Below are positions 1 to 64,000 of a stretch of DNA of 64,000 nt, piece by piece (the stretch's first letter is position 1; every line of letters begins with the position of its first letter). Origin of the DNA: Bacteroidota bacterium (lineage in GTDB: Bacteria; Bacteroidota; Rhodothermia; Rhodothermales; UBA10348); contig JAJCYQ010000052.1 of the NCBI GenBank assembly GCA_029262835.1, positions 1-64,000 on the forward strand, written 5' to 3'. The position numbers and the translations under genes are program-made. The notes beneath the pieces were generated by a model. It was not told the origin of the DNA, searched no databases, and saw only the letters and a program-made list of their open reading frames with translations.

Positions 1-38
1 AACCCGATAAGGGCCGCTATATTGGGACGTTCATCCAT
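1..38 (-). CDS. possible start of a divergent gene, cut by the window edge
   Basis: On the minus strand an ATG at 38-36 opens a frame that stays open to the window edge, reading MDERPNIAALIG. Twelve codons are too few to identify a family. It would be divergent from the nuo operon, with the inverted-repeat element and hairpin at 97-468 between them. No clear Shine-Dalgarno sequence precedes it, which is common in this phylum. The next minus-strand ATG (34-32) is in another frame and closes after five codons. This is a low-confidence call that depends on sequence beyond the window. Confidence 0.3.
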   Translation of the reverse strand, partial: MDERPNIAALIG

Positions 39-96
39 GTTGACATTTCCGGCTTCGCCGCCGCAGGAGGGTGTGCGATGACTGCTCGAGACGCTT

Positions 97-369
97 CCAG
101 GGCCTGTTAACACTACGCCAGAGCCCGCTGACGGTAGCCAATTTCTTGTCCGCCAAGGCGTACGAACCGAAGTGTAGCAGCGCTACTCGAGGTGAGGACA
201 ACGATGGCGGACGCGAAATTGGCCCCGTCCAGCAGGGTAGCGTCGAAAATGGCGTTACTCTGTGTTGTTCGTCGCTCGAATGCCGCTGCCATACTACCCT
301 CCTCACGCCTTTATAAACGCATTTTTCGTCAGCTACAGCGGGTTCTGACGTAGTGTTAACAGCCCCTAG
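97..369. mobile_element. MITE-like inverted-repeat element (family A)
   Basis: Terminal inverted repeats of 34 bp lie at 97-130 and 336-369 and match at 30 of 34 positions; both contain the block CTGTTAACACTACG. The 273-bp element carries no convincing gene. Inside it a second perfect inverted repeat, GTCCGCCA (149-156) and TGGCGGAC (205-212), brackets a core. On the minus strand that core, about 210-151, resembles the core of the repeats at 30425 and 33972: CGCCATC, then GTTGTCC, then TCGA(G/A)TA(G/A)CGCTGCTA. The structure fits a non-autonomous element moved by a transposase elsewhere in the genome. No target-site duplication is certain. Confidence 0.65.
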
Positions 370-439
370 AAGAGTGTTCACACGCCCGGGCAGCGTGTCC
401 TGGACAGAAGCCTTTTCAAATCCATCTTGAATCACATTG

Positions 440-468
440 AAGGCGGGGCGCCGGTGGCGCCCCGCCTT
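440..468 (+). terminator. strong GC-rich hairpin upstream of nuoA
   Basis: A perfect 13-bp stem (440-452 paired with 456-468) closes on a 3-base loop. It is followed on the plus strand only by a weak T-rich stretch (TTGAACTATTCTT), so it is not a textbook intrinsic terminator. It lies between the inverted-repeat element and the presumed nuo promoter. It may insulate the nuo operon from upstream transcription or act at the DNA level. The minus strand has no T-run after the stem, so plus-strand termination is the better reading. Confidence 0.45.
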
Positions 469-494
469 TGAACTATTCTTCAACGCGATTCACG

Positions 495-525
495 TTGACT
501 GTAGGCCCCTGCCTGCGCTACTTTG
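495..525 (+). promoter_or_regulatory. probable nuo operon promoter, Bacteroidetes-like
   Basis: TTG at 495-497 is followed after 21 bp by TACTTTG at 519-525. The known Bacteroidetes consensus is TTG, 19-21 bp, TAnnTTTG; here the downstream box lacks one of the two free bases. Transcription would begin about 15-20 bases before the nuoA ATG, giving a very short leader without an obvious ribosome binding site. Position and spacing are supportive, but the imperfect box keeps this tentative. Confidence 0.45.
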
Positions 526-549
526 CAGGGGTCTACAACTGCGCGCCCC

Positions 550-921
550 ATGCTTTCCGATTTTTACCCTCTTTTCGTGCAACTGGCCATTGCGGCCGGT
601 CTGTCTTTCACGCTGCTCAAGGCAGCGGCGCTGATCGGCCCCAACCGCCACAACATTGTGAAGCGGAAGGCCTACGAAAGCGGGATGGACCCCATCGGAT
701 CGGCCCATGAACGGTATTCCGTGAAGTTCTACCTCGTTGCGATGATTTTCATCGTATTCGATGTAGAAGTGGTATTCCTCTATCCCTGGGCCGTAAGCTT
801 CAAGGAATTCCTGGAAGCTGGCGCCGGGCCGGGTGTCATGGGGGTCGTCATGCTGTTTGTCATCGTGCTGGCCATCGGCCTGCTCTATGACATCAAGAAA
901 GGCGGCCTCGAGTTCGATTGA
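550..921 (+). CDS. nuoA: NADH-quinone oxidoreductase subunit A
   Basis: This is a small membrane subunit of respiratory complex I (123 aa), part of the proton-pumping arm near the quinone site. Three membrane segments are visible at about residues 8-28, 60-85 and 95-115. The conserved NuoA stretch YESGMDP followed by the motif around [12 protein letters not shown] is present. The ATG at 550 is preferred over an upstream in-frame TTG at 523, because that TTG lies inside the probable promoter and the family starts near MLSDFYPLF. It is the first gene of a co-directional nuoA-H run. Confidence 0.97.
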
Positions 922-961
922 TGCCCTCCATACACGATCACCACGTTCAACCAGCGATTCC

Positions 962-1546
962 ATGGCCTCCGATTCCTCACTCAGTGAAGGCTTCCTGACA
1001 ACCCGCGTCGACGCGGTGGTGAACTGGGCCCGATCCAATTCACTGATGCCCCTTCCCATGGGGCTCTCCTGCTGTGCCATCGAGATGATGGCCTTCGCCG
1101 CACCCAAATATGACGTGGCCCGGTTCGGCAGCGAAGCCATGCGTTTTTCCCCACGGCAGGCCGATCTCATGATCGTTGCCGGATGGGTGAGCTACAAAAT
1201 GGCCCACACCATCCGCCGTGTGTGGGACCAGATGGCCGATCCCAAGTGGTGCATTGCCATGGGGGCGTGTGCCTCGACCGGTGGCATGCACCGGTGCTAC
1301 GGCGTCGTGCAGGGCTGCGACAACTTCCTGCCCGTCGATGTCTATATCTCCGGCTGCCCTCCACGACCCGAATCCCTCATTCATGCGCTCATGGACATCC
1401 AGGAGAAGGTGCGCAACGAATACTCGGTCGCCCAGGATGGTCACTTCGGCAATGAAATGCCTGCCGCGGCAGCTGCCCGTCCGAAGGTGTTGTCATCTGT
1501 GGGCGCGGACGCCATCAACCCGGACGGACTCTACCACCAGCAGTAG
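962..1546 (+). CDS. nuoB: NADH-quinone oxidoreductase subunit B
   Basis: This peripheral-arm subunit (194 aa) holds iron-sulfur cluster N2, which passes electrons to quinone. The four expected cysteines are visible: the adjacent pair C37-C38 ([10 protein letters not shown]), C103 (MGACAS) and C132 (SGCPPRPE). The ATG at 962 is the first in this frame that gives a family-like N-terminus. An ATG at 921 overlapping the nuoA stop is in another frame. The C-terminal 35 residues are Ala-rich and variable. Confidence 0.97.
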
Positions 1547-1552
1547 CGCACG

Positions 1553-2218
1553 ATGTCAAAGAAACAGCCGACCACGCTCGCTTTTCGATTCACTCCTGCC
1601 GACAGTGCTGCAGGAGAGGACAGCAATCCGCACGCCAAGGCATCGACGGATGTCGAGGCTACGCTGGAAGCGCTCGCCTCCCACTTCAGCGACGCGGTGG
1701 AGGAAGTGATCGCGTACGCTGGTGAACGGACGGTACGCGTCGACCGCGCGCGCATTATTGATGTGCTCACGTTTCTGAAGAAGGAACAGGGGTACACCTA
1801 CCTGGCAGACCTCGGAGGCATTGACCGCTTCACCGAAGACGACCGCTACGAAATCATGTACAACCTGGTCAATATGGACCAGGGCAAGCGAATCCGTGTC
1901 GTGATCCGTGTGGATGAAGACAGTATGACCGTCCCATCGGCTACCGCCGTCTACAAGGCCGCCAACTGGAACGAACGGGAAGTCTGGGACATGTTCGGCA
2001 TCCGTTTCGAAGGGCACAACGACCTGCGCCGCATGTTCATGCCCGACGATTTCGATTACCATCCATTGCGCAAGGAATTTCCGCTCCTCGGCGTTCCGGG
2101 ATCCCTGCCCCTGCCCCCTCAGACGCCAAGTGGTGGACTTACCCTCGACCCATTCGCTCGGGCACACGGCAGCATTCCTCCAAAAAGCTTCGACGAACCG
2201 GCCGGAGAGGACGACTGA
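1553..2218 (+). CDS. nuoC: NADH-quinone oxidoreductase subunit C
   Basis: This is the 30-kDa subunit of complex I (221 aa), part of the connecting module under the quinone site. The family signature is clear in the second half: EREVWDMFGIRFEGH, then DLRRMFMPDDFDYHPLRKEF. About 60 N-terminal residues are low-complexity and variable. The gene starts six bases after nuoB. It is separate from nuoD, not fused as in enterobacteria; nuoD begins one base after its stop, suggesting translational coupling. Confidence 0.97.
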   Translation: MSKKQPTTLAFRFTPADSAAGEDSNPHAKASTDVEATLEALASHFSDAVEEVIAYAGERTVRVDRARIIDVLTFLKKEQGYTYLADLGGIDRFTEDDRYEIMYNLVNMDQGKRIRVVIRVDEDSMTVPSATAVYKAANWNEREVWDMFGIRFEGHNDLRRMFMPDDFDYHPLRKEFPLLGVPGSLPLPPQTPSGGLTLDPFARAHGSIPPKSFDEPAGEDD

Positions 2219-2219
2219 T

Positions 2220-3536
2220 ATGAGTATCATCCAGAAAACAGATTTTGACCAGACGCTTACATTCTGGCCGCGTCACAACGAAGCGCTGTATCGTCGCCTG
2301 GAGTCAAAGCACGCCTGGCTCGAGGATCGTCACCACGGCGATGGTGCCCCGGCCGACGCGCTGCACAACGAAATGGTCCTCAATATTGGCCCACAGCACC
2401 CGGCCACGCACGGTGTGCTGCGCTGCGCTGTGGAGCTCGATGGCGAAACCATCCAGAAGTGTGTATTGGACATCGGGTACCTGCACCGTGGCGTCGAAAA
2501 ATTGGCCGAGTCCAAGACCTACCAGGAGTTCATGCCCTATACGGACCGCATGGACTACCTCGCGCCGTACTCGAACAATGTGGCGTGGTGCCTGGCGGTC
2601 GAGAAAGTAGCCGGAATCGAAGTGCCGGAACGGGCCCAGTGGATTCGCATGATGATGAGCGAGCTGGCACGCATTTCTGCGCATCTGCTCTGGATGGGCG
2701 TTGGCCTGATGGATGCCGGGGCCGTGTCTGTCTTCCTCTGGTCGTTCCAGATTCGCGAAGACCTCTACTCGATTTTCGATCAGGTCACGGGTGCCCGTCT
2801 GACGGTATCGCATAGCCGGATAGGCGGTGTCGTATCCGATATCGACGAGACCGGGATGGCCATGATCCGCGACTTCGTGGAGCGCTTTCCTGATGTGCAT
2901 GCCGGCTGGGTCAAGTTGCTGAACCGCAACCGGATCTGGATTGACCGCAATGTGGGTATCGGCGTCCTCTCGAAAGACGACGCCATTGAGCTCGGTCTGA
3001 CAGGCCCGAACCTGCGTGGATCGGGCATTGCCCACGACATCCGCCGGTTCGAACCGTATCTGAAGTACGAGGAAGTAGACTTCAACATCCCCATGCGGGA
3101 AGAAGGAGACGCCCTGGCGCGTTACTTCGTCCGCATGGAGGAAATGATGGAAAGCATCAAGATCGTTCGTCAGTGCCTGGAGAAACTCGATTCGCTCAAG
3201 GGCCCCATCCGGACGGACGATGCGAAACGCGCGTATCCATCGAAAAACGAAGTCTATTACTCGATGGAGGGCCTCATTCACGATTTCATGTACACCGATA
3301 CGGGCGTAGCGCCCCCCAAAGGAGGTGCCGCGTACCACGCCATCGAGGCACCTAAAGGCGAGCTCGGGTTCTATGTGCAATCCGACGGCACAGGCAAGCC
3401 GTTTCGCGTCAAAATGAACACGCCAAGTTTCACGAACCTGCAGGGCCTCGAACACATGCTCGAAGGAGGGCTCATGGGCGACATGGTCATCCTGATCGGA
3501 ACCGTGGACCCCGTGCTTGGAGAAGCCGACAAATAG
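2220..3536 (+). CDS. nuoD: NADH-quinone oxidoreductase subunit D
   Basis: This 49-kDa subunit (438 aa) forms the quinone-reduction cavity together with NuoB. Hallmarks are the N-terminal NIGPQHPATHGVLR block with the quinone-pocket histidine, DIGYLHRGVEKLAE, and the C-terminal VDPVLGEADK tail. Its length is normal for a stand-alone NuoD. The ATG at 2220 directly follows the nuoC stop (TGATATG). An upstream in-frame start at 2130 would lie inside nuoC. Confidence 0.97.
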   Translation: MSIIQKTDFDQTLTFWPRHNEALYRRLESKHAWLEDRHHGDGAPADALHNEMVLNIGPQHPATHGVLRCAVELDGETIQKCVLDIGYLHRGVEKLAESKTYQEFMPYTDRMDYLAPYSNNVAWCLAVEKVAGIEVPERAQWIRMMMSELARISAHLLWMGVGLMDAGAVSVFLWSFQIREDLYSIFDQVTGARLTVSHSRIGGVVSDIDETGMAMIRDFVERFPDVHAGWVKLLNRNRIWIDRNVGIGVLSKDDAIELGLTGPNLRGSGIAHDIRRFEPYLKYEEVDFNIPMREEGDALARYFVRMEEMMESIKIVRQCLEKLDSLKGPIRTDDAKRAYPSKNEVYYSMEGLIHDFMYTDTGVAPPKGGAAYHAIEAPKGELGFYVQSDGTGKPFRVKMNTPSFTNLQGLEHMLEGGLMGDMVILIGTVDPVLGEADK

Positions 3537-3540
3537 CACT

Positions 3541-4215
3541 ATGACCGATTTCATCAAAGACCCGGTAGTTTCGCTCCCCGACCGGATGCCGGAGCCCGTC
3601 ATCCCCGGCGATGAGCTGTTCTTTACCGACGAGGAAAAGAAACAGATCGAGACGTGGGTGTCGCGCTATCCGACAGCGGACGGCGCCGTCATGCGGGTCC
3701 TGTGGCTGGCCCAGGAAAAATTCAGCTTCCTGCCGGCGGAAGTGGTCCAGCTTGTGGCCAATGCACTGGACATGCCCTATGCCAAAGTCTACGGCGTCGC
3801 GACCTTCTACACGCAGTACTTCAAGGAGAAGAAAGGAAAGTACGTTTTCGATGTCTGTACGTGCTTCTCGTGCCAGTGGTGCGGCGGCTACGACATGCTG
3901 CACTATCTCGAGGAAAAGCTCCGCGTACACGCCGGTGAAACGACGGGCGACGGCCTCTTCACCATCCAGGAAGCCGAATGCCTCGGCGCATGTGGATCGG
4001 CTCCCATGCTCCAGATCACGAACGGTCCGTACGTGCACAACCTGACGCGCGAAAAAATAGACGCCCTGATCGATGCCCTCCGCGAAGGCAACATGCCGGC
4101 CTTCGAGTCGGTCACGCTGCCCCAGGACGAGGACGAACTCTCGGGCAATCGCCGAACGGATGTGGATAAAACCACCTCCTCCGTCACTCCACCCGTCTCA
4201 GAAACAGTTAAATAG
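3541..4215 (+). CDS. nuoE: NADH-quinone oxidoreductase subunit E
   Basis: This 24-kDa subunit (224 aa) has a thioredoxin-like fold binding [2Fe-2S] cluster N1a next to NuoF. The ligands are visible as C106-x4-C111 (DVCTCFSCQW) and C147-x3-C151 (ECLGAC). Two additional cysteines (C108, C114) lie within the first motif. The last 35 residues form a Thr/Ser-rich hydrophilic tail that is not typical of the family core. It starts four bases after the nuoD stop. Confidence 0.96.
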   Translation: MTDFIKDPVVSLPDRMPEPVIPGDELFFTDEEKKQIETWVSRYPTADGAVMRVLWLAQEKFSFLPAEVVQLVANALDMPYAKVYGVATFYTQYFKEKKGKYVFDVCTCFSCQWCGGYDMLHYLEEKLRVHAGETTGDGLFTIQEAECLGACGSAPMLQITNGPYVHNLTREKIDALIDALREGNMPAFESVTLPQDEDELSGNRRTDVDKTTSSVTPPVSETVK

Positions 4216-4222
4216 ATCGGTT

Positions 4223-5539
4223 ATGGCCTCAAAAGCAGGAGACTGGCGAAATTACAAGCGCGTGCTGCTTCCCCCCGTGAAAGACCTCCACAGATTGGAC
4301 GTCTATGAAGATCATGGAGGATACGACGCACTCCGCCAGGCGCTCACCACCGACAAGTGGGATCCCGCTTCGGTAACGGACGAGGTCAAGAAAAGTGGCC
4401 TGCGTGGACGCGGTGGGGCGGGCTTCCCGACGGGACTCAAGTGGACATTCATGCCACCCGTGAATCCGGACGTTCCGCGTTTCATCTGTTGCAATGCCGA
4501 CGAATCCGAGCCGGGTACCTTCAAGGACCGACAGGTCATGGAGTACAATCCGCACCTCGTGTTCGAGGGCATGGTGCTTGCAGGCTACGCCATGACCATC
4601 AAGACGGCGTATCTGTATGTCCGTGGGGAGTACGCCGACTGGATTACCCATATGGAGCGTGAGCTGGAAAAGGCCTATGCCAAGGGCTATGTGGGAGAAA
4701 ACATCATGGGAAGTGATTTTTCCATGGACATCGTGATACACAAGGGAGCGGGCGCCTACATCTGCGGCGAAGAATCGTCGCTCATGAATTCGCTGGAAGG
4801 TCGGCGCGCCTACCCTCGAATCAAACCTCCATTTCCGGCGCAGAAGGGTATCTGGAACTACCCCACGACCATCAACAATGTGGAGACGTTCGCCCATGTG
4901 CCCCTCATTCTGTCGAAGGGCGCCGATTGGTTTTCGTCCATTGGCGCTCCCTCGTCGCCTGGACCCGTCCTGTACGGGATTTCAGGCCACGTGAACCGGC
5001 CCGGTGTATATGAATACCCCAGCGGTATGCTGATCAGCGACCTTATTGACGAGGTGGCAGGCGGCATGCGGGGCGGCAAGAAACTGAAGGCGGTTGTCCC
5101 CGGAGGCAGCTCTGTCCCCGTACTTCGCGCGGACATGATTGACGGCGTGACCATGGATCCTGAAGGACTGCGCGATGCCGGCTCCATGCTGGGTACGGCG
5201 GGTATGCTGATCCTCGACCAAGATACCGACATGGTCTCCTTCCTCCGCCGGATTACGCATTTCTATCACCATGAGAGCTGCGGACAGTGTACGCCGTGTC
5301 GCGAAGGCACGGGATGGCTCGAGAACATCGTGACCCGTATAGACGAAGGCGAGGGGAACGTGAAGGATCTGGACCTGCTTATTGACCTGTGTTCACAGAT
5401 GGAGGGACGTACGGTGTGTGCCCTGGCCGATGCCGCCGCCTGGCCCGTCCGCCACACCATTACCCGTTTCCGGGAAGAATTTGAAGCCAAGTGTCGTCCG
5501 TCGCTTGTTGCCACGCACGTAGAATCGGCTGCAGTCTGA
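4223..5539 (+). CDS. nuoF: NADH-quinone oxidoreductase subunit F, NADH-binding
   Basis: This 51-kDa subunit (438 aa) binds NADH and FMN and is the entry point for electrons. GRGGAGFPTGLKW at residues 62-74 is the NADH/FMN motif, GAGAYICGEESS at 175-186 belongs to the flavin site, and C353, C356, C359 and C399 (SCGQCTPC, then TVC) ligate cluster N3. The start at 4223 follows nuoE by seven bases; the open frame extends upstream only inside nuoE. With nuoE and nuoG it completes the NADH dehydrogenase module. Confidence 0.97.
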   Translation: MASKAGDWRNYKRVLLPPVKDLHRLDVYEDHGGYDALRQALTTDKWDPASVTDEVKKSGLRGRGGAGFPTGLKWTFMPPVNPDVPRFICCNADESEPGTFKDRQVMEYNPHLVFEGMVLAGYAMTIKTAYLYVRGEYADWITHMERELEKAYAKGYVGENIMGSDFSMDIVIHKGAGAYICGEESSLMNSLEGRRAYPRIKPPFPAQKGIWNYPTTINNVETFAHVPLILSKGADWFSSIGAPSSPGPVLYGISGHVNRPGVYEYPSGMLISDLIDEVAGGMRGGKKLKAVVPGGSSVPVLRADMIDGVTMDPEGLRDAGSMLGTAGMLILDQDTDMVSFLRRITHFYHHESCGQCTPCREGTGWLENIVTRIDEGEGNVKDLDLLIDLCSQMEGRTVCALADAAAWPVRHTITRFREEFEAKCRPSLVATHVESAAV

Positions 5540-5543
5540 TACC

Positions 5544-7280
5544 ATGCCCAAAATTACGATAGACAACAGAATCGTCGAGGTGGAGGACGGGGATACCCTG
5601 CTCCAGTCATGCCTCGACGAGGACCTTGAAATTCCGCACTTCTGCTACCACCCCGCCATGTCAGCCCCGGCCAACTGCCGCCAGTGCCTGGTGGAAGTAG
5701 GTATGCCGCGCGTGGATCGTGAAACCCGCGAGCGGGTCCTGGACGAGGACGGCAACCCTGTCATTGACTTCATGCCAAAGCTGCAGACCAGCTGTTCCAT
5801 GAAGGTTGCCGACGGCATGGTCGTGCGTTCGCACCGAACGAGCGAACTCGTGAAGCGCGCACAGAAGGACAACCTCGAATTCCTGCTCATCAACCATCCA
5901 CTCGACTGCCCGATCTGCGACCAGGCGGGGCACTGTCCGCTCCAGAACCAGACCTACAAGTACGGTCCGGAGGGCTCCCGGTTCGAGTTCAGGAAGGTCA
6001 TGAAGCCCAAGAATATTGAACTTGGCCCCCGCGTCGTCCTCGATGGCGAGCGGTGCATAAACTGCACCCGGTGCACGCGTTTCACGCAGGAAATTTCTGG
6101 CAGCCATCAACTCACCATTATTGAGCGTGGCGTCCGGAATTATCCGATGACGCCCCCCGGGGTCGTCTTTGATGAACCCTATTCCATGAACGTGATCGAC
6201 ATCTGTCCCGTCGGTGCGCTCACGTCAAAAGACCACCGTTTCAAGGCACGCATCTGGGAAATGAGCCAGACGCCGTCCATTTCGACGACCAATGCCAAAG
6301 GGTCCAACTGCGTATATCATGTCAAGGACAACCTGGTCATGAATGTCACGGCCCGCACGAACATGGACGTGAACGAGTTCTGGCTCGCCGATGAAGACCG
6401 GTTGGATTACAGGAAGTTCAACGAGAATCGTCCAGAAGGCCCGGCCATTGGAGGACAGGCCGCGGATTGGGACGCGGCCTACGCCGAAGCAGCCCGACTG
6501 CTGCAGTCAACGAGCGGGCAGCGCGTGTTTTTCCTCGGATCGGCCCTGTCCACCACCGAAGACAATTACCTGTTGGCGCGGCTTGCCGAGCACCTGGGCG
6601 CCGACGCGCCGGCATACATCCCGCATATCGAGGCTGGTCACGGTGACAACTGGTTGCGAACGGACGACCGCGCCCCGAACACCCAGGGGTGCGAGCGGCT
6701 CGGCTTTTCCGCTCTGGATGCCGAAGTACTGAAGTCACGCCTCGCCGGTGGCGACATTGACGTACTCTACGTCATGGAGGACGACCCGGTAGGAGAGGGC
6801 CTGTGTGAGCTGGCCGACCTCGAAGGCGTCAAGGTCATTGTGCACCATCACCATACGACCAACGAAACCCTTCCGGCTGCAGCAGTTGCCATCCCGGCCG
6901 CCATGGCGGTGGAGACGGTCGGCACGTTCGTAAACTGTGACGGTCATGCGCAGCGCCTTCGGCCCGCAAAGGCCATCAAGGGCGTAAACCGTACCCTGGC
7001 CATGGAAGTCGGCAAGAGCCGGGCCGATTTGCACGGCACGCCGTTCGATCGTTGGTACACCGAGTCCAATATGGTCGACTGTGAGCCCGGATGGGTCTCT
7101 ATCCCGGCCATTGCCGAACGCGTCGGCCTCAGCCTCTCCTACAAAGGCCCTCGCGCCATCATGGCAGAGCTCTCCGAGGACAATCCGGCTTTTACCGGTG
7201 CCACGTACGATGCCATGGGCGAGTCTGGTGTCCGACTGGACGTCACCCATCAGCCGGATACCCACACTCAAACTGCGTGA
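5544..7280 (+). CDS. nuoG: NADH-quinone oxidoreductase subunit G
   Basis: This 75-kDa subunit (578 aa) carries the electron wire. The N-terminal ferredoxin domain ligates [2Fe-2S] with C34, C45, C48 and C84. A His-Cys3 cluster follows (H118, C122, C125, C131), then a [4Fe-4S] site with C171, C174, C177 and C221. The C-terminal half corresponds to a shortened molybdopterin-oxidoreductase-like domain. At 578 residues it is much shorter than the roughly 900-residue enterobacterial form. It starts four bases after nuoF. Confidence 0.96.
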   Translation: MPKITIDNRIVEVEDGDTLLQSCLDEDLEIPHFCYHPAMSAPANCRQCLVEVGMPRVDRETRERVLDEDGNPVIDFMPKLQTSCSMKVADGMVVRSHRTSELVKRAQKDNLEFLLINHPLDCPICDQAGHCPLQNQTYKYGPEGSRFEFRKVMKPKNIELGPRVVLDGERCINCTRCTRFTQEISGSHQLTIIERGVRNYPMTPPGVVFDEPYSMNVIDICPVGALTSKDHRFKARIWEMSQTPSISTTNAKGSNCVYHVKDNLVMNVTARTNMDVNEFWLADEDRLDYRKFNENRPEGPAIGGQAADWDAAYAEAARLLQSTSGQRVFFLGSALSTTEDNYLLARLAEHLGADAPAYIPHIEAGHGDNWLRTDDRAPNTQGCERLGFSALDAEVLKSRLAGGDIDVLYVMEDDPVGEGLCELADLEGVKVIVHHHHTTNETLPAAAVAIPAAMAVETVGTFVNCDGHAQRLRPAKAIKGVNRTLAMEVGKSRADLHGTPFDRWYTESNMVDCEPGWVSIPAIAERVGLSLSYKGPRAIMAELSEDNPAFTGATYDAMGESGVRLDVTHQPDTHTQTA

Positions 7281-7284
7281 GAAC

Positions 7285-8310
7285 ATGGAACTAGCCTGGT
7301 ACTGGACGGCCCTTATCGCCTTTGTGATTGTCCAATTTCTGCTGATCTCAGCGTCCGTACTTGTGTACGCCGAACGCAAGGTATCGGGATACATGCAGAA
7401 CCGGCCCGGTCCCAACCGGGTCGGTCCATTCGGTTTCCTGCAGCCGTTTGCGGACGTGGTCAAGCTCGTGTTCAAGGAGAACATTGTACCGGTCCTGGCC
7501 AATCCGTTCGTGCACTCGCTGGCTCCCATGCTCATGGTCGTGATCGCCATGGGTGCCGGAGCACTGATTCCGTTCGCGCACAACGTCGTCATTGCCGACA
7601 TGGATGTGAGCGTTCTTGTACTGCTGGCCCTGACCTCGATCAGCGTGTATGGTGTCACGCTCGCCGGCTGGAGTTCGAACAGCAAATATTCACTGCTCGG
7701 TGGACTCCGATCGTCGGCCCAGATGATTTCCTACGAGTTGTCCATGGGCCTCGCCGTCCTGTCGGTCGTACTCATCGCCGGATCGCTCAGTCTGACGGAA
7801 ATCGTGGAAGACCAGGCTGGAGGCTGGGGCCTGCTGGGATGGAATATCTTCCGCAACCCCATCGGGGCCATACTGTTCATCGTGACGGCCTTTGCCGAAA
7901 CCAACCGCGCCCCGTTCGACCTGCCTGAAGCGGAACAGGAACTGGTAGGCGGCTACCACACGGAATATTCGGGCATGAAGTTCGGCATGTTCTTCCTCGC
8001 CGAATACGTCAACTTCTTCATAGCCTCGTTCGTGATTGTAACGCTGTTCTTCGGCGGCTACATGCTTCCGTTTGAATCAGTGCTGCTCGGCGCATTCCCG
8101 GCGCTTGTGGACTCGCTCTGGCTGACGGTGCTGCAGCTGGGCACCATCCTGGTCAAGGCTGGCTTCTTCGCTTTCGTATTCATCTGGGTCCGGTGGACAC
8201 TTCCGCGGTTCAAGTACACGCAGCTCATGACACTTGGCTGGAAGTACCTGCTGCCCATTGCGCTCGCCAATATGCTGCTCGTGGCGCTCGGTGTCGCGCT
8301 TCTCTCATGA
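7285..8310 (+). CDS. nuoH: NADH-quinone oxidoreductase subunit H
   Basis: This membrane subunit (341 aa, about eight membrane helices) joins the peripheral and membrane arms and contributes to the quinone channel. Family motifs include YAERKVSGYMQNRPGPNRVG near residues 28-47 and AETNRAPFDLPEAEQELVGG in the middle. Its ATG at 7285 lies four bases after nuoG. It is the last complex I gene in the window: the ATGA overlap at its 3' end leads into rpe rather than nuoI. Confidence 0.97.
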   Translation: MELAWYWTALIAFVIVQFLLISASVLVYAERKVSGYMQNRPGPNRVGPFGFLQPFADVVKLVFKENIVPVLANPFVHSLAPMLMVVIAMGAGALIPFAHNVVIADMDVSVLVLLALTSISVYGVTLAGWSSNSKYSLLGGLRSSAQMISYELSMGLAVLSVVLIAGSLSLTEIVEDQAGGWGLLGWNIFRNPIGAILFIVTAFAETNRAPFDLPEAEQELVGGYHTEYSGMKFGMFFLAEYVNFFIASFVIVTLFFGGYMLPFESVLLGAFPALVDSLWLTVLQLGTILVKAGFFAFVFIWVRWTLPRFKYTQLMTLGWKYLLPIALANMLLVALGVALLS

Positions 8311-9002
8311 GTGCCGCCTCCGGCACACGTGCGCCACTGCTCGCGCCCAGTATCCTGAGCGCCGACTTTTCCCGGCTCGGCGCCGACTGTGACGAGGCCC
8401 TCTCGGCCGGTGCCGACTGGCTGCATATCGATGTGATGGACGGGCATTTCGTGCCCAATATTACGATTGGGCCGCTAGTGGTGGAGGCCCTGCATCCGCT
8501 GTCATCCCGTCACAAGGCGCTACTCGACGTGCACCTCATGATTGAGCAGCCGGAGAAATACATTGACTCCTTCGCAGCCGCCGGTGCCGATATCATCACG
8601 GTGCACGTAGAAGCGTGCCCACACCTGCACCGCGTCATCGAGCAGATCCGCGCCGCAGGGGCACGCCCTGGCGTCACGCTGAACCCGGCCACGCCGCTCT
8701 CGGCGCTCGAAGAGGTCGTTGCCGACGTGGACCTGGTGCTCATCATGTCGGTCAACCCCGGATTCGGAGGACAGTCTTTCATAGATGGAGCCCTGAAGCG
8801 AATTTTGCGCGTCCGCAGCATGCTCGACGAAGTGGGCTCCAGGGCCTACCTGGAAGTCGATGGGGGTATAAAGCCGGACAATGCGGCCGCAGTCATCAAG
8901 GCTGGAGCCGACGTGCTCGTCGCTGGGAGCGCCGTATTTGGCGGGAACGATTCCGTGGCTGGTAATATTGAAAGGCTGACGGCAGCCTTCGAGTGCTCTT
9001 GA
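8307..9002 (+). CDS. rpe: ribulose-phosphate 3-epimerase
   Basis: This enzyme interconverts ribulose 5-phosphate and xylulose 5-phosphate in the pentose phosphate pathway. The protein (231 aa) is a TIM barrel with LAPSILSADF at residues 12-21, the metal-site stretch HIDVMDGHFVPN at 40-51, the MSVNPGFGGQSF phosphate loop and EVDGGIKPDN. Its ATG overlaps the nuoH stop as ATGA, so translation is probably coupled to the respiratory operon. There is no functional link to complex I; the pairing looks like simple operon packing. Confidence 0.97.
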   Translation: MSAASGTRAPLLAPSILSADFSRLGADCDEALSAGADWLHIDVMDGHFVPNITIGPLVVEALHPLSSRHKALLDVHLMIEQPEKYIDSFAAAGADIITVHVEACPHLHRVIEQIRAAGARPGVTLNPATPLSALEEVVADVDLVLIMSVNPGFGGQSFIDGALKRILRVRSMLDEVGSRAYLEVDGGIKPDNAAAVIKAGADVLVAGSAVFGGNDSVAGNIERLTAAFECS

Positions 9003-9035
9003 CGGCGGCTCTCTGTACAACCGCTCCGCGTGCCC

Positions 9036-9854
9036 ATGTTGCTCTCTGTACTGCTCCTCCTGCTGACCGCGCTGCCCAATGGGGTGGCCGCCGATGAGGA
9101 GTGCTTCGAGGATACGTTCTGTATCGTCACCAGCGAAACCGATGAAGGTGTCATGCTCACCGTTCGGCCGCTCGTTGCGTGGGATATTACGCTCCGCGTC
9201 AACATGGAACTCACCAACCTGACGCCATCCCGGTCCCTCCCGCTCGTTCTGGGGCTGGGAAGCCGCCTTCCAGAGTCCCTGCTCGACCTGACCATCAAGG
9301 AAAAAACGTTGCCCTGGTCCTACTCTTTCACGTTCGAATGGATCACAGGACGCCTGAATGCCGAGCATGCCCGCCGTGTCACCTATGCACTCCCCTACGA
9401 CGTTGGCACCGAGCATATCGTCGGGCAGGGATTCAACGGCACCGTCTCGCACCAGGGGAAGTTCGCCATTGATTGGGACATGCCCATCGGCACGCCCGTT
9501 CGTGCGGCGCGCTCCGGACTCGTTGTAGGCACGGAAGACAGCTACCGGCAAGGTGGAAACGACCCCGCACTCAAGACGCGCGCCAACTACGTCCGAGTAC
9601 GGCACGACGACGGTACAATCGGTAACTACGTGCACCTGAGCCCCGGGGGCGTCCGGGTACGCGTCGGCGAACGTGTGCGCGAAGGGACGGTGATCGGGCT
9701 ATCGGGCAATACCGGGTACTCCACCGGCCCACACCTTCATTTCGAGGTCTACTCCATCACAGAAAACCTGGAACGCAGAACTATTCCGGTCGAATTCCGG
9801 ACCCGTGGACGGTCTTCACAGTTGCTCCAGGAAGGACGTTCCTACGGCCACTGA
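9036..9854 (+). CDS. secreted M23 family metallopeptidase
   Basis: This is a predicted exported peptidoglycan endopeptidase (LytM-like, 272 aa). A signal peptide covers about residues 1-18 (MLLSVLLLLLTALPNG). An all-beta region of unknown role follows, then the zinc peptidase domain: a first histidine and aspartate in SHQGKFAIDWDMPIGTPV, and HLHFEVY near the C-terminus after GNTGYSTGP. A GTG six bases upstream (9030) is an alternative start. It converges with the htrA-like gene, leaving only four bases between the stops. Confidence 0.88.
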   Translation: MLLSVLLLLLTALPNGVAADEECFEDTFCIVTSETDEGVMLTVRPLVAWDITLRVNMELTNLTPSRSLPLVLGLGSRLPESLLDLTIKEKTLPWSYSFTFEWITGRLNAEHARRVTYALPYDVGTEHIVGQGFNGTVSHQGKFAIDWDMPIGTPVRAARSGLVVGTEDSYRQGGNDPALKTRANYVRVRHDDGTIGNYVHLSPGGVRVRVGERVREGTVIGLSGNTGYSTGPHLHFEVYSITENLERRTIPVEFRTRGRSSQLLQEGRSYGH

Positions 9855-9858
9855 CCAT

Positions 9859-11013
9859 TCATGAATCTCGATTCGTACCCAGTGGCAGCTTGAGATCCAG
9901 TTCGTTCCCCTGGCGAAGCACGCCCACATCCATCACGTCTCCGGGCCGGTATTCGTAGAGCCTGGCCACGAACTCCTCGCGCGTTCCGATGGCTTCCCCC
10001 CCAATGGAATGAATGACATCGTACGCTGCGAAACCAGCCTGCTCAGCGGGCGACCCTGATTCCACTTCTTCGACCAGTACGCCACCGGCAGAATCCAGAC
10101 CCAATGCCTGGGCAATCTGGGCATTCACCGTGCGCCCGTTGAGACCGATATAGTAGGAGCGGTCGACCGATCCGTGTTCGCGCAATTCTTCAATGACACG
10201 CAGTGCGCGGGCCGTTGGAACGGCAAATCCAATACCTACAGACCCACCGGACTGGGAGTAAATGGCCGTGTTCACCCCGATAATGCGTCCCTCGGCATTC
10301 AGCAATGGGCCGCCCGAATTTCCCCGGTTGATGGCCGCATCGGTCTGGATCATGTCCAGGTAGAACCGGTTGTCCTGGGGCTTGAGGTCGCGTCCTGTTG
10401 CGCTCACGACGCCTACGGTTACCGAAGGCGCCGAGGCTTCAAAAAGGCCGAATGGGTTGCCGAGCGCAATAGCCCATTCGCCGACCATGGGCTCGGAGGC
10501 CACATCAAACTCCAGATACGGCAGGGCTTTGTCGGCATCCACCTTGAGCAGTGCCAGGTCGGTCGCCCGGTCGCTGCCTATAAGCTGTGCCTCGAACGTG
10601 TCCCCATTGGGCATGGCAATCATGATCTGGGTCGCCCCGCCCACAACGTGGTCGTTGGACACGATATAGCCGTCCGATGAGATCAGGAAGCCGGATCCGG
10701 CCGACTGTACTTCGCGCTGGAATATGCGCGTGCGCTGACGGCCATGTAGAAACTCCATCCACGGATCCCAGAACGGGTCGCGTGCGCGGACATTCTGGAC
10801 CTGCGTGACATTGACGCTGACGACGGCCGGCGACGCCACTTCCACGGCACGTGTAATCGCCGTCCTGCGACTGGCGTAGAGACTGTCCTGCAGCTCAGCC
10901 AGCCGGCTCTGGCTGGTTGGGGCTGCAACAGAAGCATCCTGGCTCTGGACCGGCTGCTTGCAGCCTGCCATGAAGACCACCAGCAGCCAGACGTAAAGAG
11001 TTCGAATCGACAT
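9859..11013 (-). CDS. HtrA/DegP-like serine protease, lipoprotein
   Basis: This is a periplasmic S1C protease for envelope protein quality control (384 aa). The N-terminus is a lipoprotein signal ending VFMAGC, with lipidated C18. The catalytic triad is H122 (SNDHVVGG), D152 (TDLALLKV) and S233 (NRGNSGGPLL). One PDZ domain fills about residues 290-384. The ATG at 11013 is chosen because a strong AGGAGG ribosome binding site lies just upstream (plus positions 11018-11023), the clearest one in this region. It is the last gene of the tatC-ctpA-htrA run, 18 bases after the ctpA-like gene. Confidence 0.93.
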   Translation of the reverse strand: MSIRTLYVWLLVVFMAGCKQPVQSQDASVAAPTSQSRLAELQDSLYASRRTAITRAVEVASPAVVSVNVTQVQNVRARDPFWDPWMEFLHGRQRTRIFQREVQSAGSGFLISSDGYIVSNDHVVGGATQIMIAMPNGDTFEAQLIGSDRATDLALLKVDADKALPYLEFDVASEPMVGEWAIALGNPFGLFEASAPSVTVGVVSATGRDLKPQDNRFYLDMIQTDAAINRGNSGGPLLNAEGRIIGVNTAIYSQSGGSVGIGFAVPTARALRVIEELREHGSVDRSYYIGLNGRTVNAQIAQALGLDSAGGVLVEEVESGSPAEQAGFAAYDVIHSIGGEAIGTREEFVARLYEYRPGDVMDVGVLRQGNELDLKLPLGTNRDS

Positions 11014-11031
11014 GTAACCTCCTGGAATCAA

Positions 11032-12603
11032 TCAACGACTCCTACGGGGGCTGTTTTGCAGAGTTTCTACGGCGCGCGCCACCAGCGGATCATGGGCCAC
11101 TTCCCGCGCGGTCCTCGCTTCCCCCTCCAGCAGGTGGGCAGCGACGCTTGACTCTATTGCAGCGAGCAGGGATGGCGCGTAGCGCTCCAGATCCTGGCGT
11201 TTTTCCTGCGCCATCACGTCGCGCAGGCTGGCCAACTGCCCGAGTGCCTCTGTCCATGAGGCCTCTTCGAGCTCCGCCAGTAGGACCTCGGCATCGCTCT
11301 CCATGGGCGTCGTATAGGAAAACCCCTGTTCGACCAGGAACCGCTCGAAAGCGGACAGGACGGCGGCTTCATCGGCCAGGCAGGCATCGACCGTCGGCAG
11401 CGACACGCTCCCGCCGCAAGCCCCATTCACCCAGGCATTCGAAAACAGGAAAAAGGCCGCATCGGCTCGCAGGGCAACTTCCAGGTCAGACTGCGCCGGT
11501 ACGTCTACATGGATGTCCGGCTCAATACCTTCGCCCGTCGGTACGATCCGGCCGGATGGCAACGTATAGTGGGCAATGGTCATCTTGAGCGCCGTATCGT
11601 GGGGAAGGCGCCGAACGACCTGGACGAGCCCTTTACCGAACGTCGTCTCTCCCATGACCCTGGCGGCCTCCAGATCCTGCAGGGCGCCAGCGACAATCTC
11701 CGAGGCCGACGCAGAGAACCTATTTACCAGCACAATGACTTCGGCCTCCGGAAAAAGCGCATCCATATCGGTCCGGTACGTCTGGTCCGACGCTCCATCG
11801 CGCGTGGCTATCCGGACGACAGAGGTCTCGTCCGGCACGAAGAGTTCAACGACATCGACGGCCTCGGTGACGATGCCGCCCGGGTTGTTCCTGAGATCCA
11901 GGACAACGCCCCCGAGCGGCTCCCCATCGGCCAGATTGCGAAGTGCCCGGCGCGTTTCCCGGCCCGCGCGTTCACCGAACTGGTCCAGCCGCACGTAGGC
12001 GATACGCTCCGACGGATCGTCGCCCACCCAGCCCGCCCAGGCCACATTTTCTGTTTGCGTGCGCACGCGGCGAAGCGTGAACATGCGGCTCGGCGTATCG
12101 GTCGAGCGCTGTACGAGGACCTGCACGACGGACCCCGGCTCTCCCTGGAGCAGCGTATAGGCTTCGGTCAGGCTGAGCCCCGCTGCATCGACCCCATCTA
12201 TTTCAAGCAGGATATCTCCCGTCTGAATGCCCGATCGGTAGGCTTCGGCGTGCGAGTCCGGAGGGAGGACCCGGATCTGCCCCCCGCGCTCACCCAGGTT
12301 CAGCCCGGCCGTCCCGGCGGCAGGGTTCTGGAGCGCACTCATTTCGACCAGGTCCGCCTCGTCGTAGAACACCGTGTACGGGTCGAGTTCGGCCAGCATG
12401 GCATCGATTCCGGCCTTCATGAACGGCTGCGGTCGGATATCGTCGACGTAGCTCGTGACAAGTTCCTCGTAGACGGCACCGAATATCTCGAAATTGCGCC
12501 GCAGCTCGAACAGGTCGTCGCTACCGCGCCAGGTCCATCCGGCGACGAGCGTGGCTGCCACCAATACTGCTATAACCGGCCAGGAAGTGATGCGTCGTTT
12601 CAT
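11032..12603 (-). CDS. S41 family C-terminal processing protease (CtpA/Prc-like)
   Basis: This is a membrane-anchored periplasmic peptidase (523 aa). One N-terminal membrane helix is at about residues 7-24, a PDZ domain at about 90-165 with the GERGGQIRVLPPDSHAE region, and the S41 protease domain at about 195-370. The Ser/Lys dyad is likely S299 in FSASASEIV and K324 in TFGKGLVQ, 25 residues apart as in characterised CtpA enzymes. The C-terminal 150 residues are helical. It starts three bases after the tatC stop and precedes the HtrA-like gene, making a small envelope-proteolysis operon. Confidence 0.95.
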   Translation of the reverse strand: MKRRITSWPVIAVLVAATLVAGWTWRGSDDLFELRRNFEIFGAVYEELVTSYVDDIRPQPFMKAGIDAMLAELDPYTVFYDEADLVEMSALQNPAAGTAGLNLGERGGQIRVLPPDSHAEAYRSGIQTGDILLEIDGVDAAGLSLTEAYTLLQGEPGSVVQVLVQRSTDTPSRMFTLRRVRTQTENVAWAGWVGDDPSERIAYVRLDQFGERAGRETRRALRNLADGEPLGGVVLDLRNNPGGIVTEAVDVVELFVPDETSVVRIATRDGASDQTYRTDMDALFPEAEVIVLVNRFSASASEIVAGALQDLEAARVMGETTFGKGLVQVVRRLPHDTALKMTIAHYTLPSGRIVPTGEGIEPDIHVDVPAQSDLEVALRADAAFFLFSNAWVNGACGGSVSLPTVDACLADEAAVLSAFERFLVEQGFSYTTPMESDAEVLLAELEEASWTEALGQLASLRDVMAQEKRQDLERYAPSLLAAIESSVAAHLLEGEARTAREVAHDPLVARAVETLQNSPRRSR

Positions 12604-12605
12604 GA

Positions 12606-13490
12606 CTACGATGTATTCATTTTCAGGGCTTTCATGCGTCGCTTTTCAACAACGACGGCGATCCAGATGGACATCTCGTAGAGCAGCATGAGCGGCATGG
12701 CCACAAGGATCTGGGACACGGGATCGGGCGGCGTGAAGAAGGCTGACAGAATGAGGGCCACGAGTAGTGCGTATTTCCGGGCCACACGGAGCGCAGGCGG
12801 TGTGGCAATCCCAAGTTTGGCCAGGAAGTACACAACTACCGGAAGCTGGAAAAGCAGGCCTGTGCCGAACGACCAGAACGTGATCATCTCGAAATACTTC
12901 GTGATGTCGAATTCGTTCTGGATTTCGGGCGATATCTGGTAGGCGGCGAAAAACTGGAGTGCGAGCGGGGTGATTACGAAATACCCGAAGGAAATACCCA
13001 GGACGAAAAAAAACGTAGCGAATACAGACGAGAATCTCAGGCCCTGCTTCTCATTGGCGTACAGCCCAGGCTCAATGAAGCGCCACATCTGATAGATGAA
13101 GAACGGCGACCCCACGATAGCGCCTACCACGAGCGCCGTTCCCCAGTCGGTAAAAAATTGCCCGGTGATTGTCCTGTTCTGGATAACAAACGGCGTCGTG
13201 TCCACGCCGAAAATGCGGTAACTGATGAAGTCAGGGTTTTTGGGCGCCAGCACCACATTCTGGATGATCCATCGGCGGAAGACGCCTGCCACGGCTGTAC
13301 ACGCCAGAATAGCACCGAATCCCTTGATGAGCGACCACCTGAGCTCCTCCAGATGATCCAGGAAGCCCATTTCGGCCGCCTCGTCGGCGGACGGCACCGG
13401 CAGACCGGACGAGGAATCGGACGCCGCGCCCTCGTTTCCCGCGCGCTTCGATGCGGCCGCCGTTTTCTTCCTTAATATGCGTGAAATCAT
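12606..13490 (-). CDS. tatC: Sec-independent protein translocase TatC
   Basis: TatC is the core membrane receptor of the twin-arginine export pathway for folded proteins. The 294-aa protein has six predicted membrane helices and the family motifs FLDHLEELRWSL (residues 43-54) and WRFIEPGLYANEK. A hydrophilic extension of about 40 residues, rich in Lys and Ser, precedes the first motif. A periplasmic loop between the first two helices appears longer than in E. coli. Its ATG overlaps the stop of the upstream phosphoribosyltransferase by four bases. No tatA gene is in the window. Confidence 0.96.
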   Translation of the reverse strand: MISRILRKKTAAASKRAGNEGAASDSSSGLPVPSADEAAEMGFLDHLEELRWSLIKGFGAILACTAVAGVFRRWIIQNVVLAPKNPDFISYRIFGVDTTPFVIQNRTITGQFFTDWGTALVVGAIVGSPFFIYQMWRFIEPGLYANEKQGLRFSSVFATFFFVLGISFGYFVITPLALQFFAAYQISPEIQNEFDITKYFEMITFWSFGTGLLFQLPVVVYFLAKLGIATPPALRVARKYALLVALILSAFFTPPDPVSQILVAMPLMLLYEMSIWIAVVVEKRRMKALKMNTS

Positions 13491-14056
13491 TCCTGGCGCA
13501 GGTTGAGATCAAGGATGGCATCGACCCAGAGCCCTTCCCGCTCCAGACGGGACTTGCCCTGACTCCATGCGAACTGGAACAGACACATCATGCCCGCCAC
13601 CTGGAAACCATCCTGCCGCAGCAGTTCAATTCCCTTCATGGCACTTTTTCCGCTGTTCAGTATGTCATCCAGAAAGACGACCGGCCGACTCCGATCAATG
13701 GGACCTTCCACGAGACGCCGCCGTCCGTGCGGTTTTCGTTTCTCCCGAATGAGCCCGCCCATGAACGGCGTCGCGGCAGGCGTGGCGACGACAGATCCCA
13801 CCAGTGCAAAGGCACCGAACCCGAACCCGGCTACCTGATGAATGGAGCGGGCCTGGAGCCGCATCGCGAGAACACGGCCCACTTCACGCATGACATCTCC
13901 CCGGAGCATGGGAATACGCGTGTCAAGCAGCCATCCAATGGGATGCCCCTGGGGGTCGGTGAGATGCTCATGCTCGCGCTTGACAAGCGCGAGGTCGTAG
14001 AGTCGCTGGCCGAGATCGACCAGCTCCGTGTGCGCCAGTGTGGACGGGACAGCCAT
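13487..14056 (-). CDS. orotate phosphoribosyltransferase-like protein
   Basis: This is a type I phosphoribosyltransferase (189 aa). The PRPP loop appears as RPVVFLDDILNSGKSA, where the usual VDDxxTTG is modified to LDDILNSG. An orotate-phosphoribosyltransferase-like stretch REKRKPHGRRRLVEG sits before it. These features favour a PyrE relative, but the altered loop and absence of other pyrimidine genes leave the substrate uncertain. It overlaps glyA by one base (TGATG) and tatC by four, so it is translationally embedded in this operon. Confidence 0.7.
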   Translation of the reverse strand: MAVPSTLAHTELVDLGQRLYDLALVKREHEHLTDPQGHPIGWLLDTRIPMLRGDVMREVGRVLAMRLQARSIHQVAGFGFGAFALVGSVVATPAATPFMGGLIREKRKPHGRRRLVEGPIDRSRPVVFLDDILNSGKSAMKGIELLRQDGFQVAGMMCLFQFAWSQGKSRLEREGLWVDAILDLNLRQE

Positions 14057-15363
14057 CAGACGGTCACGAAATCATACAGTGGATGCGACGCTGTCATCTC
14101 GTGAATACGGCCCCGCACACGTCGGGCCACCGTGTCACTGCCTGGAGATGTGAGCACCTCGTCGATGAGCGCAACCACCTCTTCAAATTCATCACCGGTG
14201 AAACCGCGCGTGGTCATGGCGGGCGTGCCTATACGGATTCCACTCGTCACGAACGGACTCTCGGTGTCGAACGGCACCATGTTCTTGTTAACCGTGATGT
14301 GGGCCGCCTCAAGGGCGGCCTCGGCTACTTTGCCGGTCAATTCCTTGCTGCGCAGGTCAAGCAGCAGCAGGTGGTTGTCCGTGCCGCCAGATATGACATC
14401 GTATCCGCGCTCGGCAAAACACCGGGCCATGGTCCGTGCGTTGTCCACTACGTGCTGCGCCCAGGTCTTGAACGACGGCTCCAGCGCCTCTTTGAAGGCG
14501 ACGGCCTTGGCGGCAATTACGTGCATGAGCGGCCCACCCTGCATGCCAGGGAACACCGCCGAGTCGAGAAGCTCCGACATCATCTTCACGCGGCCTGATT
14601 TGGGAGCCACCTTCCCGAACGGATTTTCGTAGTCCTTGCCGACGAGAATCATCCCGGCACGGGGACCGCGCAGCGTCTTGTGGGTCGTCGTCGTGACCAC
14701 GTGGCAGTGCGGCATGGGATCGCTGAGGACGCCGGCAGCAATGAGTCCCGCCGTGTGTGCCATGTCCATCCACAGGTGCGCACCTACTTCGTCGGCAATG
14801 TCCCGGAATGCCGCATAGTCAAAGTCCCGGCTGTAGGCCGATGCGCCAATCGAGATCATTTTTGGCCGGACGGCACGCGCTTTGTCGCGCACACGGTCCA
14901 TATCAATTCGACCCGCCATGGGGCCCTCCCGCTCCACGCCGTAATACTCCGCGTGGTAGAGGATCCCCGAAAAATTGACGGGGGATCCATGCGTGAGGTG
15001 GCCGCCATGCGCCAGGTCGAGGCCGAGAAAGGTCTCGCCCGGTTTCATGAATGCCAGGTACACGGCTGCGTTGGCCGATGCGCCGGAGTGGGGCTGCACG
15101 TTGACCCAGTCGCACCCGAAGAGCTCCCGTGCGCGGTCCCGGGCCAGCTCCTCGGCCATGTCCACATACTGACACCCCCCGTAATATCGTTTGCCGGGCA
15201 GCCCCTCCGCATACTTGTTGGTAAGGGTCGACCCCATGGCTTCCAGAACAGCGCGGGACACGAAGTTCTCCGATGCAATCAGTTCCAGTCCCTCGTTCTG
15301 CCGGCGGGCCTCGCTTGCGAGTGCCGCATACAATTCCGGATCTTTTTCCTGTAACTCGCTCAT
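14056..15363 (-). CDS. glyA: serine hydroxymethyltransferase
   Basis: This enzyme converts serine and tetrahydrofolate to glycine and methylene-tetrahydrofolate using PLP. The 435-aa protein shows the N-terminal ELIASENF block (27-34), the [11 protein letters not shown] substrate region and the PLP lysine K229 in [12 protein letters not shown]. Length and motifs are typical. The ATG at 15363 follows the DUF4159 gene by nine bases on the same strand. Supplying one-carbon units fits with gcvH and gcvP elsewhere in the window. Confidence 0.98.
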
Positions 15364-15372
15364 ATACGCTTG

Positions 15373-16071
15373 TCAGTGTGTCATGGCATAGACAAGGATG
15401 TTCGTCCCCATCTGGAGTGCCTGTAATCGTTTTTCGGGTGGATCGTTGTGAACGTCGGGCGGATCCCAACCGTCGCCAATATCCGACTCGTAGCTGTAAA
15501 AAATCATGACACGGCCCGCATCGTCCAGCATTCCGAATCCGCGGGGTGGCTCGTTGTCGTGCTCATGGATCTTGGGTAGTCCACCCGGAAACTCATAGTG
15601 ACTGTGGTAGATCGGGTGGGAGAACGGCAATTCCACGAATTCCCGATCCGGAAACACCTTTGCCATTTCCCGCCGGACATGCGGATCGAGGCCGTAATCA
15701 TCGTTAACATGGAGAAATCCACCGCTCTCGAGATACCGCCGAAGGGCATCTGCCTCAGCCGCCGAGAAGCGTACGTTCCCGTGCCCGGTCATGTAGAGAT
15801 ACGGATAGGAGAACAGCAGATCGCTGCCAGGCTCCACGATTTCTTCCTCGAGCGCCACGTCGAGCAGCGTATTCTGACGGACGAATGCCAGCAGGTTGGG
15901 TAGGGACTGGGGTCCATTGTACCAGTCGCCACCCCCGTCGTATTTGAGACGCGCAATCGTGATGCTGCCCGACGTCGGCGATTGGCCTACGGCTTCGATG
16001 GGAACGAGCACCAGTGCCGCCAGGCAGAACACGGGGAAAATGATCAGAATGCGCGGAAGTATATTTGGCAT
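15373..16071 (-). CDS. DUF4159 domain-containing exported protein
   Basis: This is a 232-aa protein with a signal peptide (about residues 1-28, hydrophobic core IIFPVFCLAALVLV, ending near AVGQ) followed by one DUF4159 domain. Conserved-looking stretches are LKYDGGGDWYNGPQ, YLYMTGHGNVRFS and LHVNDDYGLDPH, then SHPIYHSHYEFPGG with a histidine cluster. The fold is believed to resemble class I glutamine-amidotransferase-like domains, but its biochemical role is unknown. Upstream in-frame starts at 16113, 16110 and 16158 are possible; 16071 gives the cleanest signal peptide. It is divergent from argS, with 152 bases between them. Confidence 0.85.
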   Translation of the reverse strand: MPNILPRILIIFPVFCLAALVLVPIEAVGQSPTSGSITIARLKYDGGGDWYNGPQSLPNLLAFVRQNTLLDVALEEEIVEPGSDLLFSYPYLYMTGHGNVRFSAAEADALRRYLESGGFLHVNDDYGLDPHVRREMAKVFPDREFVELPFSHPIYHSHYEFPGGLPKIHEHDNEPPRGFGMLDDAGRVMIFYSYESDIGDGWDPPDVHNDPPEKRLQALQMGTNILVYAMTH

Positions 16072-16223
16072 GGGCACGGAGAACGCGGACCGTAAGTTCG
16101 GATTGCCCATCATACGGATGCCCGCCCGCTTGGTTTGCCCGTATGCGCAGATTTTCACGCGCTCCGGGGCGGATCTGCCCTCGGGATCCGGAGTAGACCT
16201 GCGCCCACATCACGATAAGGACC

Positions 16224-17918
16224 ATGCAAGACACGCTTTCGCGACAACTCCTCGCCGCCCTGGAAGACCTTGGAGGCGCTCCGGAAGGCTTCACGCCCGA
16301 ATTCGAGGTGCCGGCCAACGCGGATCACGGCGACCTGTCGACCAACGCCGCTCTCCAACTGGCCAGGCACTTCCGCCGGGCGCCGCGGCATATTGCCGAA
16401 CATATCGCCGAGCACATGGATGTCGATGCCAACCTGGTGTCTGGTGTGGAGGTGGCTGGTGCCGGGTTCATCAATTTCCGATTTGCCGACTCGTGGCTGC
16501 ACGCCGGCCTCGGCCACCTGCTTGCCCGTGGCGAAGCGTTCGGCAGGACGGGGCACGGCCACGGACAGCGCGCGCTCGTGGAGTTCGTGAGTGCCAACCC
16601 GACGGGTCCGCTTACCGTGGGACACGGCCGAAACGCCGTGCTCGGCGACACGGTGGCTACGCTGCTCGAATGGACGGGCTTCGACGTCACGCGGGAATAC
16701 TATTTCAATGACGCCGGGCGGCAAATGCGCGTCCTGGGCGAGTCGGTGCGCGCCCGCTACGAGGCACTTGTTCGCCCGGACATGCCCACCAAATCCGTGG
16801 ACGGCGTAATCGTGCCGGAGTCATTTCCCGACGACGGCTACCTGGGCGACTACATCGCCGACATTGCGGCAAGCGTGTTCGAAGAGTTCGGGGCGAGCCT
16901 GCTGGATGCAGGCGTCGCTGACGGACGCGATCTCGCCGACGTCGACATCTACAAGAAGGCCGCCGAAAAGGCCATTTTTGCCGAGATTGAGGCCACGCTC
17001 AAGCGCCTCGGCATTCGCATGGACAGCTACTTCAATGAGCGGACACTCTACGACTCGAACGCCATCTGGGATATTGTTGAAGCGCTTCGCGAGAAGGACC
17101 TCGCCTACGACAAGGACGGTGCCGTATGGTTCAGGACCACCGCATTCGGCAAAGAGCAGGACACGGTGCTTGTCAAGTCCAGTGGCGAGCCCACGTACCG
17201 GCTTCCCGACATCGGGTACCACGTCAACAAAATTGAACGCGGCTTCGACCGGATTGTCGATATTTTTGGCGCCGACCACATTGCCACTTTCCCCGACGTC
17301 CTGAGCGGTGTCGAGGCGCTCGGCCACGACGCATCTCGCATTTCGGTACTGATCTACCAGTTCGTGACACTTGTGCGCAGCGGTGAGCCCGTCAAAATGA
17401 GCACGCGCAAGGCCACCTACGTCACGCTCGACGAGCTCATGGATGAAGTGGGAGAAGACGTAACACGGTTTTTCTTTCTCATGCGGTCGGCCAACACGCA
17501 CCTCGAATTCGATCTCGACCTGGCGCGCGAAGCATCTGAAAAAAACCCGGTGTTCTACCTTCAGTATGCGCACGCACGCATTGCATCCATTCTGCGCAAG
17601 GCCGAGGAGACCGGGCTACAAACCAATGGAGACGGCGACCTCTCGTTGCTGAAGCACCCGGCCGAGATCGCCCTCATCAAGCAGCTGCTCGGATTCCCGG
17701 AGGCCATTCACATGGCAGCCGAGCTGACCGAGCCCCAGAAGCTGGCCACGTGGCTTCGCGAAACGGCCACCTCCTTTTCAAAATTCTACGGGGAATGCCG
17801 CATCATTGGCCAGGAGGAGACCCTGGCCACGGCCCGACTGCAACTCGCTGCCGCCACGCGTATCGTGTTGAAGAACGGACTTACGGTGCTCGGCATATCG
17901 GCCCCGGAATCGATGTGA
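16224..17918 (+). CDS. argS: arginyl-tRNA synthetase
   Basis: This enzyme attaches arginine to tRNA-Arg (class I synthetase, 564 aa). The N-terminal additional domain has HGDLSTNAALQLA, the HIGH-equivalent is GHGR in SANPTGPLTVGHGRNAV, and a KMSK-like loop reads VKMSTRKATYVTL. A DALR anticodon-binding domain closes the C-terminus. The ATG at 16224 follows a purine-rich TAAGGACC stretch. pheA starts 13 bases after the stop. Confidence 0.98.
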   Translation: MQDTLSRQLLAALEDLGGAPEGFTPEFEVPANADHGDLSTNAALQLARHFRRAPRHIAEHIAEHMDVDANLVSGVEVAGAGFINFRFADSWLHAGLGHLLARGEAFGRTGHGHGQRALVEFVSANPTGPLTVGHGRNAVLGDTVATLLEWTGFDVTREYYFNDAGRQMRVLGESVRARYEALVRPDMPTKSVDGVIVPESFPDDGYLGDYIADIAASVFEEFGASLLDAGVADGRDLADVDIYKKAAEKAIFAEIEATLKRLGIRMDSYFNERTLYDSNAIWDIVEALREKDLAYDKDGAVWFRTTAFGKEQDTVLVKSSGEPTYRLPDIGYHVNKIERGFDRIVDIFGADHIATFPDVLSGVEALGHDASRISVLIYQFVTLVRSGEPVKMSTRKATYVTLDELMDEVGEDVTRFFFLMRSANTHLEFDLDLAREASEKNPVFYLQYAHARIASILRKAEETGLQTNGDGDLSLLKHPAEIALIKQLLGFPEAIHMAAELTEPQKLATWLRETATSFSKFYGECRIIGQEETLATARLQLAAATRIVLKNGLTVLGISAPESM

Positions 17919-17931
17919 GACCGAGCTCGCC

Positions 17932-18816
17932 ATGAATCGACAGCCCATGCGTATTGCCTTTCAGGGGGAGATCGGAGCCTACAGTGAAGAGGCGGCCGCG
18001 GCCCTTTATCCGGACGCCGGGATGGTGCCCTTCCCGGAGTTCGACGCCGTCTTTGACGCGCTCGCCGCCAGCCGTGTGGACCGGGCCGTCGTCCCGATCG
18101 AGAACTCGCTCCACGGAAGTGTGCACCGCAACTACGACCTGCTCCGGGAACACGACGTCACGATTGTTGCAGAAGGCAAGCTCCGCATTCGGCATCAGCT
18201 GCTCGGGCTGCCCGGAGCGAAGCTGGAAGATATAGTTGCCGTCTTCTCTCACCCACAGGCCCTTGGACAGTGCCGTGACTTCGTAAAGAAGACACTCCCG
18301 CATGCCCGAGCTACACCGGCCTACGACACCGCCGGGGCCGCCAGGGATGTGGCCAGCGTCGGCAATCCTGCCCACGCCGCCATTGCCAGTCGCCGCGCTG
18401 CCAGTGAGTACGCACTTGCGCTGCTGGCGGAGAATATTGAAAGCAATACCGCCAATTACACCCGATTCCTGGCGCTCGCCCGTCGGAACGAGCCCTCCCT
18501 GGACGGCCTGGCCCCTGAAACCACGTCCGGAGTGCCCAAAACCAGTCTCCTTTTCGCTCAGAGCGAAAATATTCCCGGCAGTCTGTTCAAGAGCCTTGCC
18601 GTCTTCGCACTTCGGGACATTGACCTGCTCAAGATTGAAAGCCGCCCCCTCGTTGGCAGCCCCGGCAAGTACATTTTCCACCTCGACCTGGCAGGCGATG
18701 CCGGCAGCGAAGCGGTCATGAATGCGCTGCGGCACCTCGAAGAGATTGCCGCCTACGTCACCGTTCTCGGATCCTACGTGGAGGGCCCCACCTGGGACAG
18801 CATGCCCGGCGGTTGA
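17932..18816 (+). CDS. pheA: prephenate dehydratase
   Basis: This enzyme converts prephenate to phenylpyruvate for phenylalanine synthesis. The 294-aa protein is monofunctional, without a chorismate mutase domain. The dehydratase part (about residues 6-185) includes AFQGEIGAYSEEAA and the active-site NYTRF in ANYTRFLALAR. A C-terminal ACT domain with KIESRP provides feedback control by phenylalanine. Its stop overlaps the sigma-factor start as TGATG, so the two may be co-translated although functionally unrelated. Confidence 0.97.
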   Translation: MNRQPMRIAFQGEIGAYSEEAAAALYPDAGMVPFPEFDAVFDALAASRVDRAVVPIENSLHGSVHRNYDLLREHDVTIVAEGKLRIRHQLLGLPGAKLEDIVAVFSHPQALGQCRDFVKKTLPHARATPAYDTAGAARDVASVGNPAHAAIASRRAASEYALALLAENIESNTANYTRFLALARRNEPSLDGLAPETTSGVPKTSLLFAQSENIPGSLFKSLAVFALRDIDLLKIESRPLVGSPGKYIFHLDLAGDAGSEAVMNALRHLEEIAAYVTVLGSYVEGPTWDSMPGG

Positions 18817-19364
18817 TGCCTATGGAGTTCAGCAATGCACTGGTCCAGCAGGCCAAGGACGGCGACCCAGCCGCCGTGGATACTATTCTCCGCGGCCTGG
18901 AGCCCATCATGCGGGGGTTTTTCACGCGCCGGATTGGGCATCGCACGGAAGTTGACGATCTGGTCCAGAACAGTCTGATCCGCGTTCACCGGAGTATAGC
19001 CGACCTGCAGGAAGTATCGCGTTTGAAGGCGTTCGCCATGAAAGGCGCACTCTATGAACTGCAGGATTTCTACCGCGGCCGCTATTCGGCCCGCGAAATG
19101 CTCCACGATATCCTCGAGCCATTCGGAGGGGCCGTCGCCCCGGAGCGCTCGGGCGATCGGATTGACCTGGACCGCGCGATGGAAAGCCTGACGCCCCTCG
19201 CCCGGCGCATCATTGAACTGCGCCAGCTCGGATTCAAGTACACGGAAATTGCCGACGACATCCAGTCCTCCGAGGCCGCCGTGAAAATGCAGGTCAAGCG
19301 TGCGTTCGAGAAACTGCGCGGGCTGCTCGGGGCGCTCGTCCTGTTACTTTCCCAGGCGTGGTGA
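18816..19364 (+). CDS. ECF-type RNA polymerase sigma factor
   Basis: This is a small sigma-70 family protein (182 aa) with region 2 at about residues 15-75 (HRTEVDDLVQNSLIRVHRS) and region 4 at about 118-175. Region 4 holds LTPLARRIIELRQLGFKYTEIA and a recognition helix in SEAAVKMQVKRAFEKLR. The start at 18816 overlaps the pheA stop; ATG 18822 is an alternative. The next gene encodes a FecR-type anti-sigma factor and the one after it a TonB receptor with an STN domain. The arrangement matches FecI-FecR-FecA trans-envelope signalling. No autoregulated promoter was recognised. Confidence 0.9.
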   Translation: MPMEFSNALVQQAKDGDPAAVDTILRGLEPIMRGFFTRRIGHRTEVDDLVQNSLIRVHRSIADLQEVSRLKAFAMKGALYELQDFYRGRYSAREMLHDILEPFGGAVAPERSGDRIDLDRAMESLTPLARRIIELRQLGFKYTEIADDIQSSEAAVKMQVKRAFEKLRGLLGALVLLLSQAW

Positions 19365-19375
19365 CGGCTTTCTGT

Positions 19376-20539
19376 ATGATGGATCCCACAACCCACATAT
19401 CCCTCTGCGAGGAAGCGCTTTCGGACAATGCACGCGAGGCGTTGCGACAGCGGCTGGCCCACGATCCCGTCCTGTTGGAGCAGACCCGCCTCTGGGCGGC
19501 ACTCTGCGAGCGGGCATTCCGTGACGTCGAGGCCCAGTTGCCGCCCCGCGAAGACCTGTTCTCCGTAGCCCTCCTGGAGGCGGGTCTCCTGGGAGATGCG
19601 GACGTCTCCGTGCAATCTGCCGTGCGAGATTTGCAGGATGCAATAAAACCCGTTCGCCGTGAATACCCATCTGTAGATGCCCTTCTGCGGCGCATGACGG
19701 CCGATGCCCGGGCGTTCCAGGACACGTGGCTGGAACACGTGCCAGCATCCAACTCCGGGCACGCTCGTTCGCCCAAACAGGCTCCTCTCCGGCTCCTCGC
19801 CCGCCCGGTGCCCATGTGGTCAGCCGCCGCGGCCGTCACCCTGCTGGCTGTGGCCGCCCTCTTCCTGCTGCGTGCACCAGACTCGATGCGCATTTCCGTG
19901 CCAGACGGCACGACGCAAACTGTAGACCTGGCCGACGGCAGCACCGTGCTGCTCGCCGGCCCCGCCGAATTGTCGTGGCAGGATGGCGCCTCCCGACACG
20001 TCTCACTGGAGGGCCGCGGTTTTTTCGACGTCGCGCCGCAGGAAGACCCATTTGACGTCACCACCGATCACGCCGTGACAACTGTCACCGGCACATCATT
20101 CGGCGTGGAGACTGGCCTTTCTGGTACGCAGGTCACCGTCGTTTCCGGGCGCGTTCACGTGCGACCGCGAAATTCCGGGGCGGCGTCCGCCCTGGTCGAG
20201 ACGACACTGGATGCTGGCCAGACCGCGCGTGTGGCACCGGGCGCCGTGAATGCGCCCCGGATTGCCGCGACCGGGCTCGACCCACTCGCCTGGACCGGAC
20301 TCTTCATTTTTCGTGACACGCCAATGGACTCTGTCGCCCAAGCGCTCGAAGGTGCTTTCAACGTCGATATTGACATCCATGAATCCCTCCGCCAGGAGAC
20401 ACTGACAGGCACGTTCGACCGCGACCAGGAAGTCGGTGACATTCTTGTCATCGTCGCGGCCGCCCTCGGCGCCGAGCTCGAAACGCACGGAGACGAACCG
20501 GTATACAGGCTCGTCCGCCGGGAAACCGCCCGAGGATAG
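19376..20539 (+). CDS. FecR-family anti-sigma factor
   Basis: This is a single-span inner-membrane regulator (387 aa). The cytoplasmic part is about residues 1-125, a membrane helix follows at about 128-148 (SAAAAVTLLAVAALFLLR), then the FecR domain (LADGSTVLLAGPAELSW through TTVTGTSFGVE and VVSGRVHV). A C-terminal STN-like/DUF4974 domain (FRDTPMDSVAQALEGAFNVDID) is typical for Bacteroidetes FecR. The known role is to hold or activate the neighbouring sigma factor on contact with the TonB receptor. GTG starts at 19358 or 19361, overlapping the sigma stop, are plausible alternatives. Confidence 0.88.
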   Translation: MMDPTTHISLCEEALSDNAREALRQRLAHDPVLLEQTRLWAALCERAFRDVEAQLPPREDLFSVALLEAGLLGDADVSVQSAVRDLQDAIKPVRREYPSVDALLRRMTADARAFQDTWLEHVPASNSGHARSPKQAPLRLLARPVPMWSAAAAVTLLAVAALFLLRAPDSMRISVPDGTTQTVDLADGSTVLLAGPAELSWQDGASRHVSLEGRGFFDVAPQEDPFDVTTDHAVTTVTGTSFGVETGLSGTQVTVVSGRVHVRPRNSGAASALVETTLDAGQTARVAPGAVNAPRIAATGLDPLAWTGLFIFRDTPMDSVAQALEGAFNVDIDIHESLRQETLTGTFDRDQEVGDILVIVAAALGAELETHGDEPVYRLVRRETARG

Positions 20540-20582
20540 AAAATCCGAGGAACGCGTCCCGAGGCGGAGTCTATAAGACGCC

Positions 20583-23213
20583 GTGTACCGCGTTGCCATC
20601 ATCCTGCTCCTCGTCTGCTCTGCCGGCTCTGCTGATGTGTTGGCACAGTCCGTGCTGCGCGTGCATGAACAGCAGGCCTCGCTGACCGACGCCCTATCCC
20701 GTTTTACTGTCCAATCGGGAATTGACGTCGTATTCAGCCGCACCCAGGCCGACAAATGGACCACGACCTGCTCATATGAAGGTTCCCGAGCGCTCGATGC
20801 CCTGGTCTGCCTCGTTACCGACCTGCCCTTCCGGGTCCAGGAAATTTCCCGCAGCCAGTACGTGCTGATACCGCTGATGACCGACCCGAAGCGCGTGCGA
20901 AGCCATGTTCTGAATGGTTTTGTGGTCGATGCGGCGTCCGGCGAGAGCCTCATCGGCGCGCACGTTCGTCTCCCCGAGATGGGGGCCGGCGCGGTCACGA
21001 ACGAGGCGGGCTATTTTGCGCTTCCAGGTGTCACATCGGGAAAACGTCGCGTTGTTGGATCCTATCTCGGATTCGAGACCATGGATTCACTCATCACGGT
21101 CGATGGCAGTGCCCTGCTCCTTGCCCTCTCGCCTCGACCGTTGACGGTGGAAGGAGTGACGATTGAGTCATCGCCCACCCTGCGTGCCGAACTCGACACG
21201 ACGCCCGGGCTGGTCTCCATGCCGCCTGCCCACCTGCAGGAACTGCCTGGCGCGCTCGGTTCAAACGACGTGCTCGAAACGCTCCGCTGGCTGCCAGGCA
21301 TTGAACGCGCGGGGGAGGCCACCGGCGGCCTCATGATCCGGGGTTCGGGACCGGACCAGAACCTGTATCTCATCGATGGGGTGCCCATCTATCATCCCTG
21401 GCACGCATTCAGCCTTGTATCCACATTCCAGACCGGGACGTTCAAGGATATCCATCTCTACAGGGGGGCCTTTCCAGCCGAATATGGAGGGCGTCTCTCC
21501 GCCGTCCTCGACGCCGAACTGCGAGACGGTGGGCGCTCCGAACCACACGTACAGGCTGGCATCAATGCCCTGCAGGGTCGCTTCCTCATCGAAACGCCTG
21601 TTACGCCCCGGTCATCGTTCATGCTCTCGGGACGGCGCTCCTACATTGATCAACTCGTCGGCAGTCGACACCCGGTGTCCGACGACGCCGGACGACGGGA
21701 CACGCTTCGAACCGGGTACTATTTCTATGACTGGAGTGCCAAATTTTCGTATCGACCCGACGAGAAATCGTCCCTTTCCCTGTCCTGGTATTCAGGTCGC
21801 GATGTACTCGACCTCCGGCTCCCATTCGATGTATCGCTTGATTTTTCTTCTTTCCTGCGACCAGCCGACCTGTTCTTCGAGGTCGATCAGTCGTGGGGCA
21901 ATCGCCTGGCCAGCGCCCGCTTCCAGCGCCTCCTGTCCGAACGCCTCTTCCTGACCACCATTCTCTATGAATCCCGATACGATGCGCAGGAAAACACATT
22001 TATCCGGCCCACGAAGACGGCGTCTGTTGTCTCGGCCTACGAGGTGAGCGTACAGGACCTGGGCCTTCGGGCGGACATGGACTGGTACCTGTCGCTGCGC
22101 CACCACATCCGGTTCGGGGCCCAATGGGTGGAGCGACGGTTTCATTCCGATGTGGAGGCTGAACTCACCTATTCCCCGGGCTTCAATGAATTCATTGAGG
22201 AAGACATCAGCGTGGAGCGCCCCGAACTGGCCGCGTATATCCGGGATCTGTGGCGGCCCACACCACGATGGCGCATTCTGCCAGGAGTCCGCGTCAGTTA
22301 CTTTGGCGGAGGGCGCTACCTCCGGGCCGCCCCTCGACTGAATGCCCAGTTCGTTGTCCACCCCGACCGGTTGTCGTTGAGGGCGGCTGCCACCACACAG
22401 GTCCAGTACCTGCAGCGTATTCAGGACCGGCAGGCGCGACTCTATGACCTGGTGTCGAGCCGATGGGTCCCAGCCGATGACCAGGTGCCACCATCCCGTT
22501 CGGGCCAACTTACGGCCGGCCTCGAATACCAGCCCATCCGCGGGCTCAAGCTCACGACCGATATCTATGTCCGGCGCAGCCGAAACGTACTGCTGCCAGA
22601 TGACGCGTTCCAGGCCCGCGACGAACTGCTCGGATCGGGCATCGAGGTCTCGAGCCTGCTGGCGCAGTATGTCTCCGGCGAAGAGCGGTCCCGCGGCCTG
22701 GAACTCGGCGTGGATTACCAGCACGCCCGGTGGCGTGTTGTAGCATCGTTTACCCGCTCCCGGACCGAGGACCGGACCGACGGTGGGCCGGACGCGCCCT
22801 GGCGGGCAGCCCGGTTCGACACGCCCCGTAATGCATCGGTCGTGGTGCAGCGCTCCGCTGGGGCGTGGCTCTGGGGCATCTCCACCCTGTGGCGATCGGG
22901 CTACCCGGTCACGGTACCGACGGGCCGCTTCGCGTCGACCCATCCAGCCACGGGTGAGACGACGCTTGTTCTGCATGCACCGCAGGAAAACAACGGACGA
23001 CTACCGAACTACTTCCGGGCGGATGTGCATGCATCGTACCGATTCCGCGCATGGGATGCCGACTGGAAGGCGGGCATTGACATTTTCAACACGACGGTTC
23101 GGCGCAACACCGTATCCCAGTCGTTCAGCGCTTCGGATCCGATCCTTGCTCCACGCAACCGGAAGGGTCTCCCGCTTATTCCGCTGTTTGAGATTGAGGT
23201 GAACCTCCGATGA
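20583..23213 (+). CDS. TonB-dependent outer-membrane receptor with STN signalling domain
   Basis: This is a large outer-membrane transporter (876 aa). A signal peptide ends about residue 22 (SADVLAQ). An STN domain covers about 28-97, a carboxypeptidase-regulatory-like beta domain about 111-190, the plug about 205-320 (GGLMIRGSGPDQNLYLIDGVP), and the barrel the remainder. The GTG at 20583 is the only start that retains the signal peptide. The STN domain plus upstream sigma/FecR pair indicates substrate-induced signalling. The substrate cannot be read from sequence; iron complexes or other nutrients are possible. Confidence 0.92.
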   Translation: MYRVAIILLLVCSAGSADVLAQSVLRVHEQQASLTDALSRFTVQSGIDVVFSRTQADKWTTTCSYEGSRALDALVCLVTDLPFRVQEISRSQYVLIPLMTDPKRVRSHVLNGFVVDAASGESLIGAHVRLPEMGAGAVTNEAGYFALPGVTSGKRRVVGSYLGFETMDSLITVDGSALLLALSPRPLTVEGVTIESSPTLRAELDTTPGLVSMPPAHLQELPGALGSNDVLETLRWLPGIERAGEATGGLMIRGSGPDQNLYLIDGVPIYHPWHAFSLVSTFQTGTFKDIHLYRGAFPAEYGGRLSAVLDAELRDGGRSEPHVQAGINALQGRFLIETPVTPRSSFMLSGRRSYIDQLVGSRHPVSDDAGRRDTLRTGYYFYDWSAKFSYRPDEKSSLSLSWYSGRDVLDLRLPFDVSLDFSSFLRPADLFFEVDQSWGNRLASARFQRLLSERLFLTTILYESRYDAQENTFIRPTKTASVVSAYEVSVQDLGLRADMDWYLSLRHHIRFGAQWVERRFHSDVEAELTYSPGFNEFIEEDISVERPELAAYIRDLWRPTPRWRILPGVRVSYFGGGRYLRAAPRLNAQFVVHPDRLSLRAAATTQVQYLQRIQDRQARLYDLVSSRWVPADDQVPPSRSGQLTAGLEYQPIRGLKLTTDIYVRRSRNVLLPDDAFQARDELLGSGIEVSSLLAQYVSGEERSRGLELGVDYQHARWRVVASFTRSRTEDRTDGGPDAPWRAARFDTPRNASVVVQRSAGAWLWGISTLWRSGYPVTVPTGRFASTHPATGETTLVLHAPQENNGRLPNYFRADVHASYRFRAWDADWKAGIDIFNTTVRRNTVSQSFSASDPILAPRNRKGLPLIPLFEIEVNLR

Positions 23214-24097
23214 TCGCCACTGAGTATCGTCGTGTGGCTGTCGGTGCGCTGTTGCTTATGCTCGGCGTCGTGTCCGGCGGGTGCGATACGACGGGTCCCG
23301 AGTCCAGGTCGTCCCTTGTCGTCGAGGCGTTCGTACAGGCGGGTCCAGCACTGCCCGAGGTACGGGTCAGCCAGACGGCAGGACCGGAGGTCACTCGGGA
23401 GTCTGCCCTCCGAGGGCTCGCCGATGCCGTCGTGACAGTAAGCGTCGGCGGTCTGGTGCACGCCTATCACCACGTAGGCGGCGGGAAATATGCGTCGCTG
23501 GCGCCGCCTGCCACTCCCCTTGGTCCGGGAGATCCGTTCCGCGTGGACGTGGAGCGGGATGGCATTCGGGCCACAGGCAGTGGTTTGGTGCCGCCCAGCA
23601 TTTCACTGGTGCGCGTGACTCCCGTTCCAGCACCATCGGCGGTCGAAGCTGTGCTGGTCGATACGCTCGGCGTGAGCATAGACTCTCTTGACGTAGGACT
23701 CGGGGCCCGACTCGGATTTATTATCCCGGTCGAGGTCGAACTGACATGGGACAGCCTTGAGCCGGCGTACTGGGTGGCTACGAGCCTTGATCCGGAAGCG
23801 ACGTTTTCGTCGTCGGTCCTTGACTTTTTTCTGCTACCTTCTGAAGTCTTACCGGAGGCCGGCCGCGACCGCGCTGCGTGGAAGGGAGTCTATGCCGTTC
23901 CGGTAGCAGACAGTGCGTCATCACTTCCCCCGCATGACCTGACGGTATCCATTGCGCGCGGTGACTCTGTCTTCGCCGCATGGATGAATACGCGTACATC
24001 TGGCCTGGCGTCCAGTGGAGCAGGCAACGTTCGCGGCGCGGCAGGGTTTATAGGAGGTGTTGCCATCGACACTCTTCAGCTTCGCATCGGAAACTGA
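23210..24097 (+). CDS. DUF4249-type lipoprotein
   Basis: This is a predicted outer-membrane lipoprotein (295 aa) with lipobox VVSGGC near residues 20-25. The following beta-rich stretch (SLVVEAFVQAGPALPEVRVSQT, then LADAVVTVSVGG and GGKYAS) matches the DUF4249 pattern. Such proteins are commonly encoded next to TonB receptors in Bacteroidetes and may assist them at the surface; their biochemical function is unknown. The ATGA overlap with the receptor stop supports co-translation. It is somewhat shorter than many family members. Confidence 0.75.
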   Translation: MIATEYRRVAVGALLLMLGVVSGGCDTTGPESRSSLVVEAFVQAGPALPEVRVSQTAGPEVTRESALRGLADAVVTVSVGGLVHAYHHVGGGKYASLAPPATPLGPGDPFRVDVERDGIRATGSGLVPPSISLVRVTPVPAPSAVEAVLVDTLGVSIDSLDVGLGARLGFIIPVEVELTWDSLEPAYWVATSLDPEATFSSSVLDFFLLPSEVLPEAGRDRAAWKGVYAVPVADSASSLPPHDLTVSIARGDSVFAAWMNTRTSGLASSGAGNVRGAAGFIGGVAIDTLQLRIGN

Positions 24098-24118
24098 TCT
24101 AGCAAGAAATTACCTTCC

Positions 24119-24793
24119 ATGAGCCTGGCCCAGATCAAACCCATCATCGTTCCGGATCCACCGCCGGCGGGAGGCACGGTTACATCCGTTTCCTGGCAGA
24201 AAAAAGATCCGAATCGGTGCTCCATTTTCCTGGACGACGCGTTCGCTTTCGGACTTCACGTGGATGTGGTTACGGCACATGGACTGCGCAAAGGGGTCGT
24301 GCTCACGGGAGAGACATGCTCCAACCTGCTTCACGAAGACGTATACCATCGTGCTCTGAAGCGCATTCTCGGGTACCTCGCCTATAAGCCACGCACCGAG
24401 AAGGAATTGCTGGATCGTTTGCGGCGGTTACAGGTGAATGCCACCACATCGGAGCAGGTGATGGACAAGGTCCGTTCCATGCAACTCGTTAACGATGAGC
24501 GCTACGCAGAAGAGTTTGCGAGCAGCCGCCTCCGAGCCTACGGCCCGCGGCGGGTCGTACGCGAACTCGTGCAGAAGGGAATTCCGGAAACGATGGCAGA
24601 AAAAACGGTCACCCGGTGCAACCCGCACGACGACCCCCACGAACACATGGCCCAGGTCGTCCAGAAAGCCTACACCCGTTATCGATCTGAAAACGACCCC
24701 CACAAGCGCGCCGAGAAGACCGTCCGATACCTGATGCGTCGAGGGTATGAATTGGAGCACATCCGGTCTGCCCTCACCCAGATTGCCAAATAA
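24119..24793 (+). CDS. recX: regulatory protein RecX
   Basis: RecX binds RecA filaments and restrains recombination and the SOS response. The 224-aa protein has an N-terminal extension of about 70 residues with a beta-like segment (NRCSIFLDDAFAFGLH), as in longer RecX proteins. Helical repeats follow: ALKRILGYLAYKPRTEKELLDRL, then VNDERYAEEFASSRLRAYGPRRVVRELVQKGI. recA is not adjacent. The gene is co-directional with the phosphatase gene downstream, 34 bases apart. Confidence 0.92.
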   Translation: MSLAQIKPIIVPDPPPAGGTVTSVSWQKKDPNRCSIFLDDAFAFGLHVDVVTAHGLRKGVVLTGETCSNLLHEDVYHRALKRILGYLAYKPRTEKELLDRLRRLQVNATTSEQVMDKVRSMQLVNDERYAEEFASSRLRAYGPRRVVRELVQKGIPETMAEKTVTRCNPHDDPHEHMAQVVQKAYTRYRSENDPHKRAEKTVRYLMRRGYELEHIRSALTQIAK

Positions 24794-24827
24794 ACCGTAT
24801 TATCCTCGGGCAACAACCAGATTTCTC

Positions 24828-27470
24828 ATGCCAGCAAGCAGAAATAGTGCTTTTTTTCGATTCTCTGGAATCGATGCGCTGCTTGTTGCCCTCGGCCTCT
24901 TGGGATATGCCTGCTTTGCGCTCCTGGTTGCTCCGCTGCACCCCGACAGCGCGGCCGAGTACCTCCTGACCCGCGATGAGGCCATGGAGCGGGCTGAGGC
25001 GCATCTTGTCGACAATGGATACACGGTAGATGGGCTGATCGTATCGGCGAGGCTGCAGCGTGATGACGAGCTGCTGGCCGATATTCAACACATGCTGGGT
25101 CGTCAGGAAGCGGTGAAGTTCCTGTCGTCGCCAGTCTCGGAGCCTATCGGAGCGTACTACTGGCGGGTACAGTATGTGGACGTGGAGGACGCTGCGGAAA
25201 ATGGCTCCCGGTTTGTATCAACCAGCCCTGTATTCACAATCAACCTGTCGCAGGCCGGAGATCTGCTGGCGTTCAACAATGAAAGAGGGGCATCTGGAGA
25301 CCGCTCACGCGCGCTGAACGACCCGATTGTTCGCCGCGCCGTGGCGCACGCCCTGGCAACGAATGCCGTCTCGGCCGACAGTATCCAACAACAGCTCAAT
25401 GCTGTTCCGGATTCCACGCTCCGGTCTCGCCTTGTGTTTGATTTTTCTGGTCCTGCAGCCAGCATGAGCACCCTGCTGAATACAGAAGGTCCGGCTCGAA
25501 TCGACTCCCTGGGCATGATACAGCTGGCGCGCCATCTCCTGGCGCAATCGGCACTGTCCTCGTTGTCGTGGACGCTCGACGACAGTCAGACGGCGCGTCC
25601 GAGCGGGACGCAGCGGATGCGAATCCAGCTCCGGGCCGATACGCCGCTCGCCGGACAACAGGTGTCGGCCGAATTGGGCATGAGTGCGACCGGCGTACTC
25701 ACGCATTTGTCGGCGACGTACGAGCCCCAGGTCACGCGCGACACGGCCTCCACGACGACGCTCACGTTCGTCCGCGTAGGAGTCTATGTGGTGCTTGTCG
25801 TCGTGTTCATCGTGCTCTTTTTCCGGCGCATGGTAGCGCGACTGATCGACTTCCGAAGCGCTGGCATCGATGCCGTTGTGCTGGGCATCATGTTCGGATC
25901 CATCTGGCTGCTGAGCAGGCAAGGGATGTTCGAGGGGCTCTACTGGCCCACCTGGGCGCTGCTGCTGCTCCGCGTCGTGGTGTTTTCGTTCGTAGGCATT
26001 TTCACCTCATTGTTCGTATTCATCCTGTCCGGCGTCACCGATTCGTTTGCACGGGATCGTTTCCCGTCCAAGATCCGTCCGCTCGTATTGCTGCGTCACG
26101 GTCAGGTGCACAATGCAACGGTGGGCTCGAGCCTGCTGCGGGGCATTCTGATTGGCGGACTGCTCATCGGCCTTGTGACGGTTATGCTCTGGTTGTTTGA
26201 CGGTGCCATCGTGAGACAGGCCGAAGTGATGGTATCCGATGCCATCTTCCGCCCGGTTGTCGGCGACCTGCTTGGTGGCACGGCCATCTCCTACATCAAT
26301 GCTCTTCTGCTCTGCATGGGCTTCGGAATGATCGCCTATGGCTCCAGGGGTAATGGCTGGGTGGTAGTTCCCATCGTCGCCCTCGGTGCCGTTCTGCTGC
26401 AACTCTCGCCCGCCGGTATCCACATGACATGGGAAGGCCTCGCCATCAATGCGGCAATCGGCCTGCTGCTTGGCCTGGCCTTTTTGAAATGGGATCTGTT
26501 CACGGTGCTTATGGCACTGTTCTCATCGACCTTGCTCTGGAGCCAGAAGGAGGGATTGCTCATAACAGGGGCCGATTCCTGGATTGACGGCCTGCTCGCC
26601 ATCCTCCTGCTTATTTCGCTCGTGATTTTTGCCGTCCTTGGAATCGTTGCCGGCGAGGAGACGCGGACCGTCAAGGAATACGTGCCGGAATATGTTACCG
26701 AAATGGCGGGCCAGGAACGCGTCAAGCGCGAACTTGAAATCGCCTACCAGGTCCAGGCGTCCTTCCTGCCGCGCTCCATGCCGCGTATCAGTGCGCTGGA
26801 CCTGGCTGGTATGTGTTTGCCAGCGAACGAAGTGGGAGGGGACTACTACGATTATATAGAACTGGATGAACGGTACCTGGCTGTTGTGATCGGAGACGTC
26901 AGTGGAAAAGGCATCCATGCCTCGTTTTTCATGACCCTGGTCAAAGGAATTCTCCAGTCGGCCGCGCGAACCAGCCGCTCGCCGGCCGATGTACTGCGCC
27001 AGCTCAACCACCTGTTCTACATCAACGTACCGTCGGGTACATTCATCACGCTTATTTACGGCGTCATCGATATCAAGACAGGCACATTTACATTCGCCCG
27101 CGCGGGACACAATCCGGCCATTCTGTTGCGCGCAAACAGCACGGACTTCACCTTCCTGCAACCCGCCGGAATGGCTGTCGGGTTTGTTGATCGCGGCCTT
27201 TTTGACTCCGGGATCAAGGAAGAAACCGTCCACCTTGCACCCGGCGATATGATCGTCCTGTATACGGATGGGTTCTCGGAATCCATGAACACGAAGAGAG
27301 AGCTGTACGGAGATGAGCGGCTGGCCACCAAGGCGGCGCATATCGGATGCTCGCGATCCGCGTCCGCCATGCTCCGCATGCTGACCGAAGACGTGTACCA
27401 CTTCATTGAAGGCATGGGCCGGGCGGACGACATGACCATGATGGTCATCAAAAGACGCATGGACGCATGA
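24828..27470 (+). CDS. membrane-bound SpoIIE-family (PP2C-type) serine phosphatase
   Basis: This 880-aa protein couples a large membrane sensor to a phosphatase. An N-terminal helix (about residues 15-38) is followed by an extracytoplasmic region to about 325, then some eight to ten membrane helices to about 615, a short linker, and a PP2C/SpoIIE domain (about 635-878). Metal-site motifs are intact: NEVGGDYYDY, VIGDVSGKGIHA, ARAGHNPA, VLYTDGFSES and GRADDMTMM. Relatives dephosphorylate anti-anti-sigma (STAS) proteins in partner-switching pathways; no such partner is adjacent. The ATG at 24828 is chosen because the longer frame begins inside recX. The stop overlaps the next gene by four bases. 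Confidence 0.9.
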   Translation: MPASRNSAFFRFSGIDALLVALGLLGYACFALLVAPLHPDSAAEYLLTRDEAMERAEAHLVDNGYTVDGLIVSARLQRDDELLADIQHMLGRQEAVKFLSSPVSEPIGAYYWRVQYVDVEDAAENGSRFVSTSPVFTINLSQAGDLLAFNNERGASGDRSRALNDPIVRRAVAHALATNAVSADSIQQQLNAVPDSTLRSRLVFDFSGPAASMSTLLNTEGPARIDSLGMIQLARHLLAQSALSSLSWTLDDSQTARPSGTQRMRIQLRADTPLAGQQVSAELGMSATGVLTHLSATYEPQVTRDTASTTTLTFVRVGVYVVLVVVFIVLFFRRMVARLIDFRSAGIDAVVLGIMFGSIWLLSRQGMFEGLYWPTWALLLLRVVVFSFVGIFTSLFVFILSGVTDSFARDRFPSKIRPLVLLRHGQVHNATVGSSLLRGILIGGLLIGLVTVMLWLFDGAIVRQAEVMVSDAIFRPVVGDLLGGTAISYINALLLCMGFGMIAYGSRGNGWVVVPIVALGAVLLQLSPAGIHMTWEGLAINAAIGLLLGLAFLKWDLFTVLMALFSSTLLWSQKEGLLITGADSWIDGLLAILLLISLVIFAVLGIVAGEETRTVKEYVPEYVTEMAGQERVKRELEIAYQVQASFLPRSMPRISALDLAGMCLPANEVGGDYYDYIELDERYLAVVIGDVSGKGIHASFFMTLVKGILQSAARTSRSPADVLRQLNHLFYINVPSGTFITLIYGVIDIKTGTFTFARAGHNPAILLRANSTDFTFLQPAGMAVGFVDRGLFDSGIKEETVHLAPGDMIVLYTDGFSESMNTKRELYGDERLATKAAHIGCSRSASAMLRMLTEDVYHFIEGMGRADDMTMMVIKRRMDA

Positions 27471-28240
27471 GCCTGGAACCCGCCCTTGAGTACGTCCGCG
27501 ACCGAATACAGACGCGCCCCACACTGGCGCTCGTCCTGGGCTCCGGGCTCGGCAGCCTGGTCGAAGCAGCGTCCGGAACCACCGTTCTGCCTACAACAGA
27601 CATCCCCGGTTATCCGACCTCGACGGTCGTTGGACACGCCGGGAAGTTGGTTTTCGGCAGGTTGTCCGGCAGAGACGTCGTGTTCCTGCAGGGACGTCTG
27701 CATCGCTATGAGGGGCATGACCTGGAAAAAACCACGTTTCCCATTCGGCTCATGGCAGCGATGGGCGTTCGTCGACTGCTGCTTACCAATGCGGCGGGTG
27801 GCGTGAACCCGGGGTTTCCGCCGGGCACGCTCATGTGGATCACCAGCCACATCAACTGGTCCTTTGAAACGCCCACACTTCCGGAAACAGCCCGCACTCC
27901 TGTGTATGACCGTGCGTGGACCAGGGAGGCAATCGGTGTCGCAGAGCATCTCGGCATCCAAACCAGGCAGGGCACGTATGCGTGGACACGCGGCCCACAG
28001 TACGAAACCCCGGCCGAAGTCCGAGCCCTGGCGGCATTGGGAGCAGACGCAGTAGGCATGAGTACAGTACCTGAAGCGCTCGTTGCCAACAGCCTGGGAA
28101 TGCGTGTTCTTGGATTGTCCACCATTACCAATGCCGCGGCTGGCCTCGGAGAAGAACCTCTCAACCATGAGGAAGTGCTCGAGACCGGACAGCGCGTGCA
28201 GCAGGAGTTGCAACGGCTCGTGATGGGCGTCGTCGCCTAG
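27467..28240 (+). CDS. purine-nucleoside phosphorylase
   Basis: This enzyme cleaves purine nucleosides with phosphate to free base and ribose 1-phosphate (salvage). The 257-aa protein is of the trimeric PNP/MTAP type: LVLGSGLGSLV near residues 22-32, a phosphate-site VVGHAGKLVFG, RLHRYEGHD, the LLTNAAGGVN block and RGPQYETPAEVRA. The final MSTVPEALVAN and TNAAAGL stretches fit the base-binding site. Its ATG overlaps the phosphatase stop (ATGA). The symbol is left blank because punA, deoD and xapA usage differs between groups. Confidence 0.95.
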   Translation: MSLEPALEYVRDRIQTRPTLALVLGSGLGSLVEAASGTTVLPTTDIPGYPTSTVVGHAGKLVFGRLSGRDVVFLQGRLHRYEGHDLEKTTFPIRLMAAMGVRRLLLTNAAGGVNPGFPPGTLMWITSHINWSFETPTLPETARTPVYDRAWTREAIGVAEHLGIQTRQGTYAWTRGPQYETPAEVRALAALGADAVGMSTVPEALVANSLGMRVLGLSTITNAAAGLGEEPLNHEEVLETGQRVQQELQRLVMGVVA

Positions 28241-28337
28241 AAGCCTGGAAGCCCGTCTGTGTCTCCGGGTCGGCTACTCATCCCTGGGCACATGCTTTTG
28301 ACTTGCGTATACGTTGCCATGCATCGTTAATTGAGAT

Positions 28338-29999
28338 ATGATGGCTACGCTGCTTCTGATCCTCCAGTTCATGACCTTCACAGGCCAGTCTGGTATTCGC
28401 CTCCAGGCTGAGGCGGATCGTGCCGTGTACCTGCCGGGAGATACCATCCGGGTTGAACTGTCGGCCTATATTGCGGCGCCCTCGTCCTCCGATGCGCTCC
28501 GCACGGGACGAAAGCTCGATGATGTAACGACCTACAACGTTGCTGGACCCGTCAGCCGTTCAGGTAGCGGCCGATCCCAGTCACGGGATGGTCATTCCGT
28601 CATGGGCCAACTGGTCTACCGGTATGCCCGCACCCTGCTTTTCATCGCCGAAGCTCCCGGCGAAGTGACGCTGGGGCCCTGGAATCTGGAGACGGACGAC
28701 GGACCGGTTGTCGCCACGGCTCTTCCGCTCCGGATTGCTGAGCGACCAACCTTCGACGCGTCCATTACGCGTGCTGTCCTGCCGCTCACATCGGACGTAC
28801 TTCATTCCGGTGGTGGCATTGCCTACCGTCGGCGCGGGTTTGGAACAGTTGTCAATGGAATGGCACTGTTGACCTCCTGGCACCTGGTCCGCGGGGCGGA
28901 CCGCATTGAAGTCACGCTCCCCTCCGGGCGCACGCTGACGTTGCGCAAGGGGTGGTCGGCCCACGCCGAACGGGACGCAGCGCTGTTGTACATCGACCCT
29001 GCAGCCATCTCGGAAGAACAGATCACCCCTCTGTCCATGGCGGCGGACCATACGGTCGAGCCCGGCGACTGGGTATATGCCGTGACTGGCAGACGGATCA
29101 GTTCGGGGTGGCTTCACGTCGTACCGGACGAAACGGACGCTCGGCGCTGGCTGGCCACCAACAGGATCCGTCCTGGTGACAGTGGAAGTCCTCTGCTCTC
29201 GAGGGACGGTCATATTGTCGGCGTGGTAGCAGCAGGAATGGCGGGCGTACAGCACCCGGATGTACTGCGCGAAGACCTGATGCTCGCCTACGACCCCCGG
29301 CCCCTCTTCGAACCCGTCATGTCCGGCACTGTGCCCCGGTCCATCGCGGATCTGAACCATCCACAGGACCTTTATAATCGTGTCATGGATGTGGAAACGG
29401 CGCTCTCGACAAGCTCACGCAGCCGCGGGCCAGCCGGATCGCTCCTCCTTGAAGAGTTGCTCCTCCTGCTGGAGGAAGCAGAATCGGCGCCCATTCCGGA
29501 TCCAGAGCTGCTTCACCGACTCGGCCTGCTGGCACAGCACGCGGGCGATGTCGGTCTTGCCCGACAGGCCTATCGCGCTGCGCTTACCGCCGACCCGATG
29601 CACTATGGAGCCAATTACCTGACTGGCCTTCTCTATGTGAGCGAGCAGGACTGGGTTATGGCCGATGCCCATTTTTCGCGCGTCGCCTCGGGCGGCCCAT
29701 TCCGTCACCTGGCAACATACGGCATGGCCCGTGCCGCGATGGGTCTGCATCAGTTCAATCGGGCCGAAGCCCTGTTGAACAAGGTGCTCGCCAGTGATCC
29801 CGGCTTCGCGCCTGCATGGTTCGATCTTGGCCAGGTCCAGTTGGCCAAAGGAAACCCCACCGGTGCCAAGCAGATTACCAGTGCGCTTTACAGACTGGAC
29901 TCCTATTGGGCCAGGCGCCTGACGCGCTCCATAGCCTATCCGGAACTCGGACCCAGTGCCCTCTCTGAACTTCCCCGCCTGTCCCTGGAGGATCTTTAG
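28338..29999 (+). CDS. BatD-like / trypsin-like protease / TPR fusion protein
   Basis: This is an exported protein (553 aa) with an unusual order of domains. After a weak signal sequence, residues 20-136 resemble a BatD-type beta domain (DRAVYLPGDTIRVELSAY, then a LLFIAEAPGEVTLGP strand). Residues about 155-330 form a chymotrypsin/HtrA-fold protease with an apparently complete triad: H182 (TSWHLVRG), D213 (ERDAALLYID) and S282 (RPGDSGSPLL). Residues about 390-520 are TPR-like (GDVGLARQAYRAALTADP, FNRAEALLNKVLASDPGF). There is no PDZ domain. Substrate and role are unknown. A 97-base gap precedes the gene, and no terminator or clear promoter was recognised there. Confidence 0.75.
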   Translation: MMATLLLILQFMTFTGQSGIRLQAEADRAVYLPGDTIRVELSAYIAAPSSSDALRTGRKLDDVTTYNVAGPVSRSGSGRSQSRDGHSVMGQLVYRYARTLLFIAEAPGEVTLGPWNLETDDGPVVATALPLRIAERPTFDASITRAVLPLTSDVLHSGGGIAYRRRGFGTVVNGMALLTSWHLVRGADRIEVTLPSGRTLTLRKGWSAHAERDAALLYIDPAAISEEQITPLSMAADHTVEPGDWVYAVTGRRISSGWLHVVPDETDARRWLATNRIRPGDSGSPLLSRDGHIVGVVAAGMAGVQHPDVLREDLMLAYDPRPLFEPVMSGTVPRSIADLNHPQDLYNRVMDVETALSTSSRSRGPAGSLLLEELLLLLEEAESAPIPDPELLHRLGLLAQHAGDVGLARQAYRAALTADPMHYGANYLTGLLYVSEQDWVMADAHFSRVASGGPFRHLATYGMARAAMGLHQFNRAEALLNKVLASDPGFAPAWFDLGQVQLAKGNPTGAKQITSALYRLDSYWARRLTRSIAYPELGPSALSELPRLSLEDL

Positions 30000-30078
30000 A
30001 AGAGTCCACCGTCGTTGCATTTGTGTCATGGACGGTTGCATATTCTGTCAACCCATCCGCGGATAGGCCGCATATACC

Positions 30079-30426
30079 ATGAGCCACGACTACGAGGAGA
30101 ACAGGCAAGAGGATTACAAGGGTAGCCGCCGTGATCGGGATGAGGTGTTCTCCCGTCGCGTCCCGGCAGGTAAACGGACCTACTTTTTTGATGTAAAGAC
30201 AACCCGCTCGGGAGAGGACTACTTTCTTACGATCACCGAAAGCAAGCGGGTCAGTGAAACCCGTTGGGAGAAGCACAAGATTTTCCTGTACAAAGAGGAT
30301 TTTGGCAAATTCGTAAGCGCCCTGCTTGACACGGTTGAACACGTCCAGAACGAATACCTGCCTGATTTTGAATTCCGGGATCTACCGGACCTGGCCGCCA
30401 TACCGCGTCGGGAGGTGGAGGACTAA
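30079..30426 (+). CDS. DUF3276 (PUR-alpha-like) nucleic-acid-binding protein
   Basis: This is a small basic/acidic protein (115 aa) of the DUF3276 family. The single PUR-type repeat reads VFSRRVPAGKRTYFFDVK, then EDYFLTITESKR and WEKHKIFLYKEDFGKF. Structural relatives (BpuR of Borrelia) bind RNA and single-stranded DNA; its exact role in this phylum is not established. The first 22 residues are charged and probably disordered. Its TAA stop is formed where the repeat element at 30425 begins. Confidence 0.9.
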   Translation: MSHDYEENRQEDYKGSRRDRDEVFSRRVPAGKRTYFFDVKTTRSGEDYFLTITESKRVSETRWEKHKIFLYKEDFGKFVSALLDTVEHVQNEYLPDFEFRDLPDLAAIPRREVED

Positions 30427-30560
30427 AAGCGTGTTGAAAAACCATCGCACACCCTTATGCGGCGGCGAAACGCCATCTGCTGCGTTGTCCCTCCTTCTTG
30501 CGCCGATACCGGCGCAATTTGCGCTGCTATTCGGCGGCGGGGCGCCTTGCATCCAGGGCC
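30425..30560 (+). repeat. intergenic repeat family B, right-truncated copy
   Basis: From 30425 to about 30553 the sequence closely follows the complete copy at 33972. It shares AAAAGCGTGTTGAA, then the block CACACCCTTATGCGGCGGCG, CGCCATCTGCT, GTTGTCCCTCCTTC and GCTGCTATTCGGCG. It carries about 20 extra bases forming an 8-bp hairpin (TTGCGCCG with CGGCGCAA) and loses similarity before the right terminal repeat. The left TA is the TA of the upstream gene's TAA stop. No coding role is visible; the remainder of the gap to hisC (30561-30644) shows no other feature. Confidence 0.7.
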
Positions 30561-30644
30561 TGCAAACAGGCTCAGACGATGAAACCAGGGAACCTCTCCC
30601 GGTGTTGAGCCCCCCTCCGCTACAGCCATCCTTTTCGATCCCAC

Positions 30645-31727
30645 GTGAAGACTCCAGAAACTCGCCTTCTCGGCCGTATTCGTGAACAGGTGCGTGCCGA
30701 AAAGCCGTATCTCGTTCCCGGTGCGCGCCGTGTGCGGCACAAACTGAACCAGAACGAGAGCCCCTACGATCTACCGCCTGCTCTCAAGGAAGAGCTTCTT
30801 CAGGCGTTCCTGGACGTCCCGTTCAACCGGTACCCGGACGAGCAACCCGCCGACCTCGTGCGCACCATTGCCAGGCACACCGGGTATCCTGCAGAAGGCA
30901 TTCTGGTCGGCAATGGATCGAACGAGCTGACCCACACGCTGGGCCTTTGTTTTATCAGGCAGGATGCGCCGGTTGTCGTGCCCCGACCCATGTTCGCACT
31001 CTTCGAAAGTGTCATCCGGCTCTTCGGTGGTCGCGCTGTCCCGGTCGCCCCGCTGCCATCCCTGGCATTCGATACCGACGGCCTGCTCTCTGCCATCCGC
31101 GCCGAACAGCCCGATCTGACTATTGTTGCCAGTCCCAACAACCCGACCGGCCTCGCCATGTCGTTCGACGACATCCGGCGCCTGGCCGATGCCGCGGACG
31201 GCTTTCTGGTGGTCGATGAGGCCTATCACGAATTCAACCCCGAGCCATCGGCCACGCGACTGCTCGAGACGCACCCGAACGTGATCATCCTGCGCACGCT
31301 GTCCAAGGCGTTCGGTCTGGCTGGCCTGCGTATCGGATACCTGATGGCCCATCCCGACGTCGTGACTGAAATGCTGAAGGCCCGCCTGCCGTTCATGATC
31401 GACCGCCTGACCGACCTGACGGGACAGACCCTGCTCGGCCACACCGATCTCATTGACGAACGTGTGGCGGCCATGTCCGCATCCATCCGGGAATTGTCCC
31501 AGGCGCTGGAAAGGATGGACGGCGTCGACGTGCTCCCGACCCATACGAATTTCGTACTTTTCCGAACGGACCAGGACGCGGGGTCGCTGCTTGAAAAACT
31601 GGCTGGCGACGATGTGCTGGTCCGCAACATGGGAGGGTATCCGGAACTTCAGGGGTATCTCCGTGTCAATGCGGGCACGCCGTCTGAGAACTCAGCATTT
31701 CTGGCTGCGTTGACCCGACATCTTTAA
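30645..31727 (+). CDS. hisC: histidinol-phosphate aminotransferase
   Basis: This is a PLP-dependent fold-type I aminotransferase (360 aa) acting in histidine synthesis. HisC hallmarks are HKLNQNESPYDLP near residues 32-44, RYPDEQPADL, VGNGSNEL and SPNNPTGL. The PLP lysine is K221 in LSKAFGLAGLRIGY. The GTG start at 30645 is accepted because the following residues (RLLGRIREQVRAEKPYLVPG) belong to the family N-terminus and no ATG is available. No other his genes are nearby, so a broader aromatic-aminotransferase activity is also possible. Confidence 0.92.
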   Translation: MKTPETRLLGRIREQVRAEKPYLVPGARRVRHKLNQNESPYDLPPALKEELLQAFLDVPFNRYPDEQPADLVRTIARHTGYPAEGILVGNGSNELTHTLGLCFIRQDAPVVVPRPMFALFESVIRLFGGRAVPVAPLPSLAFDTDGLLSAIRAEQPDLTIVASPNNPTGLAMSFDDIRRLADAADGFLVVDEAYHEFNPEPSATRLLETHPNVIILRTLSKAFGLAGLRIGYLMAHPDVVTEMLKARLPFMIDRLTDLTGQTLLGHTDLIDERVAAMSASIRELSQALERMDGVDVLPTHTNFVLFRTDQDAGSLLEKLAGDDVLVRNMGGYPELQGYLRVNAGTPSENSAFLAALTRHL

Positions 31728-31751
31728 AAGCGGTTTCCCACCACGCCCTGT

Positions 31752-32354
31752 ATGGAATTTATCCAGGTCGACATCATTGGACTCTCGACAAGCCCTTCGA
31801 GTGGCGGCGCCTATGCGCTTGTACTCGGTGAAGTCGGGGGGAACAGACGTCTGCCCATCATCATCGGTGCCTTTGAGGCCCAGGCCATCGCGCTCGAACT
31901 GGAGAAAATACAGCCTCCACGTCCCATGACGCACGATCTGCTGCGGGACCTGTTCGAAAACGTCGGTGCCGACGTGGAAGATGTGGTCATTGACGAACTC
32001 CGCGAAGGCACCTTTTTCGCAAAAATCCGCTACGTCCTGGCCGGCGCCCGCAGCCAGCTCGACGCGCGACCCTCCGATGCCGTGGCCCTCGCCGTGCGCA
32101 TGGAAGCTCCTATCTTCGTATCGGCCCCCGTGCTCGACGAGGCCGGGATTCCAACCGATGACAGCAGCGCGGATGCGCCCGTGGAGGACGCAGCCCACCC
32201 TGCGGCCGACACCCCGGAAGCGCCTGCAGCAGAGCCGCAATCCGACCTGGAACGTCTCGAGGCAGAACTCGACACCGCCATCAAGGAAGAAGACTATGAA
32301 AGGGCGGCCCGCCTCCGGGACGATATCTCACGACTGAAAGGCGAAAGCAATTGA
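31752..32354 (+). CDS. bifunctional nuclease family protein (DUF151) with UVR motif
   Basis: This 200-aa protein has an N-terminal DUF151 domain (about residues 1-125: MEFIQVDIIGLS, RRLPIIIGAFEAQAIALEL, LDARPSDAVALAVR). An Ala/Pro-rich linker follows, then a C-terminal UVR motif (LDTAIKEEDYERAARLRDDI) like those in UvrB and UvrC. Family members have been described as nucleases with DNase and RNase activity; the physiological role is unclear. The stop overlaps the bshC TTG start, so bshC is probably translated by coupling. Confidence 0.9.
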   Translation: MEFIQVDIIGLSTSPSSGGAYALVLGEVGGNRRLPIIIGAFEAQAIALELEKIQPPRPMTHDLLRDLFENVGADVEDVVIDELREGTFFAKIRYVLAGARSQLDARPSDAVALAVRMEAPIFVSAPVLDEAGIPTDDSSADAPVEDAAHPAADTPEAPAAEPQSDLERLEAELDTAIKEEDYERAARLRDDISRLKGESN

Positions 32355-33961
32355 GACGCGTACCCTATTCCTCGTTCGACTCGTTCTCGTCCCTCTTCCA
32401 AGACTTTATTTCCGGTCCCGAAGCCCTCGCCGACTACTTCGGCGGTGACTTCCGGGACGCTGCGTTCCGGAAAGCACGGGTCGATGCGGTCGTGTCCGCG
32501 CCCCGCGATCGTGCAGCACTCGCCGCTGTCCTGCGACGCCAGGCCGGAAACTGGGGCCTCGAATCGGGCAGTGAATCCTTGATTGCCAAGCTCGAGCAGC
32601 CGGATGCTACGGCCGTCGTGACCGGGCAGCAACTCGGTCTGTTCGGGGGTCCCCTCTATACGCTATTCAAGACCCTGTCTGCCATTCAGATAGCAGCGCA
32701 GATGGAGGCAGAATCCGGCCAGCCATGCGTTCCTGTGTTCTGGCTCGAGGGAGAAGATCACGATTTTGAGGAAATTGCCTGGGCAGGGCTTCTTGATGGC
32801 GACGATCCTGTACGCGTAGCCTATAGTCCTGCAGAGGCGGACGTGGGCTCGGCTACCGGTCGTATGCTATTGGATGCATCGATCACGCACGCGCTCGACC
32901 GTGTGGACGACATACTTCAGCCAACAGACTTCAAACCGGCACTCATGGCGGCGCTCCGCCGTGCCTGGGTGCCTGGACGTCCTCTACTGCATGCCTTTGT
33001 GGCGTTCATGGACCAGATCGTGGGAGCGGGACGCGTCGTCTTCATTTCACCCGACGATGCCGAACTCAAAGCGCTCGGCTCGCATGTTTTCGAACACGAA
33101 ATCAATGACTGGGCGGGCAGCCTCGCCCGTCTCGAGGATACGAGCAGCGCGCTCGCCGAGCACTGGCATGCCCAGGTGACCCCATCGGCCACAAACCTGT
33201 TTCTGCACACCGAGTCAGGTCGAGTGAGCGTGAAAATCCAGGATGGTACACTTGTCCTTTCAGATGGTCGCCCTGTAACCGAGGCCGAGCTCACGGACCG
33301 TCTCGCCTCGGATCCCGGGTCTTTCAGCCCGAACGTCGTGCTTCGGCCCCTGCTGCAGGACGCCGTACTGCCCACAGTGGCCTATGTCGCTGGTCCCGGG
33401 GAGGTCGCGTATTTCGCCCAATTGCGCCGACTCTACGAATGGGCGCACATTCCCATGCCCATCATCTGGCCGCGCGCGGGTGTCACGCTGCTGGAGGGTC
33501 GTATCGACAAGATCCTGCAGCGCTATGCACTCGATATTCCCGACTTTGAGGACCAATTGGAGCGGCTGTTCCGCCGAGTGGTCGTTGCCAACATGGATGT
33601 AGATCTGGATGACGCCTTCAGTGAAGCAGGCAAGCATATCCATGAAGCCGTCAACGCCATCAAGCCTGTCATCACAGGTGTAGACAAGTCACTTGTGGGT
33701 GCGTCCGAAGCCACGCGAGCGTCTTTCATGAAAGAATGGAACAAGCTCAAACAGCGCGTCGTGAAGGCGGAGCGGAGTCAGCAGGACGTGGTCTGCGGAC
33801 ACCTCCGTCGTGCCCAGGCCAACCTCGTTCCCGGCGGCGCGCTCCAGGAACGCTTCATTTCGCCCATATATTTTCTGAACAAGTACGGCATGGACCTCTC
33901 CAGCCGCCTGCTCGAAACCCTCTCGACAGAAACGGACGCACACCAGGTCGTACCGCTCTGA
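32351..33961 (+). CDS. bshC: bacillithiol synthase BshC (cysteine-adding enzyme)
   Basis: BshC adds cysteine to glucosaminyl-malate in the last step of bacillithiol synthesis. The 536-aa protein carries the signature VVTGQQLGLFGGPLYTLFK, then VFWLEGEDHDFEEI, and a C-terminal helical coiled-coil region (MKEWNKLKQRVVKAER). The start is a TTG overlapping the upstream TGA (TTGA); no ATG gives the family N-terminus. bshB1 lies 2.9 kb downstream beyond leuS; bshA is not in the window. Confidence 0.95.
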   Translation: MRRVPYSSFDSFSSLFQDFISGPEALADYFGGDFRDAAFRKARVDAVVSAPRDRAALAAVLRRQAGNWGLESGSESLIAKLEQPDATAVVTGQQLGLFGGPLYTLFKTLSAIQIAAQMEAESGQPCVPVFWLEGEDHDFEEIAWAGLLDGDDPVRVAYSPAEADVGSATGRMLLDASITHALDRVDDILQPTDFKPALMAALRRAWVPGRPLLHAFVAFMDQIVGAGRVVFISPDDAELKALGSHVFEHEINDWAGSLARLEDTSSALAEHWHAQVTPSATNLFLHTESGRVSVKIQDGTLVLSDGRPVTEAELTDRLASDPGSFSPNVVLRPLLQDAVLPTVAYVAGPGEVAYFAQLRRLYEWAHIPMPIIWPRAGVTLLEGRIDKILQRYALDIPDFEDQLERLFRRVVVANMDVDLDDAFSEAGKHIHEAVNAIKPVITGVDKSLVGASEATRASFMKEWNKLKQRVVKAERSQQDVVCGHLRRAQANLVPGGALQERFISPIYFLNKYGMDLSSRLLETLSTETDAHQVVPL

Positions 33962-33971
33962 TCCGTATTAT

Positions 33972-34134
33972 AAAAGCGTGTTGAATAACCATCACACACC
34001 CTTATGCGGCGGCGAAACGCCATCTGCTACGTTGTCCCTCCTTCGAATAACGCTGCTATTCGGCGTCGGGACGTCTTGCATCTGGCATTCCGGCGCTCGC
34101 TTCTTGTTGCACGCTGGTTCTTCAACACGCTTTT
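33972..34134. mobile_element. intergenic repeat family B, complete copy with terminal inverted repeats
   Basis: The 163-bp element is bounded by 20-bp inverted repeats that differ at one position: the left end starts AAAAGCGTGTTGAA and the right end finishes TTCAACACGCTTTT. TA dinucleotides abut both ends, compatible with insertion at TA. The interior contains an imperfect stem (CGAATA with TATTCG). It matches the truncated copy at 30425. Immediately to the right a further GCGTGTTGATT (about 34139-34149) looks like a stray terminal fragment. No gene is inside. It fills most of the bshC-leuS gap. Confidence 0.75.
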
Positions 34135-34170
34135 AACGCGTGTTGATTCAGACTCCCTTTTTTCCATCGC

Positions 34171-36879
34171 ATGGCCGACTACCCGTACCAGGATATCGAA
34201 TTGAAGTGGCAGAGACGGTGGGAGCGCGATAAGACGTTTCGCACACCTGCCCGTCCCGACACATCCCGCCCCAAGTTCTACGTGCTGGACATGTTTCCCT
34301 ATCCGAGTGGCGTGGGGCTCCACGTGGGCCATCCGCTCGGCTACATTGCTACGGACATTGTTGCACGCTACAAGCGCATGACAGGTCACAATGTGTTGCA
34401 TCCCATGGGATTCGATGCGTTCGGTCTGCCTGCCGAGCAATTCGCGGTAGAACACGGCGTGCACCCGCGCGAGACGACCGAGAAGAACATTGCCAACATG
34501 GTGCGGCAACTCAAGGCGCTCGGCCTGAGCTACGACTGGGACCGGGCCATTGCCACGACCGACGAGGACTATTACCGCTGGACACAGTGGATCTTCCTTC
34601 AGCTTTATAACAGCTGGTACGACGCCGAGGCTGGACGGGCTCGCCCTGTTGAAGAGCTCTCGGCCCGTCTGGCGGCCGAGGACGCGTCGTGGGACGCCAA
34701 AACTGACGCGGAAAAAGAAGCGGTACTCGGCGAGTATCGGCTGGCGTATCTGGCCGAGGTTCCGGTCAACTGGTGCCCTCAGCTTGGAACCGTGCTGGCA
34801 AACGAAGAGGTCACGAACGACGGCCGCAGTGAGCGCGGCAACTACCCGGTGTTCAAGCGACCACTCAAGCAATGGATGCTGCGGATCACGGCCTATTGTG
34901 ACCGGCTTGTGGAGGACCTGGACCTCGTTGATTGGCCCGAACCCGTCAAGATCATGCAGCGCAACTGGGTTGGGCGCAGTGAAGGGGCACACGTCGATTT
35001 TCGTATCGATGGACACGAACGTTCACTCCGGGTCTTCACGACGCGGCCCGACACGCTGTTTGGTGCCACCTACATGGTGCTGGCTCCCGAGCATCCGTTC
35101 GTCGACGCCATAACGACCCCGCAGCAGCGCGAGGCCGTCGCGGCCTATCGCCGCGAAGCCGCCGAGCGTACGGACGTGGATCGCATGGCAGACACAAAAA
35201 GCAAAACCGGCGTGTTCACCGGCGCTTATGCCATCAACCCGGCAGGTGATGTACGCATTCCCATATGGGTAGCCGATTATGTGCTCATGGGGTACGGCAC
35301 CGGCGCCATCATGGCTGTACCTGCCCAGGATGAGCGGGACTGGGCGTTTGCCAAAACGTTTGACCTCCCAATCGTCCGAACGGTCCAGCCCCCGGACGAT
35401 CACGATCCCGATACTCCGTACACAGGCGATGGACCCGCTGTAAACTCTGATTTCCTGGACGGACTGCACGTCGCCGAAGCCAAGGTGCGCATGATATCCT
35501 GGCTGGAGGAGCATGGACATGGAGAAGGAACGGTGACCTACAAACTGCGGGATTGGCTCTTCAGCCGGCAACGCTACTGGGGTGAGCCCTTTCCCATCCT
35601 TCATGGACCGAATGGTGAAATTCGGGCCGTTGATGAGGAGGAGCTCCCCGTCAAGCTTCCCCCGATGGAGAATTTCCGGCCCGAGGCCACCGACGACCCG
35701 GACGCGGCTCCGCGCACGCCACTGAGCCGCGCTCCGGCGGCCTGGCGTGAGGTGGAGATGGACGGCGAAACGTGGGAGCGCGAGCTGAACACCATGCCCC
35801 AGTGGGCGGGTTCCTGTTGGTACTATCTCCGTTTCCTGGACAACAGGAACGACGACGCATTCGTATCGGCGGAACTGGAACGCTACTGGATGCGAGATCA
35901 CGGCGTCGACCTGTATGTAGGAGGCGTTGAGCACGCGGTGCTGCACCTGCTTTACGCCCGATTCTGGCACAAGGTGCTTTTCGATCTGGGCCACGTCTCA
36001 ACGTCCGAACCGTTCGGTCGACTCTTCAACCAGGGCTACATCCAGGCCTGGGCCTACCGGGATGCGCGGGGCGTGGCGGTCGACGTGAATGACGTTGTGG
36101 ACCAGGACGGCCGACCGGCGGCAGACGTCCAGGATCAGCCAGGCAGGAAGTACTTCGCGCACGGCGAAGCCGTCACGCAGGAGTACGGCAAAATGGGCAA
36201 AAGCCTGAAGAATGCCGTCAGTCCAGACGAGATCTGCGAACTGTATGGTGCCGACACGCTTCGCCTGTACGAAATGTACCTGGGGCCGCTGGAGGCCTCA
36301 AAGCCATGGAATACGCGGGATATTGTCGGCGTCAACCGCTTCCTGAGGCGCGTCTGGAGAAACCTGGTCGATGCCGACTCTGGAGCATTGCTCGTCACGG
36401 ACAAGGACGCACCCCGGGACCTGCTTCGCGCCCTCCATAAGACGATAGACCGCGTTACGGCGGACATGGACCGCATGAGCTTCAACACGGCCATCGCCGC
36501 GCTCATCGAGTTCACATCCGAGCTTGTACCGCTGGCGGAAATTCCACGAGCCGTTGCCGAGCCCTTCGTCCTGTTGCTCTCGCCGCTCGCACCCCACATG
36601 GCCGAAGAGCTCTGGGAGCGTATGGGACATGCGTCCTCGCTTGCCTCCGAGCCCTGGCCCACGGCCGACCCTGCGCTGCTCCAGGATGACCAGATAGAGC
36701 TCGTCGTACAGGTCAACGGCAAAGTCCGAGGTAGTATCAGCGTTGCGACCGATGCCACCAAGGAGGATATCCTCTCCCTCGCCAAAGAGGACGAGAACGT
36801 ACAACGCCATATCGGTGGGCTCACGCTCCGACGCGAGATCCTCGTTCCCGGCCGCCTCGTCAATCTGGTTGTATCATGA
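34171..36879 (+). CDS. leuS: leucyl-tRNA synthetase
   Basis: This class I synthetase (902 aa) charges tRNA-Leu. The HIGH-type motif is HVGH in VGLHVGHPLGYIATD near residue 50, a connective/editing domain lies in the middle (VFTTRPDTLFGATYMVL, GYGTGAIMAVPAQDERD), and the KMSKS loop appears as KMGKS in EYGKMGKSLKNAVSPDE. The C-terminus has VNGKVRGSISV. Length is normal. The ATG follows a T-rich stretch after the repeat element, so its promoter may lie in or beside the element. bshB1 overlaps its stop by four bases. Confidence 0.98.
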   Translation: MADYPYQDIELKWQRRWERDKTFRTPARPDTSRPKFYVLDMFPYPSGVGLHVGHPLGYIATDIVARYKRMTGHNVLHPMGFDAFGLPAEQFAVEHGVHPRETTEKNIANMVRQLKALGLSYDWDRAIATTDEDYYRWTQWIFLQLYNSWYDAEAGRARPVEELSARLAAEDASWDAKTDAEKEAVLGEYRLAYLAEVPVNWCPQLGTVLANEEVTNDGRSERGNYPVFKRPLKQWMLRITAYCDRLVEDLDLVDWPEPVKIMQRNWVGRSEGAHVDFRIDGHERSLRVFTTRPDTLFGATYMVLAPEHPFVDAITTPQQREAVAAYRREAAERTDVDRMADTKSKTGVFTGAYAINPAGDVRIPIWVADYVLMGYGTGAIMAVPAQDERDWAFAKTFDLPIVRTVQPPDDHDPDTPYTGDGPAVNSDFLDGLHVAEAKVRMISWLEEHGHGEGTVTYKLRDWLFSRQRYWGEPFPILHGPNGEIRAVDEEELPVKLPPMENFRPEATDDPDAAPRTPLSRAPAAWREVEMDGETWERELNTMPQWAGSCWYYLRFLDNRNDDAFVSAELERYWMRDHGVDLYVGGVEHAVLHLLYARFWHKVLFDLGHVSTSEPFGRLFNQGYIQAWAYRDARGVAVDVNDVVDQDGRPAADVQDQPGRKYFAHGEAVTQEYGKMGKSLKNAVSPDEICELYGADTLRLYEMYLGPLEASKPWNTRDIVGVNRFLRRVWRNLVDADSGALLVTDKDAPRDLLRALHKTIDRVTADMDRMSFNTAIAALIEFTSELVPLAEIPRAVAEPFVLLLSPLAPHMAEELWERMGHASSLASEPWPTADPALLQDDQIELVVQVNGKVRGSISVATDATKEDILSLAKEDENVQRHIGGLTLRREILVPGRLVNLVVS

Positions 36880-37631
36880 CGTGCGATGTCGTTGCCTTTG
36901 CGGCCCACCCGGACGATGTCGAGCTTTTTGCCGGCGGCACGATCTGCACGCTCGTAGACCGGGGACACCGTGTTGGCCTGGTCGATCTGACGCGGGGCGA
37001 ACTCGGATCGCGCGGAACACCAGAACTCCGGAAGGAAGAGGCACGACGAGCCGCTCGCATTCTGGGCGCCAGTGTGCGTCTCAACCTGGGTATTCCCGAC
37101 GGCAACATCCAGGACACACACGAAAACCGTCTCCGAGTAATTCGTGCCATCCGAACGCTCCGATCCAGGATTGCACTCATCAATGCGCCCGAATGCCGGC
37201 ATCCAGACCACGTGGCCGCCTCCAGGCTCGTAGCGAGCGCCATATTCTACAGCGGGCTCACGAAAATCGAGACCCGAGGCGAAGACGGACAGCCACAGGA
37301 GCCCTGGCGGCCGCACCACGTACTCCACTACATCCAGTCCATCGAACTGGAGCCGACGCTGGTCGTCGATGTGTCACACGTCTGGGAACGCCGTATGCAG
37401 GCACTGCGGGCCTATGCCTCCCAATTCCACTCCTCCGAGTACGTGGCCGGGGCGGATGAACCCGAAACGTTCGTCTCCAACCCGGCCTTCATGGAATGGA
37501 TAGAGGCGCGCATGAAAGTCGCTGGATACCGCATCGGAGCCGCCTACGGAGAACCCTTCATTTACAGGCACGGCCCGATCGGTACGAATGACCTGTACGG
37601 CATGCTAGAGAAGGAGAAGCCGTTCCGCTGA
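36876..37631 (+). CDS. bshB1: bacillithiol biosynthesis deacetylase BshB1
   Basis: This zinc-dependent enzyme removes acetate from GlcNAc-malate, the second step of bacillithiol synthesis. The 251-aa protein of the LmbE/PIG-L family shows AAHPDDVELFAGG (residues 9-21) and the second metal/active-site motif ECRHPDHVAAS. The middle stretch DLTRGELGSRGTPELRKEEA is typical for BshB1. It is translationally coupled to leuS (ATGA). Together with bshC it indicates bacillithiol as a low-molecular-weight thiol. It converges with the secretion cluster downstream. Confidence 0.94.
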   Translation: MTCDVVAFAAHPDDVELFAGGTICTLVDRGHRVGLVDLTRGELGSRGTPELRKEEARRAARILGASVRLNLGIPDGNIQDTHENRLRVIRAIRTLRSRIALINAPECRHPDHVAASRLVASAIFYSGLTKIETRGEDGQPQEPWRPHHVLHYIQSIELEPTLVVDVSHVWERRMQALRAYASQFHSSEYVAGADEPETFVSNPAFMEWIEARMKVAGYRIGAAYGEPFIYRHGPIGTNDLYGMLEKEKPFR

Positions 37632-37665
37632 CCTTGAAGCGAATTGAAGAATACTGCGGCGGGTG

Positions 37666-39585
37666 TTATCGCCGGTCCCACGTCAGAACGACGCGCCTGA
37701 CTCCGATATCGAGCGTAGGCAGATGCACATTCATGACACCTGTATCCTCATTGAATCGGGCTACGCCGTCGCCGCCGGCCACGCGCATGTTGCGGAACGA
37801 CTCGCCTCCCATCTTGATTTCAAGTACGGCGCCATCTACCACCGATTCACTGTCGTTATGCACGTCAATGTGCAGTTCCTGGCCGGAACGGGACACGACC
37901 AGCGGACGGATACTCTGCCGCTGGCGCCACCAGATGACGGCGTCGCTCACCGTCGCAATCCAGGCCCGCTCCTTGCGCGCTCGGGCAATGGTCCGTTCGA
38001 AGTCGGCGGCGCTCGTCGAGCGCGCGGAATACGTTTCCGGGTAGTAAGGCAATACGTAATGACCATTCACATCCCGCACGAAGCGGTAGGTCTCCTCGAA
38101 CGAAGGCGCAACTCCGTCTATGATTGACACCGAGATGACCCGGTCAGGCTCCACGCGAGGGGCTGGTGGCTCTGGGGCGTTTGACCGGGCGGCGGTCTCC
38201 TGGCCAGGCACGAAAAGCGCCAACTGCGGCTCCTCTGGCACCTCGGCTTCTTCAATCGTTTCGCGGTAGTCCACATATTCCCACCAGTCCACTTCTCCCG
38301 GAGACCAACTTGTGAGACCCGGCAGTATGAGGTAGTCCACACTGAGGTCATCGAGGACGCGGAGCGTATTGCCGTCGAAGAATCCACCCGGTGGATATAT
38401 ACCGTGGAAGGTTTCAATACCCATGTCGCGCTTTGCCCTCAGAATGCGCTCACGTTGTATTTCCATGGGTTGTCCTTTAAGCACGCGATCGCTCTCGGCC
38501 GTGAGGCCAACCTCGCCCATCCCAATGAGCCGGTTGCGCAGATCGTTGAGCGCGGAAAGTTCGCTGGACGTGAGATAGAAGCTGGCCGGCACACGCGCCG
38601 TTTCGAGCAGGTCAAGCAGTTGCTCGGTTCCGTTCATGAACGAAAGTGGATCAAAACCCACCGTGGGCAGCGCGGCGACGCTGAGCGCCATGGGCGCGGC
38701 ATTCGGCCAGGGAGCCACCGACACGCTGAGCCCCCCTACCATGTCGACCATGGCGTTCACCACCAGGCGCTGCCACATGTACTGCTGAATATCTTCCCGC
38801 GATATTTCGTGCGCATGGAAACGCGTCCATAGTACGCGACCGTCCTCCTTATGGTTGTACACGGCCGTCGTCAGTGAGTCGAAGGCCGCCTGATCGGCGG
38901 GTTGATACGTGACCACGCGCCCAAGTCCCAGTGCCTCGACGGGCCTGGCGGCCACAAGCGGCTGCTGGGCGGCGACGTTCAGCTGAAAACCTGGATCCAC
39001 GCCGGCCGATACAGGACCACGGCCGGTCAGGCTCTGCAGGTATCCAAACGGTTGGGAGGGAACGTTCTCCACGTACTCCGACCCCAGCATCGAGCGGAAA
39101 AAGTCCCCGCCCTTGCGATTTCCTTCCTCGTCGAACACGCCAAAGCGTCCCGACACGATCAAATTACCGCCGTCCTCTACATACTCACGCAACCGCCGTT
39201 TCTGACGGTCAGAAAGGGCTTCGGCAACGGGCATGACAACGATATCCCAGTCCCGGTCCAGACGACCGGATATAGCACGATCGTCGACGATCTCATACGG
39301 TATGCGCAGGCCGAGCAGCAGCAACTCCCAGAAATAGACGGCATCTTCAACAAGTCGCGGATTACCACCTACGTACGTGGCCGTCTGCTCCGAGCGGTAG
39401 AGCGCCAGGCGCGGTCGCTTGTCGGTGAGCAGCTGGGACAGATCTGTCGCGACCGTTCGAGCGGGGGCCTGCACACTTACAAATTTATGCACAGGCTGGG
39501 CGGCGGCAACCGGAACCAGGAAAAGCCCGGCCACAAGCAGGGCAACGGGCATAATTCGGCGATATGTGGACGCGATCCTACTCAT
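37666..39585 (-). CDS. exported GATase-like / degenerate polysaccharide-deacetylase protein
   Basis: This 639-aa protein has a signal peptide (about residues 12-29) and lies at the 3' end of the secretion cluster. Residues about 50-260 look like a class I GATase-like domain (RPRLALYRSEQTA, DWDIVVMPVAEALSD, LREYVEDGGNLIVSG). Residues about 300-560 resemble a NodB-type deacetylase, but the usual FDDG appears as TVGFDP and the HxxxH metal motif as GEVGLTAES, so catalytic residues seem lost. A C-terminal beta domain follows. The start overlaps the upstream paralogue by eight bases. It may bind or guide polysaccharide rather than deacetylate it. Confidence 0.65.
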   Translation of the reverse strand: MSRIASTYRRIMPVALLVAGLFLVPVAAAQPVHKFVSVQAPARTVATDLSQLLTDKRPRLALYRSEQTATYVGGNPRLVEDAVYFWELLLLGLRIPYEIVDDRAISGRLDRDWDIVVMPVAEALSDRQKRRLREYVEDGGNLIVSGRFGVFDEEGNRKGGDFFRSMLGSEYVENVPSQPFGYLQSLTGRGPVSAGVDPGFQLNVAAQQPLVAARPVEALGLGRVVTYQPADQAAFDSLTTAVYNHKEDGRVLWTRFHAHEISREDIQQYMWQRLVVNAMVDMVGGLSVSVAPWPNAAPMALSVAALPTVGFDPLSFMNGTEQLLDLLETARVPASFYLTSSELSALNDLRNRLIGMGEVGLTAESDRVLKGQPMEIQRERILRAKRDMGIETFHGIYPPGGFFDGNTLRVLDDLSVDYLILPGLTSWSPGEVDWWEYVDYRETIEEAEVPEEPQLALFVPGQETAARSNAPEPPAPRVEPDRVISVSIIDGVAPSFEETYRFVRDVNGHYVLPYYPETYSARSTSAADFERTIARARKERAWIATVSDAVIWWRQRQSIRPLVVSRSGQELHIDVHNDSESVVDGAVLEIKMGGESFRNMRVAGGDGVARFNEDTGVMNVHLPTLDIGVRRVVLTWDRR

Positions 39586-41878
39586 CGGGTGTCATGGCAT
39601 CGACCAGGGGGTCGCCGAGCAGATCAATGTGGAAAATGCGGTACTGCTGCGGCTTGAGTTCGCGGATGGACAGTTCGAGGACCGTTCCGTTCTCTCGAAG
39701 CCGGTACGGCGGAACATCCACGTTGTCGGGTACCGGTTTGAAAATATTGATCAGTTCGGGGCGCACGTTCACCGACGTAACGCGACGTCCCAGCGCAATC
39801 GATACGGTCGCTTCCTTGGCGGTATGGCCGTTGTCGTTCGATACGCGGACAAAAATACGCGACGGACTGCGCTGCTCAACGTCTGCATTGAGACCACGCT
39901 TCAGACGCCACCACAGGGCCACAGAATCGCCCGATGCCACCCAGAAGTCACCATCCTTAACGCCTCCGAGCAACGTTCGCATGGTGGCCAAGTCCATCTG
40001 CTCCGGATCATAGACCAGATTGTACAGGCCGCCTTCGTATTTGACACGTTCCAGGTCCTCCAGCATGAGACCGGTGAGCAGGTCTCGGCTATCCTCTTCG
40101 AGACCGTCAAGGATGTCGCTCTGTTGTTTTACGGTGGTACCTATACGTGTCAGCGTTTCATACGGAAATCCCATGATCTTCGGCGCTATACGGCGCCCAA
40201 TGGAGTCCGGCAGGAAATAGGTATAGTCGGCACGAACCAGACCGCCCATTGTGTTGATACCGACAATGCCACGCTCCGTCGAGCGATAGCCCTGGACGGG
40301 CCCACGTACAAGATCTTCCAGGATGAGTCGCAGGCGTCGGAGCCGGTCTCCCTGGTCGTCTGGGAGTCCATCGGACTCCACACGGAGCGTGTCGTATACG
40401 GCGACATCCCCCTGCCGGTGCAGACGCTGGAGCAGCGATGTGTACGGCCCCGCCTCCTCCGGTTTGACCAACCAGGTCCCGGGAATACCTACGTCGTCAA
40501 GCGCGTCGGCGATGGGTCCAAAACGCTGGATGCCCGCGGGCGACTCGGCAGCGCCCACTACCATGGCGGCCGCATCATAGTTGTACGGCCAATCGTGGAC
40601 CCAGATGGTTGGCAGGCGCCTCAGGTAATTGAGGGAATTCCGGAAATAGAACTTGAGTGCCTCCCAGTCTTCCGCGTCTTCCGGGCCAACACCCATGGCG
40701 TTGCGCTGGAAGCCCATATATATGAACCGACCTTCTCCGTATTCGCCGTAGACGACACTGCTCGATTCTTCAATCTGGTTGAAGCCGACCAGGTCTTCCG
40801 TAGCAAAATCGAACCAGAATGCTGCTGGTTTGGTGCGATCTTCCACGACGCGGACTTTGACACCCGGGTTGTAGACCTGGATTTTTACGCGGTAGCCAGG
40901 TGCAATCTGGGCCGAAATGGGCGTTCCGGCCCGAATCGTCATGCGACGCACACCACCGCTCGTCCGGGGGAACGGAATCTGATCCCCGATACCGCGACCC
41001 GTCCACGTAAAATAGGATACAACAACAGCATCCTGCTCTCGAAGATCACCATTCATATCCCGGAGCTCGGCACGGATCTGGCGGGCACGGGCCCAGTCCA
41101 CGGTAGGTTGGGCCGAATTCAGCGTATCGAACCAGACGTAATCCTGGAGCGGCGGGAAATCAAAGGTTTCAGCCCTCTCCGCCTGTATCTCCCGGAAGCG
41201 CTCGTGGGCTTCGTCTCCCGTGGTAGGCGGGATGAAGCGATCCGACTCTGTCAGGTAACGGGGCAGGTAAATCCCGTCCATCATCTGCCCGGGAAACGTA
41301 TCGGCGTAGACGCGAAAATTCCCCTGTCCCCGCTCGACAAAACCTTCAAACTGGACACCAAACGTTTCCTCCATGAAACTCCAGCCTCGCCACGAACCGT
41401 CTGGACGATAGAGACCGGGCGTCCAGGTTGCCATCACGCTGCCACCATTCTCCATGAACTCCTGTACGCGCTGGATCTGCAGATCGCTCATGGCTCGCGT
41501 AGACGGAAGAACGAGTACATCATAGCCCGACAGGTCCCCATATTCGAGGTGGTCGTCGCTGATGTCTTCAAACGGGATCAGTGGCGTCTGATTGAGGAAA
41601 AACTCGCGCCAGGAAATGAGGGTCTGATCGACCCAAACCGTACTTGTATCGCGCAGATTAAGGATGCGATGTGTACGACGGGTATAGTCACTGTTGAGCA
41701 GGGCCACGCGGGGCCGCGTATCGATACCGATACGGGCGGGCGATGCCTCCCTGATACTGAATGCGCCGAGTGCACTCTCGAGCAGCAGGATATACACGAG
41801 GATTCCTGCCGCCAGGGATGTTACTCCAAGCGTCAGGAACCATATCGTGCTGATTTTTTCAAGTTGAAGGGTGCGCAT
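39578..41878 (-). CDS. membrane-anchored paralogue: GATase-like / degenerate deacetylase-like protein
   Basis: This 766-aa protein has one N-terminal membrane helix (about residues 12-35) and then follows the plan of its downstream neighbour. A GATase-like domain covers about 55-400 (RPRVALLNSDYTRRTHR, GYDVLVLPSTRAMSD, VQEFMENGGSVMATW) and a NodB-like region about 440-690 with VGAAESPAG and GDVAVYDTL where metal-binding motifs would be. Both proteins share a fold end of the kind DFWVASGDSVALWWR, arguing for tandem duplication. It begins six bases after the small Gln-rich gene. Function is inferred only from context: polysaccharide handling in the periplasm. Confidence 0.62.
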   Translation of the reverse strand: MRTLQLEKISTIWFLTLGVTSLAAGILVYILLLESALGAFSIREASPARIGIDTRPRVALLNSDYTRRTHRILNLRDTSTVWVDQTLISWREFFLNQTPLIPFEDISDDHLEYGDLSGYDVLVLPSTRAMSDLQIQRVQEFMENGGSVMATWTPGLYRPDGSWRGWSFMEETFGVQFEGFVERGQGNFRVYADTFPGQMMDGIYLPRYLTESDRFIPPTTGDEAHERFREIQAERAETFDFPPLQDYVWFDTLNSAQPTVDWARARQIRAELRDMNGDLREQDAVVVSYFTWTGRGIGDQIPFPRTSGGVRRMTIRAGTPISAQIAPGYRVKIQVYNPGVKVRVVEDRTKPAAFWFDFATEDLVGFNQIEESSSVVYGEYGEGRFIYMGFQRNAMGVGPEDAEDWEALKFYFRNSLNYLRRLPTIWVHDWPYNYDAAAMVVGAAESPAGIQRFGPIADALDDVGIPGTWLVKPEEAGPYTSLLQRLHRQGDVAVYDTLRVESDGLPDDQGDRLRRLRLILEDLVRGPVQGYRSTERGIVGINTMGGLVRADYTYFLPDSIGRRIAPKIMGFPYETLTRIGTTVKQQSDILDGLEEDSRDLLTGLMLEDLERVKYEGGLYNLVYDPEQMDLATMRTLLGGVKDGDFWVASGDSVALWWRLKRGLNADVEQRSPSRIFVRVSNDNGHTAKEATVSIALGRRVTSVNVRPELINIFKPVPDNVDVPPYRLRENGTVLELSIRELKPQQYRIFHIDLLGDPLVDAMTPDE

Positions 41879-41884
41879 GAGGGC

Positions 41885-42391
41885 TTAGAGCCAGGCGAAA
41901 CCATCGTCCTGGCCCTGCTGGGATTGTTTCTTTTCGTCTTCCTGGCGGGGCTCGTCGGGACGAACGGGGACAAATCCTTCGTCAGTGTACTCCCAGAACA
42001 ATGAGTTCTGCTGCGAGGGCTGGGCAACCTGCGGGACGTGGCTGGGCACAGCGGTAGGCTGATCCTGCTCGGTGTCATGCTCGTCGCGGGCCGCATAGCT
42101 ACCCTGCGAACCCTGTCCGCCCTGTGCACCTCCGACGTAGACATTCGTCTGGGGCTGCTGCTGCCATTGGGGCTGCTGCTGCCACTCTGCCTGTTGGTGC
42201 GCCCCAATCATCTGCGGCTGCTGCGGAGCAACAAGCACGTGGGGATCGGGAGCCACCTGATGCTGAACGTCACCACTCTGCTGGGCGCGGCGCTCGCGGA
42301 TTTTGTAAAGCACGTAGGCAGCAACGGCGAGAATGAAGGTCGCAATAGTACCTACGAGAATGATGGTAGAGAGAATCGGAACGAGTTCCAT
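41885..42391 (-). CDS. small membrane protein with Gln-rich cytoplasmic or periplasmic tail
   Basis: This 168-aa protein has one membrane helix (about residues 5-30, ILSTIILVGTIATFILAVAAYVLY) and then a charged stretch KIRERRAQQ. A long low-complexity tail with tandem WQQQPQ units and Gln/Pro/Gly-rich sequence follows, and the C-terminal segment FWEYTDEGFVPVRPDEP might be a short interaction motif. No family is recognised. Its place between the glycosyltransferase and the deacetylase-like pair suggests an accessory or scaffolding subunit of the secretion complex. The positive residues after the helix favour the tail being cytoplasmic. Confidence 0.6.
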   Translation of the reverse strand: MELVPILSTIILVGTIATFILAVAAYVLYKIRERRAQQSGDVQHQVAPDPHVLVAPQQPQMIGAHQQAEWQQQPQWQQQPQTNVYVGGAQGGQGSQGSYAARDEHDTEQDQPTAVPSHVPQVAQPSQQNSLFWEYTDEGFVPVRPDEPRQEDEKKQSQQGQDDGFAWL

Positions 42392-42574
42392 GGTGTCGTC
42401 TCAGCGTGAGCGTTGAATGTTTGTGTACTTCATGTAACAATTACCGTGCCATTTACGGGTTATCCCTCTCGAATTGTATTCCTGGTTCATTCCTGGTCAG
42501 ATGGCACGTAGATTTTTTCATTGTGGTTTCCATTTTGAGACGCGCGCGGCGAGCGGCCATGCTCCAGCTCGGTA
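42392..42574. other. 183-bp gap inside the secretion cluster with inverted repeat
   Basis: No gene is supported here. An 8-bp perfect inverted repeat, CGTGCCAT at 42445-42452 and ATGGCACG at 42501-42508, brackets a 48-base spacer that contains a short direct repeat (ATTCCTGG type). An A/T-rich run lies just outside. It is the only sizeable gap in the cluster and could hold an internal promoter or an RNA structure adjusting expression of the last three genes relative to the glycosyltransferase. No consensus promoter was found. Confidence 0.3.
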
Positions 42575-44095
42575 TCAGGCCTGTCGGGCGCCGGTACCGA
42601 TACGTTCCAGTTTACCCCAGTTCATACCGAATCCAAGAAATTCCTCGATCGTGGCAAACGTCTTGCAAACGTCAATGATGAGAATGAAAAACAGCCGGTA
42701 GAACAGGGAATAGAACACCAGTCGGATTTCTTCCTTCTCCACCGCTATACAGTACAGAGCCGCTACAAGGTCCAGGAGCGTCAGCGACAGCCACCAATAC
42801 ACGAGATAATAACTCATGTTGAACACCACGGCGATGAAAATGAAGTAGGCGTTCGCAAACACGTTCATGATGGGCCAGATCAACGACTCGAAGGCCATGG
42901 ACCACATGACAACCGTACCACCGAAATTGATTGTGGGGTTGAAGAACAGGTCCTTGTGTTTACGTACAGCCTGCAGAATGCCACGCGTCCAGCGGTAGCG
43001 CTGCTTGAGCAGATCCACAATCCGATCCGGCGCCTCCGTATAGGACTTGGCGTCGGGCTCGTACTCAACGCGCCAGCCGGCACGCAGGATCTTGAGCGTG
43101 ATGTCCGCATCCTCCGCGAACGTGTCAGAGCTGTACCATCCCGCATCCAGAATGGCCTGCTTGCGGAACAGGCCGAGCGGACCGGGAATGATGTTCACCA
43201 GCTTCACAATAGACTGCGCCGAGCGCGCCATGTTCAGGCCCTCCACATACTCGAGTGCCTGTAGCGTCGTCCAGATGTTGTTCCTGTTGAGCACCTTCAC
43301 GTTGCCCGCTATGGCACCCAGACGGGGATCCACAAAATGGCGTATGGCTTTGCGTAGCGTATCGGGAGACAGCTGGGAGTCACCATCCACGTTCAGCACA
43401 AAGTCAAAGCGTGACATCTGGATTCCGGCATTGAGTGCCGTGGATTTTCCGCCGTTGTTCTTCTCCACCAGGCGGACCTCGACGGCTCCGTCCCGGTAGT
43501 GCCCGACAAGCCGACGGGCTTCCTCGCGCGTATCATCGGTCGACCCGTCGTCGACCACCAGGATTTCGAAGTTCGGGTAGTCCATCTGCACGAGCGACAT
43601 GACGGTCGACTGGAGCAGCTTGCCTTCATTGTAAGCGGGCACGATAATGGAAATGCCTGGCAGGAAATTCGTGTCGTGTCCGGTTTTCACCGTATGCCGC
43701 ACCGTATTCAGGTAGGCCAGGTTCATGAGCGACAGATACCGGAACAGCAGGATGACCAGAAACAGCACAAGCGCCACAATGGACGAATACACGATCAGAC
43801 CACTGCCACGCAGATTGGAATTCCATCCCGTCAGTCGAAAGAGATATCCCCCAGGATCATAGAGGAAAATGTAGATCAGGGCGAACAGAGCGAGTGACAG
43901 GAAGCCGAACAGGAAGACCCGCCGGAACAGCGACTCCTCCGTCTCGGCCGCCGTTGGCAAGTCATCTTCCCGGCGACGCACCGGTGTGAACGGTGTGCGC
44001 GTCACCGGAATGCCGGAGGAGGTCACGCTCAGATCGGTCGTTTGTGACGACGGCGTCCGGGTATCTTCTGATATGTTGGGCGAACGATCGGCCAT
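42575..44095 (-). CDS. processive family-2 glycosyltransferase (polysaccharide synthase)
   Basis: This is an inner-membrane synthase (506 aa). A disordered N-terminus of about 50 residues precedes two membrane helices (about 58-78 and 100-120), the GT-A catalytic domain (about 147-380) and three or four C-terminal helices. Processive-enzyme motifs are complete: DDG at 182-184, DGD at 237-239, ED at 328-329 and QRYRW at 365-369. The closest known architecture is PgaC/hyaluronan-synthase type; there is no PilZ domain as in BcsA. The gene lies 15 bases after the TPR-barrel gene. The sugar is unknown. Confidence 0.9.
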   Translation of the reverse strand: MADRSPNISEDTRTPSSQTTDLSVTSSGIPVTRTPFTPVRRREDDLPTAAETEESLFRRVFLFGFLSLALFALIYIFLYDPGGYLFRLTGWNSNLRGSGLIVYSSIVALVLFLVILLFRYLSLMNLAYLNTVRHTVKTGHDTNFLPGISIIVPAYNEGKLLQSTVMSLVQMDYPNFEILVVDDGSTDDTREEARRLVGHYRDGAVEVRLVEKNNGGKSTALNAGIQMSRFDFVLNVDGDSQLSPDTLRKAIRHFVDPRLGAIAGNVKVLNRNNIWTTLQALEYVEGLNMARSAQSIVKLVNIIPGPLGLFRKQAILDAGWYSSDTFAEDADITLKILRAGWRVEYEPDAKSYTEAPDRIVDLLKQRYRWTRGILQAVRKHKDLFFNPTINFGGTVVMWSMAFESLIWPIMNVFANAYFIFIAVVFNMSYYLVYWWLSLTLLDLVAALYCIAVEKEEIRLVFYSLFYRLFFILIIDVCKTFATIEEFLGFGMNWGKLERIGTGARQA

Positions 44096-44110
44096 GTTGT
44101 GTCTGGTCGC

Positions 44111-47100
44111 TCAGAGCGTCCAGTAGAGTGCCCCGGAGAAGGTGAACGTATTGTACTTGTCGATGAAGGAGGTGGCCCCGGATCCCAGGGTACGGGTCGA
44201 TGCCCCCATCGATGTGGACAGCGTCAGCGACAGCTTGTCGGCCACACGCTTGATGTAGTCCGCCTCAAAGCGCCGGGAAATAAATCCACTGCTCTGCGCA
44301 ATAATTCCCATGGCGCCGCGCAGACGGATGTACCAGTTCTGCGGCAGCTCCTTTTCGTACTCGAGGAAGAAATCGTACACCTGGTAGTCACGCGGTGAAA
44401 AGTAGATGTCGACCGTCGACCGGTACTGCTGGTTGTAGTAGGTCATACCGAGATAGGTATGATCGACAATTTTGTACCCCGCCTCAAGCTGGATGACCGT
44501 ACCGAAGTTTGTGTCGCTGTTGCTTGCCGTATTTCCGAAGTTGTCTCTGACGACGTTGAAGGCAATGGAGCCGTTCACGCGCAACACGGAGTCCGGCATG
44601 ATGGATACGGACGAACCCTTTACGTCGAACTGGGTCAGTTTGAGATTGAACTGTCCACCGGCGGGCGACCAGAGATCAATAGATCCCTCGCCCGTGCGCA
44701 GACCCACAGACCCCTCGTACCGACCCAATTCCTGCCGCCAGTACCGGATGCCACCATACACGACCGTTCGTGCACCTTCATAATCGTACAGCCCTACTTC
44801 TCCCGAAATCCGATTCGAATAGGACGCCCGGTCCGACTGTACCGGCGGCGTCAGGTCTACATAACCGCCTGTAAAAATCTGGTTCACGCGGCCGCGGACT
44901 ATTTCAGAGCCCGGTACCAGGCGGCGCGAGCCGCTGATGAAATGCGACGTCACGCCCGCCGTGAGGACCGTGTTGATGGGCAAAGTGACCTGCGTCTGCA
45001 TTCCCTGGGCCCACCTGTCGTACTGCGTGCCGCCACCACGGGAGCGTGTCGCGTTGGACGTCGGCACAATCACGCCCGCAAAGTCGTATCCCGTCCATTC
45101 GCCGCTTTCGGCGACGGCTGCTCGGATGTCGCCGTCTATGCCCACGACACGGTCCTCCACGTAGTCGGAATTTTCCGCCAGATTCCGGGCTTCATTGTAG
45201 ATGGCCTGGGCCTGTACATACATCCCGAGTTGCCGCAGCGCTTCGGCCTGCATGAATCGAACCTCATAGTCGCGTGGATTTTCCGCCTGCAGACGCTCCA
45301 GTGTGGCGAGCGCACCGGAGTAGTCCTCCCGGGTAATCTGGGTGCGAGCCATTTCCTTGGCCACCGGATACTCCCACTTTTGTTGCATGAGCGCCGTGAA
45401 TATGGACAGCGACTCGTCAAAATCCCCTGCTGCAGCGAGGACCTGGGCATATTCGACCAGTTCACCGCGCGTGCGCTTACCGCGTACCTCGAAGTAGCGT
45501 TCATACGAAGCGACAGCCGCCTGGTACTGTTTCGCAGATACCTGGCGACGGGCTTCGTTGAGGACGGCAGTCTGCTCTTCCTCGTTCATACGCATCCGCT
45601 CCCGTGCCACAAGGTGTTTTAGCGTGTTGATACGCCCAGCATATTCGTTCTGGTCGAGAGCTTCGAGCCGCTCAATCAGCGCATCGGCGTCGTCGACCCG
45701 GCGCGTGGCCAGTCGGTAGCTCGCCGCTTCGAACAACAGTTCGGGATCCTGCGCGCCCGGGCCTGCGAGCAACGCCGACAGGAACGACTCGCCACGAGCA
45801 TCGAGGTGACCGTTCGCAAACAGGGTCATGACGTAGAGACGCTGGATATCAGGATTGGCAGAGTCACGGTCAGCCAGCCAGCGCGCCTGCTCGACAGCCT
45901 GGGCCGGGTATCCGCCCAGACGCAGCGCATTGATATAGGCCGCGCGAATCGCATGGTCTTCCGGTCGCAACTCGATGAGCCGCACATAGGCACGGATGGC
46001 ATCGTCGGAGCGCCCAACAATGTTGTAATTCGCGATGATTTCCCGAAGCGCCGCCACGTTGTCAGGGCTATCGGCCAGAACGAGCGTGAGTTCATCGATC
46101 CGCTGACGAGCCATCGTCTGGCGCGTGCGCTCAATGGATTCGAGCCGCGCCTGGTATCCGGGGTCGGTCGGGTCGGCATAACGCGGATCAATCAATGTGT
46201 CGTAGGCCTCGGCGTAGCGTTCGGCTGCGACGAATTCATCGACCAGATTGTAGCGCGTCTGTCTGTCAGCCGGATCGGCACGCAACAGAAACGTAAGCCG
46301 GTCAATCGGATAGATGGGCGATGCGCCTTCCTGACGGGTCAGGCCCTGGTCCACCTGGACGAACGCGCGCAGCCAGCGATCGGTCGTGCCGAAATCCTCC
46401 TCCAATACCAGCAGTTCATCATAAGCCTCGAAGAAGCGATCATACTTGATGAGCGCCTCGGCGAGATCAAAACGCAGTTCATTGTTGGACGGCGACGCAG
46501 CCACAGCGCGCTGGAGCCTGTCCACAATGAACATGGATGGTCCCTGCTGCGAGGCGGGCTCCGTCTGCAACCGGTTTTCAACGAGGCGGAAGCGCTCCGT
46601 CCAGGCTGTAGTATTGCGATGGCGGGGAGCCAGGATGTCAAGCTGCTGCCGGGCCTCGAAATAGCGGCCGGCATCGACGAGCAGGTCCACGAGGCGAAAG
46701 CGCGCGTCGTCGTCTGACGGATTGGCATTGAGTTCGCGAAAGAGGACGTCGATCGGGTACTGGGACAACTGGTTGCCGCCGGCCAGCCCGGGATCCTGCG
46801 ACGTTGCCAGACAGTCCTTGGCTTCCCTGTTCGACGGATTGAGACGAAGCGCCTGGTCGCACGCTTCCTGGGCCAACTGGTACTCGTTCTGCCACAATCG
46901 GAAATACCCGAGCCGCATCCAGAGATCATCATTGTTGCTGTAAATGCGCGTATACTTTTCAGCCACGCGCTCGCCCAGGTCGTTGTCTCCCTCATAGCCC
47001 GCTATGGCGATCAGGTAGGACTGCACGATGTCGGGCGTTCCCTGGGTCTCTTCCAGGTACTCTCCATACTGCTCGGCTGCCGCCCGGAACTGACGCGCCG

Positions 47101-47536
47101 AAAAAAGGGCATCCGCATAGCGGATTTTGTACGCCAGGTTGCTCGGATTGAGTTCGACCAGGCGACGCAGACTTTCCAGGTTCGATGCATTGTCGGCCGG
47201 GGCCTGCTGGCGCTGCTGAACACGGCGCAGTCCCGTGAGCGCCTCATTCGACCCCGGGTTGAGTTCAAGAGCCTTCTCGTAGTCACGAGCGGCTGAGGGA
47301 TAATCCCCGCGCCCTTCGTGCGCCTCCGCCCGCAACAGGAACAGCCGTGCGTCGCGCGTGTCGGACGTAATGACCGCATTGAGCACAACGATGGCCTCGC
47401 TGTACCGGTTTTCCTCAAGCAGCTCGGCTGCCCGCTCCTGCGCGACAAGGTCCTGTGCCCCAGCAGGCATCACCGCGAGGATGCCAAGCAGGGATACAAA
47501 AAACAGCGTCAATATGGAGCGGCCCGTCTTCATCAT
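44111..47536 (-). CDS. TPR protein with C-terminal outer-membrane barrel (BcsC/PgaA-like exporter)
   Basis: This 1141-aa protein has a signal peptide (about residues 1-27, ending PAGAQ). A long array of TPR-like repeats follows to about residue 830 (for example RGDYPSAARDYEKALELNPGS and NEYQLAQEACDQALRLNPS). The last 270 residues are beta-rich with alternating aromatic strands (ARTVVYGGIRYWRQELGRY, YQVYDFFLEYEKEL) and look like an outer-membrane barrel. This plan is that of BcsC and PgaA, which carry polysaccharide across the periplasm and outer membrane. Its ATG overlaps the stop of the upstream regulator gene. The barrel is inferred from pattern only. Confidence 0.8.
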   Translation of the reverse strand: MMKTGRSILTLFFVSLLGILAVMPAGAQDLVAQERAAELLEENRYSEAIVVLNAVITSDTRDARLFLLRAEAHEGRGDYPSAARDYEKALELNPGSNEALTGLRRVQQRQQAPADNASNLESLRRLVELNPSNLAYKIRYADALFSARQFRAAAEQYGEYLEETQGTPDIVQSYLIAIAGYEGDNDLGERVAEKYTRIYSNNDDLWMRLGYFRLWQNEYQLAQEACDQALRLNPSNREAKDCLATSQDPGLAGGNQLSQYPIDVLFRELNANPSDDDARFRLVDLLVDAGRYFEARQQLDILAPRHRNTTAWTERFRLVENRLQTEPASQQGPSMFIVDRLQRAVAASPSNNELRFDLAEALIKYDRFFEAYDELLVLEEDFGTTDRWLRAFVQVDQGLTRQEGASPIYPIDRLTFLLRADPADRQTRYNLVDEFVAAERYAEAYDTLIDPRYADPTDPGYQARLESIERTRQTMARQRIDELTLVLADSPDNVAALREIIANYNIVGRSDDAIRAYVRLIELRPEDHAIRAAYINALRLGGYPAQAVEQARWLADRDSANPDIQRLYVMTLFANGHLDARGESFLSALLAGPGAQDPELLFEAASYRLATRRVDDADALIERLEALDQNEYAGRINTLKHLVARERMRMNEEEQTAVLNEARRQVSAKQYQAAVASYERYFEVRGKRTRGELVEYAQVLAAAGDFDESLSIFTALMQQKWEYPVAKEMARTQITREDYSGALATLERLQAENPRDYEVRFMQAEALRQLGMYVQAQAIYNEARNLAENSDYVEDRVVGIDGDIRAAVAESGEWTGYDFAGVIVPTSNATRSRGGGTQYDRWAQGMQTQVTLPINTVLTAGVTSHFISGSRRLVPGSEIVRGRVNQIFTGGYVDLTPPVQSDRASYSNRISGEVGLYDYEGARTVVYGGIRYWRQELGRYEGSVGLRTGEGSIDLWSPAGGQFNLKLTQFDVKGSSVSIMPDSVLRVNGSIAFNVVRDNFGNTASNSDTNFGTVIQLEAGYKIVDHTYLGMTYYNQQYRSTVDIYFSPRDYQVYDFFLEYEKELPQNWYIRLRGAMGIIAQSSGFISRRFEADYIKRVADKLSLTLSTSMGASTRTLGSGATSFIDKYNTFTFSGALYWTL

Positions 47537-49086
47537 ACTTCATCAAGTGCATAGGTGAGGAAATCCGATACGGATTCGAACGGCTTGCCGTCTGGCACGA
47601 CGATGGCCGATACCGAATGCAATAGATGATCGGCCTGTACGGGAGATTCTGAACGCAGGCGGTCTTTGAGACGCGCAAAGAAACGCTGGGCCTGATCGGC
47701 CGGGCTGTCCGCCAGGAAAATGACGAGGCGCTCACGCTCGGGCTGGACCAGCATGTCATCTTCTGCGCGCAACTCCTCACGCACCAGATCCATCAGGAAA
47801 TCGAAGTCGAACGGACGCGCCGACGTACCGTCCTTCTGGTCCATGCGAAGCGCGAGGAGCAGGAACGGACGTGACGCCTCGTCGCGCTGTGCGAACAGTG
47901 GCGAGAGGCGCGTTTCAAAACGGGTACGGTCAGCATAGCGCGCATTCGGATCCTCATCGGACTCGGAGTCCCGCGGAGGCGGAGCTGGTGGCTGCACCGG
48001 ATGCTGAGGCGGAGCCGGTGGCTGTACCGGGTGCTGAGGCGAAGCCGGCGGCTGCACCGGATGCTGAGGCGAAGCCGGCGGCTGAACTGGGCGCTGCTGT
48101 TGCGGAGGGGCCGCAGGTGGTTGTGCCGGAAACTGTTGCTGTGGAGGGGCCGGAACCGGCGGCTGCGCCGGAGGCTGGGGCGGTAGTTTTGCTGGCTGCC
48201 AGGGGCCCTGTGGGCGGGGCTGCCGCTCCTGCTGGTCAGGCCATGCCGGCACGTCTGATGACGGTACAAAACTCCCCGCCGTGTCGTCCCATGCAGGGGG
48301 CTCATCCTGCCATGAAACCGGCTCCTTTCGAGATGGAGCAGGCGGTGTCGCGGCAGGCGCATTGCGAAAATCGTCACCATTGGCCTCAATGAGGTCTTCC
48401 AGGTCCCAATAGTCCACAACCTGCCGTTTGATATGGCCAATATGTGGTACAAGTGTGATACGACGCTTCGTTGTCGACGGATTATCATCCGCCAGCTCAA
48501 TATGCATGGAGCCGGTCATCTGACTTGCCATGAACTCGATTACCCTTCGCGACTGCTGATTTGCCGGCTCTGGCATAACGAGCATGGTCGTTGTCTCGAG
48601 CGTATCGATCTGCTCCAGAAACTGAATAAATTCGTTGCGGAACCGGTCAAACGATCGAAAAGCCACAAATGGCATGAAGTCGTTCATGATAAGCCGCGTG
48701 GGACGATGCTGACGAATCAGATTCACGAGGTCCCAGAGTGCACCGGCTACGCCGTCATCGCCCATATTCTGCAGGTTCATCAGCGGCGGAACGCGCATGA
48801 GACGTACGACACCGGACTCATAGGCATCCCGGAGATTAAAACCTATTGATGCCGCCTGGATCATCAGGTCTTTGTGCCGGTCGGGCGACACGAACAGTAC
48901 AGGCTCACCCAGCCCAGCCCCCATATGGGCAAAAGCCAGTGTGAGCAGACCACGACCGCTGGCCGCGCGTCCGTACACGAGGTAGGATCCGCCGCGGTAG
49001 AGACCGCCCCAGGCGTTATCGACGACGTCGATACCTGACTGATGTTTAGGAGCGAAGCTCACGGGTGATATAGACGATGCGTTCAT
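47533..49086 (-). CDS. BcsE-like regulator: RecA-like domain with degenerate GGDEF domain
   Basis: This is a 517-aa cytoplasmic protein. Residues about 15-235 resemble a RecA/KaiC-type ATPase, but the P-loop reads GRAASGRGL (39-47), lacking the Lys and Thr/Ser. Residues about 245-375 are a Pro/Gln-rich linker with four decapeptide repeats. Residues about 383-517 fit a GGDEF fold in which the signature is PERER (449-453) while RAED (440-443) keeps the RxxD inhibitory-site pattern exactly five residues upstream. Inactive cyclase with a c-di-GMP receptor site is the best inference. BcsE of cellulose systems combines similar parts. It is the first gene of the cluster. Confidence 0.7.
   Translation of the reverse strand: MNASSISPVSFAPKHQSGIDVVDNAWGGLYRGGSYLVYGRAASGRGLLTLAFAHMGAGLGEPVLFVSPDRHKDLMIQAASIGFNLRDAYESGVVRLMRVPPLMNLQNMGDDGVAGALWDLVNLIRQHRPTRLIMNDFMPFVAFRSFDRFRNEFIQFLEQIDTLETTTMLVMPEPANQQSRRVIEFMASQMTGSMHIELADDNPSTTKRRITLVPHIGHIKRQVVDYWDLEDLIEANGDDFRNAPAATPPAPSRKEPVSWQDEPPAWDDTAGSFVPSSDVPAWPDQQERQPRPQGPWQPAKLPPQPPAQPPVPAPPQQQFPAQPPAAPPQQQRPVQPPASPQHPVQPPASPQHPVQPPAPPQHPVQPPAPPPRDSESDEDPNARYADRTRFETRLSPLFAQRDEASRPFLLLALRMDQKDGTSARPFDFDFLMDLVREELRAEDDMLVQPERERLVIFLADSPADQAQRFFARLKDRLRSESPVQADHLLHSVSAIVVPDGKPFESVSDFLTYALDEV
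47971..48090 (-). repeat. 30-bp tandem repeats coding a Pro-rich linker
   Basis: Four consecutive units encode the decapeptide pattern PVQPPASPQH (residues 333-372 of the regulator), the last two with Ala-Pro-Pro variants and the final one ending PPR. The DNA units are 30 bp and nearly identical, so copy number may vary between strains. They lengthen the flexible tether between the RecA-like and GGDEF-like domains. Confidence 0.85.
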
Positions 49087-49405
49087 GGCTCAAAGGGCAT
49101 GGTGTAACCAGTCGCATAAGATGCATGCGCAGGTGCAGGACTCGATTTAACAAAAGCCGTGCCATATATGCCGAAAGTGCCATGAATGGATGAATAGAGG
49201 TTGTTCGTTCCGTTTGGGATCCCGAATTGAGACGCCTTCCGGGTCATGTATCGCCCATGAACCCGAGAAGTAAAACGTAGAAGGCCACAAGAAGAGGTTT
49301 GAGGCTTCATGGACGACTTTTTTCTGTATATGGGGTTACGCCTGGCAAGTTTGGTCCGATACTTGTAGGGAATCAGCCAGCAACAGCTTTATCAACAAAC
49401 GCATC
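49087..49405. other. divergent intergenic region between secretion cluster and propeller gene
   Basis: This 319-bp stretch separates the minus-strand secretion cluster from the plus-strand beta-propeller lipoprotein gene and must hold both promoters. It is visibly richer in A and T than its neighbours. No perfect TAnnTTTG box was found on either strand; TACTTGTAG near 49362 is the nearest plus-strand candidate. No gene, tRNA or stable hairpin was recognised. Confidence 0.4.
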
Positions 49406-51286
49406 ATGTCCCTGTACCGCTCCATCCGTAACCCGATCCGCCGCCGGCCTGCCCGCCCCTGGATTGCTGTGGTCATGCTCGTGGCGCTTGCCACGTCGGG
49501 GTGCGACATTTTTGGAACTGCCGTGGATGAACGGGCACCCCGCCTGGAAATCCTCAAACCTGTAGATGAATCGACGGTTGCCGGGCGCAACGTGCTGGTT
49601 CAACTCGACGCCGAAGCTTTGGGTGATGACAACTTCATCTCCTTCATCAACGTCAATATCAATGGCGTGCGGGCGGGCGAGGCGCAGTTCGATGGGACCT
49701 TTTTCAATTTCCGTTTCAACTCCTTTGATTTCCCCGACGGACTCTACCGTATTGAAGCGGTCGCTTTCGACAAATTCCAGGCGCGTGGTATCAGTTCGGC
49801 CATCCTCGTCACGGTCCAGAACGAGAGCGATGGTATCGGGCCGCGTGTAACGATCGTAGACCCGGAAGTCGAGGATGAAGTGAACGGCGTCACGCGCGTG
49901 GTGGCCCGCACCGAGCCGGGAGAACCGGTCGTGACGAGGGCCGATCTACTCGTCAATGGCGTCGCCATATCCTCGCGCAACGAATCGGTCGGTGGCAACA
50001 CCTTTATTTTCGACTGGGACACGGTCGACCTTCCGATCGGCGAGCACGTACTCGAGATCAAAGCCTTCAGCGGTGCCAACGTATTCCGAATTTCGGACCC
50101 CATCACGGTCCGTAAATCCGAGGGTGCGGACGGAACGGGCGGTGGACCCGGTAGCCTGAAGTGGCGCGCCTTCGGGTTCAACGGCCAGGTGGAAGGCGCA
50201 CCGGCCATCGGTTTCAACAATGATATATACATAGGTACATCCTCCGATACGCTCTACACGTTTACGTCAGATGGCGCATTGAAGTGGAAATTTGCCACGT
50301 TTGGCCCCATCCGCTCCTCTTCGCTCGTCGGTAACAATGAAGACGTGTTTACAGTCAGTGAAGATGGGCGCCTCTATGGACTCACCAGTCAAGGCGAGCG
50401 TCTCTGGAATGCCACCACGAGTTACAATTCCAATGCTTCGCTACGCTCGAGCCCTACCCTCGGCGTGGACGGTGTCATCTATTTCGGAGACAGTGAGGGC
50501 CGCGTGCATGCCGTAGGTTCATTTGATGGACTCTCGCTCGCCGGCCGGTGGCCACGAAAAGTATCCGACGCGGCCATCGTCGTACCGCCCGTCATAGCAC
50601 GGGACCGGACGATTGTGGTCGCATCGACCGATGGGCATCTGTATGCGCTCGACCCCCAGGGGCAACTGCTCTGGAAGACCACACAGAATATCGGATCGGT
50701 CATGGTCGGCATGGCCCTCATTGAGAAAGACATTTCGGTCACGTTGCCCACGGGCGAGACCCGAACAACAACGGCCAACGTGGTCTATGCCGTGTCAAAC
50801 GACGGACTCATCTATGCCATTGCCGGGGAGGACGGATCTGTGCTCTGGAGTTTTCCGCTTACGGGTCCCCTCCGCTCGGGACCTGTCGTGGGACCCGACG
50901 GCACGGTCTATGTTGGCACCAGTACTGGACTCATCGCCCTCAATGAAGATGCCGACTCCTTCACGCCTCGCCTGCGATGGGTCTTCGTCGCCCAGGATGT
51001 GGGTACGCCTGCTGTTGACTCGAACGGAATCGTTTATTTCGTTGGTTCAAAAACACTCTATGCCATCAACCCGAACAATACACCATTCTGGACCTATGAC
51101 CTGAACACGGAATCGGACGGGCCGCTGACCATAAACCGCTCCGGAGAACTCATCCTGGCGGGTGAAAATGGTGCCCTGTTCGCATTTGAGACCGGGTCGG
51201 TCGGGCTGGCGCGGGAAAAATGGCCGACATTCCAGCGGAATGCCCGCCATACAGGTCGCATCGGTATCGACGCCACGGATGGCTGA
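49406..51286 (+). CDS. PQQ-like beta-propeller lipoprotein with Ig-like N-terminal domains
   Basis: This is a surface or periplasmic lipoprotein (626 aa) with lipobox LATSGC near residues 28-33. Two Ig-like beta domains follow (about 45-140 and 145-235: RLEILKPVDESTVAGRNV, RVTIVDPEVEDEVNGV). Repeated PQQ-type propeller blades fill about 250-610 (SDTLYTFTSDGALKWKF, DGHLYALDPQGQLLWKT, DGLIYAIAGEDGSVLW). The C-terminal KWPTFQRNARHTGR is frequent in such proteins. True PQQ binding is unlikely; these propellers usually serve in protein interaction. It is divergent from the secretion cluster, so a shared role is possible but unproven. Confidence 0.82.
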   Translation: MSLYRSIRNPIRRRPARPWIAVVMLVALATSGCDIFGTAVDERAPRLEILKPVDESTVAGRNVLVQLDAEALGDDNFISFINVNINGVRAGEAQFDGTFFNFRFNSFDFPDGLYRIEAVAFDKFQARGISSAILVTVQNESDGIGPRVTIVDPEVEDEVNGVTRVVARTEPGEPVVTRADLLVNGVAISSRNESVGGNTFIFDWDTVDLPIGEHVLEIKAFSGANVFRISDPITVRKSEGADGTGGGPGSLKWRAFGFNGQVEGAPAIGFNNDIYIGTSSDTLYTFTSDGALKWKFATFGPIRSSSLVGNNEDVFTVSEDGRLYGLTSQGERLWNATTSYNSNASLRSSPTLGVDGVIYFGDSEGRVHAVGSFDGLSLAGRWPRKVSDAAIVVPPVIARDRTIVVASTDGHLYALDPQGQLLWKTTQNIGSVMVGMALIEKDISVTLPTGETRTTTANVVYAVSNDGLIYAIAGEDGSVLWSFPLTGPLRSGPVVGPDGTVYVGTSTGLIALNEDADSFTPRLRWVFVAQDVGTPAVDSNGIVYFVGSKTLYAINPNNTPFWTYDLNTESDGPLTINRSGELILAGENGALFAFETGSVGLAREKWPTFQRNARHTGRIGIDATDG

Positions 51287-51310
51287 TTCGTGCATGCGTA
51301 TATTGCGTGC

Positions 51311-52945
51311 ATGGATACTGACCTTACCTCAATTCAGCAGGCCCGCACGCTCGTAGGCCGGGCCCGCGACGCCTTCACCTCGTGGCACACGTTCGATCAG
51401 GACGCCGTGGACCACGTCGTGCGTGAAATGGCCCGTGCTGGAGAGAAGGCTGCTGCCGAGCTGGCACGGCTGGCCCATGAGGAGACCGGCTTCGGCCGCG
51501 TGGACAGCAAAACAGAAAAAAACCTGTTCGCCACACGGACGCTGCTGTCACGCATTGAGGGCATGCGCACATGTGGCATCATAGACCGCAATGGGCCTGT
51601 CTGGGAGGTCGCCTCGCCGATGGGTGTGATAGCGGCACTCATCCCGTCCACCAACCCGACGTCCACGGCGCTATACAAGGCCATCATCGCCGCAAAGGCG
51701 CGGTGTGCCATCGTCATGAGCCCGCATCCGCGCAGTGCCCGCTCGACGGCCGAAGCCCTACGCGCCGTAGCCGATGCCGCCTACCGGGCAGGCGCCCCCG
51801 AAGGACTTTTCGCGTGCCTCACGGAAATATCGCTCGAAGGTACGAACGCCCTGCTTGAGCACCCGGGCACGGATCTCATCATTGCCACCGGCGGCAACGC
51901 CATGGTGCGCGCCGCCTACTCCAAGGGAAAACCCGCCTACGGCGTTGGATCGGGCAATGTACCGGTCTATGTGGATCGCTCGGCGGACATCGAAAAAGCT
52001 GGACAAGACCTCGTATACGGAGCGTCGTTTGACTGGGGAACGCTCTGCTCCACAGAGCGGAGCGTGGTGGCCGACGTCCCGATTGCCGCCGCCCTCAAGA
52101 CCGCCATGCGCTCAGCCGGTGCCTGTTTCCTGAACGAGCGCGAAACCGACGCGCTGCGCCAACTCGTCCACACCGGTGGCAGGCTGAACATTGAGCAGGT
52201 GGGCCAGTCGCCACAGCGTATTGCACAACTTGCCGGGTTCGAAGTGCCCGCCACAGCGCGCGTGCTCGTGGCGGAAGTCGAGGCTATCGGACCCGATGAG
52301 CCCCTTTCCATGGAGACACTCTCCCCCATCCTGAGTTGGTACCGCGCCGATGGTTGGAAGGCTGGATGCGACGCATGCAAACGGATCCTGGCGCATGGCG
52401 GCATGGGACATACACTTGGGCTGCACGCACAGAAGGAATCTGTAATCGAGGCCTTCGCGCTCGAAAAACCAGCCATGCGGATCGTCGTGAACACGGTCGC
52501 CGCACTCGGCTCGGTAGGCCACACGACCGCACTGTTTCCCGCCATGACGCTGGGACCCGGCACGTTCGGCGGCTCCATAACGAGCGACAATATTTCACCC
52601 ATGCACCTTGTCCAGATCAAGCGTCTGGCCTTCGAGACGAAACCCATTCACGAGGGAAAAACACCAGCGGTGGGTGCTGGCACCTCGTCCCGTACGCACC
52701 GATCATCGTCCCTCACAGATGCCGCAGGTACGGGCAGACGGAAAACAACCCCGTGGATGGACGAGATCGAGGCTCGACTCCGGGAACGTGCGGGAAGCCG
52801 ACCTTCGCCGCCCCGCAGTCAGGAGTTACCCGCGCAGAAGGCCGAGTCCGCACCACGACCAGAACCCACTCGCGGAGACGAAGTGGATGGAGCCCTGGGG
52901 GAAGAAGCCATTGAGCGCCTCATTGCCCGGTTCGGCAAGGCATAG
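51311..52945 (+). CDS. CoA-acylating aldehyde dehydrogenase (EutE/PduP-like) with C-terminal tail
   Basis: This enzyme is expected to convert an aldehyde, CoA and NAD to acyl-CoA. The catalytic core (residues 1-449 of 544) contains SPMGVIAALIPSTNPTST, the glycine-rich ATGGNAMV, YGVGSGNVPVYVD and the nucleophile C246 in WGTLCSTERSVV. Residues 450-527 are a Ser/Pro/Arg-rich linker and the last 17 residues (ALGEEAIERLIARFGKA) form a likely amphipathic helix, like microcompartment encapsulation peptides. ATG 51311 is chosen; an in-frame GTG at 51290 would add seven residues. There is no adjacent alcohol dehydrogenase or shell gene. Confidence 0.87.
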   Translation: MDTDLTSIQQARTLVGRARDAFTSWHTFDQDAVDHVVREMARAGEKAAAELARLAHEETGFGRVDSKTEKNLFATRTLLSRIEGMRTCGIIDRNGPVWEVASPMGVIAALIPSTNPTSTALYKAIIAAKARCAIVMSPHPRSARSTAEALRAVADAAYRAGAPEGLFACLTEISLEGTNALLEHPGTDLIIATGGNAMVRAAYSKGKPAYGVGSGNVPVYVDRSADIEKAGQDLVYGASFDWGTLCSTERSVVADVPIAAALKTAMRSAGACFLNERETDALRQLVHTGGRLNIEQVGQSPQRIAQLAGFEVPATARVLVAEVEAIGPDEPLSMETLSPILSWYRADGWKAGCDACKRILAHGGMGHTLGLHAQKESVIEAFALEKPAMRIVVNTVAALGSVGHTTALFPAMTLGPGTFGGSITSDNISPMHLVQIKRLAFETKPIHEGKTPAVGAGTSSRTHRSSSLTDAAGTGRRKTTPWMDEIEARLRERAGSRPSPPRSQELPAQKAESAPRPEPTRGDEVDGALGEEAIERLIARFGKA

Positions 52946-52950
52946 CCAAC

Positions 52951-52981
52951 TTGTCCGACACCCCCGGCAGCGGTATATTTG
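52951..52981 (+). promoter_or_regulatory. Bacteroidetes-type promoter for the efp-acc-gcvH-guaA operon
   Basis: TTG at 52951-52953 and TATATTTG at 52974-52981 are separated by 20 bp. This matches the known Bacteroidetes consensus TTG, 19-21 bp, TAnnTTTG exactly. It is the only perfect example noted in an intergenic region here. Transcription would begin near 52988, leaving a leader of about 60 bases before efp. Confidence 0.75.
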
Positions 52982-53047
52982 CTCTTCTGTCGGTGGATCA
53001 CCTTCCATCCCGACGATTGCTTTTCTTCTTTCTGAAATCAGTATTTC

Positions 53048-53617
53048 ATGGCCGATACCAGTGATTTCCGCAACGGATTTACCATGGAGTGGAATGGTAA
53101 TATCTGGACCATCATAGAATTCCAGCACGTGAAGCCCGGCAAGGGTGGTGCCTTTGTGCGGACCAAGCTGAGAAACGTGCGCACGGGTCGCATCCAGGAC
53201 AACACGTTCCGCGCTGGAGAACGCGTGGAACAGGTCCGAGTCGAGCGGCGCACGTTTCAGTTCCTTTATGAGGATGACCTAGGCCTCCATTTCATGAATG
53301 TCGAGACCTACGAGCAGATGAATCTGCCCGTAGACGCCATCCAGGGTCGCGAGTTCATCAAGGAAGGGGCAACCATCGATATCCTGGTCCATGCCGAAAC
53401 GGAGGAGCCGCTCACGACCGAAATCCCGGCAGCGGTCGAGCTGAAAGTCACCGAGACCGAACCGGGCCTGAAAGGCGACACCGCCACCGGTGCTACGAAG
53501 CCTGCTGTGGTCGAAAGCGGCGCCACCGTCAACGTCCCCCTCTTTATCAATGAAGGAGACGTCATACGTGTCAATACCGAACGTGGTGACTACGTTACGC
53601 GCGTTAGCACATCCTGA
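53048..53617 (+). CDS. efp: elongation factor P
   Basis: EF-P rescues ribosomes stalled at polyproline stretches. The 189-aa protein has the three-barrel layout: an N-terminal KOW-like domain with the modifiable lysine K32 in [13 protein letters not shown], then [10 protein letters not shown], and a C-terminal OB domain ending [25 protein letters not shown]. Length is typical. Pairing with accB and accC is common in bacteria. The Pro-rich proteins in this window (the secretion regulator, AccB linker) are examples of potential EF-P clients. Confidence 0.98.
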
Positions 53618-53645
53618 CCTGCCCCACCTATCAAGAGAGGACCCC

Positions 53646-54121
53646 ATGGATCTTGAACGCCTGAGAGATATTCTGAATCTGGTTTCAGAAGCGGATGTAT
53701 CCGAAGTCGAACTGGAAGAGGAAGATTTCCGGATCGTCGTACGCAAGGCGCCTCCGGCGCCGGTCACGGGCACCTGGGATGTCGCCCCAGCGGTTCAGGC
53801 CCAGGCTCCCATGCCTCCTGCTGGAGCCCCCCCTGCCCCCGAATCGGTTCCGGCGACTGAGCCGGCTGCCCCGGTTTCCCGCGGGGAGGAAGTACGCGCT
53901 CCCATCGTGGGCACGTTCTACGAGGCGCCGTCGCCTGAATCGCCTCCCTTCGTATCGGTCGGTGACACCGTCAAGAAAGGTGACGTGCTCTGCATCATCG
54001 AGGCAATGAAGCTCATGAATGAAATCGAGGCCGAAGTGAGTGGTATCGTTCGCGAAGTGCTCGTCACGAACGCGACACCCGTTGAGTATGACCAGCCCCT
54101 CTTCATTATCGACCCGTCCTG

Positions 54122-54122
<1 letters not shown>
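53646..54122 (+). CDS. accB: biotin carboxyl carrier protein of acetyl-CoA carboxylase
   Basis: This 158-aa protein carries biotin for malonyl-CoA formation. The N-terminal 35 residues are helical/beta ([20 protein letters not shown]), then an Ala/Pro-rich linker (about 36-80), and the biotinyl domain with K122 in [13 protein letters not shown] 53646 follows AGAGG about five bases upstream. The frame stays open upstream inside efp, but those starts give no family sequence. The stop overlaps the accC ATG by one base. Confidence 0.97.
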
Positions 54123-55463
<1,341 letters not shown>

Positions 55464-55477
<14 letters not shown>

Positions 55478-55844
55478 GGAACTCCGTTACACAAAGGACC
55501 ACGAATGGATTCGTGTCGACGGAGACACGGCCACCATCGGAATCACTGATTTTGCCCAGTCTGAGCTGGGAGACATTGTATACGTGGAAGTAGAAACCGT
55601 CGGAGATGCGGTCGCAAAGGACGACGTATTCGGCACGGTCGAGGCGGTGAAGACTGTCTCGGAACTGTTCATGCCCGTGAGCGGCACGGTCACCGAGATG
55701 AATACGGCGCTCGACACCAATCCGGAACTCGTGAACGACGATCCGTACGGTGAGGGCTGGCTCATCCGGATGTCACTCGACAATCCGGCCGACGTGGACG
55801 ATCTCCTTTCCGCCTCCGACTACGCCGACATGGTCGGTCAGTAA
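55464..55844 (+). CDS. gcvH: glycine cleavage system H protein
   Basis: This lipoyl carrier (126 aa) shuttles the aminomethyl group in glycine cleavage. [20 protein letters not shown] opens the domain, and lipoylated lysine K63 lies in [25 protein letters not shown] is the usual C-terminal motif. The gene overlaps accC by 14 bases in another frame and stops immediately before guaA, so it is embedded in this operon. gcvP begins 8 kb downstream at 63827. Confidence 0.97.
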
Positions 55845-57413
55845 ATGCACGAAACCATTGTCATCCTCGATTTCGGATCGCAGTACACGCAACTCATTGC
55901 GCGGCGCATCAGAGAAGCGGGGGTGTACTCCGAGATTTATCCGTGCACGGAGGATGTGGCTACCATTCGGGCGCTGCATCCAAAAGGACTGATTCTCTCG
56001 GGGGGGCCGTCTTCGGTTTATGACCCGGATGCGCCCGGGCTCGATCCCGCCTATCTCCGACTGACGCGCGAGGACGGCTCGCCCGTTCCCATACTCGGTA
56101 TCTGTTATGGCCTGCAGTCCATGGCGCAGGTCCTCGGGGGCGCCGTTGAGCGCGCCGAGCGGCGGGAGTTTGGGCGGGCATCCATCGTAATCGATTCGCG
56201 GGCCGACCTGTTCAAGGGCATTCCGGAAGGATCGAACGTGTGGATGAGCCACGGCGACCATCTGACGCGCCTGCCAGACGGATTCGAGATCATTGCGCAC
56301 ACGGAAAATGCGCCCATTGCGGCGGTTCGGCACACATCGGAAGCACTCTACGGCGTACAGTTCCATCCCGAAGTCGTGCACACCGAACACGGAAAAGCCA
56401 TCCTGGAGAATTTTGCCGGTACGGTTTGTGGGTGCAGAAGGGACTGGTCGGCCGCCTCGTTCGTGGAAGAAAAAATTGCCGAAATCCGGCGCGAAGTTGG
56501 CCAGGAACATGTCATTCTGGGGCTGTCCGGTGGGGTAGATTCGTCGGTCGCGGCTGTACTGCTGCACCGGGCCATCGGTGACCAGTTGACGTGTATATTC
56601 ATCAACAATGGCCTGTTGCGCAAGGGCGAATGGGACATGGTGCAGACTACGTTCCGGGATGAGTATCACATCCGACTTACGGCCATCGACGCCTCCGACC
56701 TGTTCCTGAAACGGCTTGCCGGCATCGTGGACCCGGAAGCGAAGCGCAAGGTTATCGGAAATACATTCGTGGAGGTTTTCGAGGACGCCACGCACGCCAT
56801 CGAAGAGGAGCTCGGCACGAAGCCTGGCTTTCTGGCGCAGGGCACACTCTATCCGGATGTCATCGAGAGCATATCTTTCAAGGGTCCATCGGCCACCATC
56901 AAGACGCATCACAATGTTGGCGGACTGCCCGAGAACATGCGCATGCAGGTGCTTGAGCCCTTCCGCGAACTGTTCAAGGACGAGGTCCGGGCCATCGGAC
57001 GACTGCTGGAAGTACCAGAGCATATCATTGGGCGCCATCCGTTCCCGGGCCCGGGCCTGGCCATCCGTATCATCGGTGCCGTAACCCGTGACGACGTCCG
57101 TCTGCTTCAGGAAGCCGACGCCATTTTCATCGAAGAACTGCGAAGTGCTGGGCTGTATGACGACGTGTGGCAAGCACTTGCCGTCCTGCTTCCCGTACAG
57201 ACCGTGGGCGTGATGGGCGATGAACGCACGTACGAGAACGTATGTGCGCTCCGCGCCGTTACCAGTGTCGACGGCATGACGGCCGACTGGGCCTGGTTGC
57301 CGCACGCATTCCTGGCCCGCGTGTCGGGCCGGATCGTGAATGAAATCCGGGGTATCAACCGGACCGTCTACGACATCAGCTCAAAACCGCCCGCTACGAT
57401 CGAATGGGAGTAA
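55845..57413 (+). CDS. guaA: GMP synthase (glutamine-hydrolysing)
   Basis: This enzyme converts XMP to GMP with glutamine and ATP. The 522-aa protein has an N-terminal class I amidotransferase domain with C87 (GICYGLQ), H174 and E176 (QFHPEV). An ATP-pyrophosphatase P-loop follows ([10 protein letters not shown], 227-236), then the C-terminal dimerisation domain ([13 protein letters not shown], ending PPATIEWE). The ATG directly follows the gcvH stop with no spacer. The downstream gene begins ten bases before its end. Confidence 0.98.
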
Positions 57414-58888
57414 AAGCCCGTATCCTGTTTTTTCTTGTGCTGATCGCGCCATTGATCGGCACGTCCGTCCTGCTCCCGCCATGCGCTGCCGCCCAGGACC
57501 TGGCCCAGGTGCACAACATCCCGGCCGCCGATTCCGTGTTTGCGCGTGGACTCGCCGCCTGGGACGCCGGCGACATGTCGAAGGCCCAGGCCCTGTTCGA
57601 GCAGGTTCGCTCCGACTGGCCGCTCAGCGCGCAGCACTCGGCCGCGACGCTGATGGCTGGCCGCACCGCCTACGAACTCGGACAGTTCGACCGGGCACGG
57701 GGCCTTGTCGGCAGGTTTTCCGCGCGCTATCCCGGCTCGACCTACGCCAACGAAGCCGCCGAACTCCTTGCCGCCATTGACCGCGCCGAAGAGCTGCGCC
57801 GTGCCCGCCCCGTCCGCCTCGGCGTTGTGCTACCCCTGACCGAGGATGCCACCATCGCGGCACAGGAACTCTTCAATGGCCTTCACCTCGCCGTTCGTCA
57901 GCACAACGCCGCCATCGCACCCGATGAACCCACTCAGCGTCCGGTTGAAATGGTCTTCCGCAGCACCGGCGCTACGCCCGACAGTGCGCGCCTGGCCGTC
58001 GAACAATTGGCAAAAGCGGGCGTCGATGCCATCTGGGGTACTCTTTTTTCAGATACCGCACGGATCGTCGCGGAAGAAGCCGAGCGCCACCGCACACCAT
58101 TCCTGGCTCCGATGGCCACCGATCCTGACGTATCTGCTGGCCGCGAGTTCGTGTTCCAGGCGAACCCTACGATGGCCGTGCGCGGCGAATTGCTGGCACG
58201 ACTGGCCATCAACGGACTTCGTATGGACAGCGTCGGCGTTGTGGCCGAGTTTGGGCCCGACGGTCTCTCAGAGCAACTGGTAGATGCGTTCGTCGAGGAG
58301 GTGTCCCGCCTCGGCGGCCATATCAACCTGGTTACCTTCCTGCCCGACGAGCGGGGGTGGTTCGAGCTCTCCAACCATTTCCCGGCCGATACGCTGCAAC
58401 ATGTTGAAGCGCTGTTACTACCTGTTTTCTCAGACAATCCGGAGCGCACGATCGGGGGCACCCTTTCGAGCCTCGATCTCCTCGGACAGGACGTGCGAAT
58501 CCTGGGGAATTCAGCATGGCATGATCTGCCCATGACGACCCACGCCAGCAGGTACACAGCGACCTATATCAATGATTTCAATCCGCCCGCCGTCGCGGAT
58601 GCAGAAGGGACCACAGGTCAAGCAGATGCATTCATCGCCGAATTTCGCCGTTTGGCAGGACACGACCCTGGACGCCTGGCGTGGGCCGGATTCGATACCG
58701 GCGCGTTCCTGCTGAACGTATTGCAGACGGTTCCAGGCAGCGCCGACGCGCGTCAGGTGGCCCGCGCCATCCGGCAGGCACCGCGTCATGACGGGCTCGC
58801 CCACCGCATTGCATTCGATGGAACGAGTGTCAACCGGGCCGTGTACTATCACCGATACAGCTTCGGCCAACTCACTCTCTTACGCTGA
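57404..58888 (+). CDS. TPR plus periplasmic-binding-protein (LpoA-like) exported protein
   Basis: This is an exported protein (494 aa). A signal peptide covers about residues 6-30 ([16 protein letters not shown], ending CAAAQ). TPR-like helices occupy about 42-130 ([37 protein letters not shown]), and a type 1 periplasmic-binding fold fills the rest ([58 protein letters not shown]). A TPR plus PBP order is known in LpoA, an activator of penicillin-binding protein 1A, and PBP folds alone in amino-acid ABC transporters. No ABC transporter genes follow. bamD lies 17 bases downstream. Confidence 0.8.
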
Positions 58889-58905
58889 CCTTTTTCCTTC
58901 GCACC

Positions 58906-59703
58906 ATGACGCTCCGTATTCTTATCGTGGCCCTGGCGCTCGTACTTTCGAGCTGCTCCTCGCCCAACCGCGTCCGCTATAATGCCCCCCAGGAGGCGTT
59001 CGAGCGCGGTATGGAGCGCTTTGAGGCTGAACGCTATGACGTAGCCATCCAATACTTCCAGGGAGTGTTTGACTTCGGACGGACCCATGAGTGGGCCGCC
59101 GATGCCCAACTCTGGCTGGCCCGATCCTACCGCGAGAGTGAGCAGTATTTACTGGCTGCCAACGAGTATACCCGTTTCACGCAGATTTTCCGGTCAGATC
59201 CCCGCATACCGCAGGTCGAGTTCGAACTTGCCATGACGTATCACGACCGCTCGCCCGCCTACCAACTCGACCAGACAGACACGGAGCGGGCCATCCGGCA
59301 GTTCCGACTGTTCATTACACGCTATCCCGACCATGAACTCGCGGCCGAGGCGAGCCAGAAGATTTCCGAACTCCGTGAAAAAATGGGACGCAAGTCCTAC
59401 CACGCTGCGGAGCTGTACGATCGCCGTGAGCTCTACGAAGCGGCTGCCGTCTCCTATGAATCCGTGTTCGACGCCTACTATGACACCGACTGGGCAGACG
59501 ATGCCCTCCTTGGGGCCATGCGCAATTACCTGGAGTACGGCCGTCTGAGCGTACGTAGCAAGAAGCTCGAGCGCTTCAATAAGGGCGTAGAGAACTATGA
59601 CAAGCTGCGCCAGATTTTCCCGGACAGCCCCGTGCTGAAGGAGGCGGAACAGGTCTATCTGGTACTGAAGGCGGAAATCGATGCCCTGGAGCGGGCCTCA
59701 TGA
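58906..59703 (+). CDS. bamD: outer-membrane protein assembly factor BamD
   Basis: This lipoprotein of the BAM complex assembles outer-membrane barrels. The 265-aa protein has lipobox VLSSC (about residues 13-17) and five TPR-like repeats (RMERFEAERYDVAIQYFQGV, QYLLAANEYTRFTQIFRSDP, AIRQFRLFITRYPDHELAAE, ELYEAAAVSYESVF). The pattern of a short spacer after the Cys, then helical repeats with FxxxxP ends, fits BamD. nadD begins 16 bases later. Confidence 0.92.
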   Translation: MTLRILIVALALVLSSCSSPNRVRYNAPQEAFERGMERFEAERYDVAIQYFQGVFDFGRTHEWAADAQLWLARSYRESEQYLLAANEYTRFTQIFRSDPRIPQVEFELAMTYHDRSPAYQLDQTDTERAIRQFRLFITRYPDHELAAEASQKISELREKMGRKSYHAAELYDRRELYEAAAVSYESVFDAYYDTDWADDALLGAMRNYLEYGRLSVRSKKLERFNKGVENYDKLRQIFPDSPVLKEAEQVYLVLKAEIDALERAS

Positions 59704-59719
59704 TGACGATTCCGTCACC

Positions 59720-60304
59720 ATGAAGCAGATCGGGGTGTTCGGTGGCAGTTTTGACCCTCCCCACCGTGCACATGAACGCGTGGCACACGCCGCATGTGGG
59801 CAGCTCGGGCTGGACACCCTGCTCTGGATTCCTGCCCGACAGCCGCCTCACAAACCCAGTCGTACGCTGGCCGAGCCGCTGGACCGGCTCAACATGGTGC
59901 GACTCGTGACCCGGAACGTTCCACAATTCGCCGTTGACAGCCGTGAACTCGACCGGCCAGGACCCTCATGGACGGTACGGACGCTGGAATCACTGAAGGA
60001 AGACCACCCCGATGCCCATTTCTGGCTCATCGTCGGCTCGGACAATCTGGCTGGCTTTTCCTCCTGGCGCGAGCCCGAACGCATACGGAAACTGGCATCG
60101 CTCGCCGTCTATGAACGTCCGGCCGAAGAGACTGAACCGGCGACTGAACCGGCGACTGTCCCTGCGGCAACGCCCATCCACGGAGCTGCAATCGACATTT
60201 CGTCGACCGATATCCGCGAGCGCCTGCGCCGCGGCGCCTCAACGGGAGACATGCTTTCGCCGGTCGTGCTCGACTACATCACAAAGAACAGGCTCTACCA
60301 ATGA
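59720..60304 (+). CDS. nadD: nicotinate-nucleotide adenylyltransferase
   Basis: This enzyme forms deamido-NAD from nicotinate mononucleotide and ATP. The 194-aa protein has IGVFGGSFDPPHRAHERVA at the start, a central FWLIVGSDNLAGFSSW and the C-terminal ISSTDIRERLRRG. An insertion of two ATEPAT-like units (about residues 137-150) precedes the last block. The ATG at 59720 starts the family motif; the frame extends upstream only within bamD. The stop overlaps the next gene as ATGA. Confidence 0.96.
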   Translation: MKQIGVFGGSFDPPHRAHERVAHAACGQLGLDTLLWIPARQPPHKPSRTLAEPLDRLNMVRLVTRNVPQFAVDSRELDRPGPSWTVRTLESLKEDHPDAHFWLIVGSDNLAGFSSWREPERIRKLASLAVYERPAEETEPATEPATVPAATPIHGAAIDISSTDIRERLRRGASTGDMLSPVVLDYITKNRLYQ

Positions 60305-61872
60305 GTGCCTCCCGCCCACCAGTAGCTCCTGCCGACCGGATTGCCCAGCTCATTTTCCCCCGGATTGGATCCAACATGGAGCCAGCCGTAAAAGTCGAGG
60401 ACGACGTGGAACGTGTACGCGACCTCGTCTCGCGCCACGCGATCGGCGGCGTGTGCCTGTTCAATGGAGACCGGTACCACACGCCGCAGTCGCTCACGCT
60501 GCTACAGGCTGCCAGCCGCTATCCGCTACTCGTGGCGACCGACATGGAGCGCGGCGTAGGCCAGCAGATCCGGGGTGCTACCGTGTTTCCGCATGCCATG
60601 GCCTACGAACGGCAGGACCCCGAGAAGGTGGAAGCCATGGCCCGGATCTCGGCCCGGGAGGCGCTTGCCATGGGTATCCACATCAGTTTTTCGCCCGTTG
60701 CCGATGTGGCCTCGAACCCTGACAACCCCATCATCGCCACCCGTGCTTTCGGGCGCACCATCGAAAATGTGATTCCGCGCGTTGAGGCGTACATCCACGG
60801 CTGCCAGGCCGAGGGCCTCCTCACGACGGCCAAGCATTTCCCGGGCCACGGCGATACCGAGATCGATTCCCACGACGGCACTCCCCTCGTTCCGCGCTCC
60901 GCCGACTCACTGGATGCGCTCGAGCTCCCCCCCTTCCGAGCTGCCGTCAAAACCGGTTCAGAGCTCGTTATGACAGCGCATGTCGCCTATCCGGCACTCG
61001 ACTCCTCGGGCCGGATTGCCACGCAGTCGCATCCCATTCTGACTGGATTCCTGCGGGGCACCCTCGGGTTTGACGGAGCCGTCGTAAGCGACAGCCTTCT
61101 CATGGCCGGTGCGCAGTCTGGCAACGACCCCGTCCGGCTCCTCATGGCCGGCGTGGACATGTTCCTGGATGTGGAAGATGTGGACGCTACGGTACATGCC
61201 ATCGCCTCTGCCGCGCGCGCCGACGCCGACGTCGGGCGTCGGGTCGACGAAGCATTCACGCGCGTGTGGGCGCTCAAAAAACAGCTCATGGACCGCTTTG
61301 GTGCGGGGTTTTTCCTGGACCCCGGCACAGCTTTTGACACGTCACTCGTTGGATGCAGCGCGCACCGCGAATTGGCTGCCGATCACGCCCGTGGAGCCCT
61401 TTTGGCACGGCCAGCCGACGCCCCCTCCCAGTTCCTGGCAGCACGTCCGGGCCGCACGAAGACGCTTTGCGTCCTCGTGCGGCCCAATACCAATTATACC
61501 GATCCAACGCAGAGCCCTCTTGAAGCAGCGTTCCGGCGGCGCTATCCTGACGGGGATTACGTAGAAATCCTGCCAGATACGAGTGAAACGGAGATGGAAA
61601 ACGTGCGCGACCAGGCCGCATCGTATCGGGCCATCGTGCTGGCAGTCATCGTCAAGCCCGCCGCCTGGCACCGATACGGCCTGCTGCCGGACCAGCGCCT
61701 CTTCGTCGAAGACCTGAGCGAGGAAGAACATGTCGTGCTCGCCAGCCTCGGCAGTCCGACGGTGCTTGACGATTTTCCCAACGCGGCGCATGCGGTCTGC
61801 CTTTTCAGCGACATCGAATCCTCGCAGCACGCGCTCATCGAATATATTGGGACGCTCGACCCCGAATCCTGA
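60301..61872 (+). CDS. glycoside hydrolase family 3 beta-N-acetylhexosaminidase
   Basis: This 523-aa enzyme is likely to cleave N-acetylglucosamine from muropeptides or other chains (NagZ-like). The TIM barrel (about residues 10-310) contains LVATDMERGVGQQIRG, the family signature KHFPGHGDTEIDSH (178-191) with the acid/base loop, and nucleophile D264 in VVSDSLLMAGA. The C-terminal 200 residues form a second alpha/beta domain absent from short cytoplasmic NagZ. There is no signal peptide. The neighbouring serine hydrolase suggests cell-wall recycling. Confidence 0.9.
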   Translation: MSASRPPVAPADRIAQLIFPRIGSNMEPAVKVEDDVERVRDLVSRHAIGGVCLFNGDRYHTPQSLTLLQAASRYPLLVATDMERGVGQQIRGATVFPHAMAYERQDPEKVEAMARISAREALAMGIHISFSPVADVASNPDNPIIATRAFGRTIENVIPRVEAYIHGCQAEGLLTTAKHFPGHGDTEIDSHDGTPLVPRSADSLDALELPPFRAAVKTGSELVMTAHVAYPALDSSGRIATQSHPILTGFLRGTLGFDGAVVSDSLLMAGAQSGNDPVRLLMAGVDMFLDVEDVDATVHAIASAARADADVGRRVDEAFTRVWALKKQLMDRFGAGFFLDPGTAFDTSLVGCSAHRELAADHARGALLARPADAPSQFLAARPGRTKTLCVLVRPNTNYTDPTQSPLEAAFRRRYPDGDYVEILPDTSETEMENVRDQAASYRAIVLAVIVKPAAWHRYGLLPDQRLFVEDLSEEEHVVLASLGSPTVLDDFPNAAHAVCLFSDIESSQHALIEYIGTLDPES

Positions 61873-61883
61873 CGCCCGATTCC

Positions 61884-62906
61884 ATGGCACACATCCGAAC
61901 GCATCCAGCCCTCCTCCTGCTCGCCGGCCTTTGGCTCGCCGCAGCGTGCGCATCTCCCGAAAGGAATGATCCGAGCGGCACCGACCCGACCAGAAGTGAA
62001 CAGCCAGTACCCGTCATGCGCGACATTCCAATGCCGAGCCCGCTAGAGATGGAGATAACACACATCATTGACTCCTTCCGCGCAGCACATGCTGCCGAGG
62101 GGGACTCGGCCGTAGTGGCTGTTTCTGTGGTCGACCCGGCCGCCCGTGCCGATGCGGCCGGCCAGGGGCTTCCTGCCGCGTTCCACATGAACGGCGACCG
62201 GCTTTTTCATGCTGCCAGCACGATGAAAATCCCGGTCATGATCGAGGTCTTCCGGCGCGCCGAGCGGGGTGATTTTGCCATGGACGATACGATTGTGCTG
62301 CGCAACAGCTTCCGGTCCATCGTGGACGGCGAACCATTCGCGATCGGTGACGACTCGGACGATGCATCGTACGAAAAACTGGGACAGCCCATGACGCTCG
62401 CCGACCTGACGTACAATATGATCATTGTGTCGTCGAACCTCGCGACGAACCTGCTCATAGACGAACTCACGGCCGACTCCGTGCAGGCCACCTCCGAGCG
62501 GCTTGGCACGACACGAATGCAGACGCTGCGGGGAGTTGAGGATCTCAAGGCGTTTGAGCGTGGCATGAACAACCAGACCACATCGCGCGACCTCGCCGTA
62601 CTGCTCACTCATCTCATGAACGGTACAGCCGTCAACGCCCGCTCGGATGCAGCCATGCGTCAGATTCTCTACGATCAGCGCTTCAACGAAATCATTCCGG
62701 CCGGACTGCCACAGAACGTGCGCGTGGCGCACAAGACCGGACAGATCACGCGCATCAACCACGATGCGGCTATTGTGTATCCGCCCGGTGCCGAATCGTA
62801 CGTGCTCGTCATCCTCATGGAAGGCATTTCGGATCACATGGCAAGTTCGAGGCTTGGCGCTGACGTGGCGCGCGCTGTCCATGCCCACCTTCGCGAGGCG
62901 AGCTGA
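61884..62906 (+). CDS. class A beta-lactamase-fold serine hydrolase, lipoprotein
   Basis: This is a predicted lipoprotein (340 aa) with lipobox LAAAC (C22). A linker of about 35 residues precedes the hydrolase domain. Catalytic motifs are present: S112-x-x-K115 (AASTMKIP), SSN at 183-185 in the place of SDN, and K284-T-G in AHKTGQ. A recognisable Glu of the omega loop is not certain (VEDLKAFERG region), so it may be a peptidase or esterase rather than a true antibiotic-hydrolysing lactamase. It follows the family 3 glycosidase by 11 bases and overlaps rnc by one. Confidence 0.85.
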   Translation: MAHIRTHPALLLLAGLWLAAACASPERNDPSGTDPTRSEQPVPVMRDIPMPSPLEMEITHIIDSFRAAHAAEGDSAVVAVSVVDPAARADAAGQGLPAAFHMNGDRLFHAASTMKIPVMIEVFRRAERGDFAMDDTIVLRNSFRSIVDGEPFAIGDDSDDASYEKLGQPMTLADLTYNMIIVSSNLATNLLIDELTADSVQATSERLGTTRMQTLRGVEDLKAFERGMNNQTTSRDLAVLLTHLMNGTAVNARSDAAMRQILYDQRFNEIIPAGLPQNVRVAHKTGQITRINHDAAIVYPPGAESYVLVILMEGISDHMASSRLGADVARAVHAHLREAS

Positions 62907-63712
62907 TGTGGCGCTGGGTCAGAACGCGCCTATCGGGCGAAGAGGAGGCTTCGGCAGGCCGTACGACGGTGGACGCGTCCCATGCAGACACGCCTCCCCG
63001 AAGTCCTGGCGGCGCGACGCCCCTTGCCCAGGCAGAGATTGAAGAGCTCGTCGGCCAGCCCATCCACGATTTTTCGCTCTTCGAGCAGGCCCTCCGGCAT
63101 CGGAGTCTTATGCGCGGCGACCCGGAGAGCCGCATTGAAAGCAACGAACGTCTGGAATATCTGGGCGATGCAGTCCTCGGCTATATCGTAGCCGACGCGC
63201 TCTACAGGGCTTTTCCCGGAGAAGATGAGGGCTACTTGACGCGGCTCCGGGCCAAGCTGGTGAGCGGTACGGCCCTGGCGGCATCGGCCAGGAATATTGC
63301 GCTTCATACCCACCTGCAGACGGCGGGTAATATATCGGACGCGCAGGCGCATGCGTCCGATTCCATGCTGTCCGACGCTTTCGAGGCCCTGATCGGGGCT
63401 ATCCACCTCGACCTCGGGCTGGCGGCTGCCACACGGTTCGTCGAGCAGCACGTCCTCCATGCCCGCGACCTGAAAGCGCTCGCCCGGCAGCGTGTCAACC
63501 ACAAGAGTGAGCTCCTGGAGGCCGTTCAGGCCGCGCTGCAGGCCCAGCCCGAGTACCGGATTGTCGCGGAGACGGGGCCGAGTCACGCCAAGACGTTCGA
63601 AGTGGCCGTATTCATCGAGGGCCGCGAATTGGGCCGTGCCACCGATACGAGCAAGAAACGCGCAGAGCAGGCCGCAGCCGGTGTGGCGCTCGCGCATTTC
63701 AAACAAATTTGA
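62906..63712 (+). CDS. rnc: ribonuclease III
   Basis: This enzyme cleaves double-stranded RNA in rRNA and mRNA processing. The 268-aa protein has the catalytic signature NERLEYLGDAV at residues 80-90, a second acidic site in SDAFEALIGAIHLD, and a C-terminal double-stranded-RNA-binding domain (NHKSELLEAVQAALQ, ending KKRAEQAAAGVAL). The N-terminal 45 residues form an extension, longer than in E. coli. The TGATG overlap with the upstream hydrolase supports translational coupling. Confidence 0.97.
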   Translation: MWRWVRTRLSGEEEASAGRTTVDASHADTPPRSPGGATPLAQAEIEELVGQPIHDFSLFEQALRHRSLMRGDPESRIESNERLEYLGDAVLGYIVADALYRAFPGEDEGYLTRLRAKLVSGTALAASARNIALHTHLQTAGNISDAQAHASDSMLSDAFEALIGAIHLDLGLAAATRFVEQHVLHARDLKALARQRVNHKSELLEAVQAALQAQPEYRIVAETGPSHAKTFEVAVFIEGRELGRATDTSKKRAEQAAAGVALAHFKQI

Positions 63713-63826
63713 ACAGGCGTCGGCGTACTTTCGTCCCCGCAGGGCGTTCATGCCCGACCACACTGGTCATTTCCAGTCCCTCGACCCTCCCGCCGCGCCC
63801 TTCCCATCCCATCCCACTCGAACCCC

Positions 63827-64000
63827 ATGCCTGTCGGAACCGCTTACACGGATCGTTTTGAAAATCGTCACATCGGCCCGTCCGATTCCGATGCTGCAGC
63901 CATGCTCGAGGCACTTGGCCTTGAGACACTTGACGACCTTATTGCCCACACCATCCCGGCATCCATCCGCATGGACGGGGACCTGGACCTGCCCGCTGCA
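63827..64000 (+). CDS. gcvP: glycine dehydrogenase (decarboxylating), N-terminal part
   Basis: The first 58 codons of GcvP, the PLP-dependent P protein of glycine cleavage, are present and the gene runs off the window. The family start is clear: FENRHIGPSDSDAAAMLEALG, then LDDLIAHTIPASIRM. It works with GcvH encoded at 55464. The 114-base gap after rnc shows no strong promoter or riboswitch. Confidence 0.93.
   Translation, partial: MPVGTAYTDRFENRHIGPSDSDAAAMLEALGLETLDDLIAHTIPASIRMDGDLDLPAA

Follow-up and report, generated by a model that had tools for sequence, protein, structure and literature searches.

KG, a 517-aa protein encoded at positions 47533–49086 of the window (the entire 64,000-nucleotide stretch of DNA analyzed here), combines a KaiC-like domain with a degenerate GGDEF domain and heads an operon that is conserved in Rhodothermales and Ignavibacteria, members of two distant classes. 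On balance, and with modest confidence, we read KG as a BcsE-like cytosolic scaffold or regulatory subunit of synthase-dependent polysaccharide secretion in these lineages, whose c-di-GMP function has been lost or replaced.

Domain architecture of KG

The reading frame of KG coincides exactly with that given in the preliminary description, from which the strand was missing; the gene lies on the minus strand and starts with ATG (Table 1). KG is well conserved, and the earlier observation of a degenerate RecA/KaiC-like domain fused to a degenerate GGDEF fold is real, agreeing with Pfam, structural models, and Foldseek. Residues 16–187 match Pfam KaiC (4e-15), KaiC matched the N-terminal domain at 4e-27 when a profile was run by hmmsearch against PDB sequences, and nearly all of the best 50 Foldseek matches of the full-length model were KaiC or KaiC-like proteins covering that domain. 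KG thus has an N-terminal fold and sequence in common with the KaiC and KaiC-like ATPases (PF06745), while it differs from KaiC in its single KaiC domain, its degenerate Walker A, and its fusion to a degenerate GGDEF domain. Although KaiC is the closest family, and an intact GKT occurs in 3 of the 44 aligned Ignavibacterial sequences, it is most improbable that KG acts as an active KaiC-type ATPase or as a switch cycling with nucleotide. The P-loop position reads G39-RAASGRGL, without Lys and without Thr/Ser as previously stated, so that GRAASGRG stands in place of the Walker A consensus GxxxxGK[ST] of the KaiC ATPase. Arg has replaced the Walker A Lys in each of the 18 Rhodothermales sequences and in 41 of the 44 from Ignavibacteria, where the motif is mostly GPRKSGRT; the Thr/Ser has gone from most of the 18 aligned Rhodothermales sequences, and the catalytic Glu pair of KaiC is not conserved in the alignment. 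The linker behind this domain holds a 30-bp tandem repeat of 3.6 copies (TRF; window 47976–48084) that encodes PASPQHPVQP-type units.

Table 1. Features of KG and of the genes of its operon in the window
Feature	Position	Strand	Basis or remark
KG protein: KaiC-like pseudo-ATPase, linker, and degenerate GGDEF domain	47533..49086	-	ORF and translation; Pfam KaiC 4e-15, GGDEF_2; model pLDDT 80
N-terminal RecA/KaiC-like domain, ~residues 13–238	48373..49050	-	hmmsearch against PDB; Foldseek
Degenerate Walker A GRAASGRG, residues 39–46	48949..48972	-	Alignment, motif reading
Pro/Gln-rich disordered linker, residues 241–379	47950..48366	-	pLDDT mostly <60; TRF
GGDEF-like domain, residues 383–517	47536..47940	-	AlphaFold model of C-terminal domain; Foldseek
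I-site-like RxxD (RAED), residues 440–443	47758..47769	-	Position and conservation
PERER in the place of GGDEF, residues 449–453	47728..47742	-	Translation, alignment
R472, at the position of a further I-site arginine (PelD R402)	47671..47673	-	65% conserved; equivalence inferred from spacing
TPR protein, 1141 aa, probable outer-membrane porin C-terminally (BcsC/PgaA/PelB-like)	44111..47536	-	TPR families; barrel predicted from sequence
Processive synthase of the GT2 family, 506 aa, without a PilZ match	42575..44095	-	DDGS, DGD, AED, QRYRW motifs
168-aa single-TM protein, strongly conserved anchor, tail motifs FWEYTDEGFVP and terminal W	41885..42391	-	Putative BcsF/PgaD-like role
GATase-like membrane-anchored envelope protein B	39578..41878	-	Weak GH42M match; alignment
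GATase and polysaccharide-deacetylase-like exported protein A	37666..39585	-	Profile matches; alignment

The C terminus of KG matched Pfam GGDEF_2 at 7e-5 with 23.5 bits, just under the curated cut-off of 24.5, and GGDEF_2, GGDEF, and PelD_GGDEF were the three commonest Pfam matches of this domain among 62 family members. Because Foldseek with the full-length model returned KaiC-type matches, which belong to the N-terminal domain, the C-terminal domain was modeled separately. The AlphaFold model of this domain alone (pLDDT 87, pTM 0.84) found only GGDEF or PelD structures with confidence, and these made up all of the best 25 Foldseek matches, among them PA0575 (E 2e-5), PelD (4dmz; 8e-5, TMq 0.68), PleD, YfiN, and a T. 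maritima GGDEF domain. Residues 380–517 have the topology of a GGDEF domain, and the structural check that had been proposed for residues 383–517 thus gave a GGDEF-like result, with PelD 4dmz showing the highest TM-score among solved structures. As judged from the Pfam matches and the predicted structure, the likeness to GGDEF is more than chance. A profile search of the PDB with the C-terminal domain yielded only helices of AP-2/AP-1 adaptors (E 2e-4), which we rejected as spurious since the matches were partial and helical. The GG[DE]EF signature of active diguanylate cyclases is absent, being PERER in KG and missing from all the family members that were read.

Conservation of the I-site-like motif

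The motif itself is as it had been described: R440-A-E-D443 is followed after exactly five residues (DMLVQ) by P449-ERER, with LVREEL and LVIFL as the flanks. Because KG, which is rich in Arg and Asp, holds six RxxD strings, four of them within the C-terminal domain, the RAED string alone is weak evidence; it is noteworthy through its position directly before the β-hairpin that replaces GGDEF. KG and 14 of the 18 aligned Rhodothermales sequences have an RxxD at this distance of five residues from the GGDEF position, and none from Ignavibacteria does; homologs of the latter keep D443 and have no Arg at 440. Conservation in the non-redundant Rhodothermales set amounts to 70% for R440, which ranks 60th of 135 columns, 85% for D443, 65% for R472, and 95% for R453; the middle positions 441 and 442 vary while R440, D443, and R472 are mostly kept. 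Given its 70% conservation in Rhodothermales and its absence in Ignavibacteria, R440 is a lineage feature and not an invariant functional site. The I-site-like motif of KG is probably an inherited one.

Enzymes and sensors of cyclic dinucleotides in the genomes that carry KG

The preliminary description had proposed that KG is a c-di-GMP receptor. In such a case, c-di-GMP would bind to R440, D443, and R472 and activate secretion, as it does through PelD, which requires R367, D370, and R402 (PMC2170427), and through BcsE. The fold and register are right for this role, most Rhodothermales sequences keep the RxxD, and Arg472 could be the partner residue. The Arg missing from the Ignavibacterial homologs speaks against it, however, as does the distribution of the enzymes. 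The GGDEF family (PF00990) was searched for in 394 genomes of the phylum. The host genome, which is 97.6% complete, contains no GGDEF, EAL, PilZ, or HD_5 (HD-GYP-type) domain, and the PF00990 search found GGDEF in neither of the two other members of the host genus. GGDEF is missing from 15 of the 16 Rhodothermales genomes with a strong KG match, the exception being G183, where it is present in an intact GGDEF-EAL protein, a point in favor of the receptor. Conversely, ten genomes of the order have a GGDEF match, and nine of them are without a strong KG match, leaving G183 as the sole overlap. PilZ gave nothing above the cut-off in the 18 genomes searched, EAL matches in the search on the Rhodothermales side were confined to G183 and G231, and HD_5 was found in 4 of the 16 Rhodothermales carriers (G183, G030, G179, and G250); the searches picked up the control genomes as they should. 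In the 37 KG-bearing Ignavibacteria, GGDEF gave one weak match each (E 3e-9 to 5e-15), and EAL was absent from all 33 that were searched. The seven weakly matching proteins that were read are all degenerate, with ~620–650 aa and no GG[DE]EF (e.g., GRLDERLFGVYFF); this conserved Ignavibacterial protein (L111–L117) thus supplies its carriers with a degenerate GGDEF domain besides that of KG.

As no enzyme known to make c-di-GMP is encoded in the host, this nucleotide is most likely not the ligand of KG. With GGDEF lacking from the host and from all but one of the other 15 Rhodothermales carriers, and with R440 only 70% conserved in Rhodothermales and absent in Ignavibacteria, the receptor claim was not borne out, and reception of c-di-GMP by KG is improbable. 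Since the host and nearly all of its KG-carrying relatives lack the enzymes that make or sense c-di-GMP, KG probably serves as a scaffold or else receives a different ligand. One might imagine that the site is a reassigned I-site and that KG receives a different nucleotide, such as c-di-AMP, ATP/GTP, or a product. The diadenylate cyclase domain (PF02457) is encoded in all 16 KG-bearing Rhodothermales genomes, which, together with the retention of the three residues beside variable positions 441 and 442, makes c-di-AMP a possible, putative ligand. Diadenylate cyclases are, however, widespread, and their presence therefore says little; moreover, the Arg is lost in Ignavibacteria, and no c-di-AMP receptor is known to have a GGDEF-like fold. 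A receptor with such a reassigned ligand seems unlikely to us, if still worth considering.

The operon and its small membrane protein

The operon begins with KG, whose stop codon is overlapped over 4 nt by the TPR/porin gene; the genes of the GT2 synthase, the 168-aa single-TM protein, and the GATase/deacetylase-like protein or proteins come next. When bacterial and archaeal genomes were scanned and 80 KG loci retrieved, 52 of these had all six genes together, and most of the remaining loci break off in the flank or contain the operon incompletely. The nearest NCBIfam model of the GT2 is PgaC, with 196 bits, under the cut-off of 422. In Ignavibacteria, queries with A and B both land on one and the same gene; the paralogous pair of Rhodothermales (window 37666–41878, minus strand) may reflect duplication or fission. 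Where the flank is long enough, almost every Ignavibacterial locus carries a GH9 cellulase gene directly upstream of KG, at a distance of ~130–220 nt (L064:8163–9821 and its equivalents in L051–L110), which is absent from the Rhodothermales loci; in some Ignavibacterial loci, a GDSL/CBM35-like protein is encoded between the TPR and GT2 genes. The QxxRW GT2, TPR exporter, deacetylase-like proteins, and GH9 are those of a synthase-dependent polysaccharide system, for which secretion is predicted, and the assignment of KG to a polysaccharide-export operon thus holds by gene content. In the literature that we searched, the operon is not described.

Members of the 168-aa family share an anchor that hardly varies, MELIPILSxIILVATISTFILAVGAYILYKIRERK, followed by a disordered middle part, the conserved motif YTxEGY, and a W at the end. 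The only Pfam match of the window protein at E<=1 was DUF5849, below the cut-off, and NCBIfam gave no match. The protein is present in 49 of the 394 genomes of the phylum, every one of which has a strong KG match, and strong KG matches occur in 53 genomes.

Three lineages have KG without an orthologous GT2 or TPR gene, namely G030 and G179, which are single-contig genomes, and G336 (loci L119, L120, and L121, respectively). The genes that flank KG in the window also adjoin the orphan copies in G030 and G179, and the copy of G030 keeps the RxxD and R472. KG may therefore have a job outside the operon, and in these lineages it has either a second role or the status of a surviving remnant. The extreme case, in which the primary role of KG is unrelated to the polysaccharide operon and the gene is merely encoded beside it, is nevertheless rather doubtful, considering the strict adjacency of KG to the TPR, GT2, and 168-aa genes in two distant classes and its co-occurrence with the 168-aa protein.

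A few further observations concern these loci. An EutE-like acylating acetaldehyde dehydrogenase is encoded beside KG (window 51290–52945, plus strand) and also adjoins KG in L121. Loci L100 and L101 come from a metagenome-assembled genome labeled Tenericutes that has the Ignavibacterial operon on two contigs and is probably mislabeled or mis-binned. The minus-strand ORFs 35023–35994 and 36135–37328, which are antisense to 34171–36879, were set aside as mechanical.

Possible function of KG in polysaccharide secretion

The domain folds, the degenerate catalytic motifs, the conserved operon, and the near-perfect co-occurrence of KG with the 168-aa protein are established here and support a scaffold. 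We infer that KG works like BcsE: its pseudo-ATPase and pseudo-GGDEF domains would hold the membrane-bound GT2 together with its small tail-anchored 168-aa partner, whose tail would dock on KG, and this assembly would activate the synthase and thereby switch on or stabilize export through the TPR/outer-membrane protein. The GH9 gene beside KG in Ignavibacteria, by analogy with BcsZ accompanying Bcs, may be taken to support the scaffold. On the other side, the RxxD kept in most Rhodothermales could mean a real ligand, and HD_5 in 4 of the 16 carriers, the intact GGDEF-EAL protein of G183, and the orphan KG lineages also weigh against this reading. A bolder idea, which we offer tentatively, is that a receptor domain descended from GGDEF was kept in the absence of c-di-GMP enzymes and took on a new ligand or a purely scaffolding role, by which it controls an undescribed Bcs-like polysaccharide secretion system of Rhodothermales and Ignavibacteria.

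BcsE and PelD link polysaccharide export to c-di-GMP, and in KG a module of this kind stands first in an export operon of lineages without c-di-GMP enzymes. KG is a natural test of whether the degenerate GGDEF domains of export systems act chiefly as scaffolds or as receptors, and its locus bears on the regulation of secretion systems after the loss of their messenger. It also puts a name to a conserved, uncharacterized polysaccharide locus of two poorly studied classes, one product of which is a small protein whose membrane anchor is strikingly conserved.

Comparison with the Bcs, Pel, and Pga systems

The proposal that KG is a BcsE analogue stands with respect to the parallel architecture of degenerate NTPase and GGDEF domains and fails with respect to membership of the BcsE family by sequence. 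BcsE is composed of NTPase*, REC*, and GGDEF* domains (asterisks denoting degeneracy), the first of which was modeled on KaiC and the last of which is closest to PelD (PMC7439463). Like BcsE of the type II Bcs system of E. coli (PF10995), KG has a KaiC-like degenerate NTPase and a degenerate GGDEF with RxxD, but a disordered, Pro-rich linker takes the place of REC*. PF10995 does not match KG at E<=1, whereas E. coli BcsE scores 757 bits, and sequence similarity is not significant; hhalign comparisons with a single E. coli BcsE sequence, which have low power, and with a single E. coli BcsF gave nothing significant, and an hhalign alignment of the C-terminal domain in register with BcsE R415-TGD was discounted as evidence at a probability of 0.2%. 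Unlike BcsE, KG resides in a host without c-di-GMP enzymes and without a PilZ synthase. The locus resembles type II Bcs in its GT2 synthase, TPR outer-membrane channel, cellulase, and a small protein with a single TM. The small protein of Bcs, BcsF, recruits BcsE via a cytosolic tail that extends the NTPase* sheet (PMC11470070). By analogy, KG could be paired in function with BcsE, the 168-aa protein with BcsF, TPR with BcsC, GT2 with BcsA, and GH9 with BcsZ.

PelD (PF16963) is similar to KG in the fold of the C-terminal domain (TM-score 0.68), in the I-site-like RxxD, and in a partner synthase without PilZ, while its TM/GAF N terminus is replaced in KG by the KaiC-like domain, leaving GGDEF* as the only domain in common. 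In streptococci, a genus without c-di-GMP enzymes, PelD has lost its GGDEF domain (PMC7112168), whereas KG kept its GGDEF-like domain, and this retention suggests a structural or new role. The Pga/Ica system (PgaA, PgaB, PgaC, and PgaD) is matched by the PgaC-nearest GT2, the TPR outer-membrane protein, the deacetylase-like protein, and the small TM protein of the KG locus, which differs in the presence of KG, in a GH9 enzyme where Pga has the PgaB hydrolase, and in the one TM of its small protein.
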